Shown: positions 1 to 64,000 of the stretch, in pieces | Position numbering within the stretch: position 1 is the first letter of the stretch | Layout of the letters: every line of letters begins with the position of its first letter | DNA from: Nitrospirota bacterium | Lineage (GTDB): Bacteria; Nitrospirota; Thermodesulfovibrionia; Thermodesulfovibrionales; UBA1546 | Direction: 5' to 3' | Assembly (NCBI GenBank): GCA_009773185.1 | Contig: WPIF01000008.1 | Coordinates: forward strand, 62,001 to 126,000 | Length of the DNA: 64,000 nt | Made by a program: the position numbers and the translations under genes | The notes under the pieces: model-generated | The model's input: the letters and a program-made list of their open reading frames with translations, nothing else | The model's database searches: none | What the model was told of the DNA's origin: nothing

Positions 1-1
1 C

Positions 2-1093
2 TCTATCGGCGAAGGCGCACGCACCTACATACACAGGGAGCTCGGAAACCTCGGCACCAATATCCTCATCGTGGTTCCAGGAAAGACCTCTGCAAAGGGA
101 GGGTTTCATCCGCCTGAGGCGAGTACTATAAGAAAGCTTATCTATGATGACGCCCTGCTTATCAAGAGGCGGTCAAAGCATGTGGACGATGCAGTTCCGG
201 TGATGTTAGGCTCTGCAATGGTCAAATACCTTAATCAGAGCAGGGACAACTCCATTGTGGGGTCTACCGAGACTTATTTCAGTATCAGGAACCTGAAGGT
301 GGATTCAGGGAGGTTCATCACTGGATCCGAGGTTGATGCGAAAAGGAAGGTCTGTGTGCTGGGAAGAACAGTTAAAAAGGACCTCTTCGGCGACAAAAAC
401 GCCCTCGGCGCTCTCGTCAGCATCGGTGACAGCAAATACCGGGTCGTCGGCGTTATGGAGAAAAAAGGAGTGACACTGGGGATTGATTTCGACGATATAG
501 TTTTTATCCCGACCACTGCAGCCCAGGAACTTTTTGATACAGACCGTCTTTTCAATATAACAATCAAGGTCAAGAGCGCCAATGAGCTGCATGAAGCAAC
601 AGAAGAGATCAAGCAGATACTGATAAAAAGACATGCGGGGAAGGAAGATTTTACGGTGATGAGCCAGGACGAAATGCTCGGCGTCATGAATAAGATACTG
701 AATATCATGACAGCTGTGCTTGCAGGCATTGCTGCGATATCTCTGGTTGTCGGCGGCATAGGGATAATGAATATAATGCTTGTCTCTGTAAGGGAAAGGA
801 CAAGAGAGATTGGAATCAGAAAGGCCCTGGGCGCCAAGAACAGTGATATCCTGCTTCAGTTTCTGGTAGAGTCAATGACATTGAGCCTTATCGGGGGGAC
901 AGGAGGAATTTTATTTGCCGGGGCTGTCTCGTTTGTAATCCCATATTTTATAGAGTTTCTTCCAACGCAGCTTGAGCTGTGGTCTATAGTTCTTGCATTT
1001 TTGTTTTCAGCGGCAGTCGGGATTTTCTTTGGAGTTTATCCTGCAAGGAAGGCCTCTCTTTACGACCCGATTACGGCCTTGAGGTATGAGTGA
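2..1093 (+). CDS. MacB-like ABC transporter permease, 5' partial
   Basis: The frame is open from the window edge, so the start lies upstream. The visible part is the end of a MacB-type periplasmic domain followed by the FtsX-like membrane domain: a hydrophobic segment around the motif VVGGIGIMNIMLVSV, then ERTREIGIRKALGA, a hallmark of the MacB/FtsX family, then two further hydrophobic segments near the C terminus. Family members export macrolides, peptides or lipoproteins together with an ATPase and a membrane-fusion protein, which would lie upstream of this window. The substrate cannot be read from the sequence. An internal GTG at 71 is not the true start, because the protein sequence continues in frame before it (GARTYIHRELGNLGTNIL). 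Confidence 0.9.
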   Translation, partial: SIGEGARTYIHRELGNLGTNILIVVPGKTSAKGGFHPPEASTIRKLIYDDALLIKRRSKHVDDAVPVMLGSAMVKYLNQSRDNSIVGSTETYFSIRNLKVDSGRFITGSEVDAKRKVCVLGRTVKKDLFGDKNALGALVSIGDSKYRVVGVMEKKGVTLGIDFDDIVFIPTTAAQELFDTDRLFNITIKVKSANELHEATEEIKQILIKRHAGKEDFTVMSQDEMLGVMNKILNIMTAVLAGIAAISLVVGGIGIMNIMLVSVRERTREIGIRKALGAKNSDILLQFLVESMTLSLIGGTGGILFAGAVSFVIPYFIEFLPTQLELWSIVLAFLFSAAVGIFFGVYPARKASLYDPITALRYE

Positions 1094-1209
1094 GTTTTAA
1101 TATTTTTTTAGATGAGATGAACGGATAACGTTCTTGGCGGAAAAGAAGCCCGAAGGGTTTGGACGTTAGTCCTTTGAAGCGTGTTAAATGGAGTTGTGGG
1201 CAAAAGTTT

Positions 1210-1437
1210 CTATAAAATCTCTGTGAATTCTTCAACGCTGAGTTTTGCCTGTTTAAGAATGCCACGCAAAGTGCCTATTGCCAATTCTTTATGCAGAGGT
1301 ACGACACAGCCGATTTCTTCATCCGATGTCTGTTTTTTCATCACAACATGACTGCCACGTTGCCGCACTTGCTGAAATCCCAGTTTCTCTAATCCCTTAA
1401 TTGCTTTCTCGCCAGAGATCCTTTTTAGCTTAGGCAT
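1210..1437 (-). CDS. hicA: HicA-type mRNA interferase toxin
   Basis: A 75-residue protein with the double-stranded-RNA-binding-like HicA fold. It has the N-terminal pattern SGEKAIKGLEKLGF and the active-site region RQRGSHVVMKK, with the family's conserved histidine in GSH. HicA toxins cleave mRNA and are neutralised by HicB. The start ATG at 1437 overlaps the end of hicB by 8 bp, so the two are translationally coupled. The antitoxin gene comes first here, the reverse of the classical hicAB order but common in HicBA modules. Length is normal for the family. Confidence 0.88.
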   Translation of the reverse strand: MPKLKRISGEKAIKGLEKLGFQQVRQRGSHVVMKKQTSDEEIGCVVPLHKELAIGTLRGILKQAKLSVEEFTEIL

Positions 1438-1642
1438 TAACAGTTGCCTCGAATGTCGTCATCAGAGACTTTGGGATTTCTTCGATTGGGAATTCCTCAA
1501 GATATAATTCAGTTGCTTCTTTCAGGTTTGAAATTGCTTCCTCAATCGTATATCCCTGACTTACTGTTCCAACTTCAGGACATTCTGAGACATAAAGGTC
1601 ATCCTCTTTGTGAAGAACTGCTGTTAATGTTCGTATAGACAT
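1430..1642 (-). CDS. hicB: HicB-type antitoxin
   Basis: A 70-residue protein with the HicB partial RNase H-like fold: a strand LTAVLHKEDDLYVSECPEVG, then the helix TIEEAISNLKEATELYLEE. No C-terminal DNA-binding domain is present, so it is the short form of the family. I chose the ATG at 1642 because a strong Shine-Dalgarno sequence (GAGGAGGTGC) sits just before it. An in-frame GTG at 1663 lies upstream of that site and is less likely. The product should bind and inhibit the HicA toxin encoded downstream. Confidence 0.87.
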   Translation of the reverse strand: MSIRTLTAVLHKEDDLYVSECPEVGTVSQGYTIEEAISNLKEATELYLEEFPIEEIPKSLMTTFEATVNA

Positions 1643-1661
1643 TTTGCACCTCCTCAATACC

Positions 1662-1691
1662 ATTATAAATCATTATAAAACAATCTGTTAA
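1662..1691 (-). promoter_or_regulatory. Candidate sigma-70 promoter of hicBA
   Basis: On the minus strand, TTAACA (1686-1691) and TATAAT (1662-1667) are separated by 18 bases and lie about 20 bases upstream of the hicB start. A second TATAAT overlaps the spacer at 1672-1677. HicB proteins often autorepress their operon, but no clear operator is visible. Confidence 0.5.
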
Positions 1692-1905
1692 AAAGGGGGC
1701 ATAATTTTGGTTAACGGCGTGTGGGTTTGCACCATCCGCCTTACCTTAGTATGGGGTGGGGAGGGTGAACTTCAGAAGAGGCACATGGAGCGACCCCAAC
1801 GTCAAATATGGATATTGGAGCGGTGTAAAGCCGGTTGTTAAATGAAGTTTTGGGCATTCTTCTCATGCAGCCGTCCCCTTATTCCTTTATCTTCCGTTTA
1901 TAAAT

Positions 1906-2808
1906 TCACTCTTTGCTCATTATCTCATGCCAACAATAAGAGCAAGGGCTATACTCACCAGCTTTTAATGGCCTAAAAGATAATATTGGAAGCCCACATC
2001 TATTGCAGTGTTCATAAAAATAAATTTCTCCGCAAAAAAAACACTCAGCACGCTTATCGTCATATCTATCATCAGGGATAATTATTGTTTCTTCGCCACA
2101 TAATTTACACAGTGCTATTTCTTTATCTATAAATCTCTCTTTTGAGTCATATGGAAGATACTCATTCATCTCCCCCTTTGCTTTCTGAAGTCTTTCTTCA
2201 TAAGAATAAATAGCTTCAGATAAAGTTCTATACATTTCCTCTCCGTCTTTCTCTAAGCTTTCATCATTTAGTATTTCTTCTTTAAGTTTTATATTAAACT
2301 CATTATTAAGAAACTTTTCTAAAAACCTCGTTGCACGACCAATATACATTTTTACAGATTCTATATCTTTTTGAATTTCATGGTGCTCAATAGAATGTCT
2401 TGTTTTTCGTAAAGCTTTGAGGTCATCTGTTTCTTCTTTTGTCAAAATTACTCCAATATTCTTTAGCCGTCCTAAAAGTGAATCAAAGCCTACGGTAAGG
2501 GTATCGTCATTTATTTCATTTTCGGGCTTTAAGTAAATGAGAAGTTGATGCGCCTTTGCTAATCTCGCTTTTAAAAATAATTCTATAGCATGTGAAACAT
2601 GCATGATTGTAAATTTAAGATGCTTAAATATTAATATCTCAAAGTGCTTTATCTCTCCACGAAAATGACTCCGATGCTTCGTATTTGTTTTAGAATCGAA
2701 CCACTTAAGAGCATCTACATAATGCTCTATACCATGCAAAAGTGAACCTAATGCATTTTGTTCTAAGTCAATAATAAAATCTGATTCTTTTCTTTTCCTT
2801 ATTTTCAT
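1906..2808 (-). CDS. HEPN-like protein with C-terminal zinc ribbon
   Basis: A 300-residue protein of no family I can name. The first two thirds are helical and contain KTRHSIEHHE, which fits the R-x4-H motif of HEPN-type nucleases (R then H five residues later). The C terminus has paired cysteines (CKLCGEE, CFFCGE, CNRCG, CSYCWHE), which look like one or two zinc ribbons. It stands alone between hicBA and a broken PIN-like toxin gene, so the patch has a defence or toxin character. RNase activity is an inference from the motif only. The ATG at 2808 opens the longest frame. Confidence 0.6.
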   Translation of the reverse strand: MKIRKRKESDFIIDLEQNALGSLLHGIEHYVDALKWFDSKTNTKHRSHFRGEIKHFEILIFKHLKFTIMHVSHAIELFLKARLAKAHQLLIYLKPENEINDDTLTVGFDSLLGRLKNIGVILTKEETDDLKALRKTRHSIEHHEIQKDIESVKMYIGRATRFLEKFLNNEFNIKLKEEILNDESLEKDGEEMYRTLSEAIYSYEERLQKAKGEMNEYLPYDSKERFIDKEIALCKLCGEETIIIPDDRYDDKRAECFFCGEIYFYEHCNRCGLPILSFRPLKAGEYSPCSYCWHEIMSKE

Positions 2809-2883
2809 CTTATATCCAATATGTATTCAACAAAAGCCTAAACCATTCTCTGCTATTGCCTGAGTCAAGTAAAAGAGCAAAAG

Positions 2884-3356
2884 GTGACGGCTGTTCTATT
2901 TACTCCTTTTCATGCCCGAAATTTCAGTTCATTCGTTCACATCAGCACCAAAGATTGCGGATATCCTCCTAAATTTAGGGTTGTATCAGCCCCTGGTGCG
3001 GATATTTTCATTTTAACGGAAGTTTTGGGCATTCCTTTAATAGATTTTTCTTCATCTAACACGTTATCAGAGTTCCACGGGCTTGCCCGTGGAACTCTGA
3101 TAACGTGTTAGATTCTGACTTAATCTGCAAGGCACAAGAACAAGGGCGCATACTTGTTACGAGGGACAGGGATTTTGGTCATCTTGTTTTTGTAAAGGGA
3201 TTAAATGCAGGAATCATATATTTGCGCATTTCTCCTGAGACACTTCCTGCTGTGCATAGAGAGGTTGAAGTGGTCTTGAAATCCTATTCTGAAGATGATT
3301 TGAAAACAGCGTTTGTTGTTGTAGAGCATGGAAGACACAGATTTAGAAGACTTTAA
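2884..3356 (+). pseudogene. DUF5615 PIN-like toxin gene interrupted by a palindrome
   Basis: The 3' part (from about 3114) encodes SDLICKAQEQGRILVTRDRDF followed by GHLVF, the signature of DUF5615/Mut7-C-like PIN nucleases. The 5' part, in another frame, encodes ADIFILTEVLGIPLIDFSS, which fits the segment expected just before it. A perfect palindrome (3054-3113) lies exactly between. Removing 59 bases (3055-3113) joins the two frames and gives a normal family sequence. Further upstream, PKIADILLNLG in a third frame suggests another lesion. An isolated downstream ORF could start at GTG 3105 but would lack the N terminus. No DUF433 antitoxin partner is adjacent. Confidence 0.65.
3054..3113. repeat. 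Perfect 60-bp palindrome (29-bp arms, 2-base loop)
   Basis: Arm 3054-3082 is the exact reverse complement of arm 3085-3113, with TT between. Such a structure behaves as a miniature inserted element or a strong hairpin. It sits inside the DUF5615 gene, and its removal restores the reading frame. I did not notice a second copy in the window. Confidence 0.9.
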
Positions 3357-3497
3357 CGGTGCAGTCATAAACAGGGCCAGTGCTTGTTTCTACAAAAACC
3401 TAAAAACATAATCCTTCGCCGTTTTAATCGGAATCAGGGTTAAATATCAGGTAACAATTTTACATTTCATCAACCATAAAAGGTATAATAAAATATA

Positions 3498-4571
3498 ATG
3501 GAATTTTCACCTAAATGGATAGCATGGGAGATAACAAGAAGATGCAATCTCCGTTGTGTTCACTGCCGCTCTTCATCAGAGACGGAGGCGAAAGGGCATC
3601 CTGATTTTTCGACTGTTGAGGCGTTCAGGATTATAGACGACATCGTGAGCTATGCAAAGCCTGTCGTGGTCCTTTCAGGAGGTGAACCATTGGTAAGGCA
3701 GGACGTCTTTGAGATTGCCAGATACGGGACTGACAAAGGCTTAAGGATGTGCCTTGCCACAAATGGTACGCTTGTTACCGATGAGATATGTGAAAAAATA
3801 AAGAATTCTGGAATCAGAATTGTCTCTCTCAGCCTTGACGGGTCTGACGAGGCAGTTCATGATAATTTCAGAAATCAGAAGGGTGCATTCGCCGGGGTAA
3901 TAAACGCTGCCAGGCTTTTCAGGAAACACGGCATAGAATTTATCATAAATTCATCTTTTACAAAAAGAAATCAGGAAGAAATACCAAAGGTATACAGGCT
4001 GGCCAAAGAACTTGGCGCAACCGCATGGTATATGTTCATGATAGTGCCGACAGGAAGAGGCGAGGAGATAATGAACGAGCTTATATCCAAAGAAGACTAT
4101 GAAGAAATCCTCGAATGGCATTACCATATGGAAAAGGGCGAGAAGGATATGCTTGTAAGGCCGACCTGCGCTCCGCATTATTACAGGATAGTCCTGCAAA
4201 AATCAAAAGAAGAAGGCGAGAAGTTTGAGAAGAGGACCCTGAAGTTTTCAACCGGCGGGGCCAAGGGCTGCATTGCAGGACAGGTAATATGCCTGATAGA
4301 CGTGGACGGGAATGTGCTTCCGTGCAGTTACTTTCCAAAACCTGCAGGAAATATAAGAAAGCAGTCTTTTAAGGATATATGGGAAAATTCAGAACTTTTC
4401 AAAGAACTGCGTGATTTCAAAAAATATAAAGGGAAATGCGGCTCCTGCGAATATATAAATGTATGCGGAGGCTGCCGGGCAAGGGCATATTCTATTTACG
4501 GAGATTATCTTGAGGAAGAGCCCTTCTGCGGATATACACCAATAAAACTGAAAAAGAAGGTGGTAAAATGA
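3498..4571 (+). CDS. Radical SAM/SPASM protein, NirJ/AhbC/AhbD-like
   Basis: A 357-residue radical SAM enzyme. The cluster motif CNLRCVHC is near residue 16, VVLSGGEPL follows at about 60, and a C-terminal SPASM-type cysteine set ([18 protein letters not shown], then FCGYTP) would hold auxiliary iron-sulfur clusters. This C terminus is typical of enzymes that modify sirohaem-derived tetrapyrroles (AhbC, AhbD, NirJ) and of relatives acting on peptides. It overlaps hemE by 4 bp (ATGA) and heads the hemE-hemH-hemG operon, which supports a role in haem or haem d1 metabolism. The exact reaction is not decided by sequence alone. A TATAAT at 3484-3489 lies close before the start. Confidence 0.85.
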
Positions 4572-5605
4572 ACAATACATTTCTAAAGGCGTGCAGAGGC
4601 GAAAAAACAGAGTATATCCCTGTCTGGCTTATGCGCCAGGCAGGCAGATATCTGCCTGAGTATCAGGCAGTCAGGGGGCAGGTTGATTTTCTCACACTCT
4701 GCAAGACCCCTGAACTTGCAGCAAAGGTTACGCTTCAGCCTGTTGATATCCTTGGCGTTGATGCCGCAATACTTTTTTCTGATATCTTAATTCCTGTTGA
4801 GGCAATGGGCATGCATCTGGAATTTTCTGAGAAAAAAGGGCCGGTGCTGGGTGAGCCTGTAAGAAGTAAATCTGCTGTTGAGAAACTGATTATTCCTGAT
4901 ACCGAAGACTCGATGCCTTTTGTCCTCGACGCGATAAAGATACTCAGGAGAGAGCTCGAAAATAAAGTGCCTTTAATCGGGTTTTCAGGCGCTCCGTTTA
5001 CTTTGGCCACATATATGATTGAAGGCGGCAGTTCAAAGACCTTTCTTAATACAAAGAAGATGATGTTTCAAAACAGCGGCCTTTTCAATTACCTTATGAA
5101 AAAACTGACCAAGACTGTTATTTCTTATCTGTCAAGCCAGATAAGTGCAGGCGCTCAGGCCGTCCAGCTATTTGATTCGTGGGCAGGCATACTCTCGCCT
5201 TTTGATTATAAGGAATTCGAACTCCCTTATGTAAAAAAGATTGTGACTGCTCTTAAAAAACAGCACCCTGAAACCCCTGTTATATATTTTGCTAACGATT
5301 GTGCCGGAATTATAAAAGAGGTCAAAAAATCCGGGGCTGATGTTATCGGCATTGACTGGCGGATTGATATGAAAGATGCGGTGGGCAAACTCGGGAAGAA
5401 GGTTGTTGTTCAGGGGAATCTCGACCCATGCGCGCTTTTCCTTCCAAAGGAGCAGATAGAAGAAAGAGTTCAGGATATACTGGCAAAGGCAGGGGCTGCA
5501 AAAGGACATATCTTTAATCTCGGTCACGGGATTTTGCCGGAGACCCCGGTTGAAAACGCGATAGCAATGGTTGAAGCAGTGCATAAGTACGGCAGGAAAG
5601 AATAG
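4568..5605 (+). CDS. hemE: Uroporphyrinogen decarboxylase
   Basis: A 345-residue enzyme that decarboxylates the four acetate side chains of uroporphyrinogen III to give coproporphyrinogen III. The N-terminal signature [16 protein letters not shown] is intact, including the arginine used for substrate binding. Later motifs include [27 protein letters not shown], and [12 protein letters not shown] with [12 protein letters not shown] near the end. Length is normal. It overlaps the preceding radical SAM gene by 4 bp. Co-occurrence with ferrochelatase and protoporphyrinogen oxidase shows the classical protoporphyrin branch; no coproporphyrinogen oxidase gene is in the window. Confidence 0.97.
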
Positions 5606-5651
5606 CAATAAGATTAAGGTAAGCCTAAAGATGTAAGCCAAAGGATTTATA

Positions 5652-6719
5652 TTGGGAGACAAGACTGCGAAGGAAACCATAGGCGTTTTGCTTCTTAACC
5701 TGGGCGGGCCTGATTCACTTCAGGCTGTCAAGCCGTTTCTCTATAACCTTTTTTCAGACAGGCAGATTATCAAGCTTGGGCCTGAATTCCTTCAGAAACC
5801 CATTGCATGGTTCATATCAACAACAAGGCATAAAAAGACAGAGGGTTTTTACAGTCTCATAGGCGGCAAATCTCCAATCCTTGATATTACAAATGCCCAG
5901 GCAAAGGCGCTGGAAGAGGCGCTAAATCAGCTGAAAGCTGACAGCTATCAGCTATCAGCTTTCAAAGTCTTTGTCGCCATGCGGTACTGGCATCCTTTGA
6001 TAGAAGAAGTGGTCCCTGAAATCCATAATGCCGGAATAAGGAAGCTTATTGTGCTTAGCCTTTATCCCCAGTATTCTCTTGCAACAACAGGATCGTCTTT
6101 ATCAAAGTTCAAAGAAGTTGCATCAAAATACAAAATGGAAGCCTCCTGCATCGAGTCATGGTTTAATCATCCATTGTATATAGAAGCATTGGTAGATGTA
6201 ATAAAAAAGGGGATAGAATCTTTCACCCCCTCCTTTTCGCCTCGGCGAATCCGCCTGAGTGCGGAAACCCTCCCCCCTCGAGGGGGAGGGAAGGGTGAGG
6301 GGGACATCCATGTCCTTTTCAGCGCTCACAGCCTTCCCCAAAAATTTATTGATGAAGGAGACCCGTATGTGCAGCATATTAAGGGTACAATTGATGGGAT
6401 TGCCAAGAGGATTGAAATAAAATGGCACCTTAGTTATCAGTCCAAAAGCGGGCCTGTGAAATGGCTTGAGCCTTCAACAGATGAAAAACTGAAAGAACTT
6501 GCAGCTAAGGGCGTCAGGAACATCCTTGTTGTTCCGATAAGTTTTGTTTCAGACCATATTGAGACGCTTTATGAAATTGATATATTATATAGGCAGATGG
6601 CAGAAGGACTCGGGCTTTGCCTGAGACGGACTGAATCTTTAAATACCCACCCTGTTTTTATTGAGGCAATGAGGGATATAATAATAAAAAACATGAAGGA
6701 ACTTAAGTGGATAGGATAG
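5652..6719 (+). CDS. hemH: Ferrochelatase with repeat-derived insertions
   Basis: Inserts Fe2+ into protoporphyrin IX. Motifs: GVLLLNLGGPDS at the N terminus, FVAMRYWHP near residue 110, VLFSAHSLPQKF with the conserved histidine, and VPISFVSDHIETLYEID near the C terminus. At 355 residues it is longer than most bacterial relatives. The excess includes residues about 190-217 (FTPSFSPRR...GGGKGEGD), encoded by a GC-rich palindromic repeat, and a short stretch KADSYQLSA encoded by a CAGCTAT repeat. Both are in frame and spare the catalytic motifs. The start is TTG at 5652, with AAGG upstream. It overlaps hemG by 13 bp. Confidence 0.95.
   Translation: MGDKTAKETIGVLLLNLGGPDSLQAVKPFLYNLFSDRQIIKLGPEFLQKPIAWFISTTRHKKTEGFYSLIGGKSPILDITNAQAKALEEALNQLKADSYQLSAFKVFVAMRYWHPLIEEVVPEIHNAGIRKLIVLSLYPQYSLATTGSSLSKFKEVASKYKMEASCIESWFNHPLYIEALVDVIKKGIESFTPSFSPRRIRLSAETLPPRGGGKGEGDIHVLFSAHSLPQKFIDEGDPYVQHIKGTIDGIAKRIEIKWHLSYQSKSGPVKWLEPSTDEKLKELAAKGVRNILVVPISFVSDHIETLYEIDILYRQMAEGLGLCLRRTESLNTHPVFIEAMRDIIIKNMKELKWIG
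6216..6312. repeat. GC-rich palindromic repeat inside hemH
   Basis: This stretch holds nested inverted repeats: a core around CCTCCCCCCTCGAGGGGGAGG and a second unit, CGCCTCGGCGAATCCGCC. The reverse complement of the second unit closely matches 12797-12831 at the start of the RHS gene, which indicates a dispersed element. It is inserted in frame and translated within ferrochelatase, next to the catalytic SAHSLP motif. Confidence 0.7.
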
Positions 6720-8077
6720 TCATCGCCGGCGGCGGGATTTCAGGCCTTTCGCTTGCTTATGCAATACTTGAGCGGGAACCATCAGCAGAACTCACAATAT
6801 TCGAGTCCGAGAAAAAACCCGGAGGAAAGATATGGACTGAAAAAGTGGACGGCTTTCTCTGCGAAGGCGGGGTGAATGGTTTTCTTGACAATAAGCCAAA
6901 GACAATTGAACTCAGCCTTAAGCTCCTGCTTAATCCGCTGAGAAGCAGCGATGCGGCCCGGCAAAGATATATCTTCTCGGACAAGAGATTGCATCTCCTG
7001 CCTGAATCTCCTGTTTCGTTTTTTACATCTAACCTCATGAGCCTTTACGGCCGCATGAGGATTATATATGAGATGTTTGCGCCCAGAGGAACAGCAGACG
7101 ATGAATCCCTTGCCGAGTTTGCAAAAAGGAGGCTGGGGAAAGAGGCTTATGAAAAACTCATTGACCCTATGGCATCAGGAATTTATGCGGGAAATCCCGA
7201 GACCTTAAGCCTTAAGAGCTGTTTCCCGAAGATATACGACCTTGAAAACAAATACGGAAGCCTTATCAGGGGAATGATTAGTTTGCAGAAAGACGCCAGG
7301 AAAACAGGGAAGGGAAAAGTCGGCGCAGGCCCTGGCGGAGCGCTCACTTCTTTTTATGATGGGATGGGAACGCTCATAGATTCCCTGAAAAAATCACTTG
7401 CTGAAAAACTGATGACAGGAAGCAAGGTCGCTGCTGTTGAGAAAAAAGGAAAGGGCTATGCTGTCCACCTTTCTGACGGCTCAATTATTGAGTCGGAGAT
7501 AGTGGTCATTGCATCTCCTGCATATTCCGCAGCAGAGATGTTAAAGGGTTTTGATAAGAGGCTTTCCTCTGTAATAGCAGAGATACCGTATCCGGCTGTC
7601 TCGGTTGTATGTTTTGGATATAAGAAAGAGAGGATTCCTCATCAATTGAATGGTTTTGGTTTTCTCATTCCTTACAGAGAAAAAAGCAAAATACTTGGCA
7701 CGCTGTGGGATTCGAGCATATTTCCGAACAGGGCGCCTGAAGGTTATGTGCTTTTAAGGAGCATGGTTGGAGGCGCCAGGGCATCCGGGCTTGCAGTGCA
7801 GGACGACACTAGGCTTGCAGGCACGGTTGCAGAAGAACTGAAAAATATTATGGGTATAAAGGCCCAGCCTGATTTTGTGCGGATATACAGGCACGAAAAG
7901 GCAATTCCGCAGTATAATATAGGCCACAGCAACAGGCTTAAGGCGATTGATGATTTACTTTCAAAGCATAGAGGCCTGTATCTCACAGGCAATGCATACA
8001 GGGGCATCAGCTTAAATGACTGTATAGAAAATTCATATAAATTAGCAGAAAGTATAATTCAAAAGGAGGGTGGGTAA
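6707..8077 (+). CDS. hemG: Protoporphyrinogen oxidase (HemY/HemG type)
   Basis: A 456-residue FAD enzyme oxidising protoporphyrinogen IX to protoporphyrin IX. It begins with the dinucleotide-binding motif VIAGGGISGLSLAYAI and continues FESEKKPGGKI. GPGGALTSFYDGMGTLIDSL lies mid-protein and YLTGNAYRGISLNDCIENS closes it; the last is the C-terminal FAD-contact motif of the amine oxidase-like family. The start GTG overlaps the end of hemH, so expression is coupled. This completes the haem segment begun by hemE. Confidence 0.95.
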   Translation: MDRIVIAGGGISGLSLAYAILEREPSAELTIFESEKKPGGKIWTEKVDGFLCEGGVNGFLDNKPKTIELSLKLLLNPLRSSDAARQRYIFSDKRLHLLPESPVSFFTSNLMSLYGRMRIIYEMFAPRGTADDESLAEFAKRRLGKEAYEKLIDPMASGIYAGNPETLSLKSCFPKIYDLENKYGSLIRGMISLQKDARKTGKGKVGAGPGGALTSFYDGMGTLIDSLKKSLAEKLMTGSKVAAVEKKGKGYAVHLSDGSIIESEIVVIASPAYSAAEMLKGFDKRLSSVIAEIPYPAVSVVCFGYKKERIPHQLNGFGFLIPYREKSKILGTLWDSSIFPNRAPEGYVLLRSMVGGARASGLAVQDDTRLAGTVAEELKNIMGIKAQPDFVRIYRHEKAIPQYNIGHSNRLKAIDDLLSKHRGLYLTGNAYRGISLNDCIENSYKLAESIIQKEGG

Positions 8078-8310
8078 TGTTAAAAGAACAGGAGATATCA
8101 GAGATCCTTTTAAAGGAGAACGAGGAGTATAAAAAACTCGGGGAAGAGCACAGGAATTTTGAAAAAACACTTTCAGAGATGGACAAAAAAGTTTACCTTA
8201 CGCCGGAAGAGGAAATCGAAAGAAAACGGATTCAAAAATTAAAGCTCAGCAGAAAAGACAGGATGGCAGAGCTTATAAGGGATTACAGGAAGAACCATTC
8301 AGCGAATTAG
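8077..8310 (+). CDS. DUF465/YdcH-like small coiled-coil protein
   Basis: A 77-residue, strongly charged helical protein (KENEEYKKLGEEHRNFEKTL, then LTPEEEIERKRIQKLKLSRKDRM). The pattern of a first helix, the short link LTPEEE and a second helix ending KDRM is typical of the DUF465 family (E. coli YdcH/SlyX-like size). Function is not established. Its ATG overlaps the hemG stop codon by one base (TAATG), so it belongs to the haem operon transcript. Confidence 0.8.
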   Translation: MLKEQEISEILLKENEEYKKLGEEHRNFEKTLSEMDKKVYLTPEEEIERKRIQKLKLSRKDRMAELIRDYRKNHSAN

Positions 8311-8405
8311 AAAAGAAGTGCAGAAGAGCTAAAGAGCAGAAGTCTGAAGCTTTTGAACTTTTGCACCATGGAACTTAGGAACTAAGAAGAAAGGGGTATT
8401 TCTTT

Positions 8406-10058
8406 ATGCGAAGCAGAATCATTAAGCAGGGGCTGGAGCGTGTTCCGCACAGGGCGCTTCTTTATGCAACCGGTATTCCGAAGAATGAAATGAAAAAACC
8501 ATTTATCGGAGTTGCGACAAGCTTTACTGATATCATCCCGGGCCACATAGGGATGCGGGACCTTGAGAGATTTATAGAAAAAGGCATACATACAGGCGGG
8601 GGCTATCCTTTCTTTTTCGGTATTCCCGGCATCTGTGACGGCATTGCAATGGGACATTCAGGGATGCATTATTCATTGCCGTCAAGAGAGCTGATAGCAG
8701 ATATGGTGGAGTCAATTACCCAGGCGCATCAGCTTGACGGGCTTGTGCTACTTACGAATTGTGACAAGATTACTCCCGGAATGCTTATGGCTGCTGCAAG
8801 GATAAATATACCCTCAATAGTTGTTACCGCAGGGCCCATGATTTCAGGGCACCTGAGCGGCAGGAGGTTGTCTCTGGTTAATGATACCTTTGAGGCGATT
8901 GGAAAATATAAAAAAGGTTTGATAAAAGACGATGAACTCGAAGCGCTTGAGATGTGTGCATGTCCCGGAGCCGGCTCGTGTCAGGGGATGTACACTGCCA
9001 ATACAATGGCGTGTGTTACAGAGGCGCTGGGAATGAGCCTTCCGAGATGCGCAACTGCGCTTGCCGTGTCTGCTGACAAGCGAAGGATTGCCTTTGCCAG
9101 CGGAGAGCGGATTGTTGAACTTGTAAAGAAGAATATTACGCCAAGGAAGATAATGACAGGGAAGGCATTTGAGAATGCAATAATGGTAGACCTTGCGCTG
9201 GGCGGCTCGACAAATACAGTCCTTCATATCCCTGCAATAGCACACGATGCAGGCGTTGCACTGCCTTTAGAAACATTTGATAAATTAGGCAAGAAGACGC
9301 CTCACCTCGCAAACATGCTTCCTGGCGGCGAGCATTATCTTGAAGACCTTGATTGGGCAGGAGGAATCCCTGCTGTAATGAAAAGGTTAAGAAGAAATTT
9401 GAATAATAATATAACTGTCAGCGGCAAAAAGATATTCGAGATTGCAGATTCCGCAGAGGTGACAGATGAAAATGTTATAAGGCCTTTGAATAGGGCATAT
9501 CACAAAGAAGGCGGCATTGCAATCCTGAGAGGCAACCTTGCGCCTGACGGAGCTGTTGTCAAGCAGTCTGCCGTGAGCAAGAACATGATGAAGTACGAAG
9601 GCAGGGCAAAGGTGTTCAATTCAGAGGAAGAAGGCATGAAGGCAATCCTGAACGGAAAGATAAAAGCAGGCGATATTGTGGTTATAAGATATGAAGGTCC
9701 GAAAGGCGGCCCCGGCATGAGAGAGATGCTTTCTCCGACTGCGACTATTGCAGGTATGGGCCTGAGCGAATCAGTTGCCCTGATAACAGATGGAAGGTTC
9801 TCGGGCGGAACAAGAGGCCCCTGCATCGGGCATATCTCGCCGGAGGCAATGGAAGGCGGAGTAATTGCAATCCTTAAAGACGGCGACAGGATTAAGATTG
9901 ATATCCCAAACAGGAAGATTGATGTTCTTCTGTCCGATAAAGAAATTAAAAACAGGCTTGGTAAATGGAAGGCTCCGAAGCCAAAGATAACAACAGGCTA
10001 CCTTTCAAGATATGCAAGGATGGTAAGTTCTGCCGGCAGCGGGGCAGTGATGAAATAG
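8406..10058 (+). CDS. ilvD: Dihydroxy-acid dehydratase
   Basis: A 550-residue iron-sulfur dehydratase of valine, leucine and isoleucine synthesis. It converts 2,3-dihydroxy-isovalerate and -methylvalerate to the 2-oxo acids. Cluster-binding cysteine motifs are visible: [12 protein letters not shown] and [16 protein letters not shown]. The C-terminal region has [15 protein letters not shown] and [18 protein letters not shown]. Length is normal. It is followed 0.2 kb later by ilvB, so the branched-chain pathway genes are clustered. Confidence 0.97.
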
Positions 10059-10284
10059 CACTTTGAAATTATTTTTAAGATAAAAACTGCTGACTTGAAT
10101 TTAACCCTGCAGTGCTTTCTGTTGTTGATTGTTTAAACTGCCACGCTGCTACCTCGCGCACTTTTAAAAAATATCTTGCATTTATTTAGGGTTATATGCA
10201 TTTTCATGGTATTTTATGTTAAAATTATCTAAATTTTTATCTGACTCGTCAGATTCGATGAGGCGAAAAGGAGCAAAGAGGCCT

Positions 10285-12018
10285 ATGCATAACAAGATAA
10301 CAGGCGCAGAGATATTGATTGAAAGCTTGAAGAAAGAGGGCGTGAAGTATATCTTCGGTTACCCCGGCGGTGTTGTACTCAATATATTTGACCACCTTTA
10401 TGAAAATAAAGACCTGAACTTAATCCTCACAAGGCATGAGCAGGGCGCTGTTCACGCAGCAGACGGCTTTGCAAGGGCGTCAGGAAAAACAGGCGTGGCG
10501 CTGGTTACCTCCGGCCCCGGAGCTACGAATACCGTGACCGGCATTGCAACCGCCTCGATGGATTCCATACCTATGGTTGTGTTTTCAGGACAGGTGCCGA
10601 CCATGCTTATTGGAAATGATGCTTTTCAGGAGGCTGATATTGTCGGTATCACAAGGCCCTGTACAAAATATAACTTTCTCGTAAAGGACGTAAGCGACCT
10701 TTCAAGGATAGTAAAAGAGGCATTTTATATAGCATCTACAGGAAGGCCGGGCCCTGTTCTTATAGACCTTCCAAAGGATGTAACCACATGCAAGGCTGAT
10801 TTCACATGGCCTGAACTTGACATGAGGAGCTATAAGCCTACCTACGAAGGCAATAAGTGGATGATTACGCAGGCAGCCAATCTCATGGCAAAATCAAAAA
10901 AGCCGATAATCATAGCCGGAGGCGGGGTAATCATATCAGGCGCTGCAAAAGAATTAAGAGAACTGGCGGAACATACCGGTATTCCGGTTACCATGACATT
11001 GATGGGGCTTGGCGGTTTCCCCGGCTCTCATAAACTTTCTCTGGGCATGCTGGGAATGCACGGGACTTATTATGCAAACAAGGCAGTGCAGGATTCGGAC
11101 CTTATTATCGCTGTCGGGATGCGCTTTGACGACAGGGTGACAGGGAAGGTTGATGCCTTTGCGCCGAATGCAAAGATCGTTCATATAGACATTGACCCGA
11201 CATCAATAAAAAAGAATGTGAGGGTGGATGTTCCTATTGTAGGCGATGTTAAAAGAGTCCTTGCAGTTATGAATAAGGTATTAAAGGAAGAGGTAAAAGA
11301 ACAGTGGGATGAAGTCAGAAAGGCATGGCTGAAACAGATAGATATGTGGCGCGCAGAAAGGCCGATGTCCTATACGCACAGCGATGAAATTATAAAGCCC
11401 CAGTTTGTTGTTGAGAAGATATATGAGCTTACAAAGGGAGATGCGATAATAACTACAGAAGTGGGGCAGAACCAGATGTGGACAGCCCAGTTCTATAAAT
11501 TCGACAAGCCGAGGACCCTGCTTACATCAGGCGGCCTCGGAACAATGGGTTATGGTTTCCCTGCTGCAATAGGCGCGCAGTTTGCGCATCCTGAAAAACT
11601 TGTGATTGATATTGCCGGTGACGGGAGCATACAGATGAACATACAGGAGCTTGCTACGGCAGTAATCAATAAACTGCCTGTAAAGGTGGCCATACTTAAC
11701 AACAGGTTCCTTGGCATGGTCAGGCAGTGGCAGGAGTTATTTTTTGAGGAAAGGTACTCTCATACAAAACTTGATGTTGTGCCTGACTTTGTTAAGATTG
11801 CCGAGGCATACGGCGCTGTCGGCCTCAGGGCAACTAAGCCGAGCGAGGTTGAGCCTGTTCTCAAAGAGGCGTTTAAGATAAAGCGGACTGTATTCATGGA
11901 TTTTGTTGTTGACTGGAAAGAAAAAGTCTATCCGATGGTCCCTGCCGGCGCAGCAATAGACCATATGCTCTTTGAGCAGGAAAAGAAACCTGAAAAGAAA
12001 TTAAAGGCAGTGAAATAA
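10285..12018 (+). CDS. ilvB: Acetolactate synthase large subunit
   Basis: A thiamine-diphosphate enzyme forming acetolactate or acetohydroxybutyrate. It shows the N-terminal [15 protein letters not shown], the catalytic-glutamate segment [20 protein letters not shown], the central FAD-binding domain and the C-terminal ThDP motif [18 protein letters not shown] place the start at ATG 10285 ([13 protein letters not shown]), which matches the family N terminus and has AGGAG and AGAGG upstream. An upstream in-frame start at 10216 would add 23 residues with no family match. The usual partner ilvN is not next to it but lies 8.9 kb downstream, beyond an accessory island. Confidence 0.96.
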
Positions 12019-12025
12019 TTTTTTT

Positions 12026-12415
12026 ATGGACAAACAAAAGGCGATTAATTACTGGTTCAATATGGCAGATTATGACTTAAAGACAGCACAAATAATGTTG
12101 GACGGCAGGCGTTATCTTTACGTGGGCTTTATGTGCCATCAAGTAATTGAGAAAGCATTCAAGGGTTTATATGTGTACCAGCATAATAAAATTCCACCAT
12201 ATACACACAACATTTTAGCCTTGTGTGCAGATTTGGATATCACGCTGACAGAAGAACAGAAAACTTTTCTTGCAGAACTGAATCCTCTAAATATAGAGGC
12301 GCGGTATCCGGAAATGAAAGAAAAATTAGCAAGAATTGTAAATAAAAAGAAGGCTGACTACTTATTGGAAAAAACGAAAGGCATATACAAATGGCTCAAA
12401 TCGAAAAGAAGGTAA
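12026..12415 (+). CDS. HEPN domain protein (toxin of a HEPN-MNT pair)
   Basis: A 129-residue helical HEPN protein (PF05168-like): an N-terminal AINYWFNMADYDLKTAQIML, then MCHQVIEKAFKGLY, and NIEARYPEMKEKLARIV, whose ARYP segment is typical of the family. No clear R-x4-6-H RNase motif is seen. It starts only 7 bases after ilvB and overlaps the downstream nucleotidyltransferase gene by 25 bp, which is the standard HEPN-MNT toxin-antitoxin arrangement. In this pair the nucleotidyltransferase usually inactivates the HEPN toxin. Confidence 0.85.
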   Translation: MDKQKAINYWFNMADYDLKTAQIMLDGRRYLYVGFMCHQVIEKAFKGLYVYQHNKIPPYTHNILALCADLDITLTEEQKTFLAELNPLNIEARYPEMKEKLARIVNKKKADYLLEKTKGIYKWLKSKRR

Positions 12416-12738
12416 AAAAGGTTTTGCGGAACTATCTGTCGAAGGTTCAGGAGGAAATCCCGGTGGAGTTTGCTATCTTATATGGATCGCAGGCCAAAGG
12501 AAAGGCGCATTCTGGCAGCGATATTGATGTGGCAATATTTTCCAGTAAATTTAAGAATAAATCCCACTATTCAGCCCAGGTGATATTGCAGAAATGCTTG
12601 TGGGGAATGAAAGCCGATATCCAGCCGATAGGTTATTCCATGAAAGATTATGCTTCCAAAAATAAATTGGATTTCGTCGGAGGCATTATTAAGAAAGAAG
12701 GAATTATAGTTTGTAAGAACAATAAGATTTTAATATAA
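12391..12738 (+). CDS. MNT-type nucleotidyltransferase antitoxin
   Basis: A 115-residue minimal nucleotidyltransferase with the catalytic motif GSQAKGKAHSGSDIDVAIF, matching G-S-x10-D-x-D. A third acidic residue in the strand KADIQPI is consistent with the fold. Paired and overlapping with the HEPN gene before it. Known MNT antitoxins adenylylate a tyrosine of the HEPN toxin; that activity here is by family analogy. Confidence 0.87.
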   Translation: MAQIEKKVKKVLRNYLSKVQEEIPVEFAILYGSQAKGKAHSGSDIDVAIFSSKFKNKSHYSAQVILQKCLWGMKADIQPIGYSMKDYASKNKLDFVGGIIKKEGIIVCKNNKILI

Positions 12739-12771
12739 ATTGCAAGAGTCAAAGCGGAACGAGATGAAGGG

Positions 12772-15700
12772 ATGAGAAAATTTAAACGTGAAAAGTTTCC
12801 GCCTCGGGCGGATTCGCCGGTGGCGAAAAAAGTTGAAAATTCAAGATGTCATTTACCTCTAATCGCATCCTGCGCAATCATTTTTGTGGTTTTAATGGCT
12901 TTTGAAGTATCTGCTGAGTATGTAGGGTGTGTTTCTATTTCTACTCCATGTGCTGTGTCATCATGTCCTTCTCTTCCGGTTGCATATCCTGAGATTGGTA
13001 CTCCTTTGCAATATCAACTTCCTGCTGGGTCTTCTGTGTGCCCTGTGAATACAACTTATGTTGAGTGGATAAAAGGGCAGCCCAGACCAGTTTCTCTTGA
13101 TGTAGATAGTTATACCTGGGACGGAAAAAGTTGGTTTTTGCTTGGTTGGTATCTTGGATGGAATTGGTCTGGCGATGCAAATTTAGGTTATTATGCGTAT
13201 TTTACTCTTTTTTTAACTCCTAAGCCTGCATTAACCTGGCATTGCAATAATGTTTCTTTTGATTGTGCTACTTGTAAAGGCACTTCTTCTGGGGATGTAA
13301 ATACCGGTATTCCTTTTTCATCTCCTTCGCCTGGTGCAACTACCGTTTGTGGCGGGAAAAGTATTTTTGAAACTGGGGATGGTAATTGGAACTGTTCTCA
13401 ATGCACAAATGGTGAAACAAAGGCATGCCCCTATTCAGGCCCACAAGGCGGCATCTGCAAGGCAGGGATGCAGACCTGCACAAACGGGCAGTGGGGAGCG
13501 TGTGAGGGAGAAGTCCTGCCTGCAACGCAAGAAACCTGCGGAGATAATCTTGATAACAACTGTGATGGGAATACGGATGAGGGGTGTGTGGTATGTGAGG
13601 ACAAAGACGGAGACGGCTATTCGGCCTATAACGCAACAAGCTGTCCGCAGGGCAATGACTGCAATGACTTTAATAAGGATATAAATCCAGGAGCAACAGA
13701 GGCGTGTAATACCAGAGATGACAACTGCAATGGCCTTAAAGACGAGACATGCATGGGAGGCTCATGCAGCAATATTCCTCTTGGCTCAACTGCCAATCCC
13801 GGAAGCGGAAACCTTTATCACGACCAGACCTTATTCAATACAACCACTCTCGGTCTTACCCTTTCATATAACTCGAAAGATAACTTTAACAGCCCGCTTG
13901 GCAAGGGCTGGACACATAACTACAACCTTGCCCTATTCTCCAATTTTGAAAACAGTATTGGGCTAAAACAAGGAGACGGGAAGGTCGTATATTTCAGGCT
14001 CGATAACGGCATCTACTATCCTGATGCAAACAGCGGAGAAGACTCATATATCACATACACTAGCGAGACATATACTTTGATAGAAAAAGACGGAACAACT
14101 TATAATTTCAACTCACTTGGCAAGCTCATATCAGTCAGAGACAGAAACGGGAATACAACAACCCTTACCTATAATGGAGATTCTCTGACAGCCATAACAG
14201 ACCCGTCGGGAAGGACGATAACGCTTACTTATGATTCAACCAACAGAATAAGCAGCGTCAGAGATATTAATAACAACACTTACACTTTCGCTTACACGGA
14301 TGGCAATGCGCTATCAGCTATCAGCTATCAGCAGTCAGCATGGACTTATTCGTATGACGCTAACGGCCAATTGCTCACAAAGACAGACCCGCAGGGATAT
14401 ATAACGACCTATGTATATGACAGCGAAGGAAGGGTTACATCCTCAATAGACCCTGAAGGCAAAACTAAGGCTATCAGCTATCCCCTCCTCGGCGGGCAAG
14501 AGCCGTCAGCTAGTTCAGTCTCGGTAACAGAAAAAGATGGCGGAGTATGGACATATAAATACGACCCTCTGCTTAACGTAACAACCCAAAAGACAGACCC
14601 GCAAGGCAACACAACAGCCTACACCTATGACCAATATAAAAACCTCATCTCAAAGACAGAGCCTGACGGAGGCATAACGAGCTATACGTATGACGAATAT
14701 GGCAATATGGCGTCTGTTACAGATTCGGCTGGAAATATAACGGCATACACCTATAACGAATTCGGTCAGACAACGAGCATAACGGATTCAGAGGGGAATG
14801 TAACAAGATATGAATATGATTCAAACGGGAATCAAACAGCAGTCATTGATTCCACAGGAGCGGTGACGAGGTATCAATATGACCAGAGAGGAAACATAAC
14901 TGAGATAACATATTCCAACGGCCAGAAGACGCAGATGACATACGACCAATTTAATAACATGATCTCGATAACAGACCCTTCAGGCTTAACAACGAGATTT
15001 ACATACGACATTGCTGGCAACATACTTGCACAGATGGACTCAACAGGCAACACAACCGAATATACTTACGACAGCTTGAACCGCCTCATAAAGCTGATAG
15101 AGCCAAACGGCAGCATAACGCAATACACATACGATGAAAAAGGAAACAGAACCTCATCAACAGACGCGAACCTCAACATCATCCAATACGTATATAACTA
15201 CAAAGACCAGCTTATAAAAGTCCTTGACCCGCTAAGCGGCATAACTACGTATGAATACGGCGGAACAGGCTGTCCCTCATGTGGCAGCAGCGGAGACAAA
15301 CTGACGGCCATTATAGATGCAATGGGCAATAGAACGGCATTTGAATATGATCTTTTAGGCAGACTGACTAAGGAGACAAATTCGTTAGGAAAGGTGATTG
15401 CCTATTCGTATGATGCAAGAGGCAATATGCTTACGAAGAGCGATGAAAATGGGAATATTATAAATTACGCATACGATACCCTAAGCAGGCTCACCAAAAA
15501 GACCTATCCAGATGGAACAACAGAAGAATATAGATACGACTCAAAAAGCAATCTCATCTATGCTGGAAATCAGTGGATTGCATATAACTTTGTTTATGAT
15601 GCGAAAGGAAGACTTGTTGCAGTTACCGACTCAAACGGAAGGGTGATAACTTATCAATACGATTCAATGGGTAATAGGATTAGCATGACAACGTCTGAAG

Positions 15701-17226
15701 GCAAGATTATCACATACAAATACGATGCAAGCAACAGGCTAATAGAAATAGCATCAGAAGGACAGATTTTTATATTTGCTTATGACACCCTTGGAAGGCG
15801 AATAAAATTAATTAATCCCAACGGCACATACACGACCTACAGCTACGATAAAAACAGCATGCTGACAGAGCTTGTTCATAAAGATTCAAAAGGCTCAATT
15901 ATCAACTCATTCACATATACGCACGACAAGGTAGGAAATCGTCTGACTAAGACAGAACTTGATAAAAAAACAACTTATACTTACGACCCGTTGTATCGCT
16001 TGACGCAGGCTTTACCGACAAAACTACAAGGCAAAGATAAGACGCAGGAAAATAAGCAGGAGACATTTAGTTATGACCCTGTCGGAAACAGGCTTATCGG
16101 CCCGAGAGCAAATGATTATTATTCTTACAACCAAGGCAATCAGCTAACCAATGACAGAAAGAACCAGTATGAATACGATGCAAATGGAAACCTCGTAAAG
16201 AAAACGACATCTGAGGGAATGACGGCCTATTTCTACGATTACGAGAATCGATTAATCAAGGTGGTCAAACAGGAAAACAATGAGACGGTCGTTGTATCGT
16301 TCAAATATGATCCATTCGGAAGGCGCATCGAAAAGAAAGTTGCAGGGGACGATGGAACAAAAACCTATAACTACGTTTATGATAACGAGGATATAATCCT
16401 TGAATACGAGACTAAGACAGACGGCAAAGTAGAAACAACTCGTTATACTCACGGATTGGGAATTGATGAGCCATTGGCAGTCGAACAAAAAGGCAATGTT
16501 TATTATTATCATGCTGACGGTCTCGGCAGTATTATTGCCCTCACTGATAAAAGGCAAAAAACGGTTCAGAGTTATACGTATGATTCGTTCGGAGTGATGA
16601 AACAATCGGGCGATAAAGTAAAACAGCCTTACACATACACCGCACGAGAATGGGATGAAGAAATCAAGTTGTATTTCAATAGGGCAAGATATAGAGACCC
16701 TTACACTGGAATTTTTACAACAAAAGACCCGATATTACATCCGGCGAATGGACCGCCAATTGGTGCTTGTAGAAAAAGTGATTCATCGCAGATGTTAGAT
16801 GCTTCCCAAAGCCATCCCTATATTTACTCCAATAACAATCCCATCACTAAAAAAGATCCTCTTGGCCTATTTAGTATAGCTGGCGACTGTTGTGGAAAAG
16901 AAAATAAAATACGTCAAGAAGTACAATCATCTTGCAGTAGATTGAATACTATTGTTACAGATTTAAAGCTCAGAAATTGTATCTCGAAAAGTTGTAGTAG
17001 TGGAACAATACGATGCACAAATTGTGATAATCCAAGACTTCTTGGTTATAGTTACGGTAAAATTCTCTGGCTTTTCCCAAGACGAAGTTTTTATTTATGT
17101 GTTGGCAATGTTAGGAATGCAAATTTCGGTGATATTGCTCTTCATGAGTGGTCTCATGGCTGTGGTTGGGAAGATGGAGAATTAGGAAAGGGGGTACCAG
17201 GTGAAGCAGGTTATATATATAATTAA
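12772..17226 (+). CDS. RHS/YD-repeat protein with metallopeptidase-like C-terminal tip
   Basis: A 1484-residue secreted polymorphic-toxin-like protein. Order: a basic N terminus partly encoded by a dispersed repeat (residues 4-22); a hydrophobic signal segment (LIASCAIIFVVLMAFEVSA); a Cys-rich region with MopE-type calcium or metal repeats (DNLDNNCDGNTDEGC, DKDGDGYSAYN, TRDDNCNGLKDETC) at about 255-325; more than twenty YD repeats (GNxxxYxYD) from about 440 to 1290; and an RHS core end (RARYRDPYTGIFTTKDPI, then YIYSNNNPITKKDPLGLF). Past DPLGLF the last 119 residues are a variable tip with HEWSHGCGWED, H1458 to D1468. This matches HExxHxxGxxD, a metzincin-like zinc site. The next gene, overlapping by 26 bp, encodes a lipoprotein that could be the immunity protein. 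Confidence 0.92.
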   Translation: MRKFKREKFPPRADSPVAKKVENSRCHLPLIASCAIIFVVLMAFEVSAEYVGCVSISTPCAVSSCPSLPVAYPEIGTPLQYQLPAGSSVCPVNTTYVEWIKGQPRPVSLDVDSYTWDGKSWFLLGWYLGWNWSGDANLGYYAYFTLFLTPKPALTWHCNNVSFDCATCKGTSSGDVNTGIPFSSPSPGATTVCGGKSIFETGDGNWNCSQCTNGETKACPYSGPQGGICKAGMQTCTNGQWGACEGEVLPATQETCGDNLDNNCDGNTDEGCVVCEDKDGDGYSAYNATSCPQGNDCNDFNKDINPGATEACNTRDDNCNGLKDETCMGGSCSNIPLGSTANPGSGNLYHDQTLFNTTTLGLTLSYNSKDNFNSPLGKGWTHNYNLALFSNFENSIGLKQGDGKVVYFRLDNGIYYPDANSGEDSYITYTSETYTLIEKDGTTYNFNSLGKLISVRDRNGNTTTLTYNGDSLTAITDPSGRTITLTYDSTNRISSVRDINNNTYTFAYTDGNALSAISYQQSAWTYSYDANGQLLTKTDPQGYITTYVYDSEGRVTSSIDPEGKTKAISYPLLGGQEPSASSVSVTEKDGGVWTYKYDPLLNVTTQKTDPQGNTTAYTYDQYKNLISKTEPDGGITSYTYDEYGNMASVTDSAGNITAYTYNEFGQTTSITDSEGNVTRYEYDSNGNQTAVIDSTGAVTRYQYDQRGNITEITYSNGQKTQMTYDQFNNMISITDPSGLTTRFTYDIAGNILAQMDSTGNTTEYTYDSLNRLIKLIEPNGSITQYTYDEKGNRTSSTDANLNIIQYVYNYKDQLIKVLDPLSGITTYEYGGTGCPSCGSSGDKLTAIIDAMGNRTAFEYDLLGRLTKETNSLGKVIAYSYDARGNMLTKSDENGNIINYAYDTLSRLTKKTYPDGTTEEYRYDSKSNLIYAGNQWIAYNFVYDAKGRLVAVTDSNGRVITYQYDSMGNRISMTTSEGKIITYKYDASNRLIEIASEGQIFIFAYDTLGRRIKLINPNGTYTTYSYDKNSMLTELVHKDSKGSIINSFTYTHDKVGNRLTKTELDKKTTYTYDPLYRLTQALPTKLQGKDKTQENKQETFSYDPVGNRLIGPRANDYYSYNQGNQLTNDRKNQYEYDANGNLVKKTTSEGMTAYFYDYENRLIKVVKQENNETVVVSFKYDPFGRRIEKKVAGDDGTKTYNYVYDNEDIILEYETKTDGKVETTRYTHGLGIDEPLAVEQKGNVYYYHADGLGSIIALTDKRQKTVQSYTYDSFGVMKQSGDKVKQPYTYTAREWDEEIKLYFNRARYRDPYTGIFTTKDPILHPANGPPIGACRKSDSSQMLDASQSHPYIYSNNNPITKKDPLGLFSIAGDCCGKENKIRQEVQSSCSRLNTIVTDLKLRNCISKSCSSGTIRCTNCDNPRLLGYSYGKILWLFPRRSFYLCVGNVRNANFGDIALHEWSHGCGWEDGELGKGVPGEAGYIYN
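12796..12833. repeat. Dispersed repeat at the 5' end of the RHS gene
   Basis: TTTCCGCCTCGGGCGGATTC and the following CGCCGGTGGCGAAA match the reverse complement of 6236-6268 in hemH with a few changes. Here it is translated as residues 9-21 before the signal segment. Confidence 0.65.
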
Positions 17227-17638
17227 AACTATGAGTATTATTTATTTACTTCTTTTAATAGGGTGCACGACACATATTGACTATTTGTATCAATTCCATA
17301 TTGCTGGCACCGTCGTAGGTTTTAAAAATGAAACTCCTACTGAGAAGGTAGAGATACTTTTTGTAGATACAGGTTTTATCCCAGTTAAAGGAGATAAGAA
17401 AATAATACATAAAATTGGACTAAGCGGAGAAGATGGAAATTTTGATTTGACTTTCGATTATTGGTGGGGATATAAAAAAACATTCTATACCACAAAGCCT
17501 AAAGAGACGTTCGATCTGATATTTAAGAAGGAAGGTTTTGAGGAAAAAATTATTTCGTATGATTCAAAAGCACTGCCACAAAAAGATAATGTCATTCAGG
17601 TTGGCGTAGGCAAGATATATTTGGTGCCTAAAAAATAA
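17201..17638 (+). CDS. Lipoprotein, candidate immunity protein for the RHS tip
   Basis: A 145-residue protein with a lipoprotein signal (MSIIYLLLLIGC, cysteine near residue 22). The remainder has a beta-rich pattern (HIAGTVVGFKNETPTEKVEI, LSGEDGNFDLTFDYWWG) resembling carboxypeptidase-regulatory or transthyretin-like folds. It starts at GTG 17201 within the end of the RHS gene, with AAAGGGGG upstream, and no other gene intervenes. A small gene overlapping the end of an RHS toxin is the usual place for its immunity protein, and a periplasmic lipoprotein suits protection against a protease acting outside the cytoplasm. Function is inferred from position. Confidence 0.72.
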   Translation: MKQVIYIIKTMSIIYLLLLIGCTTHIDYLYQFHIAGTVVGFKNETPTEKVEILFVDTGFIPVKGDKKIIHKIGLSGEDGNFDLTFDYWWGYKKTFYTTKPKETFDLIFKKEGFEEKIISYDSKALPQKDNVIQVGVGKIYLVPKK

Positions 17639-17658
17639 ATAAACCGAAAAGAGGACAG

Positions 17659-17684
17659 AACAAAAAAGGGGACAGGCTACTTTT
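17659..17684. repeat. Left inverted repeat of the RAYT unit
   Basis: A 26-bp arm containing AAAAAAGGGGACAGGCTAC. It is the exact reverse complement of 18375-18400. Confidence 0.85.
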
Positions 17685-17706
17685 AGGATAGGAATGGATA
17701 AAAAAA

Positions 17707-18375
17707 ATGCCGAGAGTTGTTAGAGGATTAGCTGATAACTATGTGTATCACATTATCAACAGGGGAAATGGAAGGCAAGAGGTTTTCCATAAAGAAAAGG
17801 ATTACGAGGCATTCATTGATATTATGAAAGAGGCAAAAGAAAGATACTCTGTAAAACTGTTTTCATACTGCTTAATGCCGAATCATTTTCATATGGTTGT
17901 AATGCCTGAGCGTGGAGATGAGTTAAGCAAATGTATGCAGTGGTTGATGACAAGCCATGTCAGACGATATCACAGGCACTATGGAAGCAGCGGCCATATA
18001 TGGCAGGGGAGATTTAAGAGTTTTATAGTACAAAAAGATTCACATCTGCTGATGGCCATGAGGTATGTTGAAGGCAATCCATTAAGAGCCGGATTGGTAA
18101 GCTCTGCTAAAGAATGGCCGTGGTCGTCGCATCGAGAAATGATTGGAGGAAAGAAAAACATTCTGGCAGGGGAAGTCCCGTTAGACTTACCTGAAAACTG
18201 GGAAAGATACATAGATGAACCATTGACATATAAAGAGTTGGAAAGGGTCAGACAGAGTGTTGTCAGGCAATCGCCATATGGGAAGCCCGATTGGCAGACA
18301 AAGGTGTGCAAGGAGCTGGGTTTAGAGTCTACTTTGAATCCAAAAGGCAGACCAAAAAAGGAGAAAAAGGCATGA
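17707..18375 (+). CDS. REP-associated tyrosine transposase (Y1_Tnp)
   Basis: A 222-residue transposase of the IS200/IS605-related RAYT family. Visible elements: the N-terminal YVYHIINRGNGRQEVF; the metal-binding HxH in LMPNHFHMVV (about residue 60); WQGRFKSFIV; and the catalytic tyrosine in MRYVEGNPLRAGLV, followed by WPWSSH. These enzymes cut and rejoin single-stranded REP-type hairpins. The flanking inverted repeats are its likely substrates. The length and motifs suggest an intact enzyme. It lies between the RHS module and a set of hypotheticals, so it may have shaped this island. Confidence 0.93.
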   Translation: MPRVVRGLADNYVYHIINRGNGRQEVFHKEKDYEAFIDIMKEAKERYSVKLFSYCLMPNHFHMVVMPERGDELSKCMQWLMTSHVRRYHRHYGSSGHIWQGRFKSFIVQKDSHLLMAMRYVEGNPLRAGLVSSAKEWPWSSHREMIGGKKNILAGEVPLDLPENWERYIDEPLTYKELERVRQSVVRQSPYGKPDWQTKVCKELGLESTLNPKGRPKKEKKA

Positions 18376-18400
18376 AAAGTAGCCTGTCCCCTTTTTTGTT
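18375..18400. repeat. Right inverted repeat of the RAYT unit
   Basis: A 26-bp arm beginning at the last base of the transposase stop codon. It is the exact reverse complement of 17659-17684. Confidence 0.85.
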
Positions 18401-18441
18401 GTCCTTTTTTGTTCTCTATTGGCACCAGTAGGGATATAAAA

Positions 18442-19536
18442 TTGATTTCTATATCTTATACTATTAAGAACATTGTTCTTTTCCCGATTCGGCTGGCTTC
18501 AGCGTTGCTGTGGTTTTTGTGGTCCATGTTTTTTGATTTTGCTGCACTTTATCCTGGTTGTGCGCCAATTTTCTGGGACAATGATCGCTATGTGTTCTAT
18601 TTGAGGAGAAAAGGATTTTTCACATATTGTGTCGTTATGTATGAGTTGCGGTCTCAAGATTATGAAATTGTTTATCAGAGTAAATTTCCTATACAAAAGT
18701 TTCGTTTAAATAATAACGAACTACTATGCGGCTATTATATAAAAGGTGAGATTCGCTATATAATAATCAACGTAAAAGACCGAACAAGCCGGTCTGTATC
18801 AAGTTTTGCAACCGTTGTCCGCAATTGTTATGCACTTTTACCGACAAGTATCGGTGTTATTTCATACCACAAACTTTGTGCTAACGCGGTGTGCCATCGA
18901 CAAATTATCATGACTACCAATTCCGGCCAGGAAGTATTAGAAAACTATATTGAGGATGAGATGCTTCGTTCACCTTCTTTCTCTAATGACGAACGTTTCT
19001 TTTCTTATTCGACAGTAAAGGGTATTTATATCGGTATTGTGTCAACTAAAAAACAACTGTTCTTTCCAGAGGGGGAGTCCTTTGTTTATAACTGGGATAA
19101 CAATGGGAACATGCTGGCTTACAGTATAAAAAATGGTAATTTTTTAGTGCTAAATCCATCGGATTCTCAACGAAAGGAAATTAAACTGCCGAATGAATTT
19201 GCAAATCAGCGGGTTTTTGTTGCTGCAATATCACCGAAGGGCAATCTTATTGCTTATAGCATGGAGAAGAATATTCGGGGTAGTGCAAAAGATATTTTTC
19301 TAGTGTTGCAATCAGCCTCCTCAAATCATTATAAAGTGCTTGCAAAAAAAGCCCGTATTTTCGACATTAAATGGTCAGAGAATGAAAAATACCTATCTAT
19401 TGCAGGCGTGGATAAACGTGATCTATTTGATATCAGCTATGGATACAAGATGAGAAATGCCACAAATCATGATAAAGAGATTATTGACATTGACGGAAAC
19501 ATAATTATGCAATCATCTAAGGTTAGACTATCGTGA
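18442..19536 (+). CDS. Hypothetical beta-propeller-like protein
   Basis: About 364 residues of unknown family. An N-terminal hydrophobic segment (FPIRLASALLWFLWSMFF) suggests a membrane anchor or signal. The rest has WD40/TolB-like blade patterns: VYNWDNNGNMLAYSIKNG, FVAAISPKGNLIAYSMEKN, and IFDIKWSENEKYLSIAGVD. The start is uncertain. The frame stays open up to TTG 18409 inside the RAYT end, but TTG 18442 lies past the repeat and is more plausible. The original 5' end could also have been lost when the repeat moved in. The AT-rich sequence contrasts with the ilv genes. Confidence 0.6.
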   Translation: MISISYTIKNIVLFPIRLASALLWFLWSMFFDFAALYPGCAPIFWDNDRYVFYLRRKGFFTYCVVMYELRSQDYEIVYQSKFPIQKFRLNNNELLCGYYIKGEIRYIIINVKDRTSRSVSSFATVVRNCYALLPTSIGVISYHKLCANAVCHRQIIMTTNSGQEVLENYIEDEMLRSPSFSNDERFFSYSTVKGIYIGIVSTKKQLFFPEGESFVYNWDNNGNMLAYSIKNGNFLVLNPSDSQRKEIKLPNEFANQRVFVAAISPKGNLIAYSMEKNIRGSAKDIFLVLQSASSNHYKVLAKKARIFDIKWSENEKYLSIAGVDKRDLFDISYGYKMRNATNHDKEIIDIDGNIIMQSSKVRLS

Positions 19537-19575
19537 AGTCATTTTATACAGGTAAAAAAGAGCAGACTGATTTAT

Positions 19576-20334
19576 ATGTTGTCCACAATGATTACAAATA
19601 AATTGCTTAAAATAGGATTTTTAACGCCTTTACTAGTTATTGTTATCAATACAGTAGCTTTTTGTAATGGCGATCAACAGGATAAATTGTGGTATAAGCA
19701 TGCAGCAGAATATATTAAAGCTGATGAAATAATGATTCAAAATGCAATTGAAAAAAAAGAAACTTTTCTTGAAGATTATGACTTGAGAGATGTGGCAACG
19801 TTAAAGCTAATTAACGCGCCTTCACCAACAATATCTGTATTGGAAAAACTATTGAAATCTAAGAATGCTCAGGATAGAAAGGTTGCACTTGTTAATATAA
19901 TGGTAAGGAATATTTATTCTGAGAATTTATTCAAAACAATTTTAGGGGGATACGATACTAATGATGATTTCTTCATCAGGTTCTATAGATATAGATGTTT
20001 TAAGTTTTTGGGCAAAGATAAGATCAGGCACTTCGAAGATAAGTTTCTTATTCTTTTGTCTTTAGAAAATAATGGTTCAATTATAATAAGCGCAATGCCG
20101 ACTTTAATAGAGATAGAGCCTTCAAAAGTAATTCCCTTTTTTGTTCAATATTTTAAAAGTAGCGATAGGGGACTCAGGTTAGCATCGTATGTTTATTTAA
20201 AGAGAATGGGAGAAGGATATTTAAATGACGTCAAGAGCATTTTGGAAAAAGAAAATGCAGTTGAAGCACTAAATTTTATTAAAGAAGCAGAATCAGGGAA
20301 GAAACCAAGCCAGAGGAATGAAAAAGAAAAGTAA
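19576..20334 (+). CDS. Secreted hypothetical protein with HEAT-like helical repeats
   Basis: A 252-residue protein with an N-terminal signal segment (LLKIGFLTPLLVIVINTVAF). The mature part is helical with spaced repeats such as SVLEKLLKSKNAQDRKVALV and GLRLASYVYLKRMG, which recall HEAT or PBS-lyase repeats. AT-rich composition matches the other island genes. It overlaps the next gene by 17 bp. No family is recognised; a role as a second immunity or accessory factor in the RHS island is only a possibility. Confidence 0.65.
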   Translation: MLSTMITNKLLKIGFLTPLLVIVINTVAFCNGDQQDKLWYKHAAEYIKADEIMIQNAIEKKETFLEDYDLRDVATLKLINAPSPTISVLEKLLKSKNAQDRKVALVNIMVRNIYSENLFKTILGGYDTNDDFFIRFYRYRCFKFLGKDKIRHFEDKFLILLSLENNGSIIISAMPTLIEIEPSKVIPFFVQYFKSSDRGLRLASYVYLKRMGEGYLNDVKSILEKENAVEALNFIKEAESGKKPSQRNEKEK

Positions 20335-20596
20335 AAAAGGACAGCTTGATCAACTGAGGGAAATGGCAGATACAATGCAACAAGCAATATTTTTTAGCGT
20401 AGTTATTATTCTTGGCAGTGGAGGGGCTCTTTTCCTATCGATCCCAGAAAAAGTTAGAAATAGACTCTCAAATTCAAAGAGTATTCATATCAGATTAATT
20501 GGCGTCTTAATGATCATGATTGCTATTGCAATAGTTATTCAACAGATGACGATAAGCTCATTAATTCACATAATTAGTGGTCTAAAAAATAAATGA
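20318..20596 (+). CDS. Small two-helix membrane protein
   Basis: A 92-residue protein with a basic N terminus (KKKSKKG) and two hydrophobic stretches (IFFSVVIILGSGGALFL and IRLIGVLMIMIAIAIVI). It overlaps the preceding secreted protein gene, so the two are probably co-translated. Function unknown. Confidence 0.6.
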   Translation: MKKKSKKGQLDQLREMADTMQQAIFFSVVIILGSGGALFLSIPEKVRNRLSNSKSIHIRLIGVLMIMIAIAIVIQQMTISSLIHIISGLKNK

Positions 20597-20637
20597 TGCG
20601 GAATAGAAAGATGAAACAATTACAGAGAATCTTACTA

Positions 20638-20769
20638 ATGCGGAGGCTATGTGCCTATCTGCTGGTTTTGAAATATATTCAATTAACCTCAGACAGAAGG
20701 CATCAATACGAATATGACAATAACGGCAATTTGGTAAAAAAAGAACAAAAAAGGGGACAGGCTGATTAA
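20638..20769 (+). pseudogene. RHS/YD-repeat remnant joined to a RAYT repeat
   Basis: A 43-codon frame whose second half reads QLTSDRRHQYEYDNNGNLVKK. It is clearly homologous to QLTNDRKNQYEYDANGNLVKK in the RHS protein (DNA near 16140-16200). The homology ends where the RAYT repeat (20744-20763) begins, and the frame then runs to a stop. It is a leftover of a second or older RHS gene copy, cut at the repeat. Not expected to be functional. Confidence 0.75.
20744..20763. repeat. RAYT-family repeat, solitary copy
   Basis: Twenty bases identical to the left repeat of the RAYT unit (17659 onward), in the same orientation, right after an RHS gene fragment. Confidence 0.85.
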
Positions 20770-20810
20770 ATGAGTAGAAAGAATAGGGACAGCGATTGTT
20801 AAAAAATAAT

Positions 20811-20839
20811 TTGATGAGATGAACGAGATGATATATAAT
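20811..20839 (+). promoter_or_regulatory. Candidate promoter of ilvN and the gsp genes
   Basis: TTGATG (20811-20816), a 17-base spacer and a perfect TATAAT (20834-20839) lie 60 bases before the ilvN start. A dedicated promoter here makes sense because ilvN has been separated from ilvB by the island. Confidence 0.6.
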
Positions 20840-20898
20840 ACAAAAGGCAAAATTATGGAATTTATTGTGAATAGTTAATTTAAACTTAGAGGAGCGAT

Positions 20899-21387
20899 AT
20901 GAGACATACAATCTCTGTTTTGGTTGAGAACAAATTCGGAGTGCTTTCGAGGATATCAGGACTCTTCAGCGGAAGAGGGTATAACATTGAGAGCCTCTCT
21001 GTAGGGGAAACCATTGACCCGCAGATATCCATTATGACGATAGTGACAACCGGAGATGACTGGGTCATAGAGCAGATTACGAAACAGCTTAATAAGCTTA
21101 TTGACGTCATAAAAGTCACTGACATGACAGAGCTTGACCATGTTGAGCGCGAGATGGTTTTATTGAAGGTTTCGCCAAAGCAGGAGAATAAGGCAGAGGT
21201 GCTTAATCTTACAGAGATATTCAGGGGCAGGATAGTTGATTCAAGCCAGAAGACATACACCATTGAAATTACTGGCAATGAAAAGAAAATAGAGGCCTTT
21301 GTTGAGCTTATGAGGCCTATGGGCATAAAAGAGTTTGTAAGAACCGGAAAAGTTGCCATCACGAGAGAGGGTGTAAAAAAGAAATAA
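20899..21387 (+). CDS. ilvN: Acetolactate synthase small (regulatory) subunit
   Basis: A 162-residue regulatory subunit. It has an N-terminal ACT domain ([31 protein letters not shown]) and the conserved C-terminal domain ([19 protein letters not shown]). The ACT domain binds valine to inhibit the large subunit. The start ATG at 20899 has AGAGGAG upstream. It is separated from ilvB by the HEPN-MNT/RHS/RAYT island, and gspK begins 2 bases after its stop codon. Confidence 0.96.
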
Positions 21388-21389
21388 AA

Positions 21390-22346
21390 GTGAAATCCTT
21401 TTTCAGTATTGCCCCGCACAACTCCGGCATTGCCTTGCTGATGACCTTGTGGGTTCTTGTTATGTTGAGCGTTATAGCAATGAGTTTTTCGTTTTCAACC
21501 AGATGGGGCAATGCAAGCACGAGAAATTTCAAGGAAGAAACAAAGGCATATTATCTTGCCATGTCAGGGTATCAGGAGGCGGTGGGCTATCTGTTGTCGG
21601 ACAAGGATAACATGGTTGACTATATTGATGCCGACGGCAACCTGTATATTGATAAGGATACAAAGCCTGTAACCGGCAAGCGGGCAACAGATGAGGCAGA
21701 GCTTGAAATAAAGATAACGGATGAGGGCTCGAAAGTAAATATAAATTTTGCCGACGGGCCGAGGCTTAAAAAGGTCCTTGACTATGCCGGGATGCCGCCT
21801 GATTCACAGCAGGAAATCGTAGATTGTATAATGGATTGGAGAGATGCTGATAAGGACCATCATCTTTCAGGGGCAGAGGATGATTATTATGAATCCCTTG
21901 ACCCTCCGTATAAGGCTAAAAACCGCAACCTTGACAGCGTAGAGGAACTTTTGCTTGTGAAAGGATTCAAGCCGGAGTATCTTTACGGGTCTAAAGATAT
22001 CAGGCCGATGTATGACCTGATTACAACCTCAGGAGATGGCAGCATTAATATAAATACTGTTTCCAGAGACGTTCTGGAGATGATGGGTACAGGCAGTGAT
22101 GTAATTGACGCGATATTTAAGCAGAGGACAAGAGAGATTGGAGGCGCCAGACAGATACCTGTAAACCTTGCCCCGGGCCTTTACCGGACCGTATCCTATG
22201 ACTTCAGGATAGAGATAACAGCAGCCATGAAGGGAAACAGGCAGGCAGTTAAAATAACGTCCATAGTGAGAAGGGTCCCTGCGCTTAAGGGATTCGACAT
22301 GCAGACTGTTTACTGGAGGGAGAAGATTGAGAATCGCAGGGGTTAA
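21390..22346 (+). CDS. gspK: Type II secretion minor pseudopilin GspK
   Basis: A 318-residue protein with a type IV pilin-like N terminus (SGIALLMTLWVLVMLSVIAM). It then shows the GspK pattern: KAYYLAMSGYQEAVGYLL, VNINFADGPRLKKVL, IVDCIMDWRDADKDH with calcium-type aspartates, and SVEELLLVKG. GspK caps the pseudopilus tip. The start is GTG, 2 bases after the ilvN stop. It overlaps gspL by 20 bp. Confidence 0.9.
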   Translation: MKSFFSIAPHNSGIALLMTLWVLVMLSVIAMSFSFSTRWGNASTRNFKEETKAYYLAMSGYQEAVGYLLSDKDNMVDYIDADGNLYIDKDTKPVTGKRATDEAELEIKITDEGSKVNINFADGPRLKKVLDYAGMPPDSQQEIVDCIMDWRDADKDHHLSGAEDDYYESLDPPYKAKNRNLDSVEELLLVKGFKPEYLYGSKDIRPMYDLITTSGDGSININTVSRDVLEMMGTGSDVIDAIFKQRTREIGGARQIPVNLAPGLYRTVSYDFRIEITAAMKGNRQAVKITSIVRRVPALKGFDMQTVYWREKIENRRG

Positions 22347-23586
22347 TTTAGAAGATTCTTTTTTAAGCGTCTCTATTGTTGACAAAAAAATAGGAATCAT
22401 AAAACCTCTTAAATCAGAGGATATAAAGCTGCCCCTGCCAGGGCAGGAGAGGACATCAGCCTTTAAAGAGGCCTTCCGCAGATTAAAGGAAGACTATAAG
22501 GCTGACAGCCTGGTTATTGGATTAAATTTCAGCAGTTTTTCCCATAATTTTATTGATATGCCTTCCTTGTCAAAGGCTGACATGAAAAATGCCATCCTGT
22601 ATGAATTGGAAAAATACCTGCCGCTGCCGCCTGAGGAGTATATCTATGATTTCGCGGTTATCTCAAAAATACAAAACAGGATGCGAACGCTTGTCCTGTC
22701 AATACGAAAGGACAAGCTTAACGGATTATTTGACGCTGCCAGGGATTCCGGATTAGAGCTTGCGGGCGTAAGGTGTTCCTTCATGGAGGGCCTGAATGAA
22801 TTTATTGCATCAGGCAAAGGCAAAGATGCAGTTTTTATATATACAGCTGAGGATGCATATTGCCTTGCAGCGCTGAAGGAGCAGATGCCTGTTCTGTTTA
22901 AGGCTGTCCCGAAGGGAAAGGACGCCGCGTCTGAACTTGAAAGCCTTGCCGCATCTATTGGCGGGGACATATATATTTCCGGACATCCGGCTACTGATGT
23001 GTTAAATAAGCTGAATGCAAAGACCTTTGCCCTGTCTCCGGCAAATGCAATTGCCCTCTCTGCCCTGAAAAAGTCAAAGGTTGAAATGAATTTTATGCCG
23101 GCAGGTCTTCTGTCTGTAAAGAAAGACTATTATCCTTATGCAATAGGCGCAATGACAGCGTTGGCAGTTGCGATATTCTTTTTCACTGAAATATATTCTT
23201 ATTACAAGGATTATTCCGCATTGAGCAATACCGAAAAGAAAATAGAACAGATTAAAAACAGGGCGTCAGGCCCGCTTGAGACAAGGAAAAAGATGGAAAC
23301 CATTTATGAAAAGCGAAGGTTGCTGCATGAATTCCAGGGGAAAAGAAATCTTAATATAAGAGTGCTGACTGAATTGAGCAGGGTCTTGCCGAAAGATGTG
23401 TGGCTCACCGGCATGTCTGTTGATGAAAAGGGCAAGGTAGATATGGAAGGGTTTGCAAAAAGAGCTGCAGGCATTATAGAGCCTCTCAGCAAATCGAAAC
23501 TTTTCAGAAAAGTTGAGTTTGTATCGCCGATCCTGCCACAGGACGGCCAGGAAAAGTTTTCGATAAGGCTGGAGATTGCAGGGTGA
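22327..23586 (+). CDS. gspL: GspL-like assembly protein (PilM-PilN type)
   Basis: A 419-residue protein with an N-terminal actin-like PilM/GspL cytoplasmic domain (IAGVNLEDSFLSVSIVD, then ILYELEKYLPLPPEEYIYDF). A single membrane span follows near residue 275 (AIGAMTALAVAIFFF). The C-terminal part is PilN-like (LTELSRVLPKDVWLTGMSVD). In secretion systems this protein recruits the GspE ATPase to the inner-membrane platform. The start TTG at 22327 follows GGAGGGAGAAG. It overlaps its neighbours at both ends. Confidence 0.85.
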   Translation: MRIAGVNLEDSFLSVSIVDKKIGIIKPLKSEDIKLPLPGQERTSAFKEAFRRLKEDYKADSLVIGLNFSSFSHNFIDMPSLSKADMKNAILYELEKYLPLPPEEYIYDFAVISKIQNRMRTLVLSIRKDKLNGLFDAARDSGLELAGVRCSFMEGLNEFIASGKGKDAVFIYTAEDAYCLAALKEQMPVLFKAVPKGKDAASELESLAASIGGDIYISGHPATDVLNKLNAKTFALSPANAIALSALKKSKVEMNFMPAGLLSVKKDYYPYAIGAMTALAVAIFFFTEIYSYYKDYSALSNTEKKIEQIKNRASGPLETRKKMETIYEKRRLLHEFQGKRNLNIRVLTELSRVLPKDVWLTGMSVDEKGKVDMEGFAKRAAGIIEPLSKSKLFRKVEFVSPILPQDGQEKFSIRLEIAG

Positions 23587-24113
23587 AAAAATCAGTTATT
23601 GTATCGGCTATTATAATGGCAATAATTGCCGTGCATGTTTTTTTTGTAATGCCGCTTGCAGGAAAAAGAGCTGAAATGAAAGAGTTGCTCCAGGTAAAAT
23701 ACGCTTCGCTCCGGAAATACGAGACATTTCTTAAAAGTACAGGGAACGCAGAAACTGAGCTTGATGCTGCAGTAAAGGAAGTCGAGGCCCTGGAGGCAAA
23801 TGCTTTTCAGGATAAAAACGAGTCCCTTGCCTTTGCAAAAATGCAGGGCTATGTGCAGGACATGGCTGAAAAATCAGGGATTAAAATACTCTCAATTAAG
23901 CCTTTGTCTGTGGTAAAGTATAAACACTATGCTGACCTCCCGATTCAGCTCGAAGCCAGCGGAGGAATAATCCAGCTTGGTGAGTTTTTGAAGCAGACAG
24001 ACGCAAGCAAGCAGCTTATCAGGATAGACAGGTTAAGCATAGGCGTGATGAATATACAGACGCCCGGAGAATTGAAAATAAGGATTCAGGTTTCAGGGCT
24101 GATGAAGGTATGA
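23583..24113 (+). CDS. gspM: GspM/PilO-like platform protein
   Basis: A 176-residue bitopic protein: one N-terminal membrane span (VIVSAIIMAIIAVHVFFVMPL), a coiled coil (about residues 30-80) and a ferredoxin-like periplasmic domain (SGIKILSIKPLSVVKY, LPIQLEASGGIIQLGEFLKQ) as in PilO/GspM. It partners GspL in the inner-membrane platform. It overlaps genes on both sides by 4 bp. Confidence 0.8.
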   Translation: MKKSVIVSAIIMAIIAVHVFFVMPLAGKRAEMKELLQVKYASLRKYETFLKSTGNAETELDAAVKEVEALEANAFQDKNESLAFAKMQGYVQDMAEKSGIKILSIKPLSVVKYKHYADLPIQLEASGGIIQLGEFLKQTDASKQLIRIDRLSIGVMNIQTPGELKIRIQVSGLMKV

Positions 24114-24604
24114 TAATACGGTGGGTTATAATAGTATTTTTGTGTCTTGCTGTTTTAGTTTTATCTGTTGATATGTATAAAGAGGCAATAATATACAATC
24201 CCCTGGAGAGTGTTGAGATTAGCGGCAGGGAGGCTGCAAATAACGGCAAAAAAGCATTGCAGGTTTTTGAGGCGGCATGGGGCAGGGAAATAGTGGATAA
24301 CAATTTATTCAGTTCCACCAGAAGCCCTGTACAGCCGAAACCCCAGCAGCCCCAGGGCAAGGCTGCAGAACCGCCCAAAAGGCCGGATATGAATCTTAAG
24401 GGGATTATCCTGGACCAGTTCGGAGAATATGTTGCCTATATAGAGAAAGACAAGGCCAAGGCTGTTGCTGCAAGAAAAGGCGACAGGCTCGATGATGTGG
24501 ATGTCCTGGATGTTCAGCAGAAGAGTGTCGAGTTGAGATGGAATGAAGAAAATATATTATTGAGCCTTGAGAGAATAAAGACTATAAAAAACCGAGGTAA
24601 ATAG
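24110..24604 (+). CDS. GspC/PilP-like inner-membrane protein
   Basis: A 164-residue protein with an N-terminal membrane span (WVIIVFLCLAVLVLSVDM), a proline-rich linker (PVQPKPQQPQGKAAEPPKRP) and a small beta domain (MNLKGIILDQFGEYVAYIE, ARKGDRLDDVDVLDVQ). The last fits the homology region of GspC/PilP, which docks onto the secretin. Position between gspM and gspD supports this. No PDZ domain is present. Confidence 0.75.
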   Translation: MIIRWVIIVFLCLAVLVLSVDMYKEAIIYNPLESVEISGREAANNGKKALQVFEAAWGREIVDNNLFSSTRSPVQPKPQQPQGKAAEPPKRPDMNLKGIILDQFGEYVAYIEKDKAKAVAARKGDRLDDVDVLDVQQKSVELRWNEENILLSLERIKTIKNRGK

Positions 24605-24607
24605 ACG

Positions 24608-26737
24608 ATGCCCTTGAGAATTATTGCAGCTATTCTGGTTGTTTTCCTGCTTGGCTCATGTGCGCCAAGGCAGGCAACAAAAGAGGAGGCGAAAGAGACA
24701 GGCCTGGCCCTGTTGCCTTCTGAAGATATTAAATTGCCCGAACTTCCGGAGAAACCCCCGGAGGCTAAAGAGACAAAAAAAGTTGAAGGCATCAGGGTTG
24801 AGAAAGAGGCAGAGGAAAAATATGTAATATTGAATTTTGACGGGGCTGATATAGAGACCGTTATATCCACTATCGGAGAGCTTCTTAATATTAACTACAT
24901 AATCGGAGCAGGAGTTTCAGGGAAGGTCACTATCCAGTCTTACAGGAAATTTCCTGTTAAAGACCTTTTCCAGATATTCCAGACCATCCTTGAGGTGAAC
25001 GGGCTTACTGCAGTCAAGGACGGAACGCTTTACAGGATTGTGCCCATAGATACGGCAAAACAGCAGCCTGTGTCTGTTCAGATAGGCAAGGATGTTAAGT
25101 TGCAGCTTGATTCGAGCTTTATAACGCAGATAATACCATTGGAATATGTTAAGGCAAATGATATCGTTAACGTCCTCAGGAACCTGATGCCCCGCGGCAC
25201 TGACCTTACTGTATATGAGCCGACCAATCTTCTGATAGTTACCGCCCCTCCTGCGGGAATTGTCAAATTCATGAAAGTGCTCGAGGCCCTTGACATATCA
25301 TCTGTGGACCGCGAGTCCATAAGGACCTTTGTTTATTATGTTGAGAACGGAGAGGCCAAGAAGCTTGCAGAGATATTGAAAAACCTGTATGCAGAAAAGA
25401 AAGACAGGTCAGCTTCTCCAAGGCTGACTTCTCCGCTTCCGGGCCTGCCCAAAGGCACTGTAACTACTGCTGCGGCAGAAGGACTGCCCGGGGAGGTTGA
25501 AGGCGAGATAACCATTACTGCTTATGAAGATATAAACGGCATTGTTATCAAAACTAATTCCAGGAGTTATCTTGCCATACTTGAGGTTCTGAAAAAACTT
25601 GACGTTCCCGTAAAACAGGTTTTGATAGAGGTGCTGATAGCAGAGGTAACCTTAACTGATAATACAAATCTGGGACTTGAATGGATGTTGAAGACGGGCC
25701 TTCATGCCGAGGGACAGAAACTTACAACGTTAGGCGGATATGAGACGGGTCTTACTGATGCTGTTTTCCCTGGCAGTGTTACCGGCGGCAACACAAGCAT
25801 TGGAACCGCGATTTCGACAGTTCCTACCGGCAACCCTTTTGCCTCTGTCATCAAGACCGAAAAGTTCGGGGCCATACTGACGGCATTTGCAGGAATTGGA
25901 AAACTTAATGTCCTTGCAAGCCCGCACATACTTGCGATGGATAATAAAGAAGCGAATATACAGATAGGCGATGAGGTGCCTATAGCCACGGGGCTGAACC
26001 AGCAACCCTCTACCAGCACTGGCTCGACTACTCTTGTTTCATCAGGACAGATTCAGTATAAAACAGTGGGAACCCTTTTGACTGTGAAGCCTCACATAAC
26101 AGAAAAAAATCGTGTTACTCTCGAAATAACCCAGGAGGTAAGCCAGCTTGGCGCTGAAGTACAGGTTGCGGGACAGAAGTTTCAGGGGTTTAACACAAGA
26201 AAAGCAAAAACCAGTGCTGTTGTTCAAAGCGGGCACACGCTTGTTCTGGGCGGCTTAATAAGGGAATCAAATAGTTATGGGAGGTCAGGAATCCCATGGC
26301 TCAGCAAGATACCAGTAATTGGCTATTTGTTTGGAACAACAAGCGACGCATACAGCAAGACAGAGCTGCTGGTAATGGTGACGCCTCATGTTATAAACAA
26401 TCAGGAGGAGGCAGATGCTGTTACCAGGGAATTTCAGGATAAGGTAAAGACAATCAAAGAGAGGCTTGAAAAAAATAAACCTGAGGATGAGGCATCAAGC
26501 GCTAAACCTGAGGCGTCAAACATAAAAAATATCGTAACAGTTGCAGTTGAAAAGGACACGCCTTTGATAGAGCTTATCGAGGCACATGGCTATGCCCTGA
26601 GGGATGAAGATTTGAATGTTTTTTTAAGCGAGTTTATTGCTTTGAATGAAGACATAAAGAGCATTAAGATGATTCCGAAGGGCAGCACAGTCAAGCTGCC
26701 TTTAACGCATCTTAAAAAAACAAAAAATAAAAGCTGA
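24608..26737 (+). CDS. gspD: Type II secretion secretin GspD
   Basis: A 709-residue outer-membrane secretin. It has a lipoprotein signal (VVFLLGSCAP), then N0/N1-type domains (ILNFDGADIETVISTIGELL; IPLEYVKANDIVNVLRNLMP), then the secretin core with TLVLGGLIRE and the signature GIPWLSKIPVIGYLFGT. Beyond the core is a C-terminal extension (about residues 630-709) resembling a LysM-like or small alpha/beta domain. The lipoprotein anchor suggests the secretin may target without a separate pilotin. The genes for GspE, GspF and the major pseudopilin are not in the window. Confidence 0.93.
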   Translation: MPLRIIAAILVVFLLGSCAPRQATKEEAKETGLALLPSEDIKLPELPEKPPEAKETKKVEGIRVEKEAEEKYVILNFDGADIETVISTIGELLNINYIIGAGVSGKVTIQSYRKFPVKDLFQIFQTILEVNGLTAVKDGTLYRIVPIDTAKQQPVSVQIGKDVKLQLDSSFITQIIPLEYVKANDIVNVLRNLMPRGTDLTVYEPTNLLIVTAPPAGIVKFMKVLEALDISSVDRESIRTFVYYVENGEAKKLAEILKNLYAEKKDRSASPRLTSPLPGLPKGTVTTAAAEGLPGEVEGEITITAYEDINGIVIKTNSRSYLAILEVLKKLDVPVKQVLIEVLIAEVTLTDNTNLGLEWMLKTGLHAEGQKLTTLGGYETGLTDAVFPGSVTGGNTSIGTAISTVPTGNPFASVIKTEKFGAILTAFAGIGKLNVLASPHILAMDNKEANIQIGDEVPIATGLNQQPSTSTGSTTLVSSGQIQYKTVGTLLTVKPHITEKNRVTLEITQEVSQLGAEVQVAGQKFQGFNTRKAKTSAVVQSGHTLVLGGLIRESNSYGRSGIPWLSKIPVIGYLFGTTSDAYSKTELLVMVTPHVINNQEEADAVTREFQDKVKTIKERLEKNKPEDEASSAKPEASNIKNIVTVAVEKDTPLIELIEAHGYALRDEDLNVFLSEFIALNEDIKSIKMIPKGSTVKLPLTHLKKTKNKS

Positions 26738-26772
26738 AATTTACGACTCTATAGAGAAGGGAGGTGAATAAC

Positions 26773-27165
26773 ATGAGTATGCCATTGATGAGACATATAT
26801 CATGGTATTTGATCATTGCAATGTTCATAATCGGAATTACGCCGAAGGCTGATGCAGGCCTTGCGCCGTCAGCGATGATTGCCATGTCGCAGGCAGACAG
26901 GCCTGCTGACCTTGAAAAGATTCAGAAAGTCATTGAGCTGAAGATGGTCAGCGAAAGGCTTGAGAAATTCGGCCTTACTCAGGATGAGATACAGGCCAGG
27001 CTGGGCAATCTCAGCGACCAGCAGATACACAAATTAGCCCTTCAGATAGATGACATAAAGGTCGGAGGCGATGCGCTGGGAGTGATAATCGCATTACTCG
27101 TAATAGCTATACTCGTTGTCGTGCTGCTTCAACTTACCGGCCAGAGAGTTATAGTAACAAAATGA
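26773..27165 (+). CDS. PA2779-family protein
   Basis: A 130-residue protein with an N-terminal signal or membrane segment (WYLIIAMFIIGI), the core LAPSAMIAMSQADRPADLEKI, then LGLTQDEIQARLGNLSD-type helices and a C-terminal membrane span (VIIALLVIAILVVVLL). This is the PA2779 family, which is regularly encoded next to PA2778 peptidases, as here. Start ATG 26773 has GGGAGGTG before it; a GTG at 26764 overlaps that site. Biochemical function is unknown. Confidence 0.82.
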   Translation: MSMPLMRHISWYLIIAMFIIGITPKADAGLAPSAMIAMSQADRPADLEKIQKVIELKMVSERLEKFGLTQDEIQARLGNLSDQQIHKLALQIDDIKVGGDALGVIIALLVIAILVVVLLQLTGQRVIVTK

Positions 27166-27791
27166 TAAGAAGTTATAAGTGGGAAGTAGGAAGTGGGAAA
27201 TTAAAATTTCACTTCTTGCTTCTCACTGTATACTTTTTAGTTTCCTGTGCTGCCATCAATACCGTTCCTGAATCCGCGCAGAATCGCATAATCCCTGAAG
27301 TTCCTTTTTTTGCACAGGAGGCATATCAATGCGGCCCTGCATCCCTCGCCGGGGTAATGAACTACTGGAATGCCGGCATAACCCCTGATGAAATTGCAAA
27401 GGAGATATACAGTAAGCCTGCCGGAGGCACCCTTGACCTTGATATGATTATTTTTCCCCAAAGGAAAGGGATGCTTGCAGAGCAGTACTCAGGAGGAATG
27501 GACGACCTAAGGAAAAATATAGATACAGGCTATCCGCTTGTAGTGCTGGTTGATTACGGTTTTTGGGTCTTGCAGTCAAATCATTTTATGGTTATTATCG
27601 GATATAATGAACGCGGCGTCATAGCAAATTCAGGAAAAGAAAAGGCCGTGTTTATTGCAGAAAAAGATTTTTTAAAAACATGGGAAAGGACAAAATTCTG
27701 GACGCTTTTAATAAAACAGAAGCCAGAAAACAGAAGTCAGTCGGAGCGACCCTCGGCGGAGACCCGCATCGGGAAGTCAGAAGAAAAATGA
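27162..27791 (+). CDS. PA2778-family C39-like cysteine peptidase lipoprotein
   Basis: A 209-residue protein. Residues about 20-30 form a lipoprotein signal (LLLTVYFLVSCAA). The peptidase domain has EAYQCGPASLAGVMNYW with the nucleophile cysteine, and HFMVIIGYNERG with the histidine, as in C39-like peptidases. The first 15 residues come from a short repeat (GGGAAGTAGGAAGTGGGAAA), and the tail SQSERPSAETRIGKSEE also looks repeat-derived. Classical PA2778 proteins carry C-terminal TPRs; here these are in the next gene. It overlaps both neighbours. Confidence 0.82.
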   Translation: MIRSYKWEVGSGKLKFHFLLLTVYFLVSCAAINTVPESAQNRIIPEVPFFAQEAYQCGPASLAGVMNYWNAGITPDEIAKEIYSKPAGGTLDLDMIIFPQRKGMLAEQYSGGMDDLRKNIDTGYPLVVLVDYGFWVLQSNHFMVIIGYNERGVIANSGKEKAVFIAEKDFLKTWERTKFWTLLIKQKPENRSQSERPSAETRIGKSEEK

Positions 27792-28249
27792 AAAATTTGT
27801 ATTATGTATTCTGCATTCTGTATTCTGTATTCTTGGCTTCTTGTTCTTTGCCCCGTATTATCATCCTCGAAGACCCCCTGACTCCCGAGGAACATATAAA
27901 CCTTGGAGTTGCTTACGAGAAAAAAGGAGAGCTTGACAATGCCCTGAAGGAATATAAAGAGGCGTCAGGGAAACTTCCTTCTGCATATCTCTACATCGGC
28001 AATATATATTTTCAGAAGAACGAGTTTAATGAGGCTGAAAGATATTACAGGAAAGCGATAAAAAAAGATTCCAAAAACGCAGACGCGTATAATAACCTTG
28101 CGTGGCTTTATTACACAAAAAAAGAAAATCTTGATGAGGCTGAGTCTCTGGCATTAAAGGCTATTGAGCTTAATCCCTTGAAAAAAGAGACATATCAGGA
28201 TACGCTTGAGAAGACAAGAGTGCTTAAGGGCCAGAAGGCTAAGGATTAA
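27788..28249 (+). CDS. TPR lipoprotein
   Basis: A 153-residue protein with lipobox FLASC and three TPR units (EEHINLGVAYEKKGELDNAL; AYLYIGNIYFQKNEFNEAE; AYNNLAWLYYTKKENLDEAE). Start ATG 27788 overlaps the stop of the PA2778-like gene (ATGA). Its signal sequence (YYVFCILYSVF) is encoded by a short tandem of the type TATTCTG, which looks recently acquired. It may be the detached TPR half of a PA2778-type protein. Confidence 0.82.
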   Translation: MKNLYYVFCILYSVFLASCSLPRIIILEDPLTPEEHINLGVAYEKKGELDNALKEYKEASGKLPSAYLYIGNIYFQKNEFNEAERYYRKAIKKDSKNADAYNNLAWLYYTKKENLDEAESLALKAIELNPLKKETYQDTLEKTRVLKGQKAKD

Positions 28250-28254
28250 TTATT

Positions 28255-28662
28255 ATGCAGGATGAATTTTATATTCCCAAAGATATTTTTGACGAGATGA
28301 TTTCGCATTGCAAAGAGGCATGCCCCAATGAGGCATGCGGCATACTTGCAGGGAAAGAAAACAAAGCCTCAAAGATTTACAAAATGGCCAACATCGAAAA
28401 ATCTCCCGTAAGTTATTTTATGGACTCGAAAGAGCAGTTTAAGGCCATGAAAGACATCAGGGAAAACAATCTGAAGATGCTTGCAATCTTCCATTCCCAT
28501 CCATCCTCGCAGGCTTATCCGTCTGCAAAAGATTTAAACCTTGCATTCTATGAGGACTCCATCTACATTATAGTGAGTCTGATGGAAAAAGAACCGGCAG
28601 CGAAAGGGTTTTTAATAAAGGGAGGGAAGATAAAAGAAGTCGCTATAGCTGTGAAAGAATAA
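28255..28662 (+). CDS. JAMM/MPN metallopeptidase (M67 family)
   Basis: A 135-residue zinc peptidase of the JAMM type. The catalytic glutamate lies in PNEACGILAG, and the metal motif HSHPSSQAYPSAKDL fits HxHx7SxxD. Bacterial members (Mec, HcyD) trim or release sulfur-carrier proteins after sulfur transfer to an amino acid. A carrier gene lies 1.3 kb downstream, and that carrier has extra residues after its GG, which a JAMM protease could remove. Both lie near amino-acid sulfhydrylase-like genes. Confidence 0.9.
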   Translation: MQDEFYIPKDIFDEMISHCKEACPNEACGILAGKENKASKIYKMANIEKSPVSYFMDSKEQFKAMKDIRENNLKMLAIFHSHPSSQAYPSAKDLNLAFYEDSIYIIVSLMEKEPAAKGFLIKGGKIKEVAIAVKE

Positions 28663-28749
28663 AGCCGGCCTGACAAAATTCCTATTTTAATTTTCATCCA
28701 GTTTAGAGTAAAATATTACTCATTTTTCAATTGCAAGAAGGAGGTGTTT

Positions 28750-29988
28750 ATGGGATATGTAAACGGTCTTAAGTGCAGAGAATGCGGCAGGGAATATCCT
28801 GTTGATCCAATATATGTCTGTGAATTCTGCTTCGGGCCACTGGAAGTTGTTTATGATTATAAGAAAATAAAGAAAGTGCTGACCAGAAAGAGTATTAAGG
28901 CAAGGGAAGAGAACCTCTGGCGCTATAAAGAACTTCTGCCTATTGACGGAGAACCGCAGGTAGGCCTTGAATCAGGTTTTACGCCTTTGATAAAGGCAGA
29001 CAACCTTGCAAGGGAACTCGGGGTAAAAGAATTATACATAAAGGACGATACTGTTGCCCATCCGACCCTCTCATTCAAGGACAGGGTTGTTGCAGTTGCT
29101 CTTACAAAGGCAAAGGAATTCGGGTTTGATACAGTTGCATGCGCCTCTACCGGAAACCTTGCCCATTCTGTTTCTGCTCACGGAGCAAAGGCAGGCTTCA
29201 AGAGATTTGTCTTTATACCTGCAACGCTTGAGGCAAGCAAGATAGTCGCGTCATTGGTTTATGAACCTAACCTGGTTGCTGTTGACGGCAATTATGATGA
29301 GGTAAACAGGCTTTGCAGCGAGATAGCAAATAAGTATAAATGGGCCTTTGTGAACATAAACATAAGGCCGTTCTATGCAGAAGGCTCAAAGACGCAGGGC
29401 TTTGAGATTATCGAGCAGTTAGGCTGGAAGGCCCCTGACAATGTGGTCGTGCCCTGTGCAAGCGGCTCATTGCTGACAAAGGTGTGGAAGTCGTTTAAGG
29501 AATTTAAAACCATAGGCATAATAAAGGAATTAAATACAAAGGTCTTTGCTGCCCAGGCTACGGGATGTTCTCCAATAGCAGCTGCAATAAAGACAGGCAC
29601 TGATGTGATAAGGCCTGTAAAGCCGAATACCGTTGCCAAGTCTCTTGCAATCGGTAATCCGGCAGACGGGTTTTATGCCATTCAGGTTGTGAAGGAAACA
29701 GGCGGATATGCCGAGGATGTCTCTGACGAAGAGATTATCGAGGGAATAAAAATGCTTGCCAGGACAGAGGGCATATTTGCAGAGACTGCAGGAGGTGTTA
29801 CGCTTGCATGTACAAAAAAGCTTATTGAGTCCGGCAAGATTAACAACGATGAGACTACTGTGATGTGTATAACAGGAAACGGGCTTAAGACGCAGGAGGC
29901 ATTGAGCGGGCATACAGCGTCGCCGCATTTTATAAAACCAAATCTGGCATCTTTTGAAGAAGTGCTGAAAAAAATAGGAGGTAAATAA
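28750..29988 (+). CDS. thrC: Threonine synthase-like PLP enzyme with N-terminal zinc ribbon
   Basis: A 412-residue fold type II PLP enzyme. The N-terminal CRECGREYP and CEFCFG form a zinc ribbon. The PLP lysine is in HPTLSFKDRVV, and the phosphate-binding loop follows (ACASTGNLAHS). The family includes threonine synthase (O-phosphohomoserine to threonine), but a second thrC lies 0.6 kb downstream, and a sulfur-carrier gene overlaps its end. This copy may therefore act as a carrier-dependent sulfhydrylase. Start ATG 28750 follows AAGGAGG; the upstream GTG 28744 touches that site. Confidence 0.85.
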   Translation: MGYVNGLKCRECGREYPVDPIYVCEFCFGPLEVVYDYKKIKKVLTRKSIKAREENLWRYKELLPIDGEPQVGLESGFTPLIKADNLARELGVKELYIKDDTVAHPTLSFKDRVVAVALTKAKEFGFDTVACASTGNLAHSVSAHGAKAGFKRFVFIPATLEASKIVASLVYEPNLVAVDGNYDEVNRLCSEIANKYKWAFVNINIRPFYAEGSKTQGFEIIEQLGWKAPDNVVVPCASGSLLTKVWKSFKEFKTIGIIKELNTKVFAAQATGCSPIAAAIKTGTDVIRPVKPNTVAKSLAIGNPADGFYAIQVVKETGGYAEDVSDEEIIEGIKMLARTEGIFAETAGGVTLACTKKLIESGKINNDETTVMCITGNGLKTQEALSGHTASPHFIKPNLASFEEVLKKIGGK

Positions 29989-30272
29989 TGGCAGTAAAAG
30001 TCAGAATTCCGACACCGCTTCAGAGGTTAACGCAGGGCAAGGAAGAGGTGGATGGCGTGTCAGGCACAATAATGAATCTTGTTGCCGACCTTGACAAGAG
30101 ATTTCCCGGCATAGCCGAGAGAATATCAGACGGGGGCAAGATAAGGAGATTCGTTAATATCTATGTTAATGAAGAGGACATAAGGTTTCTGAAGGCAGAG
30201 GACACAACAGTTAAGGACGGAGATGAAGTTTCCATCGTCCCTGCTATTGCAGGAGGAGAGAAAGCGTTATAG
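29988..30272 (+). CDS. MoaD/ThiS-like sulfur-carrier protein
   Basis: A 94-residue ubiquitin-like protein: VKVRIPTPLQRLTQGKEEVD at the start and DGDEVSIVPAIAGGEKAL at the end. The diglycine that would be thiocarboxylated is not terminal but followed by EKAL. Those codons and the stop fall at the start of a short repeat (GCGTTATAGCGTTATAG). Maturation by the nearby JAMM protease is a plausible need. Its ATG overlaps the last base of the preceding thrC-like stop. Confidence 0.88.
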   Translation: MAVKVRIPTPLQRLTQGKEEVDGVSGTIMNLVADLDKRFPGIAERISDGGKIRRFVNIYVNEEDIRFLKAEDTTVKDGDEVSIVPAIAGGEKAL

Positions 30273-30300
30273 CGTTATAGACGCAATAACGTATTTTATG
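30262..30300. repeat. Short repeat GCGTTATAGCGTTATAG
   Basis: A tandem of GCGTTATA with a partner stretch (ACGCAATAACG), straddling the stop codon of the carrier gene. Related pieces occur at 30549-30575 and 30593-30630 around the NIL gene. A low-complexity intergenic repeat. Confidence 0.5.
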
Positions 30301-30311
30301 AAGGAGGACTT

Positions 30312-30548
30312 ATGAAGAAGCGCATAAAATTGACCTTTCCACAGCGTCTTATCAAAGAGCCTGTTATATTTACAATGGCCAGGGAACACAATGTGATGCC
30401 TAATATCAGGCGGGCCAGGGTTACAGAGACAGTCGGAGAGATGGTTCTTGAGCTTGAGGGGACAGAAGAAAATCTTGAAAAAGGCATAAAATTCCTGAGA
30501 GAGCAGGGTGTAGATGTGGAACTTGTGGAAGGAGACATCATAGAGTAA
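30312..30548 (+). CDS. NIL-domain protein
   Basis: A 78-residue protein matching the NIL domain (LTFPQRLIKEPVIFTMAREH, NIRRARVTETVGEMVLELEG, GIKFLREQGVDVELVE). NIL domains occur at the C terminus of methionine importers and in small proteins linked to homocysteine or sulfur metabolism in anaerobes. Placement right after the sulfur carrier supports a sulfur amino-acid role. A good Shine-Dalgarno (GAAGGAGG) precedes the ATG. Confidence 0.88.
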   Translation: MKKRIKLTFPQRLIKEPVIFTMAREHNVMPNIRRARVTETVGEMVLELEGTEENLEKGIKFLREQGVDVELVEGDIIE

Positions 30549-30634
30549 AGTGTTATTGAGTTATGGCGTTTTGAGTTTATAAAAGAATATTTTGCGCTAT
30601 AACACTGAATACCCAACACTATAACAGAGGATTT

Positions 30635-31723
30635 ATGACGATTGAAATTGATAAAAGTTCAAAAAAAATATGGAAGGGAATAATAGAAGAATACAGGGAG
30701 TTTCTTCCGGTTGGAAATGAAACTCCGGTTGTAACACTGAATGAGGGGAATACTCCACTTATAAAGGCAGTGAACCTGAAAAAACATGGCCTTGACCTTG
30801 AGATTTATTTCAAGTTCGAGGGCGCCAACCCGACAGGCTCATTCAAAGACAGGGGCATGACGCTTGCCTTATCAAAGGCTGTTGAGGCCGGGTCAAAGGC
30901 AGTAATATGTGCATCAACCGGAAATACATCTGCCTCTGCCGCAGCTTATGCAGCAAGGGCCAATATAAAGGCAATAGTTCTTATTCCGCAGGGAAAGATT
31001 GCCCTTGGCAAACTGGCCCAGGCTCTGGTGCACGGAGCATATGTGCTTCAGGTAGAGGGCAATTTTGACGAAGCGCTTAACATAGTCAAAATACTTGTTG
31101 AAAAACATCCGATAACGCTTGTTAACTCAATTAATCCTTTCAGGCTGGAAGGCCAGAAATCAGCTGCCTTTGAGGTATGTGACCAGCTTGGCTTTACACC
31201 GAAATATCATGCGCTGCCAGTTGGCAATGCAGGTAATGTTACTGCTTACTGGAAGGGCTACAAGGAATATCACAAAAAAGGCAGGTCTGCATCTCTGCCT
31301 GTTATGCTGGGTTTTCAGGCAGCAGGCGCTGCGCCGATTGTTCTGGGCCATAGGGTAGAAAAGCCTGAGACAATAGCCACTGCAATAAGAATCGGCAACC
31401 CTGCAAGCTGGAAAGGCGCATTAGCTGCAAGGGATGAATCAGGCGGAAGGATAGAGGCTGTAACAGACGAGGAGATACTGAAGGCCTACAGCCTTATTGC
31501 ATCAACAGAAGGGATATTCTGTGAACCCGCATCTGCCGCGTCTCTGGCAGGTGTGATAAAGTTAAATAAAGAGGGTTATTTCAATGCAGGAGACACTGTA
31601 GTTTGCACCTTGACAGGCCACGGGCTTAAGGACCCTGATACAGTGTTCAGGGCTTCAAAAGAACCAATAAAGGTTAAAGCGGATACAGGCGAAGTAGAGA
31701 AGGCATTGGAAGGGATTATCTAA
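30635..31723 (+). CDS. thrC: Threonine synthase
   Basis: A 362-residue PLP enzyme without the zinc ribbon of its upstream paralogue. Motifs: [15 protein letters not shown], the PLP lysine in [32 protein letters not shown], and the phosphate loop [16 protein letters not shown]. This form matches canonical short threonine synthases converting O-phospho-L-homoserine to threonine. It lies upstream of apgM and lysC, which is consistent with aspartate-family synthesis. Confidence 0.93.
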
Positions 31724-31726
31724 TCA

Positions 31727-31762
31727 GGATGCAGGATACAGGATACAGGATGCAGGCTTTGA
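31727..31762. repeat. Tandem repeat of CAGGATRCAGGATACAGG type
   Basis: About four units of an 8-7 base motif (CAGGATGC / AGGATACA) between thrC and apgM, followed by ATCATGTATCATGAATCGTG. Low-complexity spacer sequence; no coding role seen. Confidence 0.6.
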
Positions 31763-31814
31763 TCATGTATCATGAATCGTGCATCATTTATCGAGTGAAA
31801 TAAAAGAAGGATTA

Positions 31815-33032
31815 TTGAAATACATAGTTATCATAGGCGACGGAATGGCTGACAGGCCAATAAAAGAACTGGGGGGGAAGACCCCTTTGCAGGCAGCATT
31901 CACGCCTAACATGGATAAGCTTGCCGGCGAGGGAATTATCGGCAGGGTCCGGACAGTGCCGGAAGGCCTTCATCCAGGCTCTGATGTTGCCAATTTGAGC
32001 ATACTCGGGTATGACCCGCGGAAGTTTTATACCGGCAGGGCGCCGCTGGAAGCAGCAAGTATAGGGATTGCTCTTAAGGATAATGATGTTGCTTTCAGGT
32101 GCAACCTTGTTACTCTCAAATTCAATAAGGACAAGACACAGGCAGTTATGTATGACTACAGCGGAGGCCATATTTCAACAGAAGAGGCCGGCCTGCTTAT
32201 AAAAGATATAGACAGGGACCTCAGCACTGAAAAGATAAAATTTTACAGAGGAGTGAGTTACAGGCACCTGATGGTATGGTCGGGCGGCGAGTCAGAAATA
32301 GAATGCGCTCCTCCCCATGACATATTGGGGAAAGATATAGCTGATTACCTGCCTGTCGGCGCAGGAGAAGAAACCATCAGGGAGCTGATGATAAATTCTG
32401 TTGATATTCTTGAAAGCCACGAGGTAAACAGGGAGCGGAGAGGCAAAGGCAAGAACTCTGCAAACAGCATCTGGCTCTGGGGACAGGGCAAGAAACCAAG
32501 ATTGTCAAAGTTCAGGGAAAGATATTCCATTGACGGCGCTCTGGTTTCAGCAGTTGACCTTACAAAAGGGCTTGGCATTTATGCGGGCTTTGAAATACTG
32601 CAGGTTCCCGGCATTACAGGCTGGCTTGACACCAATTATGTTGGTAAGGCAGAGGCAGCATTGAAAGCGCTTGAAAAAGTTGATTTTGTTTATATACATG
32701 TAGAGGCGCCTGATGAAGCAGGGCACTCCGGAAATTATAAGGATAAGATTAAGGCAATAGAGGATTTTGACGCTCTGGTTGTCGGCACTGTTATGAAAGG
32801 GATGGAGAAATTTAAAGAATACAGAATTTTACTTATGCCTGACCATGCAACACCGATAGAGCTAAGGACACATACTGCTGAGCCTGTGCCTTTTGTTATT
32901 TTCGACAGCAGATACAAAAAGAAGTATGAAGGCATTAGTTATGACGAATCCATTACAAAGAGAAAAAATATAGTTGTGATTGAAGAAGGGTATAAGCTTA
33001 TGGATTATTTTATCAAGGGGGTTCAGAAGTAA
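31815..33032 (+). CDS. apgM: Cofactor-independent phosphoglycerate mutase (ApgM type)
   Basis: A 405-residue metalloenzyme of the alkaline phosphatase superfamily. It starts [20 protein letters not shown], then [15 protein letters not shown] with the phosphate-accepting serine region, [13 protein letters not shown], and [19 protein letters not shown] at the metal site. It interconverts 3- and 2-phosphoglycerate; some members act as phosphoserine or homoserine-phosphate mutases, which its amino-acid context allows. Start TTG 31815 follows AGAAGGA and matches the family N terminus better than GTG 31779. Confidence 0.92.
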
Positions 33033-34255
33033 TGCTCATAGTCCAGAAATACGGAGGCACATCTGTTGCCAATGTTGAAAGGATAAAGAATGTCGCAGCT
33101 CGTGTTGCAAGGACCGCAAAAGAAGGGCACAGGGTTGTGGTTGTTGTCTCTGCAATGTCAGGCGAGACAGACAAGCTGATAAACCTTGCGCATCAGGCAT
33201 CGTTAAACCCCAATGAAAGGGAGATGGACATGCTCCTTTCTTCAGGCGAAAGAGTCACCAGCGCTCTCACAGCAATGGCTATCGAAGACCTTGGATGCAA
33301 GGCCATGGCGCTTACAGGAAGGCAGATGGGGATAATAACGGATGATGTCCATACAAAGGCAAGGATAGCAAAAATTACAGGCGACAGGGCAAAAAAGGCC
33401 CTTGATGACGGTTATATTATCGTTGTTGCAGGTTTTCAGGGCATTACAGAAAATCAGGATGTCACAACGCTCGGCAGGGGAGGCTCTGACCTTTCAGCAG
33501 TTGCGATTGCAGCAGCCCTTAATGCAGACCTCTGCGAGATTTATACTGACGTTGACGGTGTTTATACAACTGACCCTAATATAGTTCCTGAGGCCAGGAA
33601 GCTTAAAAAGATCTCCTATGAAGAGATGCTTGAGCTTGCAAGCCTTGGCGCAAAGGTATTGCAGACAAGGTCTGTTGAATTTGCCATGAAATATAATGTC
33701 CCGACTGTTGTGCGGTCAAGCTTTAATGATAATCCGGGAACACTTGTTGTCAAGGAGGATAAGGACATGGAAAATGTCGTTGTATCAGGAGTTGCCTATG
33801 ATAAAAACCAGGTGAAGCTTACTCTTCTGTCTGTCCCTGATAAGCCGGGGATTGCAGCAAAGATATTCAATGCAATTGCAAATGCAAATGTTGTTGTTGA
33901 CATGATTGTCCAGAACGTAAGCAGCGACGGCAAGGCAGCAGACATATCATTCACAGTGCCGAAGACAGACAGCAAAAAGGCGCTGAAGATTACAGAGGAA
34001 ATTGCAAAGGAGCTTGGCGCAAAGAGCGTTGCCTTAAGAGACGATATTGCAAAGATATCTATTGTAGGCGTAGGCATGAGGACCCATTCAGGAGTTGCGG
34101 CAAAGATGTTCGAGACACTTTCAAGGCATGGAGTCAACATATTGATGATAAGCACATCAGAGATAAAAGTCTCGTGCGTGATTGATTCAAAATATACAGA
34201 GCTTGCAGTCAGGGTCCTGCATGATGTATTCGGACTGGAGGAGGCAAGGGCATAA
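33032..34255 (+). CDS. lysC: Aspartokinase
   Basis: A 407-residue enzyme phosphorylating aspartate, the first step to lysine, threonine and methionine. Motifs: the N-terminal [44 protein letters not shown], and [14 protein letters not shown]. Two ACT domains follow (about residues 270-400), for allosteric control by lysine or threonine. Overlaps apgM and cysM by one base each, a tightly coupled operon. Confidence 0.96.
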
Positions 34256-35163
34256 TGAGCATTCTTGACTGCATAGGCAATACCCCTTTAGCAAGGCTCG
34301 ACAAGATTAATCCGAACCCCAAAGTAAAAATACTGGCCAAGCTCGAAGGAAACAATCCCGGCGGTTCCGTAAAAGACAGGATTGCTTATTATATGGTTCA
34401 GGAAGCTGAAAAATCAGGCAGGCTCAAAAATGGCGCAACCATACTTGAGGCTACTTCCGGCAATACAGGGATCGGCCTTGCAATGGTCGGCACTGCAAAG
34501 GGTTATAAAGTTAAACTCGTTATGCCTGAGTGTGTGAGCATGGAAAGAAGAAAAGTCCTTGAGGCATTCGGAGCAGAGCTTGTCTTAAGCCCGGGGAATC
34601 AGGGGACAGACGGCGCAATAAGGCTTTGCCATAAGATATATGATGAAGACAATAGCGGATATTTCATGCCGAACCAGTTTGACAACGAGGCAAACATAAA
34701 GGCCCATTATGAGACAACAGGCAGAGAGATTTACGAGCAGACAAAAGGCGAAGTCAGTGTCTTTATTGCAGGAATGGGCACGACAGGCACCTTGATGGGT
34801 GCAGGCAGGAGGCTCAAGGAATATAACAGCAATATAAAGATTATAGGCATCGAGCCTTACCTGGGCCACAGGATACAGGGGCTTAAGAACATGAAGGAAT
34901 CCATAGTGCCGAAGATATTCAATCCCTCAGCCCTTGATGAAAAGGTGAATGTGAATGATGATGATGCCTTCAACACAACAAGGCTTCTGGCTATGGAAGA
35001 AGGGCTTTTTGTGGGCATGTCCAGCGGCGCTGCAATGTGGGCTGCGATTAAGCAGGCTAAAGAGATGAAGGAAGGGACGATTGTTGTTATTCTGCCTGAC
35101 AGGGGAGACCGCTATCTGAGCACCGCCTTATTCACCTCTGTTTGCGCCAAATGCCCGCCGTAG
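34255..35163 (+). CDS. cysM: Cysteine synthase (CysM-like)
   Basis: A 302-residue fold type II PLP enzyme. Motifs: CIGNTPLARLDKI, the PLP lysine in NNPGGSVKDRIAYYM, EATSGNTGIGLAMVG, and VFIAGMGTTGTLMGAGRRL. The C-terminal part (LPDRGDRYLSTALFTSVCA) resembles CysM forms, which can accept alternative sulfur donors such as thiosulfate or a thiocarboxylated carrier. It forms cysteine from O-acetyl- or O-phosphoserine. Last gene of the sulfur amino-acid operon. Confidence 0.93.
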   Translation: MSILDCIGNTPLARLDKINPNPKVKILAKLEGNNPGGSVKDRIAYYMVQEAEKSGRLKNGATILEATSGNTGIGLAMVGTAKGYKVKLVMPECVSMERRKVLEAFGAELVLSPGNQGTDGAIRLCHKIYDEDNSGYFMPNQFDNEANIKAHYETTGREIYEQTKGEVSVFIAGMGTTGTLMGAGRRLKEYNSNIKIIGIEPYLGHRIQGLKNMKESIVPKIFNPSALDEKVNVNDDDAFNTTRLLAMEEGLFVGMSSGAAMWAAIKQAKEMKEGTIVVILPDRGDRYLSTALFTSVCAKCPP

Positions 35164-35260
35164 AGGGATTTAGGGAATAGGGGAGAGGGCGATATAGTTT
35201 TTTCTGTAGGATAATATGGAAAATGTCCCTATGTTTTTGTTTTAACTCCTATGTTTTAAC

Positions 35261-35950
35261 TTATTGCAGGTATTTATCCGTAAAAGATGCAGCAGATGTC
35301 AGTAAATCATTTAATTTTTTAGCCAACCACTTTCTTCTCGTGCTAGTGGTATTTATATCGATAACGATGCCTTTTTCCCATAATGTCTGGTTGTGCTTAT
35401 CACCGCCAAGGTAATAGTGGCGATTAGGAAGAATGCGGTGTACTAAGATATTTCTAATCTCATTCCACTCTGTAAACTCTGGTGTGTTGATCACTTGCTG
35501 AAGAATATTTGCGATATCTTCATGTTTGAAGGATGATTGAAATTTTTCTGCCGTACGAATAGGTTTTACTTTTTGAAAGTCGGTTGCTGTTGTAAATGGG
35601 AAATCTACGTTTTTTATCATAGAAGCAATCGCAAAAATTCCATAGTAGAAGGATTCTATTGCAGCGAGTCCTGTTATAAAAAAGCCAAACAATTCTCTTT
35701 CTTGCAAATAAACATTGGCGTGAGAAGGATCAGCACTCCCTTGTCGGACATATTGGGTATAATTCAAATCATGTTCAGTACAAGAAAGAAAGCGATATGC
35801 GACTGCATTCCAAGCTCCTGCACATTGTTTCCACAACATAAGGTTAGAATCTTTTCTTTGAGAATAACGAGAATGTATGATTTCATAGGGAGCGACAGGG
35901 AAATCATCTGGCATTGGAAGTAATAATGAAGAAATGATTTGTTTAGACAT
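35261..35950 (-). CDS. Hypothetical HEPN-like protein
   Basis: A 229-residue, mostly helical protein of unknown family. Near residue 165, EWNEIRNILVHRILP fits the R-x4-H motif of HEPN-type RNases (R, then H five on). An earlier segment (ELFGFFITGLAAIESFYYGIF) is hydrophobic but fits a buried helix. It faces the cysM operon tail to tail and has its own island-type promoter at 35991-36019. A stress or defence role is inferred. Confidence 0.6.
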   Translation of the reverse strand: MSKQIISSLLLPMPDDFPVAPYEIIHSRYSQRKDSNLMLWKQCAGAWNAVAYRFLSCTEHDLNYTQYVRQGSADPSHANVYLQERELFGFFITGLAAIESFYYGIFAIASMIKNVDFPFTTATDFQKVKPIRTAEKFQSSFKHEDIANILQQVINTPEFTEWNEIRNILVHRILPNRHYYLGGDKHNQTLWEKGIVIDINTTSTRRKWLAKKLNDLLTSAASFTDKYLQ

Positions 35951-35990
35951 TTAATTTTTTCCGATTCATATACGTATTGCTTTCTCGCCT

Positions 35991-36019
35991 ACTATAATCA
36001 AACCCCTCATCCCTGTCAA
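35991..36019 (-). promoter_or_regulatory. Island promoter P1
   Basis: On the minus strand TTGACA (36014-36019), 17 bases, TATAGT (35991-35996), within the conserved context GTTTGATTATAGTAGGCG. It drives the HEPN-like gene with a leader of about 35 bases. Confidence 0.75.
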
Positions 36020-36067
36020 TGGGATTTTAAAAATCCTTCTATAAAGCTCGCTATAATGCAACGCTTT

Positions 36068-36112
36068 TGGCGGAAAAGACGCCCATCATATTTCGATGTG
36101 TCTTTTCCGCCA
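36068..36112 (-). terminator. Hairpin downstream of the P2 operon
   Basis: A perfect 13-bp inverted repeat (TGGCGGAAAAGAC at 36068-36080, complement at 36100-36112) lies about 50 bases past the stop of the 68-residue ORF. No T run follows on the minus strand, so it may stabilise a 3' end rather than terminate. Confidence 0.45.
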
Positions 36113-36163
36113 GCTTATCTGCTGGAACAGCACTTAAAAATATATAAGCCTATCCAGATGTTG

Positions 36164-36370
36164 TTACTCCTTATCGTGAGTATCATCAGATGGAACACCG
36201 GAACCACCTGTGGGAGGAACCTCATCATCTAAAGTTCCATGCGTTGGAATATTTCCAAAGGTATTTAAATCATTAGGTAGAGGTTTATAGCCCTTTTTTT
36301 TAGCAATAGGCTGATTTCCTTCAAGGCACATAGAAGAATTTTTCTTTATTTGTTTCTTATCCTCTGGCAT
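36164..36370 (-). CDS. Small hydrophilic protein of 68 residues
   Basis: A disordered-looking small protein: a lysine-rich start (MPEDKKQIKKNSSMC), a middle GYKPLPNDLNTFGNIPTHGT and an acidic, Gly/Pro-rich tail (VPPTGGSGVPSDDTHDKE). A strong Shine-Dalgarno (AGGAGG) precedes the ATG, which argues that it is real. It lies 18 bases after the DUF6338-like gene and shares its promoter P2. No family recognised. Confidence 0.55.
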   Translation of the reverse strand: MPEDKKQIKKNSSMCLEGNQPIAKKKGYKPLPNDLNTFGNIPTHGTLDDEVPPTGGSGVPSDDTHDKE

Positions 36371-36388
36371 TGTGATCCTCCTATCAAT

Positions 36389-36973
36389 TTAATGAAACAA
36401 TTCGACTGAAACAATATCATCACCCAAGATGATAATCCCTTCAGATCTATCAATTGGTTTTAAGAATCCTCCTTTCTCGTCTAGTTTCCAAACCTGTTCT
36501 AAGTATATTTGTTCTTTTGCAGGGAACGAAGACGTAAATGACTTAGTATCATACTTACCGCCAATTCTTTTTCCATTTTTAAGATGCACAATTATCCAAT
36601 ATGCCTCCTTCTTGCCAAAAATGTAGTCCCAAGGCTTTTGAATTGGATGTATGATATGTTTTGCTACAAAATTCCAAGTCGATATTTTGACAAAAAGGAT
36701 TGGCCAAATAACCGGAAAAACAAACATTATGATAAAGATAGAAACAAAATACCAAGCTTTGTGGTTTGTATAAAACGAATTTAAATGAATAAGAGAGATT
36801 AGCCATGATAAAGCAGCAAAATTAAAGGCACTATATGCAATAGCCTCAAAAGTATCTTTTGAAAAATCTCTGCGCTCACCTGGAAGCAACAGCCCATAAA
36901 TTTTCATTGAAATAAAACCCGGCACAAAAAAAACGAGGAATAACTTTAACTTATCAATTTCAAAAATGTTCAT
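36389..36973 (-). CDS. DUF6338-like membrane protein
   Basis: A 194-residue protein with hydrophobic segments at the N terminus (LFLVFFVPGFISMKIYGLL) and in the middle (AALSWLISLIHL; FVSIFIIMFVFPVIWPILFV). A soluble C-terminal domain follows (WIIVHLKNGKRIGGKYDTKS, ILGDDIVSVEL). The FVPGF start and the KNGxxxGGKY motif recall DUF6338 proteins, which sit in accessory regions and have no known activity. ATG 36973 follows AAGGAGG; the in-frame TTG 36976 is the only upstream alternative. Confidence 0.68.
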   Translation of the reverse strand: MNIFEIDKLKLFLVFFVPGFISMKIYGLLLPGERRDFSKDTFEAIAYSAFNFAALSWLISLIHLNSFYTNHKAWYFVSIFIIMFVFPVIWPILFVKISTWNFVAKHIIHPIQKPWDYIFGKKEAYWIIVHLKNGKRIGGKYDTKSFTSSFPAKEQIYLEQVWKLDEKGGFLKPIDRSEGIIILGDDIVSVELFH

Positions 36974-36992
36974 CAAAAACCTCCTTAATTTT

Positions 36993-37014
36993 GTACTAAG
37001 CGGATAACTCGTTC
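36993..37014 (-). promoter_or_regulatory. Shared leader element, copy 1
   Basis: The minus strand reads GAACGAGTTATCCGCTTAGT, a variant of the GAGCAAGTTATCTGCTCAGTGC element found in three other leaders of this block. It lies between promoter P2 and the DUF6338-like gene. Confidence 0.5.
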
Positions 37015-37066
37015 ATAGACTTAATACAAACATCTCAACTCCGCCTAAAAGCCCATTTTCTCGCTT

Positions 37067-37095
37067 ACTATAATCAAACCCCTCATCCCTGTCAA
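37067..37095 (-). promoter_or_regulatory. Island promoter P2
   Basis: Minus strand: TTGACA (37090-37095), 17 bases, TATAGT (37067-37072). The 17-base spacer is identical to that of P1. Drives the DUF6338-like gene and the 68-residue ORF after it. Confidence 0.75.
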
Positions 37096-37115
37096 TAACA
37101 AGAAAACTATGCATC

Positions 37116-38135
37116 TCACTTTGAAACAAGTTTCTTGCCTATGTAAGCAGCTTGACTTATACCGGTCAGGGCCAATATTGATGAATCAACCGTTGGCAGA
37201 GAAACTTCAATTGAAGGATCGAGGTATAGCCACATCCGGTAAAAGTTTAACAAATAAATCAATGCGCCAATCAATGTCCATGAGAACATCTGCAGGTCGC
37301 CTAAATCAATCACTTTCTTGTCATCAGTTATTAAATCAAGCAGTAACGGCTTAGAAGCCTTAGATTTTGTTATAGCTCCTGAAGTTACCTGTGAAGCTGT
37401 AATTGCCTTTGCTCCTACGAAAGAGCCTGTGCTGATGCCCATTAATATCCCAAGGTTTTCGGGGATATTGATTATTGAAGCAAAAGACAATATGTCCGTA
37501 CCGGCAAAATATCTCTGAAAAAATAAGGTTACATAAGAAAAAATGCCGATAAAAATCCACATAGCCATCTGAAACTTTGAATTGCTGTATCTATTGTCCT
37601 GCCCTACGAAAAGTCCGCCACCTGCTGACTTTAATGCTCCGCTTACTGCCACTAATAGTATCAATGTTAAAGAAATGCCAAATGCCATGCTCATGAGTTT
37701 TACTCTCTTGGGCGTTTTTATTTTTTTCAGAGTTATTGAGTTAATCGCTATCTTATTTCCAGTATCAGCATATTTGATTGTTATGAAATCTTCGTCCGTC
37801 TTAAGCGAGGCAGGGTAAATCGTTCTATCACCGGCAGTAATTGCAGTAGTCGGTCCCAGTTTTATTCTGTAACTATTTGGCAGATTTTTTAGTGTAACAA
37901 CGTATTCTTTTAAGTCGGTCTCTATAGCAGGAGTTTTCGATGCAATGTTCTCTGAAGGTGAAGAAGTTTTTTCCTTATTGAATGTCTCAACCTTTGTTAC
38001 CAAGCCTGTAATTGCTCTTTCATCTGATATTGTTTTATCAGATGCAGTTTCAGCCAGAACAGTGTTTGAATAAATAAGAATTAATAACAATAGTCCCCAG
38101 CGACAGAACGACAGCCTTAATTTTGTCCTGTTCAT
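37116..38135 (-). CDS. Membrane protein with signal peptide, unknown function
   Basis: A 339-residue protein. Signal peptide (WGLLLLILIYSNTVLA), an extracytoplasmic beta-rich domain (about 30-155: EYVVTLKNLPNSYRIKLGP), then four predicted membrane spans. The motifs LGILMGISTGSFVGAKA and ILALTGISQAAYIGKKL are internal repeats after spans 3 and 4. Start ATG 38135 has AAAGGGGGG before it; a longer frame from 38192 adds 19 residues and ignores that site. It heads the 3' part of a four-gene run with the next two upstream genes. Confidence 0.7.
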   Translation of the reverse strand: MNRTKLRLSFCRWGLLLLILIYSNTVLAETASDKTISDERAITGLVTKVETFNKEKTSSPSENIASKTPAIETDLKEYVVTLKNLPNSYRIKLGPTTAITAGDRTIYPASLKTDEDFITIKYADTGNKIAINSITLKKIKTPKRVKLMSMAFGISLTLILLVAVSGALKSAGGGLFVGQDNRYSNSKFQMAMWIFIGIFSYVTLFFQRYFAGTDILSFASIINIPENLGILMGISTGSFVGAKAITASQVTSGAITKSKASKPLLLDLITDDKKVIDLGDLQMFSWTLIGALIYLLNFYRMWLYLDPSIEVSLPTVDSSILALTGISQAAYIGKKLVSK

Positions 38136-38195
38136 ATTCCCCCCTTTCTCAATTAACCTGTCAAATGCAGGTAATATTTTAACTTGAATCACTGA

Positions 38196-38534
38196 TTACA
38201 ATAACGGGAACCCTATCTCTGAGTTCACAAAATCCTTTACAATTTTAAGTGCAGCATTTATCGCTGCCTGAACCGCAACAGCAGTCATGCCTTCGGCTGC
38301 AGTCAAAACAGCAGCAGTTGCGACTTTCTGCTGATTGAGAAGAATCTTTGCTTCCGCCTTGCCGATTTCCTGTTTTGCAGACCCTTCAATAATCATGCGT
38401 AGCGTAATAGCCAGCTTCTCACTTTCTGCTTTAAGGTACTGCTTGACCAATATGAATTTACTTCCGAAAGTGGTCCTGGCTGCCTCAAACATTGCATCGC
38501 CGAGATTATCTAAAGTTACATTGTCTTTTGTCAT
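38196..38534 (-). CDS. Helical protein of unknown function
   Basis: A 112-residue alanine-rich helical protein (KLAITLRMIIEGSAKQEIGK, AAVLTAAEGMTAVAVQAAIN). No signal peptide. The strong Shine-Dalgarno GGAGGGAGG precedes the ATG. The spacing of 14 bases from the upstream lipoprotein gene and about 60 bases to the downstream membrane gene suggests one transcript. It may assemble as a coiled-coil or interact with the membrane protein encoded next; that is speculation. Confidence 0.6.
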   Translation of the reverse strand: MTKDNVTLDNLGDAMFEAARTTFGSKFILVKQYLKAESEKLAITLRMIIEGSAKQEIGKAEAKILLNQQKVATAAVLTAAEGMTAVAVQAAINAALKIVKDFVNSEIGFPLL

Positions 38535-38548
38535 GATGCCTCCCTCTA

Positions 38549-39064
38549 TTACTTGTTTTGCTCTAAGCCTTGCTTCTTTGCCAACTCAAGGCTCAACGCT
38601 GCTGAAATAGTTTGATTAATATTGCGACGACTTATATCTAAGGCCATAGGAGAAGGGCCTTTCTCCTTGCCATCTGCTATGCAATGCATATCCCTTAGGC
38701 TATTACCTTCATCCGAGCATTTTCCTTCTCCTAATATTACAAGTCGGATTTTTTTCACAAGAGAAATTGTCTTATCATTCTTAGGTATAGAATTAACCCT
38801 AAACTCAAGGCGACGAAGTTGTTGGTCGATATCGTCATAAAAATCTTTATGTTTATCAAAAGCTGCGTCTGCTGTGCCAGCTTTCTTTATCAGGGCGGCT
38901 ACGAAATCGTCAGTCTTTTGTTGTATGGCTGTAAGGCTCTTATCGGTAGCCTCATCATAGTCTGAGATGAGCCTTACTCCAACACAGCTTGATAGAACCA
39001 AGACCACCAGAATGACGCTGAGAAGTGAGATGAGGCGTCTTTGCTGTACTGTCGTTTTGTCCAT
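38549..39064 (-). CDS. Lipoprotein of unknown function
   Basis: A 171-residue protein with a lipoprotein signal (SVILVVLVLSSC) and a helical mature part (DEATDKSLTAIQQKTDDFVA). The segment KIRLVILGEGKCSDEG and two further cysteines are noticeable. GGGAGG precedes the ATG. It is the first of three genes (lipoprotein, helical protein, membrane protein) that look like one unit for the envelope. Confidence 0.65.
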   Translation of the reverse strand: MDKTTVQQRRLISLLSVILVVLVLSSCVGVRLISDYDEATDKSLTAIQQKTDDFVAALIKKAGTADAAFDKHKDFYDDIDQQLRRLEFRVNSIPKNDKTISLVKKIRLVILGEGKCSDEGNSLRDMHCIADGKEKGPSPMALDISRRNINQTISAALSLELAKKQGLEQNK

Positions 39065-39158
39065 TAACTCCTCCCTTTTTTAAATTTTTCTAATCAGGCA
39101 ACTTTTTGCCCCTTGAATAGAGAAAATCAATAATCTTGCTCTACCTGCTGGTTGCTGT

Positions 39159-39773
39159 TCATTGAGCTTGAAATTGTTTTCGTAGTTCCTCAATTTTTAC
39201 GTCTGGAAAGTCTTGAATGTATTCGATGATGTTTTTCCACCAAGGGTGAAACCCATATCCCCCGTTAATCATCTCTTCGATGGCCTCCTCCTTGGTCCAT
39301 TTATCGTAAATGACGCGGTACATCGAGGACATCAAACCAGTCCGATCAGCGCCAGCCTGACAATGAATGAGAAAAGGCCCATTTTCTTTGTGTGAGAGAA
39401 TCTTCATCACCTTGATCACGTCTTCGTCCTCAGGATGCCACGCCTTGACGTGCAATCGCTCATCTGGCAAAGCCGTTGAGCACATTTTTTCATAATTGTC
39501 AGAATGAAATGATCTCAGATTAATGACCGTTTTTATTTTCATCACATCACAAAGTTGTTTCATTCCCTCTTCAGTTGGTTGCGCACTTCTGTAAATATTA
39601 TTGTTTATCTTGTAGAAATTGGGAACATTGCAAGTATTCTTCATTTGAGTAGCCCATTTTTCAGGACGTTGGCCAATCGTTGAGGTTGTTTTACACGTCA
39701 CACAAGCTGACAAAAGAAACACAATTGCCAAAATAAATAGTACAAGGTAATTTCTCAATGTTGGTCTTCTCAT
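39159..39773 (-). CDS. Lipoprotein dual-specificity/tyrosine phosphatase
   Basis: A 204-residue protein with a lipoprotein signal (FLLSACVTC) and the phosphatase signature FLIHCQAGADRTGLMSSMYR (HCx5R). The general-acid aspartate is probably in WHPEDED. FYKINNNIYRSAQPTEEGM resembles the N-terminal part of Siw14/DSP-like phosphatases. The anchor puts the active site outside the cytoplasm, so the substrate may be a polyphosphate, inositol phosphate or envelope component. AAAGGAGAG precedes the ATG. Confidence 0.85.
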   Translation of the reverse strand: MRRPTLRNYLVLFILAIVFLLSACVTCKTTSTIGQRPEKWATQMKNTCNVPNFYKINNNIYRSAQPTEEGMKQLCDVMKIKTVINLRSFHSDNYEKMCSTALPDERLHVKAWHPEDEDVIKVMKILSHKENGPFLIHCQAGADRTGLMSSMYRVIYDKWTKEEAIEEMINGGYGFHPWWKNIIEYIQDFPDVKIEELRKQFQAQ

Positions 39774-39818
39774 ATTCTCTCCTTTTTATCAGTAAATGGA
39801 AAAATCAAAATTCGGCTT

Positions 39819-39850
39819 ACTATAATCAATCCTCCTTTCCCCTCTCATTC
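39819..39850 (-). promoter_or_regulatory. Island promoter P3 (weak -35)
   Basis: The minus strand has the conserved GATTATAGTAAGC around TATAGT (39819-39824), but the -35 position lacks a TTGACA. It lies 45 bases before the phosphatase gene and reaches the end of the patatin gene. Confidence 0.5.
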
Positions 39851-40891
39851 CCCCGGTCTATTAACAACCTTATTCTTAGGGTTGTCGTACCATTGAAAAT
39901 ACGTCAGTGTATTTTCTCTGCCTGATTGGACCAATGCCTCTTTAGTCTTATCATCAAGGTCAAACTGCGTTGTTTTTACTCCCAGCGTGTCTATGTAAAT
40001 AGTCCTCTGCCAGTCATCGCTGTGAAGGTGCTGGTTTGTCTGAGCCTCCATGATGGTTTCAATCAACCCCCATGTATAATCAAAAAAGTTATCAATCTTG
40101 TACACAGGCGGTTCTGAATGGTTCCTGAACATATTTATCTCTTCCTTTGAATCAAGCCTGAATCCGAGGGTTTCTTTGTTATAGACATACGGGCTTATAT
40201 TGTTGCCCCATGATTTTAATCCAAAGTTGGTTTTCTGGTAGTATTCCGGCAGCAGGGAGTTTTTGCTAAGGTCGGCGTCATCGATATATTTTTTCCTGTC
40301 GAAGAGCTTTACAGGATAATTATCAAGGACTCCTCCGTCAACATAGATGTCGCCTCTTACGCTTTTTACAGCTGAGAAGAATAGGGGGATTGACATCGAA
40401 ATCCTGACTGCATCTGCAACAGAAGTGCGGGGTGTATGCTCATAGGAAAATATGGATGAGAAACGGGTTGAAAGGTTGGTGCCGACAATGTAAAGGTCTC
40501 TGAAGCCTTTTTTACTTTTCTGGTCATTAAGGTCTCTGAATGTTGCTTCTTTGTTACCTGTTTTCTGCGCAATAAGTTCAGCTATCCAGTTTCTGAAAAA
40601 CTCGCCTTTGTACCATCCAAAACTTTCTATTAATCGCGCAGTGTCTCTTATATAGCCCCATGAATCATCAAGGAACTTTTCGAAATCCAGGTCACTGAGG
40701 ATTTGCTTTATATCCTGATTCGAATAGTTCAATGCGAATAAAACAGCATTGATTGCTCCTGCCGATGTTCCGCCTGCTCTTTTTATCCTGTGCAGTATTC
40801 CCTTTTTATCCAGTTCCTCCATTGCCCCTGTATAGGCGATTCCCTTAACCCCGCCGCCTTCAAAGATTAAATTCTTAAACGGATAAATCAA
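39845..40891 (-). CDS. Patatin-like phospholipase
   Basis: A 348-residue serine hydrolase of the patatin family. It shows the oxyanion loop FEGGGVKGIAYTGAM, the nucleophile elbow AGGTSAGAINAVL, and the dyad aspartate in VDGGVLDNYPVKL. There is no signal peptide, so it is cytoplasmic or released by another route. Patatins hydrolyse acyl chains of phospholipids and occur in effector and defence systems. TTG 40891 has GAGGTG at good spacing; a GTG at 40897 overlaps that site. Confidence 0.9.
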   Translation of the reverse strand: MIYPFKNLIFEGGGVKGIAYTGAMEELDKKGILHRIKRAGGTSAGAINAVLFALNYSNQDIKQILSDLDFEKFLDDSWGYIRDTARLIESFGWYKGEFFRNWIAELIAQKTGNKEATFRDLNDQKSKKGFRDLYIVGTNLSTRFSSIFSYEHTPRTSVADAVRISMSIPLFFSAVKSVRGDIYVDGGVLDNYPVKLFDRKKYIDDADLSKNSLLPEYYQKTNFGLKSWGNNISPYVYNKETLGFRLDSKEEINMFRNHSEPPVYKIDNFFDYTWGLIETIMEAQTNQHLHSDDWQRTIYIDTLGVKTTQFDLDDKTKEALVQSGRENTLTYFQWYDNPKNKVVNRPGE

Positions 40892-40944
40892 ATTCACCTC
40901 TTTTTTGATGACTATGCTGAAAACCGTTTATTTTATAAGTTGCC

Positions 40945-42189
40945 CTAAATCCTTTTTGTACGGTGCAAACCGATTGCCGGCTTGCAGACGCCTATTTCTG
41001 CCGGCCTATTTCCTATCAAATTCTTTCTCATAACAACAGGCACTTCTTTTGGAGTGATGTTAAGTTCGCTTCTAACCCAGCTGCAGATTGTCATGTCTAG
41101 CCCGAGTTTGTCCGCATGCTCTTTCAGTTTCATCATTGCCTTATGAGTAAACTCGCGGTTCGGCGCCACCCTGTTTTTGTGTTTCACATTATTCTTGTTC
41201 TCCGGGGCTGTATATAATTCATAAAGCTTTTTTTCCATGCTCTTATCAATGTACCCTGTCAATTGACCAATCCAAGCGAGATTTTTAATACTCAGTGTCA
41301 ACATCTCAGGTTTGAATCCTTTGAGATTCGCCTCTTTGAATTTTCTCAATAAATCATCAATAGTCTTATCTGTAAGAAACGCAGGTATGGCGGGCTGGAC
41401 TACTGCCCAGTCTGCTTCTATTTTGTTTTCCTGACATAGTACAGCGGCTTCCAGTCTGTTTTCAATTGATGCAGCTCTGGGTTCCAGAACAGGATATAGC
41501 TCTGGCGGCATTACCGATATGCTCGTATGGTATACCAAATTGCCGGAAAGCTTCCTCATCAGATCCAAAATTGTATCTCCGTTGTTTTTATATTGCAGTT
41601 CTTCTTTTCCCGCTTTTGAAAGGACAAACACCTTTGATTTTGATTTGGGTTTTTGCTTGAAATAAGCTATAAATTCTCTGAGAATATCATGAGCGGTCCC
41701 TGTCTGGAGCGTAGATTCCTGGAACGGTTCTGTTTGCGGGGCGAAGTAATAACAATGGTCTGCTCCATTATCCTCCGTTAATTTACGCCTTAAATATGAG
41801 GCGTAGTTCTTGTAAAGTTTCTTCGGCGCTGAATGATCGCCGTCCACAACCAGACAGTACAGGCAATTGACATTGCATCCTGACATTGGATTTACTTCCA
41901 GAACATCTATCGGGCATCTGCTGGTATAGCGATGGGTTTTTAAAGGTTCATCCAGAGGAATATCTTCCAACAAACACGATAACTCTGCTACCAGTGATCT
42001 ATTTTCGTATTTGTTAACAAAGTCAGACGAACCTTTTTGGAGTTCATGAAGGGTCTCCTTTGAAGGTCTTACCCCAACCTTTAATTCCTCTAAATACGGT
42101 TGATTTATTATTCTGGGAGCAAAACCGTGCATTTCATATAGTTTGCTCTTACTTTCCCTCAATTTATTTAATCTAACATGTTCCGACAT
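40945..42189 (-). CDS. Spore photoproduct lyase-like radical SAM protein
   Basis: A 414-residue radical SAM protein. The cluster motif SGCNVNCLYCLV is near residue 105, preceded by PIDVLEVNPM. Later segments (YFAPQTEPFQ, KVFVLSKAGKEEL, LVYHTSISVMPPELYPVLEP) follow the SplB/SPL-like pattern. SPL proper repairs spore DNA photoproducts, but non-sporulating bacteria carry paralogues of unknown substrate. GAGGAGGG precedes the ATG at 42189. It follows the SPASM enzyme on the same strand after a 219-base gap. Confidence 0.78.
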   Translation of the reverse strand: MSEHVRLNKLRESKSKLYEMHGFAPRIINQPYLEELKVGVRPSKETLHELQKGSSDFVNKYENRSLVAELSCLLEDIPLDEPLKTHRYTSRCPIDVLEVNPMSGCNVNCLYCLVVDGDHSAPKKLYKNYASYLRRKLTEDNGADHCYYFAPQTEPFQESTLQTGTAHDILREFIAYFKQKPKSKSKVFVLSKAGKEELQYKNNGDTILDLMRKLSGNLVYHTSISVMPPELYPVLEPRAASIENRLEAAVLCQENKIEADWAVVQPAIPAFLTDKTIDDLLRKFKEANLKGFKPEMLTLSIKNLAWIGQLTGYIDKSMEKKLYELYTAPENKNNVKHKNRVAPNREFTHKAMMKLKEHADKLGLDMTICSWVRSELNITPKEVPVVMRKNLIGNRPAEIGVCKPAIGLHRTKRI

Positions 42190-42253
42190 ATGTATCCCTC
42201 CTCATTGATTATAAAAACTTATTTTTCGGCATATACTAAAAATAAGGCCAATC

Positions 42254-42294
42254 GCCCATTTCTTAATTGTGGATTCCATTTAAGAAATATGGGC
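42254..42294 (-). terminator. Imperfect hairpin downstream of the SPASM gene
   Basis: GCCCATTTCTTAA (42254-42266) pairs with TTAAGAAATATGGGC (42280-42294), with a 2-base bulge. It lies about 115 bases past the stop codon of the radical SAM/SPASM gene, within a 219-base gap that also must hold any promoter of the SPL-like gene. Confidence 0.4.
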
Positions 42295-42408
42295 ATCCAT
42301 ATTTGTCCATTTTTCTTCTCCTTTCACTCTCCGCAATGAGCAGTTCGATTTGGATTGGTGGAGTCAGTATACTTTAAGAAGTCGTAGTAATTGCCTTAGG
42401 ATTTCTCC

Positions 42409-43827
42409 TTACTTTATAACCTCATTATCTATAATAACCTCGGCTAAGATTTTTGAAATTTTTGACGTTTTTCTTTTCATCCATATTTCTTGTGGTACAT
42501 GCATACGATAAAGTGTTATGGAATCAGACTCGTATATTACGTCTGAATAGTTAACAGCAGATTCTTGATAAATACGCCTTAATACATCTATCACTATCCC
42601 TTTTGTTATAGCACATCTATAAGTATCAACACGTTCGCACCCGGAAGAATAATAGTTTTTGACCGGACATCCACCACCACAACTAAATTTTGCAAAACAT
42701 TGTTTACAATCCATATTTTGCTCTGTACCGACATTTCTTAAAACTTGTTTGTACTTGTTATTATCAAAATATATTTGGCTGGTATGTGTATCTATATGAC
42801 CTACTATCGCATTTGCGCTATATGGGTGACAGGTATCTTGCACTTCGACACACAAAGTAATGTCTCCGTTGTAAGAACCTACTAATCTACTACCTGCCAT
42901 TGCATCACAAAATTTCTGAGAAGGTGCAAGAAAATTCATATAACTCGAGCTTATAATTGAAACATTCTTGTTTTTTGCGATGTCAAGGGCTTGTTTGAAA
43001 TTTGCTGTATATTCATCAATTCCAGCCCGCCTTAAATTGATATCATCCGACCTTCCACGGCCTGCATGAGTAATGGGTTCAAAGTGCAGGGTTTTTATGC
43101 CTTGCTCTGCAAAATATCCTGCATTCTCCGCCATATAATCAACATTGAATTTAGAAATCGTGGACCTTACTTTAAAAGGCACATTTTTTTCTATTAGGAA
43201 CCTTATTGTTTTTTCAACGTTCTTGCTGGACGGTTTCCCATTGATACCCGGTCTAAAGAAATCATGTATTTTAGGAATTCCATCAGAGGATATAACAAAT
43301 GTAAAATCGTTGTTGACTAAATAATCCAGTTTTTCCTGAGACATCACGCCATTCGTTGTTATATAAAAAGAATAATCTTTATGAGCTATAGGAGCGAGTC
43401 TTCTAACGGAAGAAACAACTTCTTTAATAACATTAAAATTCAAGGTGGGTTCGCCTCCAAAAAACGATACCTTAATGTTTTTTCTGTCGGTTGTATTAAA
43501 GACTTTATCTACAATGCTCAATCCCATTTCTGGCGTCATATAATTTCTTTTTTCACCGCCATGAGCAAAGCAATACTTACATCTCAAGTTGCAATCGTTT
43601 GTTATCAGTAAAGTCAAATCGAAATTATCCGGAAGGGATGGTCCTTGGTTTGATGGGTGTCCAAAACAACCCAGTTTTTCACACTTTTGGACATAATCAG
43701 ATAGTTCAATGCGATTACTTTGTTGTAAAATTCCAACCGACAAATTATAAGGCGAAAAAATAATGGTTGCTCCATCAACTCTTGAACAAGCAGCTAATCC
43801 ATTGAAAAGAAAAAAATTTTCAACCAT
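42409..43827 (-). CDS. Radical SAM/SPASM peptide maturase-like protein
   Basis: A 472-residue protein. An N-terminal domain of about 65 residues (FLFNGLAACSRVDGATIIFS) may bind a leader peptide. The radical SAM core has NDCNLRCKYCFAHGG and VSFFGGEPTLNFN. The C-terminal SPASM cysteines (MDCKQCFAKFSCGGGCPVKN, then SGCERVDTYRC) would carry auxiliary clusters. This architecture is typical of maturases that install thioether or C-C links in RiPP peptides (sactisynthase, anSME and related). AGGAGGG precedes the ATG. A 68-residue protein is encoded just upstream with a hairpin between. Confidence 0.86.
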   Translation of the reverse strand: MVENFFLFNGLAACSRVDGATIIFSPYNLSVGILQQSNRIELSDYVQKCEKLGCFGHPSNQGPSLPDNFDLTLLITNDCNLRCKYCFAHGGEKRNYMTPEMGLSIVDKVFNTTDRKNIKVSFFGGEPTLNFNVIKEVVSSVRRLAPIAHKDYSFYITTNGVMSQEKLDYLVNNDFTFVISSDGIPKIHDFFRPGINGKPSSKNVEKTIRFLIEKNVPFKVRSTISKFNVDYMAENAGYFAEQGIKTLHFEPITHAGRGRSDDINLRRAGIDEYTANFKQALDIAKNKNVSIISSSYMNFLAPSQKFCDAMAGSRLVGSYNGDITLCVEVQDTCHPYSANAIVGHIDTHTSQIYFDNNKYKQVLRNVGTEQNMDCKQCFAKFSCGGGCPVKNYYSSGCERVDTYRCAITKGIVIDVLRRIYQESAVNYSDVIYESDSITLYRMHVPQEIWMKRKTSKISKILAEVIIDNEVIK

Positions 43828-43849
43828 AGACCCTCCTGACTGAGTTCAA

Positions 43850-43892
43850 CAGCGCTATCCCGATATATGAAAAGCAAATCAGGATAGCGCTG
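43850..43892 (-). other. Hairpin between the 68-residue gene and the SPASM gene
   Basis: An 11-bp perfect inverted repeat: CAGCGCTATCC (43850-43860) and its complement (43882-43892), with a 21-base loop. It has no T run. In RiPP operons a hairpin at this place lowers maturase expression relative to the precursor; the same effect is possible here. Confidence 0.6.
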
Positions 43893-43905
43893 CTTTCGGC
43901 ATGAA

Positions 43906-44112
43906 TCAATCTTCGCACATTTCTTCTGCAAGCGTGAAAGCTTTAGTTATAACCTTAGCTGATTCCGCAGAAACTTTTATGGGAAGATCTTCTCGGTTAA
44001 TGTGAAACTCCAGCACCTTTTTGAAAGGTTTAATCTTTGAGTCTTTCTCAGTTGGTGATATTTCAATAGTTATTTTCGCTACTCCTTCAGACATTAACTT
44101 CCTTTCAGCCAT
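43906..44112 (-). CDS. 68-residue protein, candidate maturase substrate or partner
   Basis: Starts MAERKLMSEGVAKITIEISP and ends SAKVITKAFTLAEEMCED, with one cysteine three residues from the end. The middle (KVLEFHINREDLPIKVSAES) looks like strands and then a helix, a small folded domain rather than a typical unstructured precursor. AAAGGAG precedes the ATG. It is the first gene after promoter P4 and precedes the SPASM enzyme by 78 bases with a hairpin between. It could be the substrate, a leader-binding chaperone or unrelated. Confidence 0.6.
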   Translation of the reverse strand: MAERKLMSEGVAKITIEISPTEKDSKIKPFKKVLEFHINREDLPIKVSAESAKVITKAFTLAEEMCED

Positions 44113-44190
44113 TGTTTTTTCTCCTTTGTTATAGATTGTTGTTGCTCGGAAAACTTACTTATTACTTACTATCCTCCTTTCCCTGCCCAC

Positions 44191-44214
44191 GCGAAGCAGA
44201 TAACTTGCTCATTC
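44191..44214 (-). promoter_or_regulatory. Shared leader element, copy 2
   Basis: The minus strand reads GAATGAGCAAGTTATCTGCT, containing the inverted repeat AGCA/TGCT around the centre. In the leader of the 68-residue protein gene. Confidence 0.55.
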
Positions 44215-44293
44215 CGGATTGCGCTTATTCGATTTAATTTCAGGCCTACTATAATCAAACCCTTTCTCTGTCAATGGCGTCTCTCGTCCTTGG
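44195..44293. repeat. 99-bp direct repeat, copy A
   Basis: Identical over 99 bases to 47229-47327. It contains the leader element, promoter P4 and the last 23 bases of the transglutaminase-like lipoprotein gene including its stop codon. Confidence 0.9.
44248..44274 (-). promoter_or_regulatory. Island promoter P4
   Basis: Minus strand: TTGACA (44269-44274), 15 bases, TATAGT (44248-44253), in the conserved context GTTTGATTATAGTAGGCC. The short spacer is unusual. Drives the 68-residue gene and the SPASM gene. The -35 element overlaps the stop codon of the preceding lipoprotein gene. Confidence 0.65.
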
Positions 44294-47189
44294 CTTTATA
44301 ACTTCTAATCTCTATTCCTTTATAGATTTTCATTGCCCCGCCATTCTCAGTTGTAATATTAAAAATGAACTGTGACACTACACTGGGTGATAATGCTTGC
44401 AATTCCCAGTTCAAAGTATAGGCGCCGCCGGGAGGTAGAACTTCCGGAATTTTTGAGTCCGAACTCCCCTTTACGCTGCCGGGGAATTTTACACTGACCC
44501 TTAAATTCTTCAACTCGACGTTACTCTCATTAACAAGAGTTAAATTTGCAAAAAATCTCTCGCCTGTTTTAACAATTTCAGGCATTTTCAGCGACCATGA
44601 AAATAGCGGCATGACCTGAAATGGGACTACTGCATAAAAATGTTTTTCCATACCGAGCACTTTGACTATCACGCCGTAAGAATTGGCAGCGGATAAGTTC
44701 ACCGGCAAGCGATATGATCTGGAGATTTTATAAGTCTTCCCGCGATTCAGGTCTATTTTTTCTGTAAATGATTTCAGCACGGAATCCGGCCATTTCTTGG
44801 ATGTCGGATCATCATTTATCAGAGCAATCTCGACATTGCCCCTGAGTGTACTGTCCAGTACATTTTCGACTGCAATATCCATCAAGACTTCATCTCCAAC
44901 ACGGTATATCTCCTTATTCAGTTGAATTCTTACTGCCGAGTTCAGTGGAGGTGAACAAGTCCAATGCCCGATACCCCAGTATCCTTGCAGGCAGAGATGC
45001 TCTAACCAATTCGCAATATAATTGAAATTCTGGTTCGGCTCCTTGCAAGGGGTGTTATACCCGAATGTCACATCGGAATTATTATCTGATACCTCCTGGG
45101 GCGCCCAGCCAGCCCCTGCCATAATCACATCGTCATCTGCTTTCTTGGTAGCAACACCCCGTGTGCTTCCAAACGTTGCGCGTGTCTCCGGCTGCATGGA
45201 AGGGTATTCATGGGGGTGTAGTATATACCACTGTTCAGCCATCGTGCTGCTCTTAATTCGCGCTTCAGTCCATGTGTCGAAATTCCAGTTATACCCTCCG
45301 AATTCAACAGCCGCATCAGCGGTGGCAGGATGTGCCGGAATGCCGACAGCCCTCAAGAGCGCGGTAAGTATATTCGCCTCATCCGCGCATTGCGCTGATG
45401 AATGATTCGTCAACAGATCAATTACATCATTGGTGTGATAATTCAGGTCGTATATAAAGTGATTTGCAACCCAATCGTGCAGAAGTTTGGCAGATATGTA
45501 AGAATCGACCTGCCCGTTAACCTCTTTAATTGCAGCGCCAAAAACACGGCTATCGTCCGGATGCAGAGTGTAAGTAAGCGCCCTGTCGCTTCCCCAGCCC
45601 GAACCGAACCAAATTCCGATTTCACCCTTATCGCTCAGTCCGAATTCCGCGGGAGCTGATACTTCCGAGGGGCTGAAAATCACATAAAACGGCATCGATT
45701 CACTTATACTACCGGCATTTGAAGTTAGTTTCAGAGTCGCTTTATACTCTCCGACAGGTATTTCATCCGGGATAAGATTCCACAGGGAACTGCTCCAGTC
45801 CCACGAACCGCTCCAATAACCGCCTGAGAAGGTTAGGAGTATAGTCTTTGCCAGTCGCCCCTTGGAATCCGTAATTTCAACGCTGACACTTGTTGCATCA
45901 TCCCTGCCCTTAACCATAAAGTATGGAGAGCATCCTGTCCCACGCGTATAAACTAACGCTTCCACCGATGTTTCCCCTGCTTCGGGCTTAAAGAATTCAT
46001 GCCCGTTCTTCATTATGAGAAGTTCTTTTTGTTTGACCATCCCTTCATTGACCTTTACAGGAATAGATGAGGGACTGGTGCACGCTCCAAGAGACTGAGT
46101 CACGGTTATTATCTCTCCTCCGACTGCAGGATGAATGAGATTGATTTTTGCGCCACCGCCGTCTCCTATAGGTGTCCCGTCGGCATAAATACGTATACGG
46201 GCGTCAGGAGCAGTGCCTGATACGATTATAAAGTCATCTCCCGCACAAATAGGAGATACGGTTGGAGCGGGAAGTTCGACGCAAGGCTTAACAGTTGTCG
46301 GGTCTGACGGGTCGCTTATAATATTGCACAGTTTTTGAATTGAAGTTAATTGGTCTCCTGCCGAAGGTTGAGGATCCAGTCTGAATATCTGGCTTCCACC
46401 AGAGCAGTAATGCCCGGCAATTTTCTGGTTTCCATTATACACTTCAACCATTGCTCCGTTGGTAATATTGTCGACTGTGCAGTATTTACCCCCTTCATAT
46501 ACTTCCCTCACTGAAGGCTTAGGTAAAGATACGGGAGTTTCCAAAACAGTTTCCATATCCGATTTCGGACTGGTCTTTTGGCAGAGCTTTTCAGTTGCAT
46601 GTACTTTTTGATCTTTGACAAATTGTGGATTTACGAAAAGCCATTGACCTGCTCCACAGCCGTTTACATCGCCGACAAGGTTACCATCTGCAAACACTTC
46701 CAAGAGTCCGCCTTGCGCCAGGTTGCCGACACCTATTGCTCCTCCACAATTGTACAAGGGTATAGGACGAATTTTAGGCTTTGGTAGTCCTTCAGGGTGT
46801 GTTTCAAAAAATGATACAACCTTTACCGGCTTGGACGGTGGACTTGTTACACCGTCTACGGTTTGTGTAGCAGTAATAAGCTGTCCGGCGACTAGGGGAG
46901 GGTTAACTGAAAAGCTTTGCCCCCATGGCGCATCCGATACTCCTCCACCGATGTGTGTAGCATTATCAGCATAAATATCAATTTTAGCCCCAGGTACAAA
47001 GCCCTGAACAGATACAGCAGTTGCACACTCATAGAGAGGGGAGCTAACTGTAAGCGGCGACAATCTGGATTCTTCATCATAATCAGGTTTTGGCGGTTTT
47101 GGACAAAATGGTGGGCAACACCCCCCCAGATAGAGAATCAGGATTGCTAATAATACGAAGAAATTCCACCTGCTGGATAAAGATTTCAT
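44271..47189 (-). CDS. Large lipoprotein with Ig-like repeats and a transglutaminase-like domain
   Basis: A 972-residue protein with a lipoprotein signal (LILYLGGCCPPFCPKPPKP). Residues about 40-400 hold four to five repeats of the type GxxVEVYADGxxIGDxxxGAGQ, beta-sandwich units. Residues about 540-690 are transglutaminase-like around SSAQCADEANILTALLRAVG with C601, but the usual His and Asp positions read FDTWTEA and WYILHPHEY. The C-terminal 250 residues are beta-rich adhesion-like domains (EIYRVGDEVLMDIAVEN, GERFFANLTLVNES). Probably a surface scaffold or protein-modifying enzyme. It has promoter P5 and GGAGGAAGG before the ATG. Confidence 0.82.
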   Translation of the reverse strand: MKSLSSRWNFFVLLAILILYLGGCCPPFCPKPPKPDYDEESRLSPLTVSSPLYECATAVSVQGFVPGAKIDIYADNATHIGGGVSDAPWGQSFSVNPPLVAGQLITATQTVDGVTSPPSKPVKVVSFFETHPEGLPKPKIRPIPLYNCGGAIGVGNLAQGGLLEVFADGNLVGDVNGCGAGQWLFVNPQFVKDQKVHATEKLCQKTSPKSDMETVLETPVSLPKPSVREVYEGGKYCTVDNITNGAMVEVYNGNQKIAGHYCSGGSQIFRLDPQPSAGDQLTSIQKLCNIISDPSDPTTVKPCVELPAPTVSPICAGDDFIIVSGTAPDARIRIYADGTPIGDGGGAKINLIHPAVGGEIITVTQSLGACTSPSSIPVKVNEGMVKQKELLIMKNGHEFFKPEAGETSVEALVYTRGTGCSPYFMVKGRDDATSVSVEITDSKGRLAKTILLTFSGGYWSGSWDWSSSLWNLIPDEIPVGEYKATLKLTSNAGSISESMPFYVIFSPSEVSAPAEFGLSDKGEIGIWFGSGWGSDRALTYTLHPDDSRVFGAAIKEVNGQVDSYISAKLLHDWVANHFIYDLNYHTNDVIDLLTNHSSAQCADEANILTALLRAVGIPAHPATADAAVEFGGYNWNFDTWTEARIKSSTMAEQWYILHPHEYPSMQPETRATFGSTRGVATKKADDDVIMAGAGWAPQEVSDNNSDVTFGYNTPCKEPNQNFNYIANWLEHLCLQGYWGIGHWTCSPPLNSAVRIQLNKEIYRVGDEVLMDIAVENVLDSTLRGNVEIALINDDPTSKKWPDSVLKSFTEKIDLNRGKTYKISRSYRLPVNLSAANSYGVIVKVLGMEKHFYAVVPFQVMPLFSWSLKMPEIVKTGERFFANLTLVNESNVELKNLRVSVKFPGSVKGSSDSKIPEVLPPGGAYTLNWELQALSPSVVSQFIFNITTENGGAMKIYKGIEIRSYKAKDERRH

Positions 47190-47222
47190 TTACCTTCCTC
47201 CTTTATGTAATTTTTTCTGCCT

Positions 47223-47248
47223 GCACTGAGCAGATAACTTGCTCATTC
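47223..47248 (-). promoter_or_regulatory. Shared leader element, copy 3
   Basis: Minus strand GAATGAGCAAGTTATCTGCT followed by CAGTGC; here the 5-bp inverted repeat GAGCA/TGCTC is complete. Leader of the large lipoprotein gene. Confidence 0.6.
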
Positions 47249-47327
47249 CGGATTGCGCTTATTCGATTTAATTTCAGGCCTACTATAATCAAACCCTTTC
47301 TCTGTCAATGGCGTCTCTCGTCCTTGG
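47229..47327. repeat. 99-bp direct repeat, copy B
   Basis: Exact copy of 44195-44293, including promoter P5 and the 3' end of the lipoprotein gene as a leftover (GGCGTCTCTCGTCCTTGG). It suggests an old tandem duplication with loss of the gene body that once preceded it. Confidence 0.9.
47282..47308 (-). promoter_or_regulatory. Island promoter P5
   Basis: Minus strand: TTGACA (47303-47308), 15 bases, TATAGT (47282-47287); identical to P4 because it lies in the 99-bp repeat. Drives the large lipoprotein gene. Confidence 0.65.
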
Positions 47328-47365
47328 TGCGGGCAGGAAAGTATATTGTTTTCTCAAAAATAAAT

Positions 47366-47378
47366 CTGTCCCCTTTTT
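47366..47378. repeat. Partial RAYT-type repeat
   Basis: CTGTCCCCTTTTT, matching the core of the right RAYT repeat (18385 onward), in the 112-base gap between the 99-bp repeat and the end of the C39-like gene. It may mark the deletion scar. Confidence 0.5.
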
Positions 47379-47439
47379 GCACTTTTTGCATTTAAAACAT
47401 GCCGGATCCTTATTGTTTTTCTATGCAAGGCTGTTTTCT

Positions 47440-48648
47440 CTACTTTATCTTTAGTCTTTCCAAGCCGCTGATTACATCCCCGCCGATGTTTAAAGAAATC
47501 GGCAATGTGTGTGTGTCTCCTCTCTCGTCTCTGACTTCTGTCTGAATCTCCCATACAGGTGAAAACCTGCCAATCGGGGCCAGCGCGGGTTTGTACCGCA
47601 GTTCAGGAACTGCTGTTTTAACTATTTCGCCTTTATATGCACGAAATTTCTTACGCAACGTGCTGTTAATCGCCTCCATGTCAATGATATATTTCTGCTG
47701 ATGCTTGAAGTAACGGAGTTCTTCGAATGAGCCGTCATAGGCATTGAAGATGGCTGCCAATCGGGAATCTTTAAACGGGATCAAGTAATAGGAATAGGTG
47801 TCTGCTTTTACCAGTATCGGTTTCTCAGTCCTGATATCTCCTTTCAGAACCTCGAAGGATTTCCGGGCGAGTCTTCCTTCTCTCGCTTTTCTGAGCCAAT
47901 CAGAAAAGTATCGCTCGATTTTTTCCACAGGAAGAATCTTCCCTTCCAAAACCCATTTGGGCGCTCTGACGGTTATTTTTGCCTTTGGCGGCTCGATTAT
48001 GGCGATGTACTTGTTGTGCCATGCGCTGCCGGCTTTGTTCAGGGGAACCCCCCAGTATGAAGAGCTTGACAGCCAGACAGCGCCACTCACCCACATTGAG
48101 GAGGGATTCCCTGGTAAGGGATCATAGAAGAATATGTTCTGCAAGGTGACAACTCCGGAAAAAGGAGGTTTTACATCACTCTGAAATCCGATTACAGTTA
48201 CCCAGTGCTCGCTGTCGCCAACCGATACCGGCATCAGATATTTTTGGGTGTCAATGTAATACAACATTTTTCCAAGAACAGTGAATTTGTCCGTATTCGA
48301 ATAGTCAGACCAGTGGCCGCAGGGTAAAATAGCAGGGTCACTCAATACGCCTCTGACGCCAGCCGGACTGCTGAACCACAGCGCGGGCTCGGAATTGTGC
48401 AATACGATTGAATTGTATATATCGTCCTGACTGTTGTAGTGCCGGGCGGTCAAGGTAGGGCAGGAATTGAGAGACATCTGAACACAGGCCGGTCCGCTGT
48501 AATGGTCTTGCTCCGCAACATAAGGCAAGGGAGGAACCGGCTGAACATCAGGCAACATTAGAGAATAACACATAGCGCTGCTTGCAGCGAATGTTAGTTG
48601 AAACAGTACGACTGCCAGAACTGTCAAAAATAAATATTTGGTTTTCAT
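47440..48648 (-). CDS. Secreted C39-like papain-fold protein
   Basis: A 402-residue protein with a signal peptide (FLTVLAVVLFQLTFAASSA). The N-terminal half fits a C39-like peptidase: Q47 and C55 in AEQDHYSGPACVQMSLNS, SEHWVTVIGFQ for the histidine, and NIFFYDPLPG for the acidic residue. The second half (about 215-402) is unrelated and beta-rich (YYLIPFKDSRLAAIFNAYDG). An extracytoplasmic peptidase or transpeptidase is likely. ACAGGAGGC precedes the ATG. It follows the secreted protein gene below by 17 bases, so they share a transcript from P6. Confidence 0.76.
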   Translation of the reverse strand: MKTKYLFLTVLAVVLFQLTFAASSAMCYSLMLPDVQPVPPLPYVAEQDHYSGPACVQMSLNSCPTLTARHYNSQDDIYNSIVLHNSEPALWFSSPAGVRGVLSDPAILPCGHWSDYSNTDKFTVLGKMLYYIDTQKYLMPVSVGDSEHWVTVIGFQSDVKPPFSGVVTLQNIFFYDPLPGNPSSMWVSGAVWLSSSSYWGVPLNKAGSAWHNKYIAIIEPPKAKITVRAPKWVLEGKILPVEKIERYFSDWLRKAREGRLARKSFEVLKGDIRTEKPILVKADTYSYYLIPFKDSRLAAIFNAYDGSFEELRYFKHQQKYIIDMEAINSTLRKKFRAYKGEIVKTAVPELRYKPALAPIGRFSPVWEIQTEVRDERGDTHTLPISLNIGGDVISGLERLKIK

Positions 48649-48665
48649 TTTTTTTGCCTCCTGTA

Positions 48666-50120
48666 TTATGGTCTATCAATAGTTACATGCCAGGTGTCTT
48701 CCACGGCGTGATAGATCAGACCATAGCCATTTGTGGTTCGTTTGCTCGCTGTTAGCCTGAACTGGTATGCACAGTCAGACATTATCGCTGGGGTATAGGT
48801 ATTACCTTTATAATCAGTGATGTAGCCGAAGCCGCCCTGCCATAACGGACTGCCTCCTGCATTGTTATTGTAATTGTCTTCAGCTTTGCTGGGTGCTGTT
48901 GGCTTGGGACTGACAGACGCATTATGCCCGTAGATTGCATTCAGCGCATAGTCCTGCAGGTGTCCGCGCTGATCGTAGGCGCGGAAGTTCACACTGATTT
49001 TATCGCTTATGCCTGTGCCGAAGTTGAGAATTTGGCATACACTTTTGCTGACCCCGTTGAGTTTCATATCCAGAATCTTCACTGTAGGCGGGGTATTGTC
49101 TATCTGGAGAACTATTTCGCCATAGTTGGGGTCAATGATAATATCCGAACTTGTAGCCGGTATCAAAGTTGTACCTGACTGCTTATATGCAGCTATCCTG
49201 AACCTGGTGAGTCCATCTGTTACCAGAGTGGAGTTAAATATGGCTACACGGTCAAACCATGACCATGGCGTGTTCGGCCTAACGAAATATGGCACTCTGT
49301 AAAGATTATTTATGCCTCCGTAAGAGACAGGCCCCATTGATTCGGACACCCAGTGCCAGTTAAGCGGATTTGGATCTGACGTGCTATACCACTTGTTGGG
49401 CAATGATGTTTCGATATCGGCCCATGTGATCCCGCCGTCTGCACTGTACTGCACTTTGTAGTAGGCAATTTGAGATTGACTTCCAAACCAGCCGAACATG
49501 TGTAAGGCGCTGCCGTAAGGCTGGTCAGTGTTTGCTCCGGTAAAACTGTACGGCGCTTTCCGGGGGCGATGATAGCCTTGACTGGTAACAACGCTCCCTT
49601 TAGAGTCAATATTTGCCGTCTCGTGATTGCCGATTCTTGTGAACAGGAAAAGTTTGTTGTTCGGAACCGAGCCGGGGGTTACTGCCGGATTAGAGCAGAC
49701 AGCCAGCGGCGATGCCACGTTCAACGATATAGTTGCGGCAGATGCCACATTCCAGTGCGTCCCTGAAGCATTTTCTTCGTAAATAGCTTCGGCAGATCCG
49801 TTGGTATTCTGGGTGAACACAAAGATAATATCCGGTCCGCCAATTTCAAAGCCACCTCCGGAGGGCCATGTAAATGTTAATGTAAAATTACCGCTTTCAT
49901 TTACAGTTGCAGTTGCCAAAGCCGGACTGTTAATTGCATACGAACCGCCGGGCAAAGGATCGATTTCAAAAACTTTAACCACGGCTCCATAGGGTACCCA
50001 GCCAGACATTGTGCATTCGGCATGGCCATTGACTGTGTAGGCAAACGCCTGGCTGTTACCAGCGGCAAGAACGAGCACAGCTACCAGACAAATCAGCCAC
50101 ATTGTTTTTGTGAGTTTCAT
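48666..50120 (-). CDS. Secreted protein of unknown function with beta domains
   Basis: A 484-residue exported protein: signal peptide (WLICLVAVLVLAAGNSQAFA), then a beta-rich N-terminal domain (GWVPYGAVVKVFEIDPLPGG, a carboxypeptidase-regulatory-like unit). A middle part follows with FGWFGSQSQIAYYKVQYSAD, as in Ig or fibronectin-like folds, and a C-terminal domain begins VLQIDNTPPTVKILDMKLNG. There are few cysteines and no catalytic motif that I recognise. AGGGAGGT precedes the ATG. It is followed directly by the C39-like gene, which may act on it. Confidence 0.68.
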   Translation of the reverse strand: MKLTKTMWLICLVAVLVLAAGNSQAFAYTVNGHAECTMSGWVPYGAVVKVFEIDPLPGGSYAINSPALATATVNESGNFTLTFTWPSGGGFEIGGPDIIFVFTQNTNGSAEAIYEENASGTHWNVASAATISLNVASPLAVCSNPAVTPGSVPNNKLFLFTRIGNHETANIDSKGSVVTSQGYHRPRKAPYSFTGANTDQPYGSALHMFGWFGSQSQIAYYKVQYSADGGITWADIETSLPNKWYSTSDPNPLNWHWVSESMGPVSYGGINNLYRVPYFVRPNTPWSWFDRVAIFNSTLVTDGLTRFRIAAYKQSGTTLIPATSSDIIIDPNYGEIVLQIDNTPPTVKILDMKLNGVSKSVCQILNFGTGISDKISVNFRAYDQRGHLQDYALNAIYGHNASVSPKPTAPSKAEDNYNNNAGGSPLWQGGFGYITDYKGNTYTPAIMSDCAYQFRLTASKRTTNGYGLIYHAVEDTWHVTIDRP

Positions 50121-50123
50121 TTT

Positions 50124-50210
50124 TTACCTCCCTTTAAATATTTTTCCCTTCCCGAACCGTCTGTAGATACCACCCTTTTTTGTTTTTACAACGTTCATTT
50201 TCGTTTTCAT
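50124..50210 (-). CDS. 28-residue cationic peptide ORF
   Basis: A tiny ORF with a strong Shine-Dalgarno (GGAAGGAGG, 8 bases before the ATG at 50210). Its first half is MKTKMNVVKTKKGG; the second half is IYRRFGKGKIFKGR. The net charge is strongly positive, and a double glycine divides the two halves. It is the first ORF after promoter P6 and ends 3 bases before the secreted protein gene, which is followed by a C39-like gene. It could be a leader peptide, a small antimicrobial-like or signalling peptide, or a translation-coupling ORF. Confidence 0.45.
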   Translation of the reverse strand: MKTKMNVVKTKKGGIYRRFGKGKIFKGR

Positions 50211-50237
50211 AAATAGCCTCCTTCCATCTCCCCGCCC

Positions 50238-50265
50238 GCACTGAGTAGATAACTTAACTTGTTCG
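50238..50265 (-). promoter_or_regulatory. Shared leader element, copy 4
   Basis: Minus strand: GAACAAGTTAAGTTATCTAC then TCAGTGC, the same element with a small internal duplication (AAGTT twice). In the leader between P6 and the 28-residue ORF. Confidence 0.5.
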
Positions 50266-50333
50266 TATTCGCATTGCGTATACATCCTCAAAATTTGAAT
50301 GATAGACGCAATATAAACCGACTTTTCAGGCTT

Positions 50334-50362
50334 ACTATAATCAACCCTCTTCCCCATGTCAA
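50334..50362 (-). promoter_or_regulatory. Island promoter P6
   Basis: Minus strand: TTGACA (50357-50362), 17 bases, TATAGT (50334-50339), context GTTGATTATAGTAAGCC. Drives the small ORF, the secreted protein and the C39-like gene. Confidence 0.75.
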
Positions 50363-50550
50363 TTCCCTAGGAATCATCAATTTTCCGGCGGGCAGGTGGG
50401 ATGATTTGCTCGAATAAAACACTATAACTAGTTGAAATAACGATATTTTTCTTAGCCTTAAATCCTAATTTTTATGCGCTGAAATCAGAGTTACTAACAA
50501 CGCGCTTGCAATAAATGTAATAAAAAAGCCAAGAAATGTAATGTTTTTCT
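50363..50550. other. AT-rich intergenic region at the island edge
   Basis: About 190 bases between the last island promoter and the regulatory region of the response regulator gene. I see no ORF with a ribosome binding site and no strong hairpin. Confidence 0.5.
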
Positions 50551-50605
50551 ATGAAAGTACGATGTATCTTTCATCTTGACATCACTATAGCCCTCTCTTT
50601 ATTAT
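50551..50605 (+). promoter_or_regulatory. Promoter and possible operator of the response regulator gene
   Basis: TTGACA (50576-50581), an 18-base spacer, TATTAT (50600-50605). Immediately upstream lies an inverted repeat, ATGAAAG ... CTTTCAT (50551-50574), which could be an operator for an AraC-type protein, for instance the product of the gene itself. Confidence 0.55.
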
Positions 50606-50678
50606 TAAGGCGCTCTGACATTATGTCTCTGCCGAGTTAGGGCTGGTTATCCTGAAGCTTTTTATTAAAGGGGAAGAT

Positions 50679-51407
50679 TTGAAAAGGAAATCCATCCTTC
50701 TGGTTGAAGATGATGCAGGAGTACGGATTACACTAAGGGAACTTATCGAACAAGAATATGCTGTGTTCGAGGCCTCGGATTATGCGGAGGCAGTTGAGCA
50801 ATTAAAAAATCCTATAGATATTGCCCTTATTGACTATGTCCTGCCTGGTATTGACGGATTTGAATTAATAAAGACTATAAGGAAAGTTAAGCCATCATTG
50901 CCTGTGATCGTTATGACAGGGTTTAGCACTGAAAGCGTAATGATGAAGGCTGTCAGAACAGGGGTGACGGATTACATAAAAAAACCCCTGAACCTTGCAC
51001 ATCTAAAGAGGAGATTATCGTGTTTGCTTGAGGGTAAAGAGGAAGATGCATATTCTGAAGGCGTGGGAACAAGAGAAAGATTTATTATAGACGGCATAGT
51101 CAGCTTCATAGATGAGCATTACATGGAAGACCTGTCGCTTGAGAATTTATCTGAAAAGATTTGCATAAACAAATACAAATTGTGCAAAACATTTAAGGAA
51201 AAAACCGGCTGCGGCATCAAGTCATATTTAAACAGCGTGAGGATAAAAAATGCCTCTGAACTTTTAAAAAGCCATAATTTAAATATTACCGAGATTGCTT
51301 CTTTTGTGGGGTTTGACAATATGGTAAGTTTTTATCGGGCCTTCAGGGGAATATACGGGGTGTCGCCAAGGGAATATCGGGAAAATACCAGGAAAGCAAT
51401 GATGTAA
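50679..51407 (+). CDS. Response regulator with AraC-type DNA-binding domain
   Basis: A 242-residue regulator. The receiver domain (1-120) has the acidic pair in LLVEDDAGV, the phosphoacceptor aspartate in IALIDYVLPGIDGFE, VIVMTGFST and the conserved lysine in YIKKPL. The C-terminal AraC double helix-turn-helix (about 145-240) has LENLSEKICINKYKLCKTFK and NITEIASFVGFDNMVSFYRA followed by FRGIYGVSPREYR. The start is TTG 50679 after AAGGGGAAG. No histidine kinase is adjacent, so it is an orphan here. It abuts the minus-strand block and could control it. Confidence 0.92.
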   Translation: MKRKSILLVEDDAGVRITLRELIEQEYAVFEASDYAEAVEQLKNPIDIALIDYVLPGIDGFELIKTIRKVKPSLPVIVMTGFSTESVMMKAVRTGVTDYIKKPLNLAHLKRRLSCLLEGKEEDAYSEGVGTRERFIIDGIVSFIDEHYMEDLSLENLSEKICINKYKLCKTFKEKTGCGIKSYLNSVRIKNASELLKSHNLNITEIASFVGFDNMVSFYRAFRGIYGVSPREYRENTRKAMM

Positions 51408-51503
51408 TATACAGGCAGCTTGCCGCAATCATGGCGAACTGTCAATCACAGACTTCTGCCCGCAAAATAACAATCCATACAATGAAAATGTTACGATAAT
51501 ATC

Positions 51504-52520
51504 ATGCAATTTGTTGATTATACGAAGATCTATGTAAAGGCCGGCGACGGAGGAAGGGGATGTGTTGCCTTCAGAAGGGAGAAGTATGTTCCCCATGGCG
51601 GGCCAAGCGGCGGTGACGGCGGAAGAGGAGGGCATATCATATTCAAGGCCACAAAAAACCTGAACACTCTCCTTGACCTTAGGTACCAGCGTGAATACAA
51701 GGCCCAAAGAGGCCAGCACGGCATGGGCAAAAAAATGCATGGCAAAAATGGCGAAGACCGTATTGTTTTTGTTCCCGTCGGCACGATAATAAAAGACGCT
51801 GATACAGAAGAAATCCTTGCTGACCTTGATAAAGAAGATGCTGAAGTTATAATTGCAAAAGCAGGCAGGGGCGGGCTTGGAAACGCACACTTTGCAACTG
51901 CCGTAAAACAGGCCCCGAGACATGCGCAGCCGGGCGAAGAAGGCGAAGAAAAGAATCTTGTCATTGAATTAAAACTTCTGGCTGATGTGGGGTTGATGGG
52001 GCTTCCGAATGCAGGCAAGTCAACATTGATATCAGTGATATCTTCCGCAAGGCCGAAGATTGCGGATTATCCGTTTACAACGCTTGTTCCCAATCTCGGA
52101 GTTGTAAAAGTAGGAGACTACAGGAGCTTTGTTGTCGCGGATATTCCGGGCCTGATTGAAGGCGCTCATAAAGGCGCAGGATTGGGCTTTCAGTTCCTGC
52201 GTCATGTAGAGCGCACCTCCATATTATTACATCTTGTGGATGTCTCGGATATATTAGAGAGCGACCCTGTTGAAGATTTTAAGAAGATTAACAGGGAACT
52301 TGAACTTTACAGCCCTGAGCTTATGAAAAAGCCTCAGACGGTTGTGGGGACAAAGATTGATATTGCAGGTGATGAAAAGAGGCTTAATAAGCTTAAGAAA
52401 TACTGCAAGTCAAAAAAGATAGATTTTTTCCCGGTATCCGCAGCAGCAAATAAGGGCATTAAAAAACTTCTCGCTTACCTTGCTGTAAAGGTTGAGAGTA
52501 AGCGAAAAAGTGATGTATAA
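51504..52520 (+). CDS. obgE: Obg/CgtA GTPase
   Basis: A 338-residue ribosome-associated GTPase. The N-terminal glycine-rich Obg fold (VKAGDGGRGCVAFRREKYVP, GGPSGGDGGRGG) spans residues 1-158. The G domain has GLPNAGKSTLIS (Walker A), DIPGLIEGAHKG (switch II) and TKID for base recognition. It ends without the C-terminal OCT domain. A role in large ribosomal subunit assembly and growth control is known for the family. proB follows after 9 bases. Confidence 0.96.
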   Translation: MQFVDYTKIYVKAGDGGRGCVAFRREKYVPHGGPSGGDGGRGGHIIFKATKNLNTLLDLRYQREYKAQRGQHGMGKKMHGKNGEDRIVFVPVGTIIKDADTEEILADLDKEDAEVIIAKAGRGGLGNAHFATAVKQAPRHAQPGEEGEEKNLVIELKLLADVGLMGLPNAGKSTLISVISSARPKIADYPFTTLVPNLGVVKVGDYRSFVVADIPGLIEGAHKGAGLGFQFLRHVERTSILLHLVDVSDILESDPVEDFKKINRELELYSPELMKKPQTVVGTKIDIAGDEKRLNKLKKYCKSKKIDFFPVSAAANKGIKKLLAYLAVKVESKRKSDV

Positions 52521-52529
52521 TTCAGAACT

Positions 52530-53627
52530 ATGAAAAAGATTGTTGTAAAAATAGGGAGCAATATACTTGCCGATGAGAAAGAAGGGCTTGATACGAGGCG
52601 CATCTCATCAATAGCATCAGACATATCTGAACTCCAGGATATGGGGTATGCTGTTGTGCTTGTATCTTCAGGAGCTGTTGCTGCCGGAATGAGAAAACTC
52701 GGGTTAAAGGAAAAGCCGAAGGATGTGCAGCTCAAACAGGCCGCGGCAGCAGTAGGGCAGTCAAGCCTTATGTGGGCTTACGAGAAGGGTTTCGGAGAGC
52801 ACGGGAAGAAGGTTGCCCAGATACTTCTTACGCGGGACGATTTCTCTGACAGGGAAAGATATATCAATTCCAAGAACACATTGTTTACATTGCTTCAATA
52901 CGGCATTGTGCCGGTAATCAATGAAAACGATACCGTTGCAACTGACGAAATAAAATTCGGCGACAATGACCATCTTGCCTCTCTGGTTGCAGGGCTTGTT
53001 GAGGCTGAAAGGCTGGTTATACTCTCTGATGTTGAAGGCCTCTGTTCTGCCGACCCGGGGAAAAGCAATAAGGCAGTCCTCATAAAAACAGTTGATGAAA
53101 TAACATCCGGCATTGAAGCCTCTGCCGGAGCCGCAGGGAGCGCTGTCGGCACAGGAGGGATGTATTCAAAGGTTCTCGCTGCAAAAAAAGCCGTGAACAA
53201 CGGAATTACAGTAAATATAATAAGCGGCAAAAAAAGTGGATTGATAATATCCCTGTTAAAAGGGAATTCTCACGGGACCGAGTTCAGGGCCAAGAAAGAA
53301 AGGCTCTCATCAAGGCAGGGCTGGATAGTTTACGGCAGCCGCGCTAAAGGAACTCTTCATCTTGATGCCGGAGCTGTTAAGGCGCTCCTGCACGGGGGGA
53401 AAAGCCTTCTGCCTTCGGGAGTTGTCTCGCTTGACGGTAATTTTGAGACAGGAGACGCTGTTTATTGCGTTGATTCAGCGGAAAAGCGTATTGCGAAAGG
53501 AATAACGAATTATTCTTCCGCTGAGATAAACAAGATAAAAGGCAAAAAGACATCCGAGATAGAGAAGGTTCTTGGTTACAGATACTCTGACGAGGTAATC
53601 CACAGGGACAATCTTGTGGTTTTGTAA
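52530..53627 (+). CDS. proB: Glutamate 5-kinase
   Basis: A 365-residue enzyme phosphorylating glutamate in proline synthesis. The kinase domain starts KKIVVKIGSNILADEKEGLD, and continues LVSSGAVAAGMRKLGL, VINENDTVATDEIKFGDND, and GTGGMYSKVLAAKKAVNNG. A C-terminal PUA domain (about 280-365) is present: RAKGTLHLDAGAVKALLHGG, EIEKVLGYRYSDEVIHRDN. This is the usual obg-proB gene pair; proA is not in the window. Confidence 0.96.
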   Translation: MKKIVVKIGSNILADEKEGLDTRRISSIASDISELQDMGYAVVLVSSGAVAAGMRKLGLKEKPKDVQLKQAAAAVGQSSLMWAYEKGFGEHGKKVAQILLTRDDFSDRERYINSKNTLFTLLQYGIVPVINENDTVATDEIKFGDNDHLASLVAGLVEAERLVILSDVEGLCSADPGKSNKAVLIKTVDEITSGIEASAGAAGSAVGTGGMYSKVLAAKKAVNNGITVNIISGKKSGLIISLLKGNSHGTEFRAKKERLSSRQGWIVYGSRAKGTLHLDAGAVKALLHGGKSLLPSGVVSLDGNFETGDAVYCVDSAEKRIAKGITNYSSAEINKIKGKKTSEIEKVLGYRYSDEVIHRDNLVVL

Positions 53628-53655
53628 GCCTCTCTTTCCTGGGGCATCGATGGGA

Positions 53656-53685
53656 TTGACCGACTCAAAACCTTTCTGCTATAGT
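53656..53685 (+). promoter_or_regulatory. Candidate promoter of the lipoprotein gene at 53748
   Basis: TTGACC (53656-53661), 18 bases, TATAGT (53680-53685), 62 bases before the gene. Confidence 0.55.
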
Positions 53686-53747
53686 CCTGTAACTATCTAA
53701 TAACTGGTTATACGTGAAATTGTAGGCATAGAAAGGAGATCATTAAT

Positions 53748-54248
53748 ATGATGAGTTATAAGAAGCTTTTTTTCTTAATAGCTATGTTAGTAATCATGTT
53801 TGGTTGCGATAAAGCAAGCAAAGGGTTTGTTAAGATAAAAGTTGATTCGACAATCTTGCAGCAACTTAATTCGTTAGATCCAAAAATCATGTTTTTTACC
53901 TCGGCCAAACACCCAATAAAAAATCTATCCGATGTCAAGCTTAAGTCATATACAGAATCTGGCTTTGATTTAGGTTCTGAATTTGGATGGTTTAACTTGG
54001 ATATGGAGTCTCTTTATAAAATCAAGAATATTATGGTTCTGTCTGGGGCAAAGTCCTTTCAAGGCACTAACGAAGTTGGAAGAAGTATCGGAAATGCCTA
54101 TTTTTCAACATTGTTTGCTAAAAACCAGTTTATAGGCAGTAGGGCAATAGCTGATTTGCGTTTTTTTGTTACAACTAGTGATGTGCAAAATTGGCAAGAA
54201 ATAATTCAAACAGGTGGTGGTGTTCAAATTAAATTTTTAACTGATTAA
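53748..54248 (+). CDS. Lipoprotein of unknown function
   Basis: A 166-residue protein with a lipoprotein signal (FFLIAMLVIMFGCDKASKG). The mature part is beta-rich with a helical end (GSRAIADLRFFVTTSDVQNW). AAAGGAGAT precedes the ATG. AT-rich, in an accessory patch between proB and the DUF4416 gene. No family recognised. Confidence 0.65.
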   Translation: MMSYKKLFFLIAMLVIMFGCDKASKGFVKIKVDSTILQQLNSLDPKIMFFTSAKHPIKNLSDVKLKSYTESGFDLGSEFGWFNLDMESLYKIKNIMVLSGAKSFQGTNEVGRSIGNAYFSTLFAKNQFIGSRAIADLRFFVTTSDVQNWQEIIQTGGGVQIKFLTD

Positions 54249-54398
54249 CTGCTGCATTAGCGGTAATCAATTAGGGAGACATGTTGCGCTCAAGAATAAA
54301 AGTCGCAAAAAAGAAGGGCAAAATGTGAGATATATAGATATTGATCTAAAGATGACTAATATCAGAATCCGCATTTTAGTCATTAGAAAAGAATCAAA

Positions 54399-55109
54399 AT
54401 GATAGGGGTGTTCGTTAGACTTGTGGCGCTGTGTCTGATAGTTTACTGCGCTCTTGCTGTTCTGGATAGCGACAAGAAACCATCATCACTTCAATCACGT
54501 TTGCAGCAACATCTTGCACTTCATACCACATTACCGAAATCAAATACGCATGTACACAAAGGCGGTGTTGTCATAATTGACATGGATACAGAGTTATACT
54601 ACCCCATGTCCTTATCAGCCAAAAATATTTTATCAATCTTCACATTAAGTACGTCTATTTACGCAAAAAAAAGTTCAGAGGCTAAGACGATCGCATTTAT
54701 TTCTCGATTGACGGAACCTGTGGCGCGATATTATGGCGGCATCAGTATTTCTGGGACGCGCGATTCGAATGACCCACTCTATTTACTTCACCAAAATAAC
54801 GGAAAATCGATCAATGTCGTGAAAGAGAACATTGAAGTCGTAATTGTGGATGTAGAGACACGGTCCATAATCAATCGAACTATAATTGAAGGATCATCTC
54901 CCGGCTTATTAGCAGATAAGATTAGCGAGTTCAAGAAGATGGGAGAAAACAGTTATGTCCTTCTTATGTCAGAAGGGCGCACATCAAATACGACGTGGCA
55001 TGTGGTTTATTGCAAGAAAACCCCCTGTGGAGTTGCTGTAGGTGAATATTCCGCGTATGACACTGCTATCCGGGAGTTTCTCGAATCGACCCAAGGGGCA
55101 GGAAAATAG
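54399..55109 (+). CDS. Hypothetical membrane-anchored or secreted protein
   Basis: A 236-residue protein with a hydrophobic N terminus (FVRLVALCLIVYCALAVL) and a mixed alpha/beta remainder (GGVVIIDMDTELYYPMSLSA, NIEVVIVDVETRSIINRTII, NSYVLLMSEGRTSNTTWHVV). No convincing ribosome binding site precedes the ATG, and no family is recognised. The two cysteines in CKKTPCG may pair. Confidence 0.55.
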   Translation: MIGVFVRLVALCLIVYCALAVLDSDKKPSSLQSRLQQHLALHTTLPKSNTHVHKGGVVIIDMDTELYYPMSLSAKNILSIFTLSTSIYAKKSSEAKTIAFISRLTEPVARYYGGISISGTRDSNDPLYLLHQNNGKSINVVKENIEVVIVDVETRSIINRTIIEGSSPGLLADKISEFKKMGENSYVLLMSEGRTSNTTWHVVYCKKTPCGVAVGEYSAYDTAIREFLESTQGAGK

Positions 55110-55242
55110 AGTCAGGGAAAACAGAAAATAGGATCAGTGCCCGTTAAAAAACAGACGACTGCCCAACCAGTCGTTCCAGCGGCCAAGCCGCTGAACTCAT
55201 TGTTGGCAGAGAACATAGGAACTTCAAAAGGGAGAAGAAGAT

Positions 55243-55671
55243 ATGGGAACAGCGTTACTTGTGACCTTGGAAGAGACAATGCGCGATTCGGCACTTCAGA
55301 CACGGGGAGATAGAAAACTGTTAGTGACAGAGTTGTATGCCACAAAAGAAGAGGAGGCCACGGAGGTTATTTGGTCCCACGCAGCCCTCTCCGGCAAATG
55401 CCCGGTGCAGTTGATGAAAGACACAGAGTCTGCGGTCTTCACTCAAGTGGCGAAACAGACGCGCCATCTGCATAGGATCGGTACGGAGATATACTTCTTG
55501 GTACGGGGGACTATGGTCATTGAGATTGAAGGGGCTGGGTATCGCCTGAAGGAAGGTGACATGATGGTGGTGAACCCTGGAGCGTTCCACGAAGTTAAGA
55601 GAGACGGAGAGTTTTTGTGTCGAGTCCTCACAGTCAACTGCGGTGGGCCAAACGACAGGTACGAGCAATGA
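55243..55671 (+). CDS. Cupin-domain protein
   Basis: A 142-residue single cupin. The metal-site motifs are HLHRIGTEIYFLVRG (His, His, Glu) and GDMMVVNPGAFHEVKRDGE (His). Substrate unknown; small cupins include isomerases, dioxygenases and sugar-binding proteins. GGGAGAAGA precedes the ATG. It overlaps the next gene (ATGA), suggesting co-expression. Confidence 0.85.
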   Translation: MGTALLVTLEETMRDSALQTRGDRKLLVTELYATKEEEATEVIWSHAALSGKCPVQLMKDTESAVFTQVAKQTRHLHRIGTEIYFLVRGTMVIEIEGAGYRLKEGDMMVVNPGAFHEVKRDGEFLCRVLTVNCGGPNDRYEQ

Positions 55672-56171
55672 TGCGAAAGGCAAAAACTGAAGTCACAAGC
55701 GACATTATGCTTAAAGGTTCAGCCGATCTCGGTCGCAGGATTGAGCTTCTTGCGGCTCTCTATACCAAAGCAGAAGAAAAGGTAAATCATTCTGACATGT
55801 TTAGACAAAGGAATATGAACTACAGTATGGTGATATTTGGCGCGCTCATGACTGTAGGGATAAAGCTCGACGACCTTCTTTCTCGCGCTATTGTTTCCGG
55901 TACTCTTTTCGCCTTAACGGTTATCTTCTGCTTCTGGGATCGTCGTTGGCACAAGACGAAACATGGGTGGGACTATTCCAGTAGCATCTACTACAAGAAG
56001 ATGGAAGAAATGGTCAATGAACCCAATAACGACATTACCTATAAGTTGTACTACGTGGAAGGAGAGCGATCTGCGGAATGGTTCAGTTTTCAGCCTGTTG
56101 TTTTTTACTTCTTGATTATTGCGTCTCTAACATCGTTCTTTCTTTTCAGTTTGCTGAAGGTAATGCCATGA
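55668..56171 (+). CDS. Small multi-span membrane protein, SLATT-like
   Basis: A 167-residue protein with a helical N-terminal domain (RRIELLAALYTKAEEKVNHS), two hydrophobic segments in the middle (YSMVIFGALMTVGIKL; VSGTLFALTVIFCFW) and one at the C terminus (VVFYFLIIASLTSFFLFSLL). A helical domain followed by paired spans recalls SLATT-type effectors of defence systems, but I cannot confirm this by motif. Start ATG 55668 overlaps the cupin stop; a longer frame from 55617 lies inside the cupin gene. Confidence 0.6.
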   Translation: MMRKAKTEVTSDIMLKGSADLGRRIELLAALYTKAEEKVNHSDMFRQRNMNYSMVIFGALMTVGIKLDDLLSRAIVSGTLFALTVIFCFWDRRWHKTKHGWDYSSSIYYKKMEEMVNEPNNDITYKLYYVEGERSAEWFSFQPVVFYFLIIASLTSFFLFSLLKVMP

Positions 56172-56267
56172 TGCCGAACCAAACATAACCATAGGGACAC
56201 TTACCGTATTATTATTTCTTCTTCTTGGGACGGCCTCATTTCTATTGAAAAATGCTATAATTTGAAC

Positions 56268-56529
56268 ATGATTACTGAACGCGATAAAAAAATAATTTAT
56301 GAAATTTCAAAGAAATACCGTGCAAAACGAGTTCTACTTTTTGGGTCCAGCTTGAAACCTGAAAGAGAAAGCCGCGATATTGACATTGCAGTGGAAGGAA
56401 TCTTACCAAAGGATTTTTTCAGCTATTACGGCGACCTTATGCTTTCTTTGTCAAAACCTGTTGATATAATAGATATTTCGGGAACATCTAAATTTATTAA
56501 ATTGATACTCAAAGAGGGAGTTCTTCTCT

Positions 56530-56537
<8 letters not shown>
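56268..56537 (+). CDS. MNT-type nucleotidyltransferase antitoxin
   Basis: An 89-residue minimal nucleotidyltransferase: VLLFGSSLKPERESRDIDIAV matches G-S-x9-D-x-D, and PVDIIDISG supplies the third acidic strand. It overlaps by 8 bp a HEPN-type gene that carries an early stop codon. Start ATG 56268; TTG 56262 is possible. Confidence 0.82.
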
Positions 56538-56946
<409 letters not shown>

Positions 56947-56976
56947 CCACGCCCTGAGCTTTGGTGTTGTAAATGC

Positions 56977-57501
56977 CTATTTCTTTAGTTTCAGAAACCC
57001 TCTTGCCTTTAAAAACATATCAATACAATTTTTTTCCTGATAGTCTGAATATGTAAATATGTTCGGCACAAATGTCCTGTCTTTTTCTCTGTACAGAAGA
57101 GAGACCTCTCCGTAAATCCCCTTGCCGAGGTAAAGCCTGTGTGAATAGCCCTTTGTTGTGGCAAGGACGACATTTGCAAGAGTAAGATAGCCGGGGTCAA
57201 TGTTTACCCTGCGTTTTCCATCAACAGACAGGGAGTCCTCTATGCTGTTAGTTTTAAGTTTGATATCAACGATATCTTCGTGATTTATCAGGTTTCCGAA
57301 GAATATAAAAATCCTCTTTATCGGCGAGCCGAGTTCTTCTTTGTAATAATCTGAATGGTCCCAGTTTACCGGAGAGGTTTCCATAAGGGAAGGGCCGAAT
57401 AAATCCAGAAGGGTTTTCTTTGTTTTTTCAAAGCACTCATTTTCAGAATAAAGGATTCCGGTAAAAAGGAGTGCGGGTCCGGGAGAATGCGGCTTGCCCA
57501 T
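56977..57501 (-). CDS. DUF4416 family protein
   Basis: A 174-residue protein: PGPALLFTGILYSENECFEK, SPVNWDHSDYYKEELGSPIK, NIDPGYLTLANVVLATTKGY and RLYLGKGIYGEVSLLY are the usual conserved blocks of DUF4416. It is common in Nitrospirota and deltaproteobacterial-type genomes; function unknown. It follows the TlpA-like gene by 8 bases and may be co-transcribed with it. Confidence 0.88.
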   Translation of the reverse strand: MGKPHSPGPALLFTGILYSENECFEKTKKTLLDLFGPSLMETSPVNWDHSDYYKEELGSPIKRIFIFFGNLINHEDIVDIKLKTNSIEDSLSVDGKRRVNIDPGYLTLANVVLATTKGYSHRLYLGKGIYGEVSLLYREKDRTFVPNIFTYSDYQEKNCIDMFLKARGFLKLKK

Positions 57502-57509
57502 GAGATGAA

Positions 57510-58046
57510 CTATTCCTTAAGCAGTCTTGATATCAATTCCAATGCCTCGGGAGAGTCCCACTGATAGGGGCCGATAATCTTTTCCCTGAGGATGCCTTTT
57601 TTATCTATGATATATGTTTCGGGAACGCCTGTCAGGCCATAGGCCTTGGCTGTTTGCCCTTCCTTATCAAGCATCAGGGGAAAATTAAATCTATTCTGTT
57701 TGAGATAATTAATCCCGGCTTGCGGGTCGTCCCTGAAAAGGATTGTCAGCATGACAAAATCCTTGTTATCCGTGAAGCGCTTAAAGAGTCCCTCTATAGA
57801 CGGCATTTCTTCCCTGCATGGCTGGCACCATGTGGCCCAGAAATTAATAAACAGAACCTTGCCCTTTAAATCAGCAAGAGACAGCTTTCTGCTGGTTACC
57901 GCATCTGCAACTTCAAGATTCGGAGCAGGCAATCCTACGGTTGCTAAGGGTTCTTTCTTTCCTGTATCACGCTGACTTATAAAATAGACTATCAGGGATA
58001 GCCCCATGAGAAGGAGTGCTGTCAATATTAGACTTTTTTTCTTCAA
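57510..58046 (-). CDS. TlpA/ResA-like thioredoxin-fold protein
   Basis: A 178-residue protein with an N-terminal anchor (SLILTALLLMGLSLIVYFI) and a thioredoxin fold. The redox motif is in NFWATWCQPCREEMPSIEGL, and the cis-proline region is in GLTGVPETYIIDKKGILRE. Such proteins reduce disulfides outside the cytoplasm, often for cytochrome c maturation. Downstream of clpC by 44 bases. Confidence 0.92.
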   Translation of the reverse strand: MKKKSLILTALLLMGLSLIVYFISQRDTGKKEPLATVGLPAPNLEVADAVTSRKLSLADLKGKVLFINFWATWCQPCREEMPSIEGLFKRFTDNKDFVMLTILFRDDPQAGINYLKQNRFNFPLMLDKEGQTAKAYGLTGVPETYIIDKKGILREKIIGPYQWDSPEALELISRLLKE

Positions 58047-58090
58047 TGTTTAAAACTCCAGATGAAAATTACGAAGGCTTTTAAGTGGTG

Positions 58091-60532
58091 TTAATTTACT
58101 CCTGAAAGTACCTGGGCTTCCTCAGCCTCAACAAAGACCGGGGTTTCAGCCTCAAGAACAACCTTTATTTTATGGACGCCTTTAAATCTGCCCTTGAGAA
58201 TCTCTTCGGACAATGGGTCCTCTATCACTTTCTGCAGCGCTCTTCTCATCGGCCGTGCGCCATAATTAGGCTGATAATATTTCTTCAGTATCCACTCCTT
58301 AACTGACTGGTCTAATTCTACCAGAATTCCCTGCTCTATCAGCTGCCTGTTGGTTTCATTTACCAGCAGGTCTATAATTGAGAAGAGGTGCTCTTTTTCC
58401 AGAGGATGGAAAACAACTATTTCATCTACACGGTTAAGGAATTCAGGGTTGAAGGTCTTCTTGAGTTCAATCAGCACGTTGTCTTTTATGTTCTGATAAA
58501 CATCTTCTGAGGCGGTCCTCTGGAAACCCATCGGCGTTGCCTTTTCAATTATCCTTGCTCCGACATTTGAGGTCATAATTATTACTGCGTTTTTAAAATC
58601 AACTTTTCTGCCGAAGCTGTCTGTAAGGACTCCCTCGTCAAGCACCTGAAGCAGTATATTGAATATATCAGGATGTGCCTTCTCAATCTCGTCAAAGAGC
58701 ACAACAGAGTACGGGCGTTTCCTTATCTTTTCTGTCAGCTGCCCGCCTTCCTCGTAGCCGACATAACCCGGAGGCGCGCCTGTCAGCTTTGAAACGTTAA
58801 ATTTTTCCATGTATTCCGACATATCTATCTTCACGAGCGCATTTTCATCATTAAACAGGAATCCCGCAAGTGCCTTTGCAAGCTCTGTTTTTCCAACGCC
58901 TGTGGGGCCCAGGAAGAAGAATGAGCCAATCGGCTTTTTCTTGTTTTTTAATCCGGCCCTTGATCTTCTTATGGCCTTTGATATGGCCTTTATCGCTTCT
59001 TCCTGCGCAATTATTCTGTTATGGATGACTTCTTCCATCTTCAGGAGTTTTTCGGTTTCCTTTTCTTCAAGTTTCAGAAGCGGAATGCCTGTCATCTTGG
59101 AAACCGTATAGCTAATATCATCTTCTTTAACAACAGGGATTTCCTTGTTCAGGTTGTCTTTCCACTGCTTCATGACCTGCTCATACAGTTTCTTGAGTTT
59201 TTCTTCCTCGTTTCGTATGGATGCGGCTTTTTCAATATCATGCAGTTTTACGTAGAGATTTTTTTCCCGTGAGAGGCGTGATATGTCATGCTCTAATTCC
59301 TTTATTTCCAGCGGAGGCGTATAGCGTTTAAGCTTTACCCTGGCGCCTGTCTCATCAATAACATCAATTGCCTTATCAGGCAGGTGCCTGTCTGCAATAT
59401 ATCTGTCCGATAATTTTGCTGCTGCGCTTATGGCATCATCGCTCATCTTTACCCTGTGGTGTGTCTCGTATCTGCTTCTCAATCCCAGAAGGATATCTAC
59501 TGTTTCCTCTACTGTTGGGGATTCAACCTGGATTGGCTGGAACCTTCTCTCCAGGGCGCCGTCTTTTTCCACATATTTCCTGTACTCGTCAGGCGTTGTT
59601 GCTCCAATGCATTGAATCTCGCCCCGGGACAGGGCAGGCTTGAGCATGCTTGATGCATCTACGGAGCCTTCTGCCGCTCCTGCGCCTATAAGGGTATGAA
59701 GTTCATCAATGAAGAGGATTACGTTGTCGGAATGAATTATCTCCTTCATCACAATTTTGAGCCTTTCCTCAAACTGCCCCCTGTATTTTGTGCCTGCTAT
59801 CAGTGCGCCCAGGTCGAGAGATACGATGCGTTTTCCCATGAGATTTTCCGGCACGTCACCCAGGATAATCTTCTGTGCGAGGCCTTCAACGATTGCTGTT
59901 TTGCCTACGCCCGGCTCTCCGATTATCACCGGATTATTTTTTATTCTTCTGCCCAGTATCTGGAGCACGCGTTCGATCTCATCCTCTCTGCCGATTACCG
60001 GATCGAGCTTGCCTTCCTTTGCCATCAGGGTCAGGTCTCTGCCGAACTCATCAAGGGCAGGGGTAGAGCTTCTCTCTTTTATTGTGTGCGGCTGGGCCCT
60101 CATCGAGAAGTTTATTGCAAGTTGTCTTGCAGCCAGGAGGTTTGCTCCAAAACTGCGCAGCGTCCTGCCTGCTATGCCTTCGTCTTCCCTCAGGATGCCG
60201 AGCAACAGGTGTTCGCTGCCGATGTAACTATGGCCGATAAGCCTTGCCTCTTCTACGGCAAGCTCAAGGACTTTTTTGGCGCGCGGAGTAAAAGGTATGT
60301 CGCCGAATGTAAGCACATTTGTGCCGTAAGGGAGTTTTCTCTCTATTTCCATGCGCACTTCTTCTATTGAAATGCCCATCTTTTTAATTATTGCAGCGCT
60401 GATGCCTTCTTCTTCCCTGAGAAGGGCGAGGAGAAGATGTTCTGTCCCGAGGTAATCATTCTGCCGTTTTTCGGCTTCTTCTCTTGCGTAGATTATTACT
60501 TTTCTGCCGCGTTCTGTAAACTTCTCAAACAT
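58091..60532 (-). CDS. clpC: ATP-dependent Clp protease ATP-binding subunit ClpC
   Basis: An 813-residue AAA+ unfoldase. Two ClpN repeats occupy residues 1-145 (FTERGRKVIIYAREEAEKR, FTPRAKKVLELAVEEARLIG). The first AAA+ domain has GEPGVGKTAIVEGLAQ and LFIDELHTLIGAG. A UVR motif lies in KLHDIEKAASIRNEEEKLKK. The second AAA+ domain has LGPTGVGKTELAKALAGF and VVLFDEIEKAHPDIFNILLQ. The UVR motif identifies ClpC rather than ClpA. It feeds substrates to ClpP. Promoter at 60570-60598; AAGGAG precedes the ATG. Confidence 0.97.
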   Translation of the reverse strand: MFEKFTERGRKVIIYAREEAEKRQNDYLGTEHLLLALLREEEGISAAIIKKMGISIEEVRMEIERKLPYGTNVLTFGDIPFTPRAKKVLELAVEEARLIGHSYIGSEHLLLGILREDEGIAGRTLRSFGANLLAARQLAINFSMRAQPHTIKERSSTPALDEFGRDLTLMAKEGKLDPVIGREDEIERVLQILGRRIKNNPVIIGEPGVGKTAIVEGLAQKIILGDVPENLMGKRIVSLDLGALIAGTKYRGQFEERLKIVMKEIIHSDNVILFIDELHTLIGAGAAEGSVDASSMLKPALSRGEIQCIGATTPDEYRKYVEKDGALERRFQPIQVESPTVEETVDILLGLRSRYETHHRVKMSDDAISAAAKLSDRYIADRHLPDKAIDVIDETGARVKLKRYTPPLEIKELEHDISRLSREKNLYVKLHDIEKAASIRNEEEKLKKLYEQVMKQWKDNLNKEIPVVKEDDISYTVSKMTGIPLLKLEEKETEKLLKMEEVIHNRIIAQEEAIKAISKAIRRSRAGLKNKKKPIGSFFFLGPTGVGKTELAKALAGFLFNDENALVKIDMSEYMEKFNVSKLTGAPPGYVGYEEGGQLTEKIRKRPYSVVLFDEIEKAHPDIFNILLQVLDEGVLTDSFGRKVDFKNAVIIMTSNVGARIIEKATPMGFQRTASEDVYQNIKDNVLIELKKTFNPEFLNRVDEIVVFHPLEKEHLFSIIDLLVNETNRQLIEQGILVELDQSVKEWILKKYYQPNYGARPMRRALQKVIEDPLSEEILKGRFKGVHKIKVVLEAETPVFVEAEEAQVLSGVN

Positions 60533-60569
60533 TTAAGTCTCCTTAAGAAGTTTCATTCTTCTTAATTAA

Positions 60570-60598
60570 ATGATACTTTTTTTACGGATGAAAGTCAA
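60570..60598 (-). promoter_or_regulatory. Candidate promoter of clpC
   Basis: Minus strand: TTGACT (60593-60598), 17 bases, TATCAT (60570-60575), about 40 bases before the clpC start. No CtsR-type direct repeats or CIRCE element were noticed. Confidence 0.6.
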
Positions 60599-60664
60599 CA
60601 TCCACGCAAAAATTTTCAATGGACCAAATCTTCTGTCCCGGGTTTGGTTATAAGTGAAAGCTTT

Positions 60665-61405
60665 CTAGTTCTCTGCCGTATAGTTTATGAGATATTTGGC
60701 GGCCACTGCTGCAAGAGAAGAGGCGGCAGGCAAACCCTGTTTCAGCGAGCGCAGTGTATCAAAATCAGACTTCCAGACAACATCGCCGGGGGCAATCAGG
60801 CAAACGCTGCCGGGTTCATGCTTTATATAGAGCCTGCCTTCTCTGAAATAATAATGGTCTTCTTTATTCACCTCAGTGATATATGAGCGCATGAATGGAG
60901 AAAAATCTCCGGGCCTGAACCAGAGTTTAATTTCCCGCTCAGCCTCGTCATTTGCAGCAGAGGCATGAATAAGATTATCCATCCGTTCGCCGATGTCATT
61001 ACCCTCAGCGTCCTTCAGGGGAACAACTGTGCCCAATGCGCGGATGCATCCTGGTTTTTTTTCCCGGGCAACATGCGGATTCGTAGGCCCGCAGATATCA
61101 CGCATCTTTTTTACTGCATCCTGGCCCTGATAAACAAGCGCTATTACCCTGCGCCTCTCGGGCGCATCAGGGTAATGCAGCAGCCCCATGATGTATTCTA
61201 TCAGTGAAGGATAAAATACTTTTCCCCGGTGTTCCGCATAGTGTTCCTCCGCGAGCATCCTGCTTACATGGACTATCTTTGCCCCGGCAAAGCGCAAGCC
61301 GGTATGAAATTCTGAAAGCTGGGAAAGCACGTATCCTGTCAATGAATTTTTAAGGGCATCAGGTTTGATCAATACAAGTGTCTGCTCTATTTCTTTTTTA
61401 TGCAT
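60665..61405 (-). CDS. ndk: Nucleoside-diphosphate kinase-like protein, extended
   Basis: A 246-residue protein. Residues 1-165 follow nucleoside-diphosphate kinase: TLVLIKPDALKNSLTGYVLS, FYPSLIEYIMG, and the catalytic-histidine region RMDNLIHASAANDEAEREI, with His in NxxHAS where HGS is usual. There is an insertion between VIALVYQGQDAVKKMRDICG and the catalytic segment. About 80 extra C-terminal residues (DHYYFREGRLYIKHEPGSVC) have no clear match. The core residues suggest that it is active. It follows mdh by 24 bases. Confidence 0.85.
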   Translation of the reverse strand: MHKKEIEQTLVLIKPDALKNSLTGYVLSQLSEFHTGLRFAGAKIVHVSRMLAEEHYAEHRGKVFYPSLIEYIMGLLHYPDAPERRRVIALVYQGQDAVKKMRDICGPTNPHVAREKKPGCIRALGTVVPLKDAEGNDIGERMDNLIHASAANDEAEREIKLWFRPGDFSPFMRSYITEVNKEDHYYFREGRLYIKHEPGSVCLIAPGDVVWKSDFDTLRSLKQGLPAASSLAAVAAKYLINYTAEN

Positions 61406-61429
61406 ACAAAGGTTCCTTCCTCATAGTTT

Positions 61430-62356
61430 TTATATTGAAAGTTTTTTGATGAGTTTTTTTACGGATTTACATGACTCTCTGAGCCGGGCCTTTTCATCTT
61501 TTGTGAGTTTTACCTCGACTATTTTTTCAACCCCGTCTTTGCCGAGGACCACCGGCACGCCCAGATAAATGTCTTTGATTCCGTATTCGCCATTGAGGTA
61601 TGCAGCGCATGGCAACATGCGCTTTTCATCAAGGAGTATTGACTTGATCATCTGAAACGCAGCGGCGGACGGGGCATAATAGGCGCTTCCTGATTTTAGC
61701 AGGCTTACTATTTCAGCGCCGCCGTTTCTTGTGCGGTGTATGAGCGCCTCGATAGTTTTTCTTTTCAGCAGCTCGGTGACCGGTATCCCCTTCGCAGTAG
61801 TAAACCTCGGCAGCGGAACCATCTGGTCGCCGTGCCCTCCGAGCACGATTGCCTCTATGTCTTCAGGCGATATATTCAGTTCCCATGCAAGAAATGTCCT
61901 TAATCTCGATGAATCAAGTATTCCTCCCATTCCCATGACGCGCCTGCATGAAAACTCTGTGGTCTTCCAGGCAAGCTGCGCCATTACATCCATTGGATTT
62001 GTTACGACGATTATGATGGCATCGGGCGAGGCCTTTGCGATTGCACCGGATGCCGCCCTGATAACATCAGCATTTGCATGAAGCAGGTCGTCCCTCGACA
62101 TATTAGGCTTTCTTGGGAAGCCCGCAGTGATAAGGACGACATCAGATGCCCCTGTATCAGCATAATTATTGGTCCCTTTTACCGAAGACGGCGAATTCCA
62201 GAGCGGACATGCCTCTGCGATATCGAGCGCTTTGCCCTGCGGCATTCCTTCTGCGATGTCAAAAAGCATAATATCAGCAAAGCCTGCCTGGGCAATCAGC
62301 TGCGCTGTCGAAGCGCCTACGTTTCCTGCGCCAATTATGGATACTTTTTTCCTCAT
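61430..62356 (-). CDS. mdh: Malate dehydrogenase
   Basis: A 308-residue NAD-dependent dehydrogenase of the LDH-like MDH group. Nucleotide site SIIGAGNVGASTAQLIAQAG, then LITAGFPRKPNMSRDDLLHA with the substrate arginines, VVTNPMDVMAQLAWK, the catalytic histidine in LGGHGDQMVPLPRFTT. The Arg in GFPRK favours malate over lactate. It serves the tricarboxylic acid cycle (oxidative or reductive). It has a consensus promoter at 62479-62507. Confidence 0.95.
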   Translation of the reverse strand: MRKKVSIIGAGNVGASTAQLIAQAGFADIMLFDIAEGMPQGKALDIAEACPLWNSPSSVKGTNNYADTGASDVVLITAGFPRKPNMSRDDLLHANADVIRAASGAIAKASPDAIIIVVTNPMDVMAQLAWKTTEFSCRRVMGMGGILDSSRLRTFLAWELNISPEDIEAIVLGGHGDQMVPLPRFTTAKGIPVTELLKRKTIEALIHRTRNGGAEIVSLLKSGSAYYAPSAAAFQMIKSILLDEKRMLPCAAYLNGEYGIKDIYLGVPVVLGKDGVEKIVEVKLTKDEKARLRESCKSVKKLIKKLSI

Positions 62357-62478
62357 ATTTTTCTCCGGATGATTAAGCTTTTGCGAATTCTCATTTTACG
62401 AGAATACAATAGTAGCCTGAAGCCCCGTTAGAAAGCATGCCATTGAACCTTGCCTTCTTCCGTTTAACAGGGTAAACT

Positions 62479-62507
62479 TTTATAGCATGTAAATAAATTG
62501 TTGTCAA
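62479..62507 (-). promoter_or_regulatory. Promoter of mdh-ndk
   Basis: Minus strand: TTGACA (62502-62507), 17 bases, TATAAA (62479-62484), a near-consensus sigma-70 promoter about 120 bases before mdh. Confidence 0.7.
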
Positions 62508-62536
62508 GAAAAATTGATAAAATAATAGATTTTCCT

Positions 62537-62566
62537 TTGACATAATATTATGAAATATGGTATTCA
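62537..62566 (+). promoter_or_regulatory. Candidate promoter of the Ig-repeat protein gene
   Basis: TTGACA (62537-62542), 18 bases, TATTCA (62561-62566), about 40 bases before the ATG at 62606. Divergent from the mdh promoter. Confidence 0.45.
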
Positions 62567-62605
62567 TACATACATGAAAAAATCCTATTCTGCCGGGAGA
62601 ATATA

Positions 62606-64000
62606 ATGAAAAATATTTCTGTCCCCAAAAAAATGCTGTTATCCTTTTTGATTATCCTGTGTATATTGGCTGTTTCCGGCGTAGCGTATAGCGGTAATAT
62701 AATAATTAAGCCGGGCAAATTTGACCATTTTGCCGTACAGATTCCTGAAAAGAGCAGGGCAGGCGAAGGGGTTATGGTGAGGTTGCAGGCCTATGACGTG
62801 CATGACAACCTTATTACAGATTTCGGAGAGGCCGGCAAGGATTTTAAGGTTTCAGTTTCCGGCTCTGCCCAGGCCCAGCCTTCAACGTTAAAATCCGCCT
62901 CCTTCACGGGAGGGACCGCAGGCATAAACATAACGGACAAGAAGGCAGAGTCCGTAACCCTGTCTATTTCCGAATTCGGGAGCACAGTGCCTGTTGTGAC
63001 CAGGGAGATAATAATATCTCCGAATAAGCTTGACCATTTTCTTGTCCAGTCACCGCAGTCCGCAGTGGCGGGGAATAATTTTGACGTGAAGGTTATTGCA
63101 AGAGACGCATATGATAACCCTGTGGCCGATACCGAGATAGATGGCAGAAACATAAAGATAACATCATCAGGCGGAACGAATTTTAAGGTTATAAACACAC
63201 CGGCTGTCTTTAAAAACGGCGCAAGCATAGCTACCCTGATAGGAGAAAAAGTAGGCGAGGCCGCTGTTGAGGTTCATGACACAGTAACAGGCAGCAAGGG
63301 GGCTAGCCCGGGCATAAAGGTCATGCCAGCAATACTCAGCCATTTTAAGGTATATGCCCCGAAGGAAACCGTTGCAGGACAACAATTTGAGGTAACCATA
63401 GGTGCGTTTGATGCATTTGATAATACGATAGACAACTATGCCTCATACGGCAGCGGTGTAAATATTTCCTCTACAGGACAGGCAAAACTCCTGCCGTCTT
63501 TCGCAGGGCCGTCAGAATTCAGAAACGGACAGGCCATTGTAAATCTGAGATATGAGAAGGCAGAGGAAATAAGCATAGTAGCGACTGAGAATAATAAAAG
63601 CCAGCAGGGCAAAAGCCCTTCAATGAAAGTAAGCCCATCTGCTCCTGATAATTTTACGGTAGCGACACCTGATACCGCGGTTGCAGGGCAAAAGTTCAAG
63701 ATTAAAATAGAGGCTTATGACAAATTTAATAATATAGTCAGAAATTATAATCTTGCAGGCAATGATGTCTATCTGAATGTTACAGGCACAGGCGTATTAT
63801 CGCCCAAAATAGTCCCTGCGTCAGAATTTGTTGGTGGCATTGCGACCCTTGACGTTGTGTATGACAGGGCAGAGTCTTTTGCAATCTCTGCTTCGATGGC
63901 AACAAAGAGAGAAGAAAAAATTACAGTAAAAGAACAGAAGGCAGAACCAGTTGCTCCGGCAGCAAAAGCAGCTGAAAAGCCATCCGTGCCCATGGCAGCT
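62606..64000 (+). CDS. Secreted Ig-like repeat protein, 3' partial
   Basis: The frame is open from ATG 62606 to the window end (465 codons), so the gene continues beyond. After the signal peptide (MLLSFLIILCILAVSGVAYS) come four repeats of about 110 residues. Each starts like DHFAVQIPEKSRAGEGVMVR, DHFLVQSPQSAVAGNNFDVK, SHFKVYAPKETVAGQQFEVT and DNFTVATPDTAVAGQKFKIK, and contains A-x-D-x-x-DN. These are bacterial Ig-like (invasin-type) domains. The visible C-terminal part (EQKAEPVAPAAKAAEKPSVP) is an Ala/Pro linker, which suggests that another domain follows. GGGAGAA precedes the start. Confidence 0.82.
   Translation, partial: MKNISVPKKMLLSFLIILCILAVSGVAYSGNIIIKPGKFDHFAVQIPEKSRAGEGVMVRLQAYDVHDNLITDFGEAGKDFKVSVSGSAQAQPSTLKSASFTGGTAGINITDKKAESVTLSISEFGSTVPVVTREIIISPNKLDHFLVQSPQSAVAGNNFDVKVIARDAYDNPVADTEIDGRNIKITSSGGTNFKVINTPAVFKNGASIATLIGEKVGEAAVEVHDTVTGSKGASPGIKVMPAILSHFKVYAPKETVAGQQFEVTIGAFDAFDNTIDNYASYGSGVNISSTGQAKLLPSFAGPSEFRNGQAIVNLRYEKAEEISIVATENNKSQQGKSPSMKVSPSAPDNFTVATPDTAVAGQKFKIKIEAYDKFNNIVRNYNLAGNDVYLNVTGTGVLSPKIVPASEFVGGIATLDVVYDRAESFAISASMATKREEKITVKEQKAEPVAPAAKAAEKPSVPMAA

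What the first reader, a model, noticed from the sequence alone, without database searches (positions are those of the whole stretch)
16862..17226. RHS toxin tip with a metzincin-like HExxHxxGxxD site
The 119 residues after DPLGLF contain HEWSHGCGWED (H1458, H1462, D1468). This matches the zinc signature with Asp as third ligand, known from snapalysin-type metzincins. RHS tips are usually nucleases, deaminases or ADP-ribosyl-transferases; a small cysteine-rich zinc-protease tip would be a less common effector type.
Basis: partly seen in the sequence, partly recalled or inferred. Interest (0 to 1): 0.75.

Follow-up and report, generated by a model that had tools for sequence, protein, structure and literature searches.

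The report
RHS toxin with mini-zincin-like protease tip
A large secreted bacterial RHS protein ends in a small cysteine-rich domain whose zinc-protease-type motif is kept in a relative from a different phylum, so it is probably a tiny protease toxin of a family not yet in the databases searched.

Summary
The RHS ORF 12772-17226 (1484 aa) ends, after DPLGL, in a 118-residue tip with HEWSHGCGWED (H1458, E1459, H1462, D1468). It is the only HExxHxxGxx[DH] in six frames of the window; shuffling the tip gives it at 5e-6. No Pfam, NCBIfam, PHROG, PDB, plasmid, phage or IMG/VR relative was found. One true homologue was found: a truncated RHS end in an Acidobacteriota genome (E 4.7e-9; pairwise BLASTP 1e-15). 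It keeps all nine tip cysteines, HEWxHxCGW, an acidic residue at +10 (E instead of D) and KGVPxE. This supports a conserved zincin-type site, but not a snapalysin-type metzincin: the tip has no Met, so no Met-turn, and only 16 residues follow the motif. The closest described layout is the "mini-zincin" (Acel_2062, PF06262), without detectable sequence kinship. Metallopeptidase RHS tips as a class are known (Tox-MPTase1-5); this family appears undescribed in the libraries searched. The RHS has a probable Sec signal, is followed by a lipoprotein-like gene (candidate immunity), and lies on an 8.9-kb island between ilvB and ilvN, which are adjacent in six relatives. Fold and activity remain unproven (AlphaFold pLDDT 37).

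The parts
12772..17226 (+). RHS/YD-repeat protein, 1484 aa, with MopE-type metal-binding repeats, DUF6531, RHS repeats and RHS-associated core
   Evidence: ORF; RHS_repeat 1.3e-126, Cu-binding_MopE 3.4e-14, DUF6531 2.2e-8; Rhs_assc_core 6.3e-12 ending at residue 1366
12772..12915 (+). Probable Sec signal peptide (residues 1-48, ...LPLIASCAIIFVVLMAFEVSA|EY)
   Evidence: Read from the sequence; no signal-peptide predictor was available, so inferred
16855..16869 (+). DPLGL motif, predicted aspartyl autocleavage site that releases the tip
   Evidence: Sequence; autocleavage at such motifs shown for other Rhs proteins in PMC8636562
16870..17226 (+). C-terminal tip, 118 aa (F1367-N1484), nine Cys, no Met; putative mini-zincin-like metallopeptidase toxin
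   Evidence: homologue in G926/L182, E 4.7e-9, BLASTP 1e-15
17143..17175 (+). HEWSHGCGWED: H1458, E1459, H1462, C1464, D1468
   Evidence: homologue HEWAHTCGWKE
17188..17205 (+). KGVPGE, conserved after the motif (KGVPDE in the homologue); E1478 is an alternative third zinc ligand
   Evidence: Invariant columns K117 G118 V119 P120 E122
17201..17638 (+). Candidate immunity gene, 145 aa, GTG start overlapping the RHS 3' end by 26 bp behind AGGAAAGGGGG; lipoprotein-like start (...LLLLIGC)
   Evidence: ORF; sequence; no Pfam/NCBIfam/PHROG match; immunity role inferred from position and topology
12019..20890 (.). Island between ilvB (10216-12018) and ilvN (20899-21387), holding HEPN/MNT, RHS + candidate immunity, IS200-like transposase and others
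   Evidence: ilvB and ilvN adjacent in six relatives

Best explanation
The tip is a small, cysteine-rich zinc-metallopeptidase toxin domain of a family not in the searched databases, built on the mini-zincin principle. An HExxH helix close to the C-terminus supplies two His ligands (H1458, H1462) and the general base (E1459). A carboxylate within the short remaining tail, most simply D1468 (E in the homologue), completes the zinc site, without a Met-turn. The RHS protein is exported by Sec, the RHS shell cages the tip, and autocleavage at DPLGL frees it. The tip then cuts a protein of a competitor's envelope or surface. The overlapping lipoprotein-like gene downstream protects the producer on the periplasmic side. 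Shown here: the motif, its conservation with nine Cys in an independent homologue, the RHS architecture, the downstream gene and the island. Inferred: zinc binding, fold, proteolysis, autocleavage, target compartment, immunity.
For: Motif unlikely by chance. Homologous RHS tip in a genome of the Acidobacteriota sample, 39% identity over 91 residues, E 4.7e-9, BLASTP 1e-15, 32% over 117, local-alignment score 24 s.d. above shuffles. Between the two, H, E, H, CGW, all nine Cys and KGVPxE are invariant while most of the rest differs. Position +10 is D/E, the same D-to-E exchange reported in mini-zincin homologues (PMC3890501). Size (118 aa) and an HExxH near the C-terminus with no Met-turn match that minimal scaffold. 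RHS/YD core and DPLGL directly before the tip. Precedent for zincin tips on RHS proteins (PMC3482391). Nine conserved Cys, a probable signal peptide and a lipoprotein-like partner all fit action outside the cytoplasm.
Against: No match to any peptidase family or solved structure at E<=10 for the window tip; only a sub-threshold M90 hit (E 0.12) for the homologue. Structure prediction failed (pLDDT 37, no alignment) and its Foldseek hits are noise, so ligand geometry is untested. The family rests on two sequences. The candidate immunity proteins of the two loci are not similar beyond chance. A D-to-E change at a zinc ligand is not neutral in geometry.
Confidence: 0.62

Rival explanations
1. A zincin, but of mini-Glu-zincin type: the third zinc ligand is the invariant E1478 of KGVPxE, not D1468.
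For: E1478 is invariant in the alignment whereas +10 is D in one and E in the other. The homologue's only, sub-threshold, Pfam hit is to Peptidase_M90, over the HExxH-to-GVP stretch.
Against: Only two sequences, so invariance means little. E1478 lies seven residues from the C-terminus, with little room for the third-ligand helix usual in Glu-zincins (general knowledge).
Confidence: 0.2
2. A disulfide-rich or zinc-binding toxin domain that is not a peptidase: the His and Cys residues bind a structural metal, or the domain acts as another enzyme or a receptor-binding module.
For: No fold or family assignment at all; nine conserved Cys including one inside the motif; several known toxin folds use His clusters (PMC3482391).
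Against: The catalytic Glu of HExxH is conserved with both His and the Gly at +7, which is the zincin pattern; a structural site would not need that Glu.
Confidence: 0.15
3. A true metzincin (snapalysin-like, M7).
For: HExxHxxGxxD in the window sequence.
Against: No Met in the tip, so no Met-turn; Glu at +10 in the homologue; no M7 or other metzincin Pfam match at E<=10.
Confidence: 0.03

Closest known systems
Mini-zincins (Acel_2062, PDB 3E11; PF06262/DUF1025, provisional MEROPS M94; PMC3890501)
   Same: About 110-120 aa, HExxHxxGxxD very near the C-terminus, no Met-turn, third ligand often Glu in the homologues that depart from the motif
   Different: No sequence match; those are intracellular single-domain proteins without signal peptide; the tip is Cys-rich, probably Sec-exported and RHS-fused; the C-terminal aromatic residue of M94 is not the last residue here and is absent in the homologue
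Tox-MPTase1-5 polymorphic-toxin metallopeptidases (PMC3482391)
   Same: Small zincin-like HExxH domains at the C-terminus of RHS proteins
   Different: No match to any Pfam or NCBIfam toxin model; Tox-MPTase1 could not be tested here; the paper's table lists no immunity partner for them
Snapalysin / metzincins (M7, MA(M))
   Same: HExxHxxGxxD signature
   Different: No Met-turn; Glu in the homologue; no family match
Peptidase_M90 (MtfA)
   Same: The homologue aligns weakly from HExxH to GVP (E 0.12)
   Different: Below cut-off (12.4 vs 26.2 bits); the window tip itself has no hit

Membership tests
RHS/YD-repeat polymorphic toxins | RHS repeats and RHS-associated core ending in DPxG followed by a variable tip | tested here: met
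   another own-genome RHS with a different tip seen in L168
RHS/YD-repeat polymorphic toxins | Adjacent cognate immunity gene | tested here: inconclusive
   An overlapping small lipoprotein-like gene follows; the homologous locus also has a small N-terminally anchored protein, but the two are not similar beyond chance
Metzincins (incl. snapalysin M7) | Met-turn after the third ligand | tested here: not met
   No Met in residues 1367-1484
Metzincins (incl. snapalysin M7) | HExxHxxGxxH/D | tested here: inconclusive
   Met in the window sequence; the homologue has Glu at the last position
Mini-zincin PF06262 / M94 | Match to the family model | tested here: not met
   No Pfam match at E<=10; no PDB sequence match to zincins
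Mini-zincin PF06262 / M94 | Minimal fold: three-stranded sheet and active-site helix near the C-terminus, no Met-turn | tested here: inconclusive
   Length and motif position fit; the model is unreliable (pLDDT 37)
Tox-MPTase2-5 (any Pfam/NCBIfam toxin metallopeptidase) | Match to a family model | tested here: not met
Tox-MPTase1 | Alignment to published members | not testable with these tools
   The alignment is in a figure and supplement that are not held
Zincins (clan MA) in general | Zinc bound by HExxH plus a third ligand, with peptidase activity | not testable with these tools
   Needs structure or biochemistry; sequence conservation only

The most novel reading that the evidence does not exclude
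A new family of polymorphic-toxin tip: a disulfide-rich mini-zincin, the smallest kind of HExxH peptidase, Sec-exported on an RHS carrier, active outside the cytoplasm and held in check by a periplasm-facing lipoprotein. It would be a working peptidase on a scaffold for which activity had not been demonstrated in the paper that described it.
Probability: 0.4. Interest if true: 0.55.

Novelty: new variant of a known kind. Interest (0 to 1): 0.42.

Why it matters
Peptidase tips are a minority among RHS effectors and few have been characterised. A 118-residue, cysteine-rich zincin tip would be a compact system for testing whether minimal zincins are catalytic, and for finding envelope-protein targets in bacterial competition. 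If it is not a peptidase, it warns against reading HExxH alone as a protease.

Tried and rejected
Close-relative scans of genome contigs and viral contigs with the tip: none confirmed. Viral patterns gave phage or unrelated HExxH proteins and chance frames. HELGHACGLDH hits in the window's order look like archaemetzincin-type stand-alone proteins, not tips. Own-phylum hits at E 1e-6 to 1e-2 were mostly cysteine-rich frames with stops, none with the motif; the class, Planctomycetota and Chloroflexota hits were likewise weak and not followed as relatives. A Pseudomonadota pattern search of 398 genomes gave chance frames only. Plasmid and phage tblastn hits (E 0.08-0.7) were rejected. AlphaFold on the tip and on the candidate immunity protein gave pLDDT 37 and 40; the Foldseek result is meaningless.

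Full report
The window ORF 12772-17226 codes for a 1484-residue RHS/YD-repeat protein with 21 RHS-repeat stretches, two MopE-type metal-binding motifs, DUF6531 and an RHS-associated core that ends at residue 1366. Its start has a hydrophobic stretch ending VSA|EY that reads as a Sec signal peptide (from the sequence; no predictor was available). After D1362-P-L-G-L there are 118 residues with nine Cys and no Met, containing HEWSHGCGWED at H1458-D1468.

The motif is not a chance reading. It is the only HExxHxxGxx[DH] in six frames of the window, and shuffling the tip gives it 5 times in a million. The stronger argument is conservation. There the frame is an RHS C-terminal fragment of 348 aa ending in a homologous tip. 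Pairwise BLASTP gives 1e-15. All nine cysteines, H, E, H, the CGW after the HExxH and a KGVPxE stretch are invariant; the Asp at +10 is Glu. Conservation of all putative catalytic residues in a pair only about 32-39% identical supports a functional site.

What kind of site? A metzincin is excluded by definition, since there is no methionine anywhere in the tip. A paper found for this question describes the best analogue: mini-zincins, about 110 residues, HExxHxxGxxD near the C-terminus, no Met-turn; where homologues depart from the motif, the third ligand is often Glu (PMC3890501). The tip matches that plan in length, position of the motif and D/E exchange. It is not a member by sequence: no match to the tip at E<=10 in Pfam or PHROGs or at E<=1 in NCBIfam, and no zincin in the PDB sequence searches. 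I therefore say it probably works like a mini-zincin, not that it is one. The invariant E1478 of KGVPxE is the main alternative third ligand. In the mini-zincin structure itself no zinc was seen, only water in one site.

Metallopeptidase tips on RHS proteins are a known kind: Zhang et al. list Tox-MPTase1-5, typically with N-terminal RHS repeats (PMC3482391). What appears new is this cysteine-rich family, with no model in the libraries searched.

Mode of action is inferred. In other Rhs proteins the shell cages the toxin and aspartyl autoproteolysis cuts it loose (PMC8636562). A probable signal peptide, nine conserved cysteines and the next gene point to action outside the cytoplasm. That gene, 17201-17638, starts at a GTG inside the end of the RHS gene behind AGGAAAGGGGG and begins MKQVIYIIKTMSIIYLLLLIGC, a lipoprotein-like signal. 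In the homologous locus the tip is also followed, 55 bp on, by a small protein with an N-terminal membrane segment and a weak Ig-like hit (Big_1, E 0.012, below cut-off). The two partner proteins are not similar beyond chance, so the pairing is by position and topology only.

The RHS gene lies on a lineage-specific island. In two genomes of the same genus (G425, G426) and four of the same family (G274, G104, G260, G004) ilvB and ilvN are adjacent, some 4 to 20 bases apart; in the window 8.9 kb separate them. The island also carries a HEPN/MNT pair and an IS200-like transposase.

Limits: two sequences, no usable structure (pLDDT 37), no biochemistry. The fold search on that model is not evidence. 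The one scan of genome contigs by motif demanded Asp at +10 and so was blind to Glu variants like the homologue; absence of hits there must not be read as rarity.

Noticed in passing
window 12019-20890: About 8.9-kb island inserted exactly between ilvB and ilvN, adjacent in six relatives; it separates two subunit genes of acetolactate synthase.
   Followed up: partly
window 12026-12738: HEPN (8.5e-24) followed by a nucleotidyltransferase (Polbeta/NTP_transf_2), an MNT/HEPN-type toxin-antitoxin pair, directly before the RHS gene.
   Followed up: no
window 17707-18375: IS200-like (REP-associated type) transposase, Y1_Tnp 2.3e-18, just after the candidate immunity gene.
   Followed up: no
L187:4089-5135: The homologous RHS frame is an N-terminally truncated fragment (RHS end + tip + small anchored protein), like an orphan tip cassette; the stretch just upstream looks as if it could hold a tRNA gene, not checked.
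   Followed up: partly
L168 (G000:C30): Another RHS protein of the same genome ends in a different cysteine-rich tip without HExxH.
   Followed up: no
L128, L139, L142: Stand-alone proteins with HExxHxCGxxD (e.g. IHEFVHCCGLTD, IHEYGHCCGWPD) in other genomes, not RHS tips.
   Followed up: no
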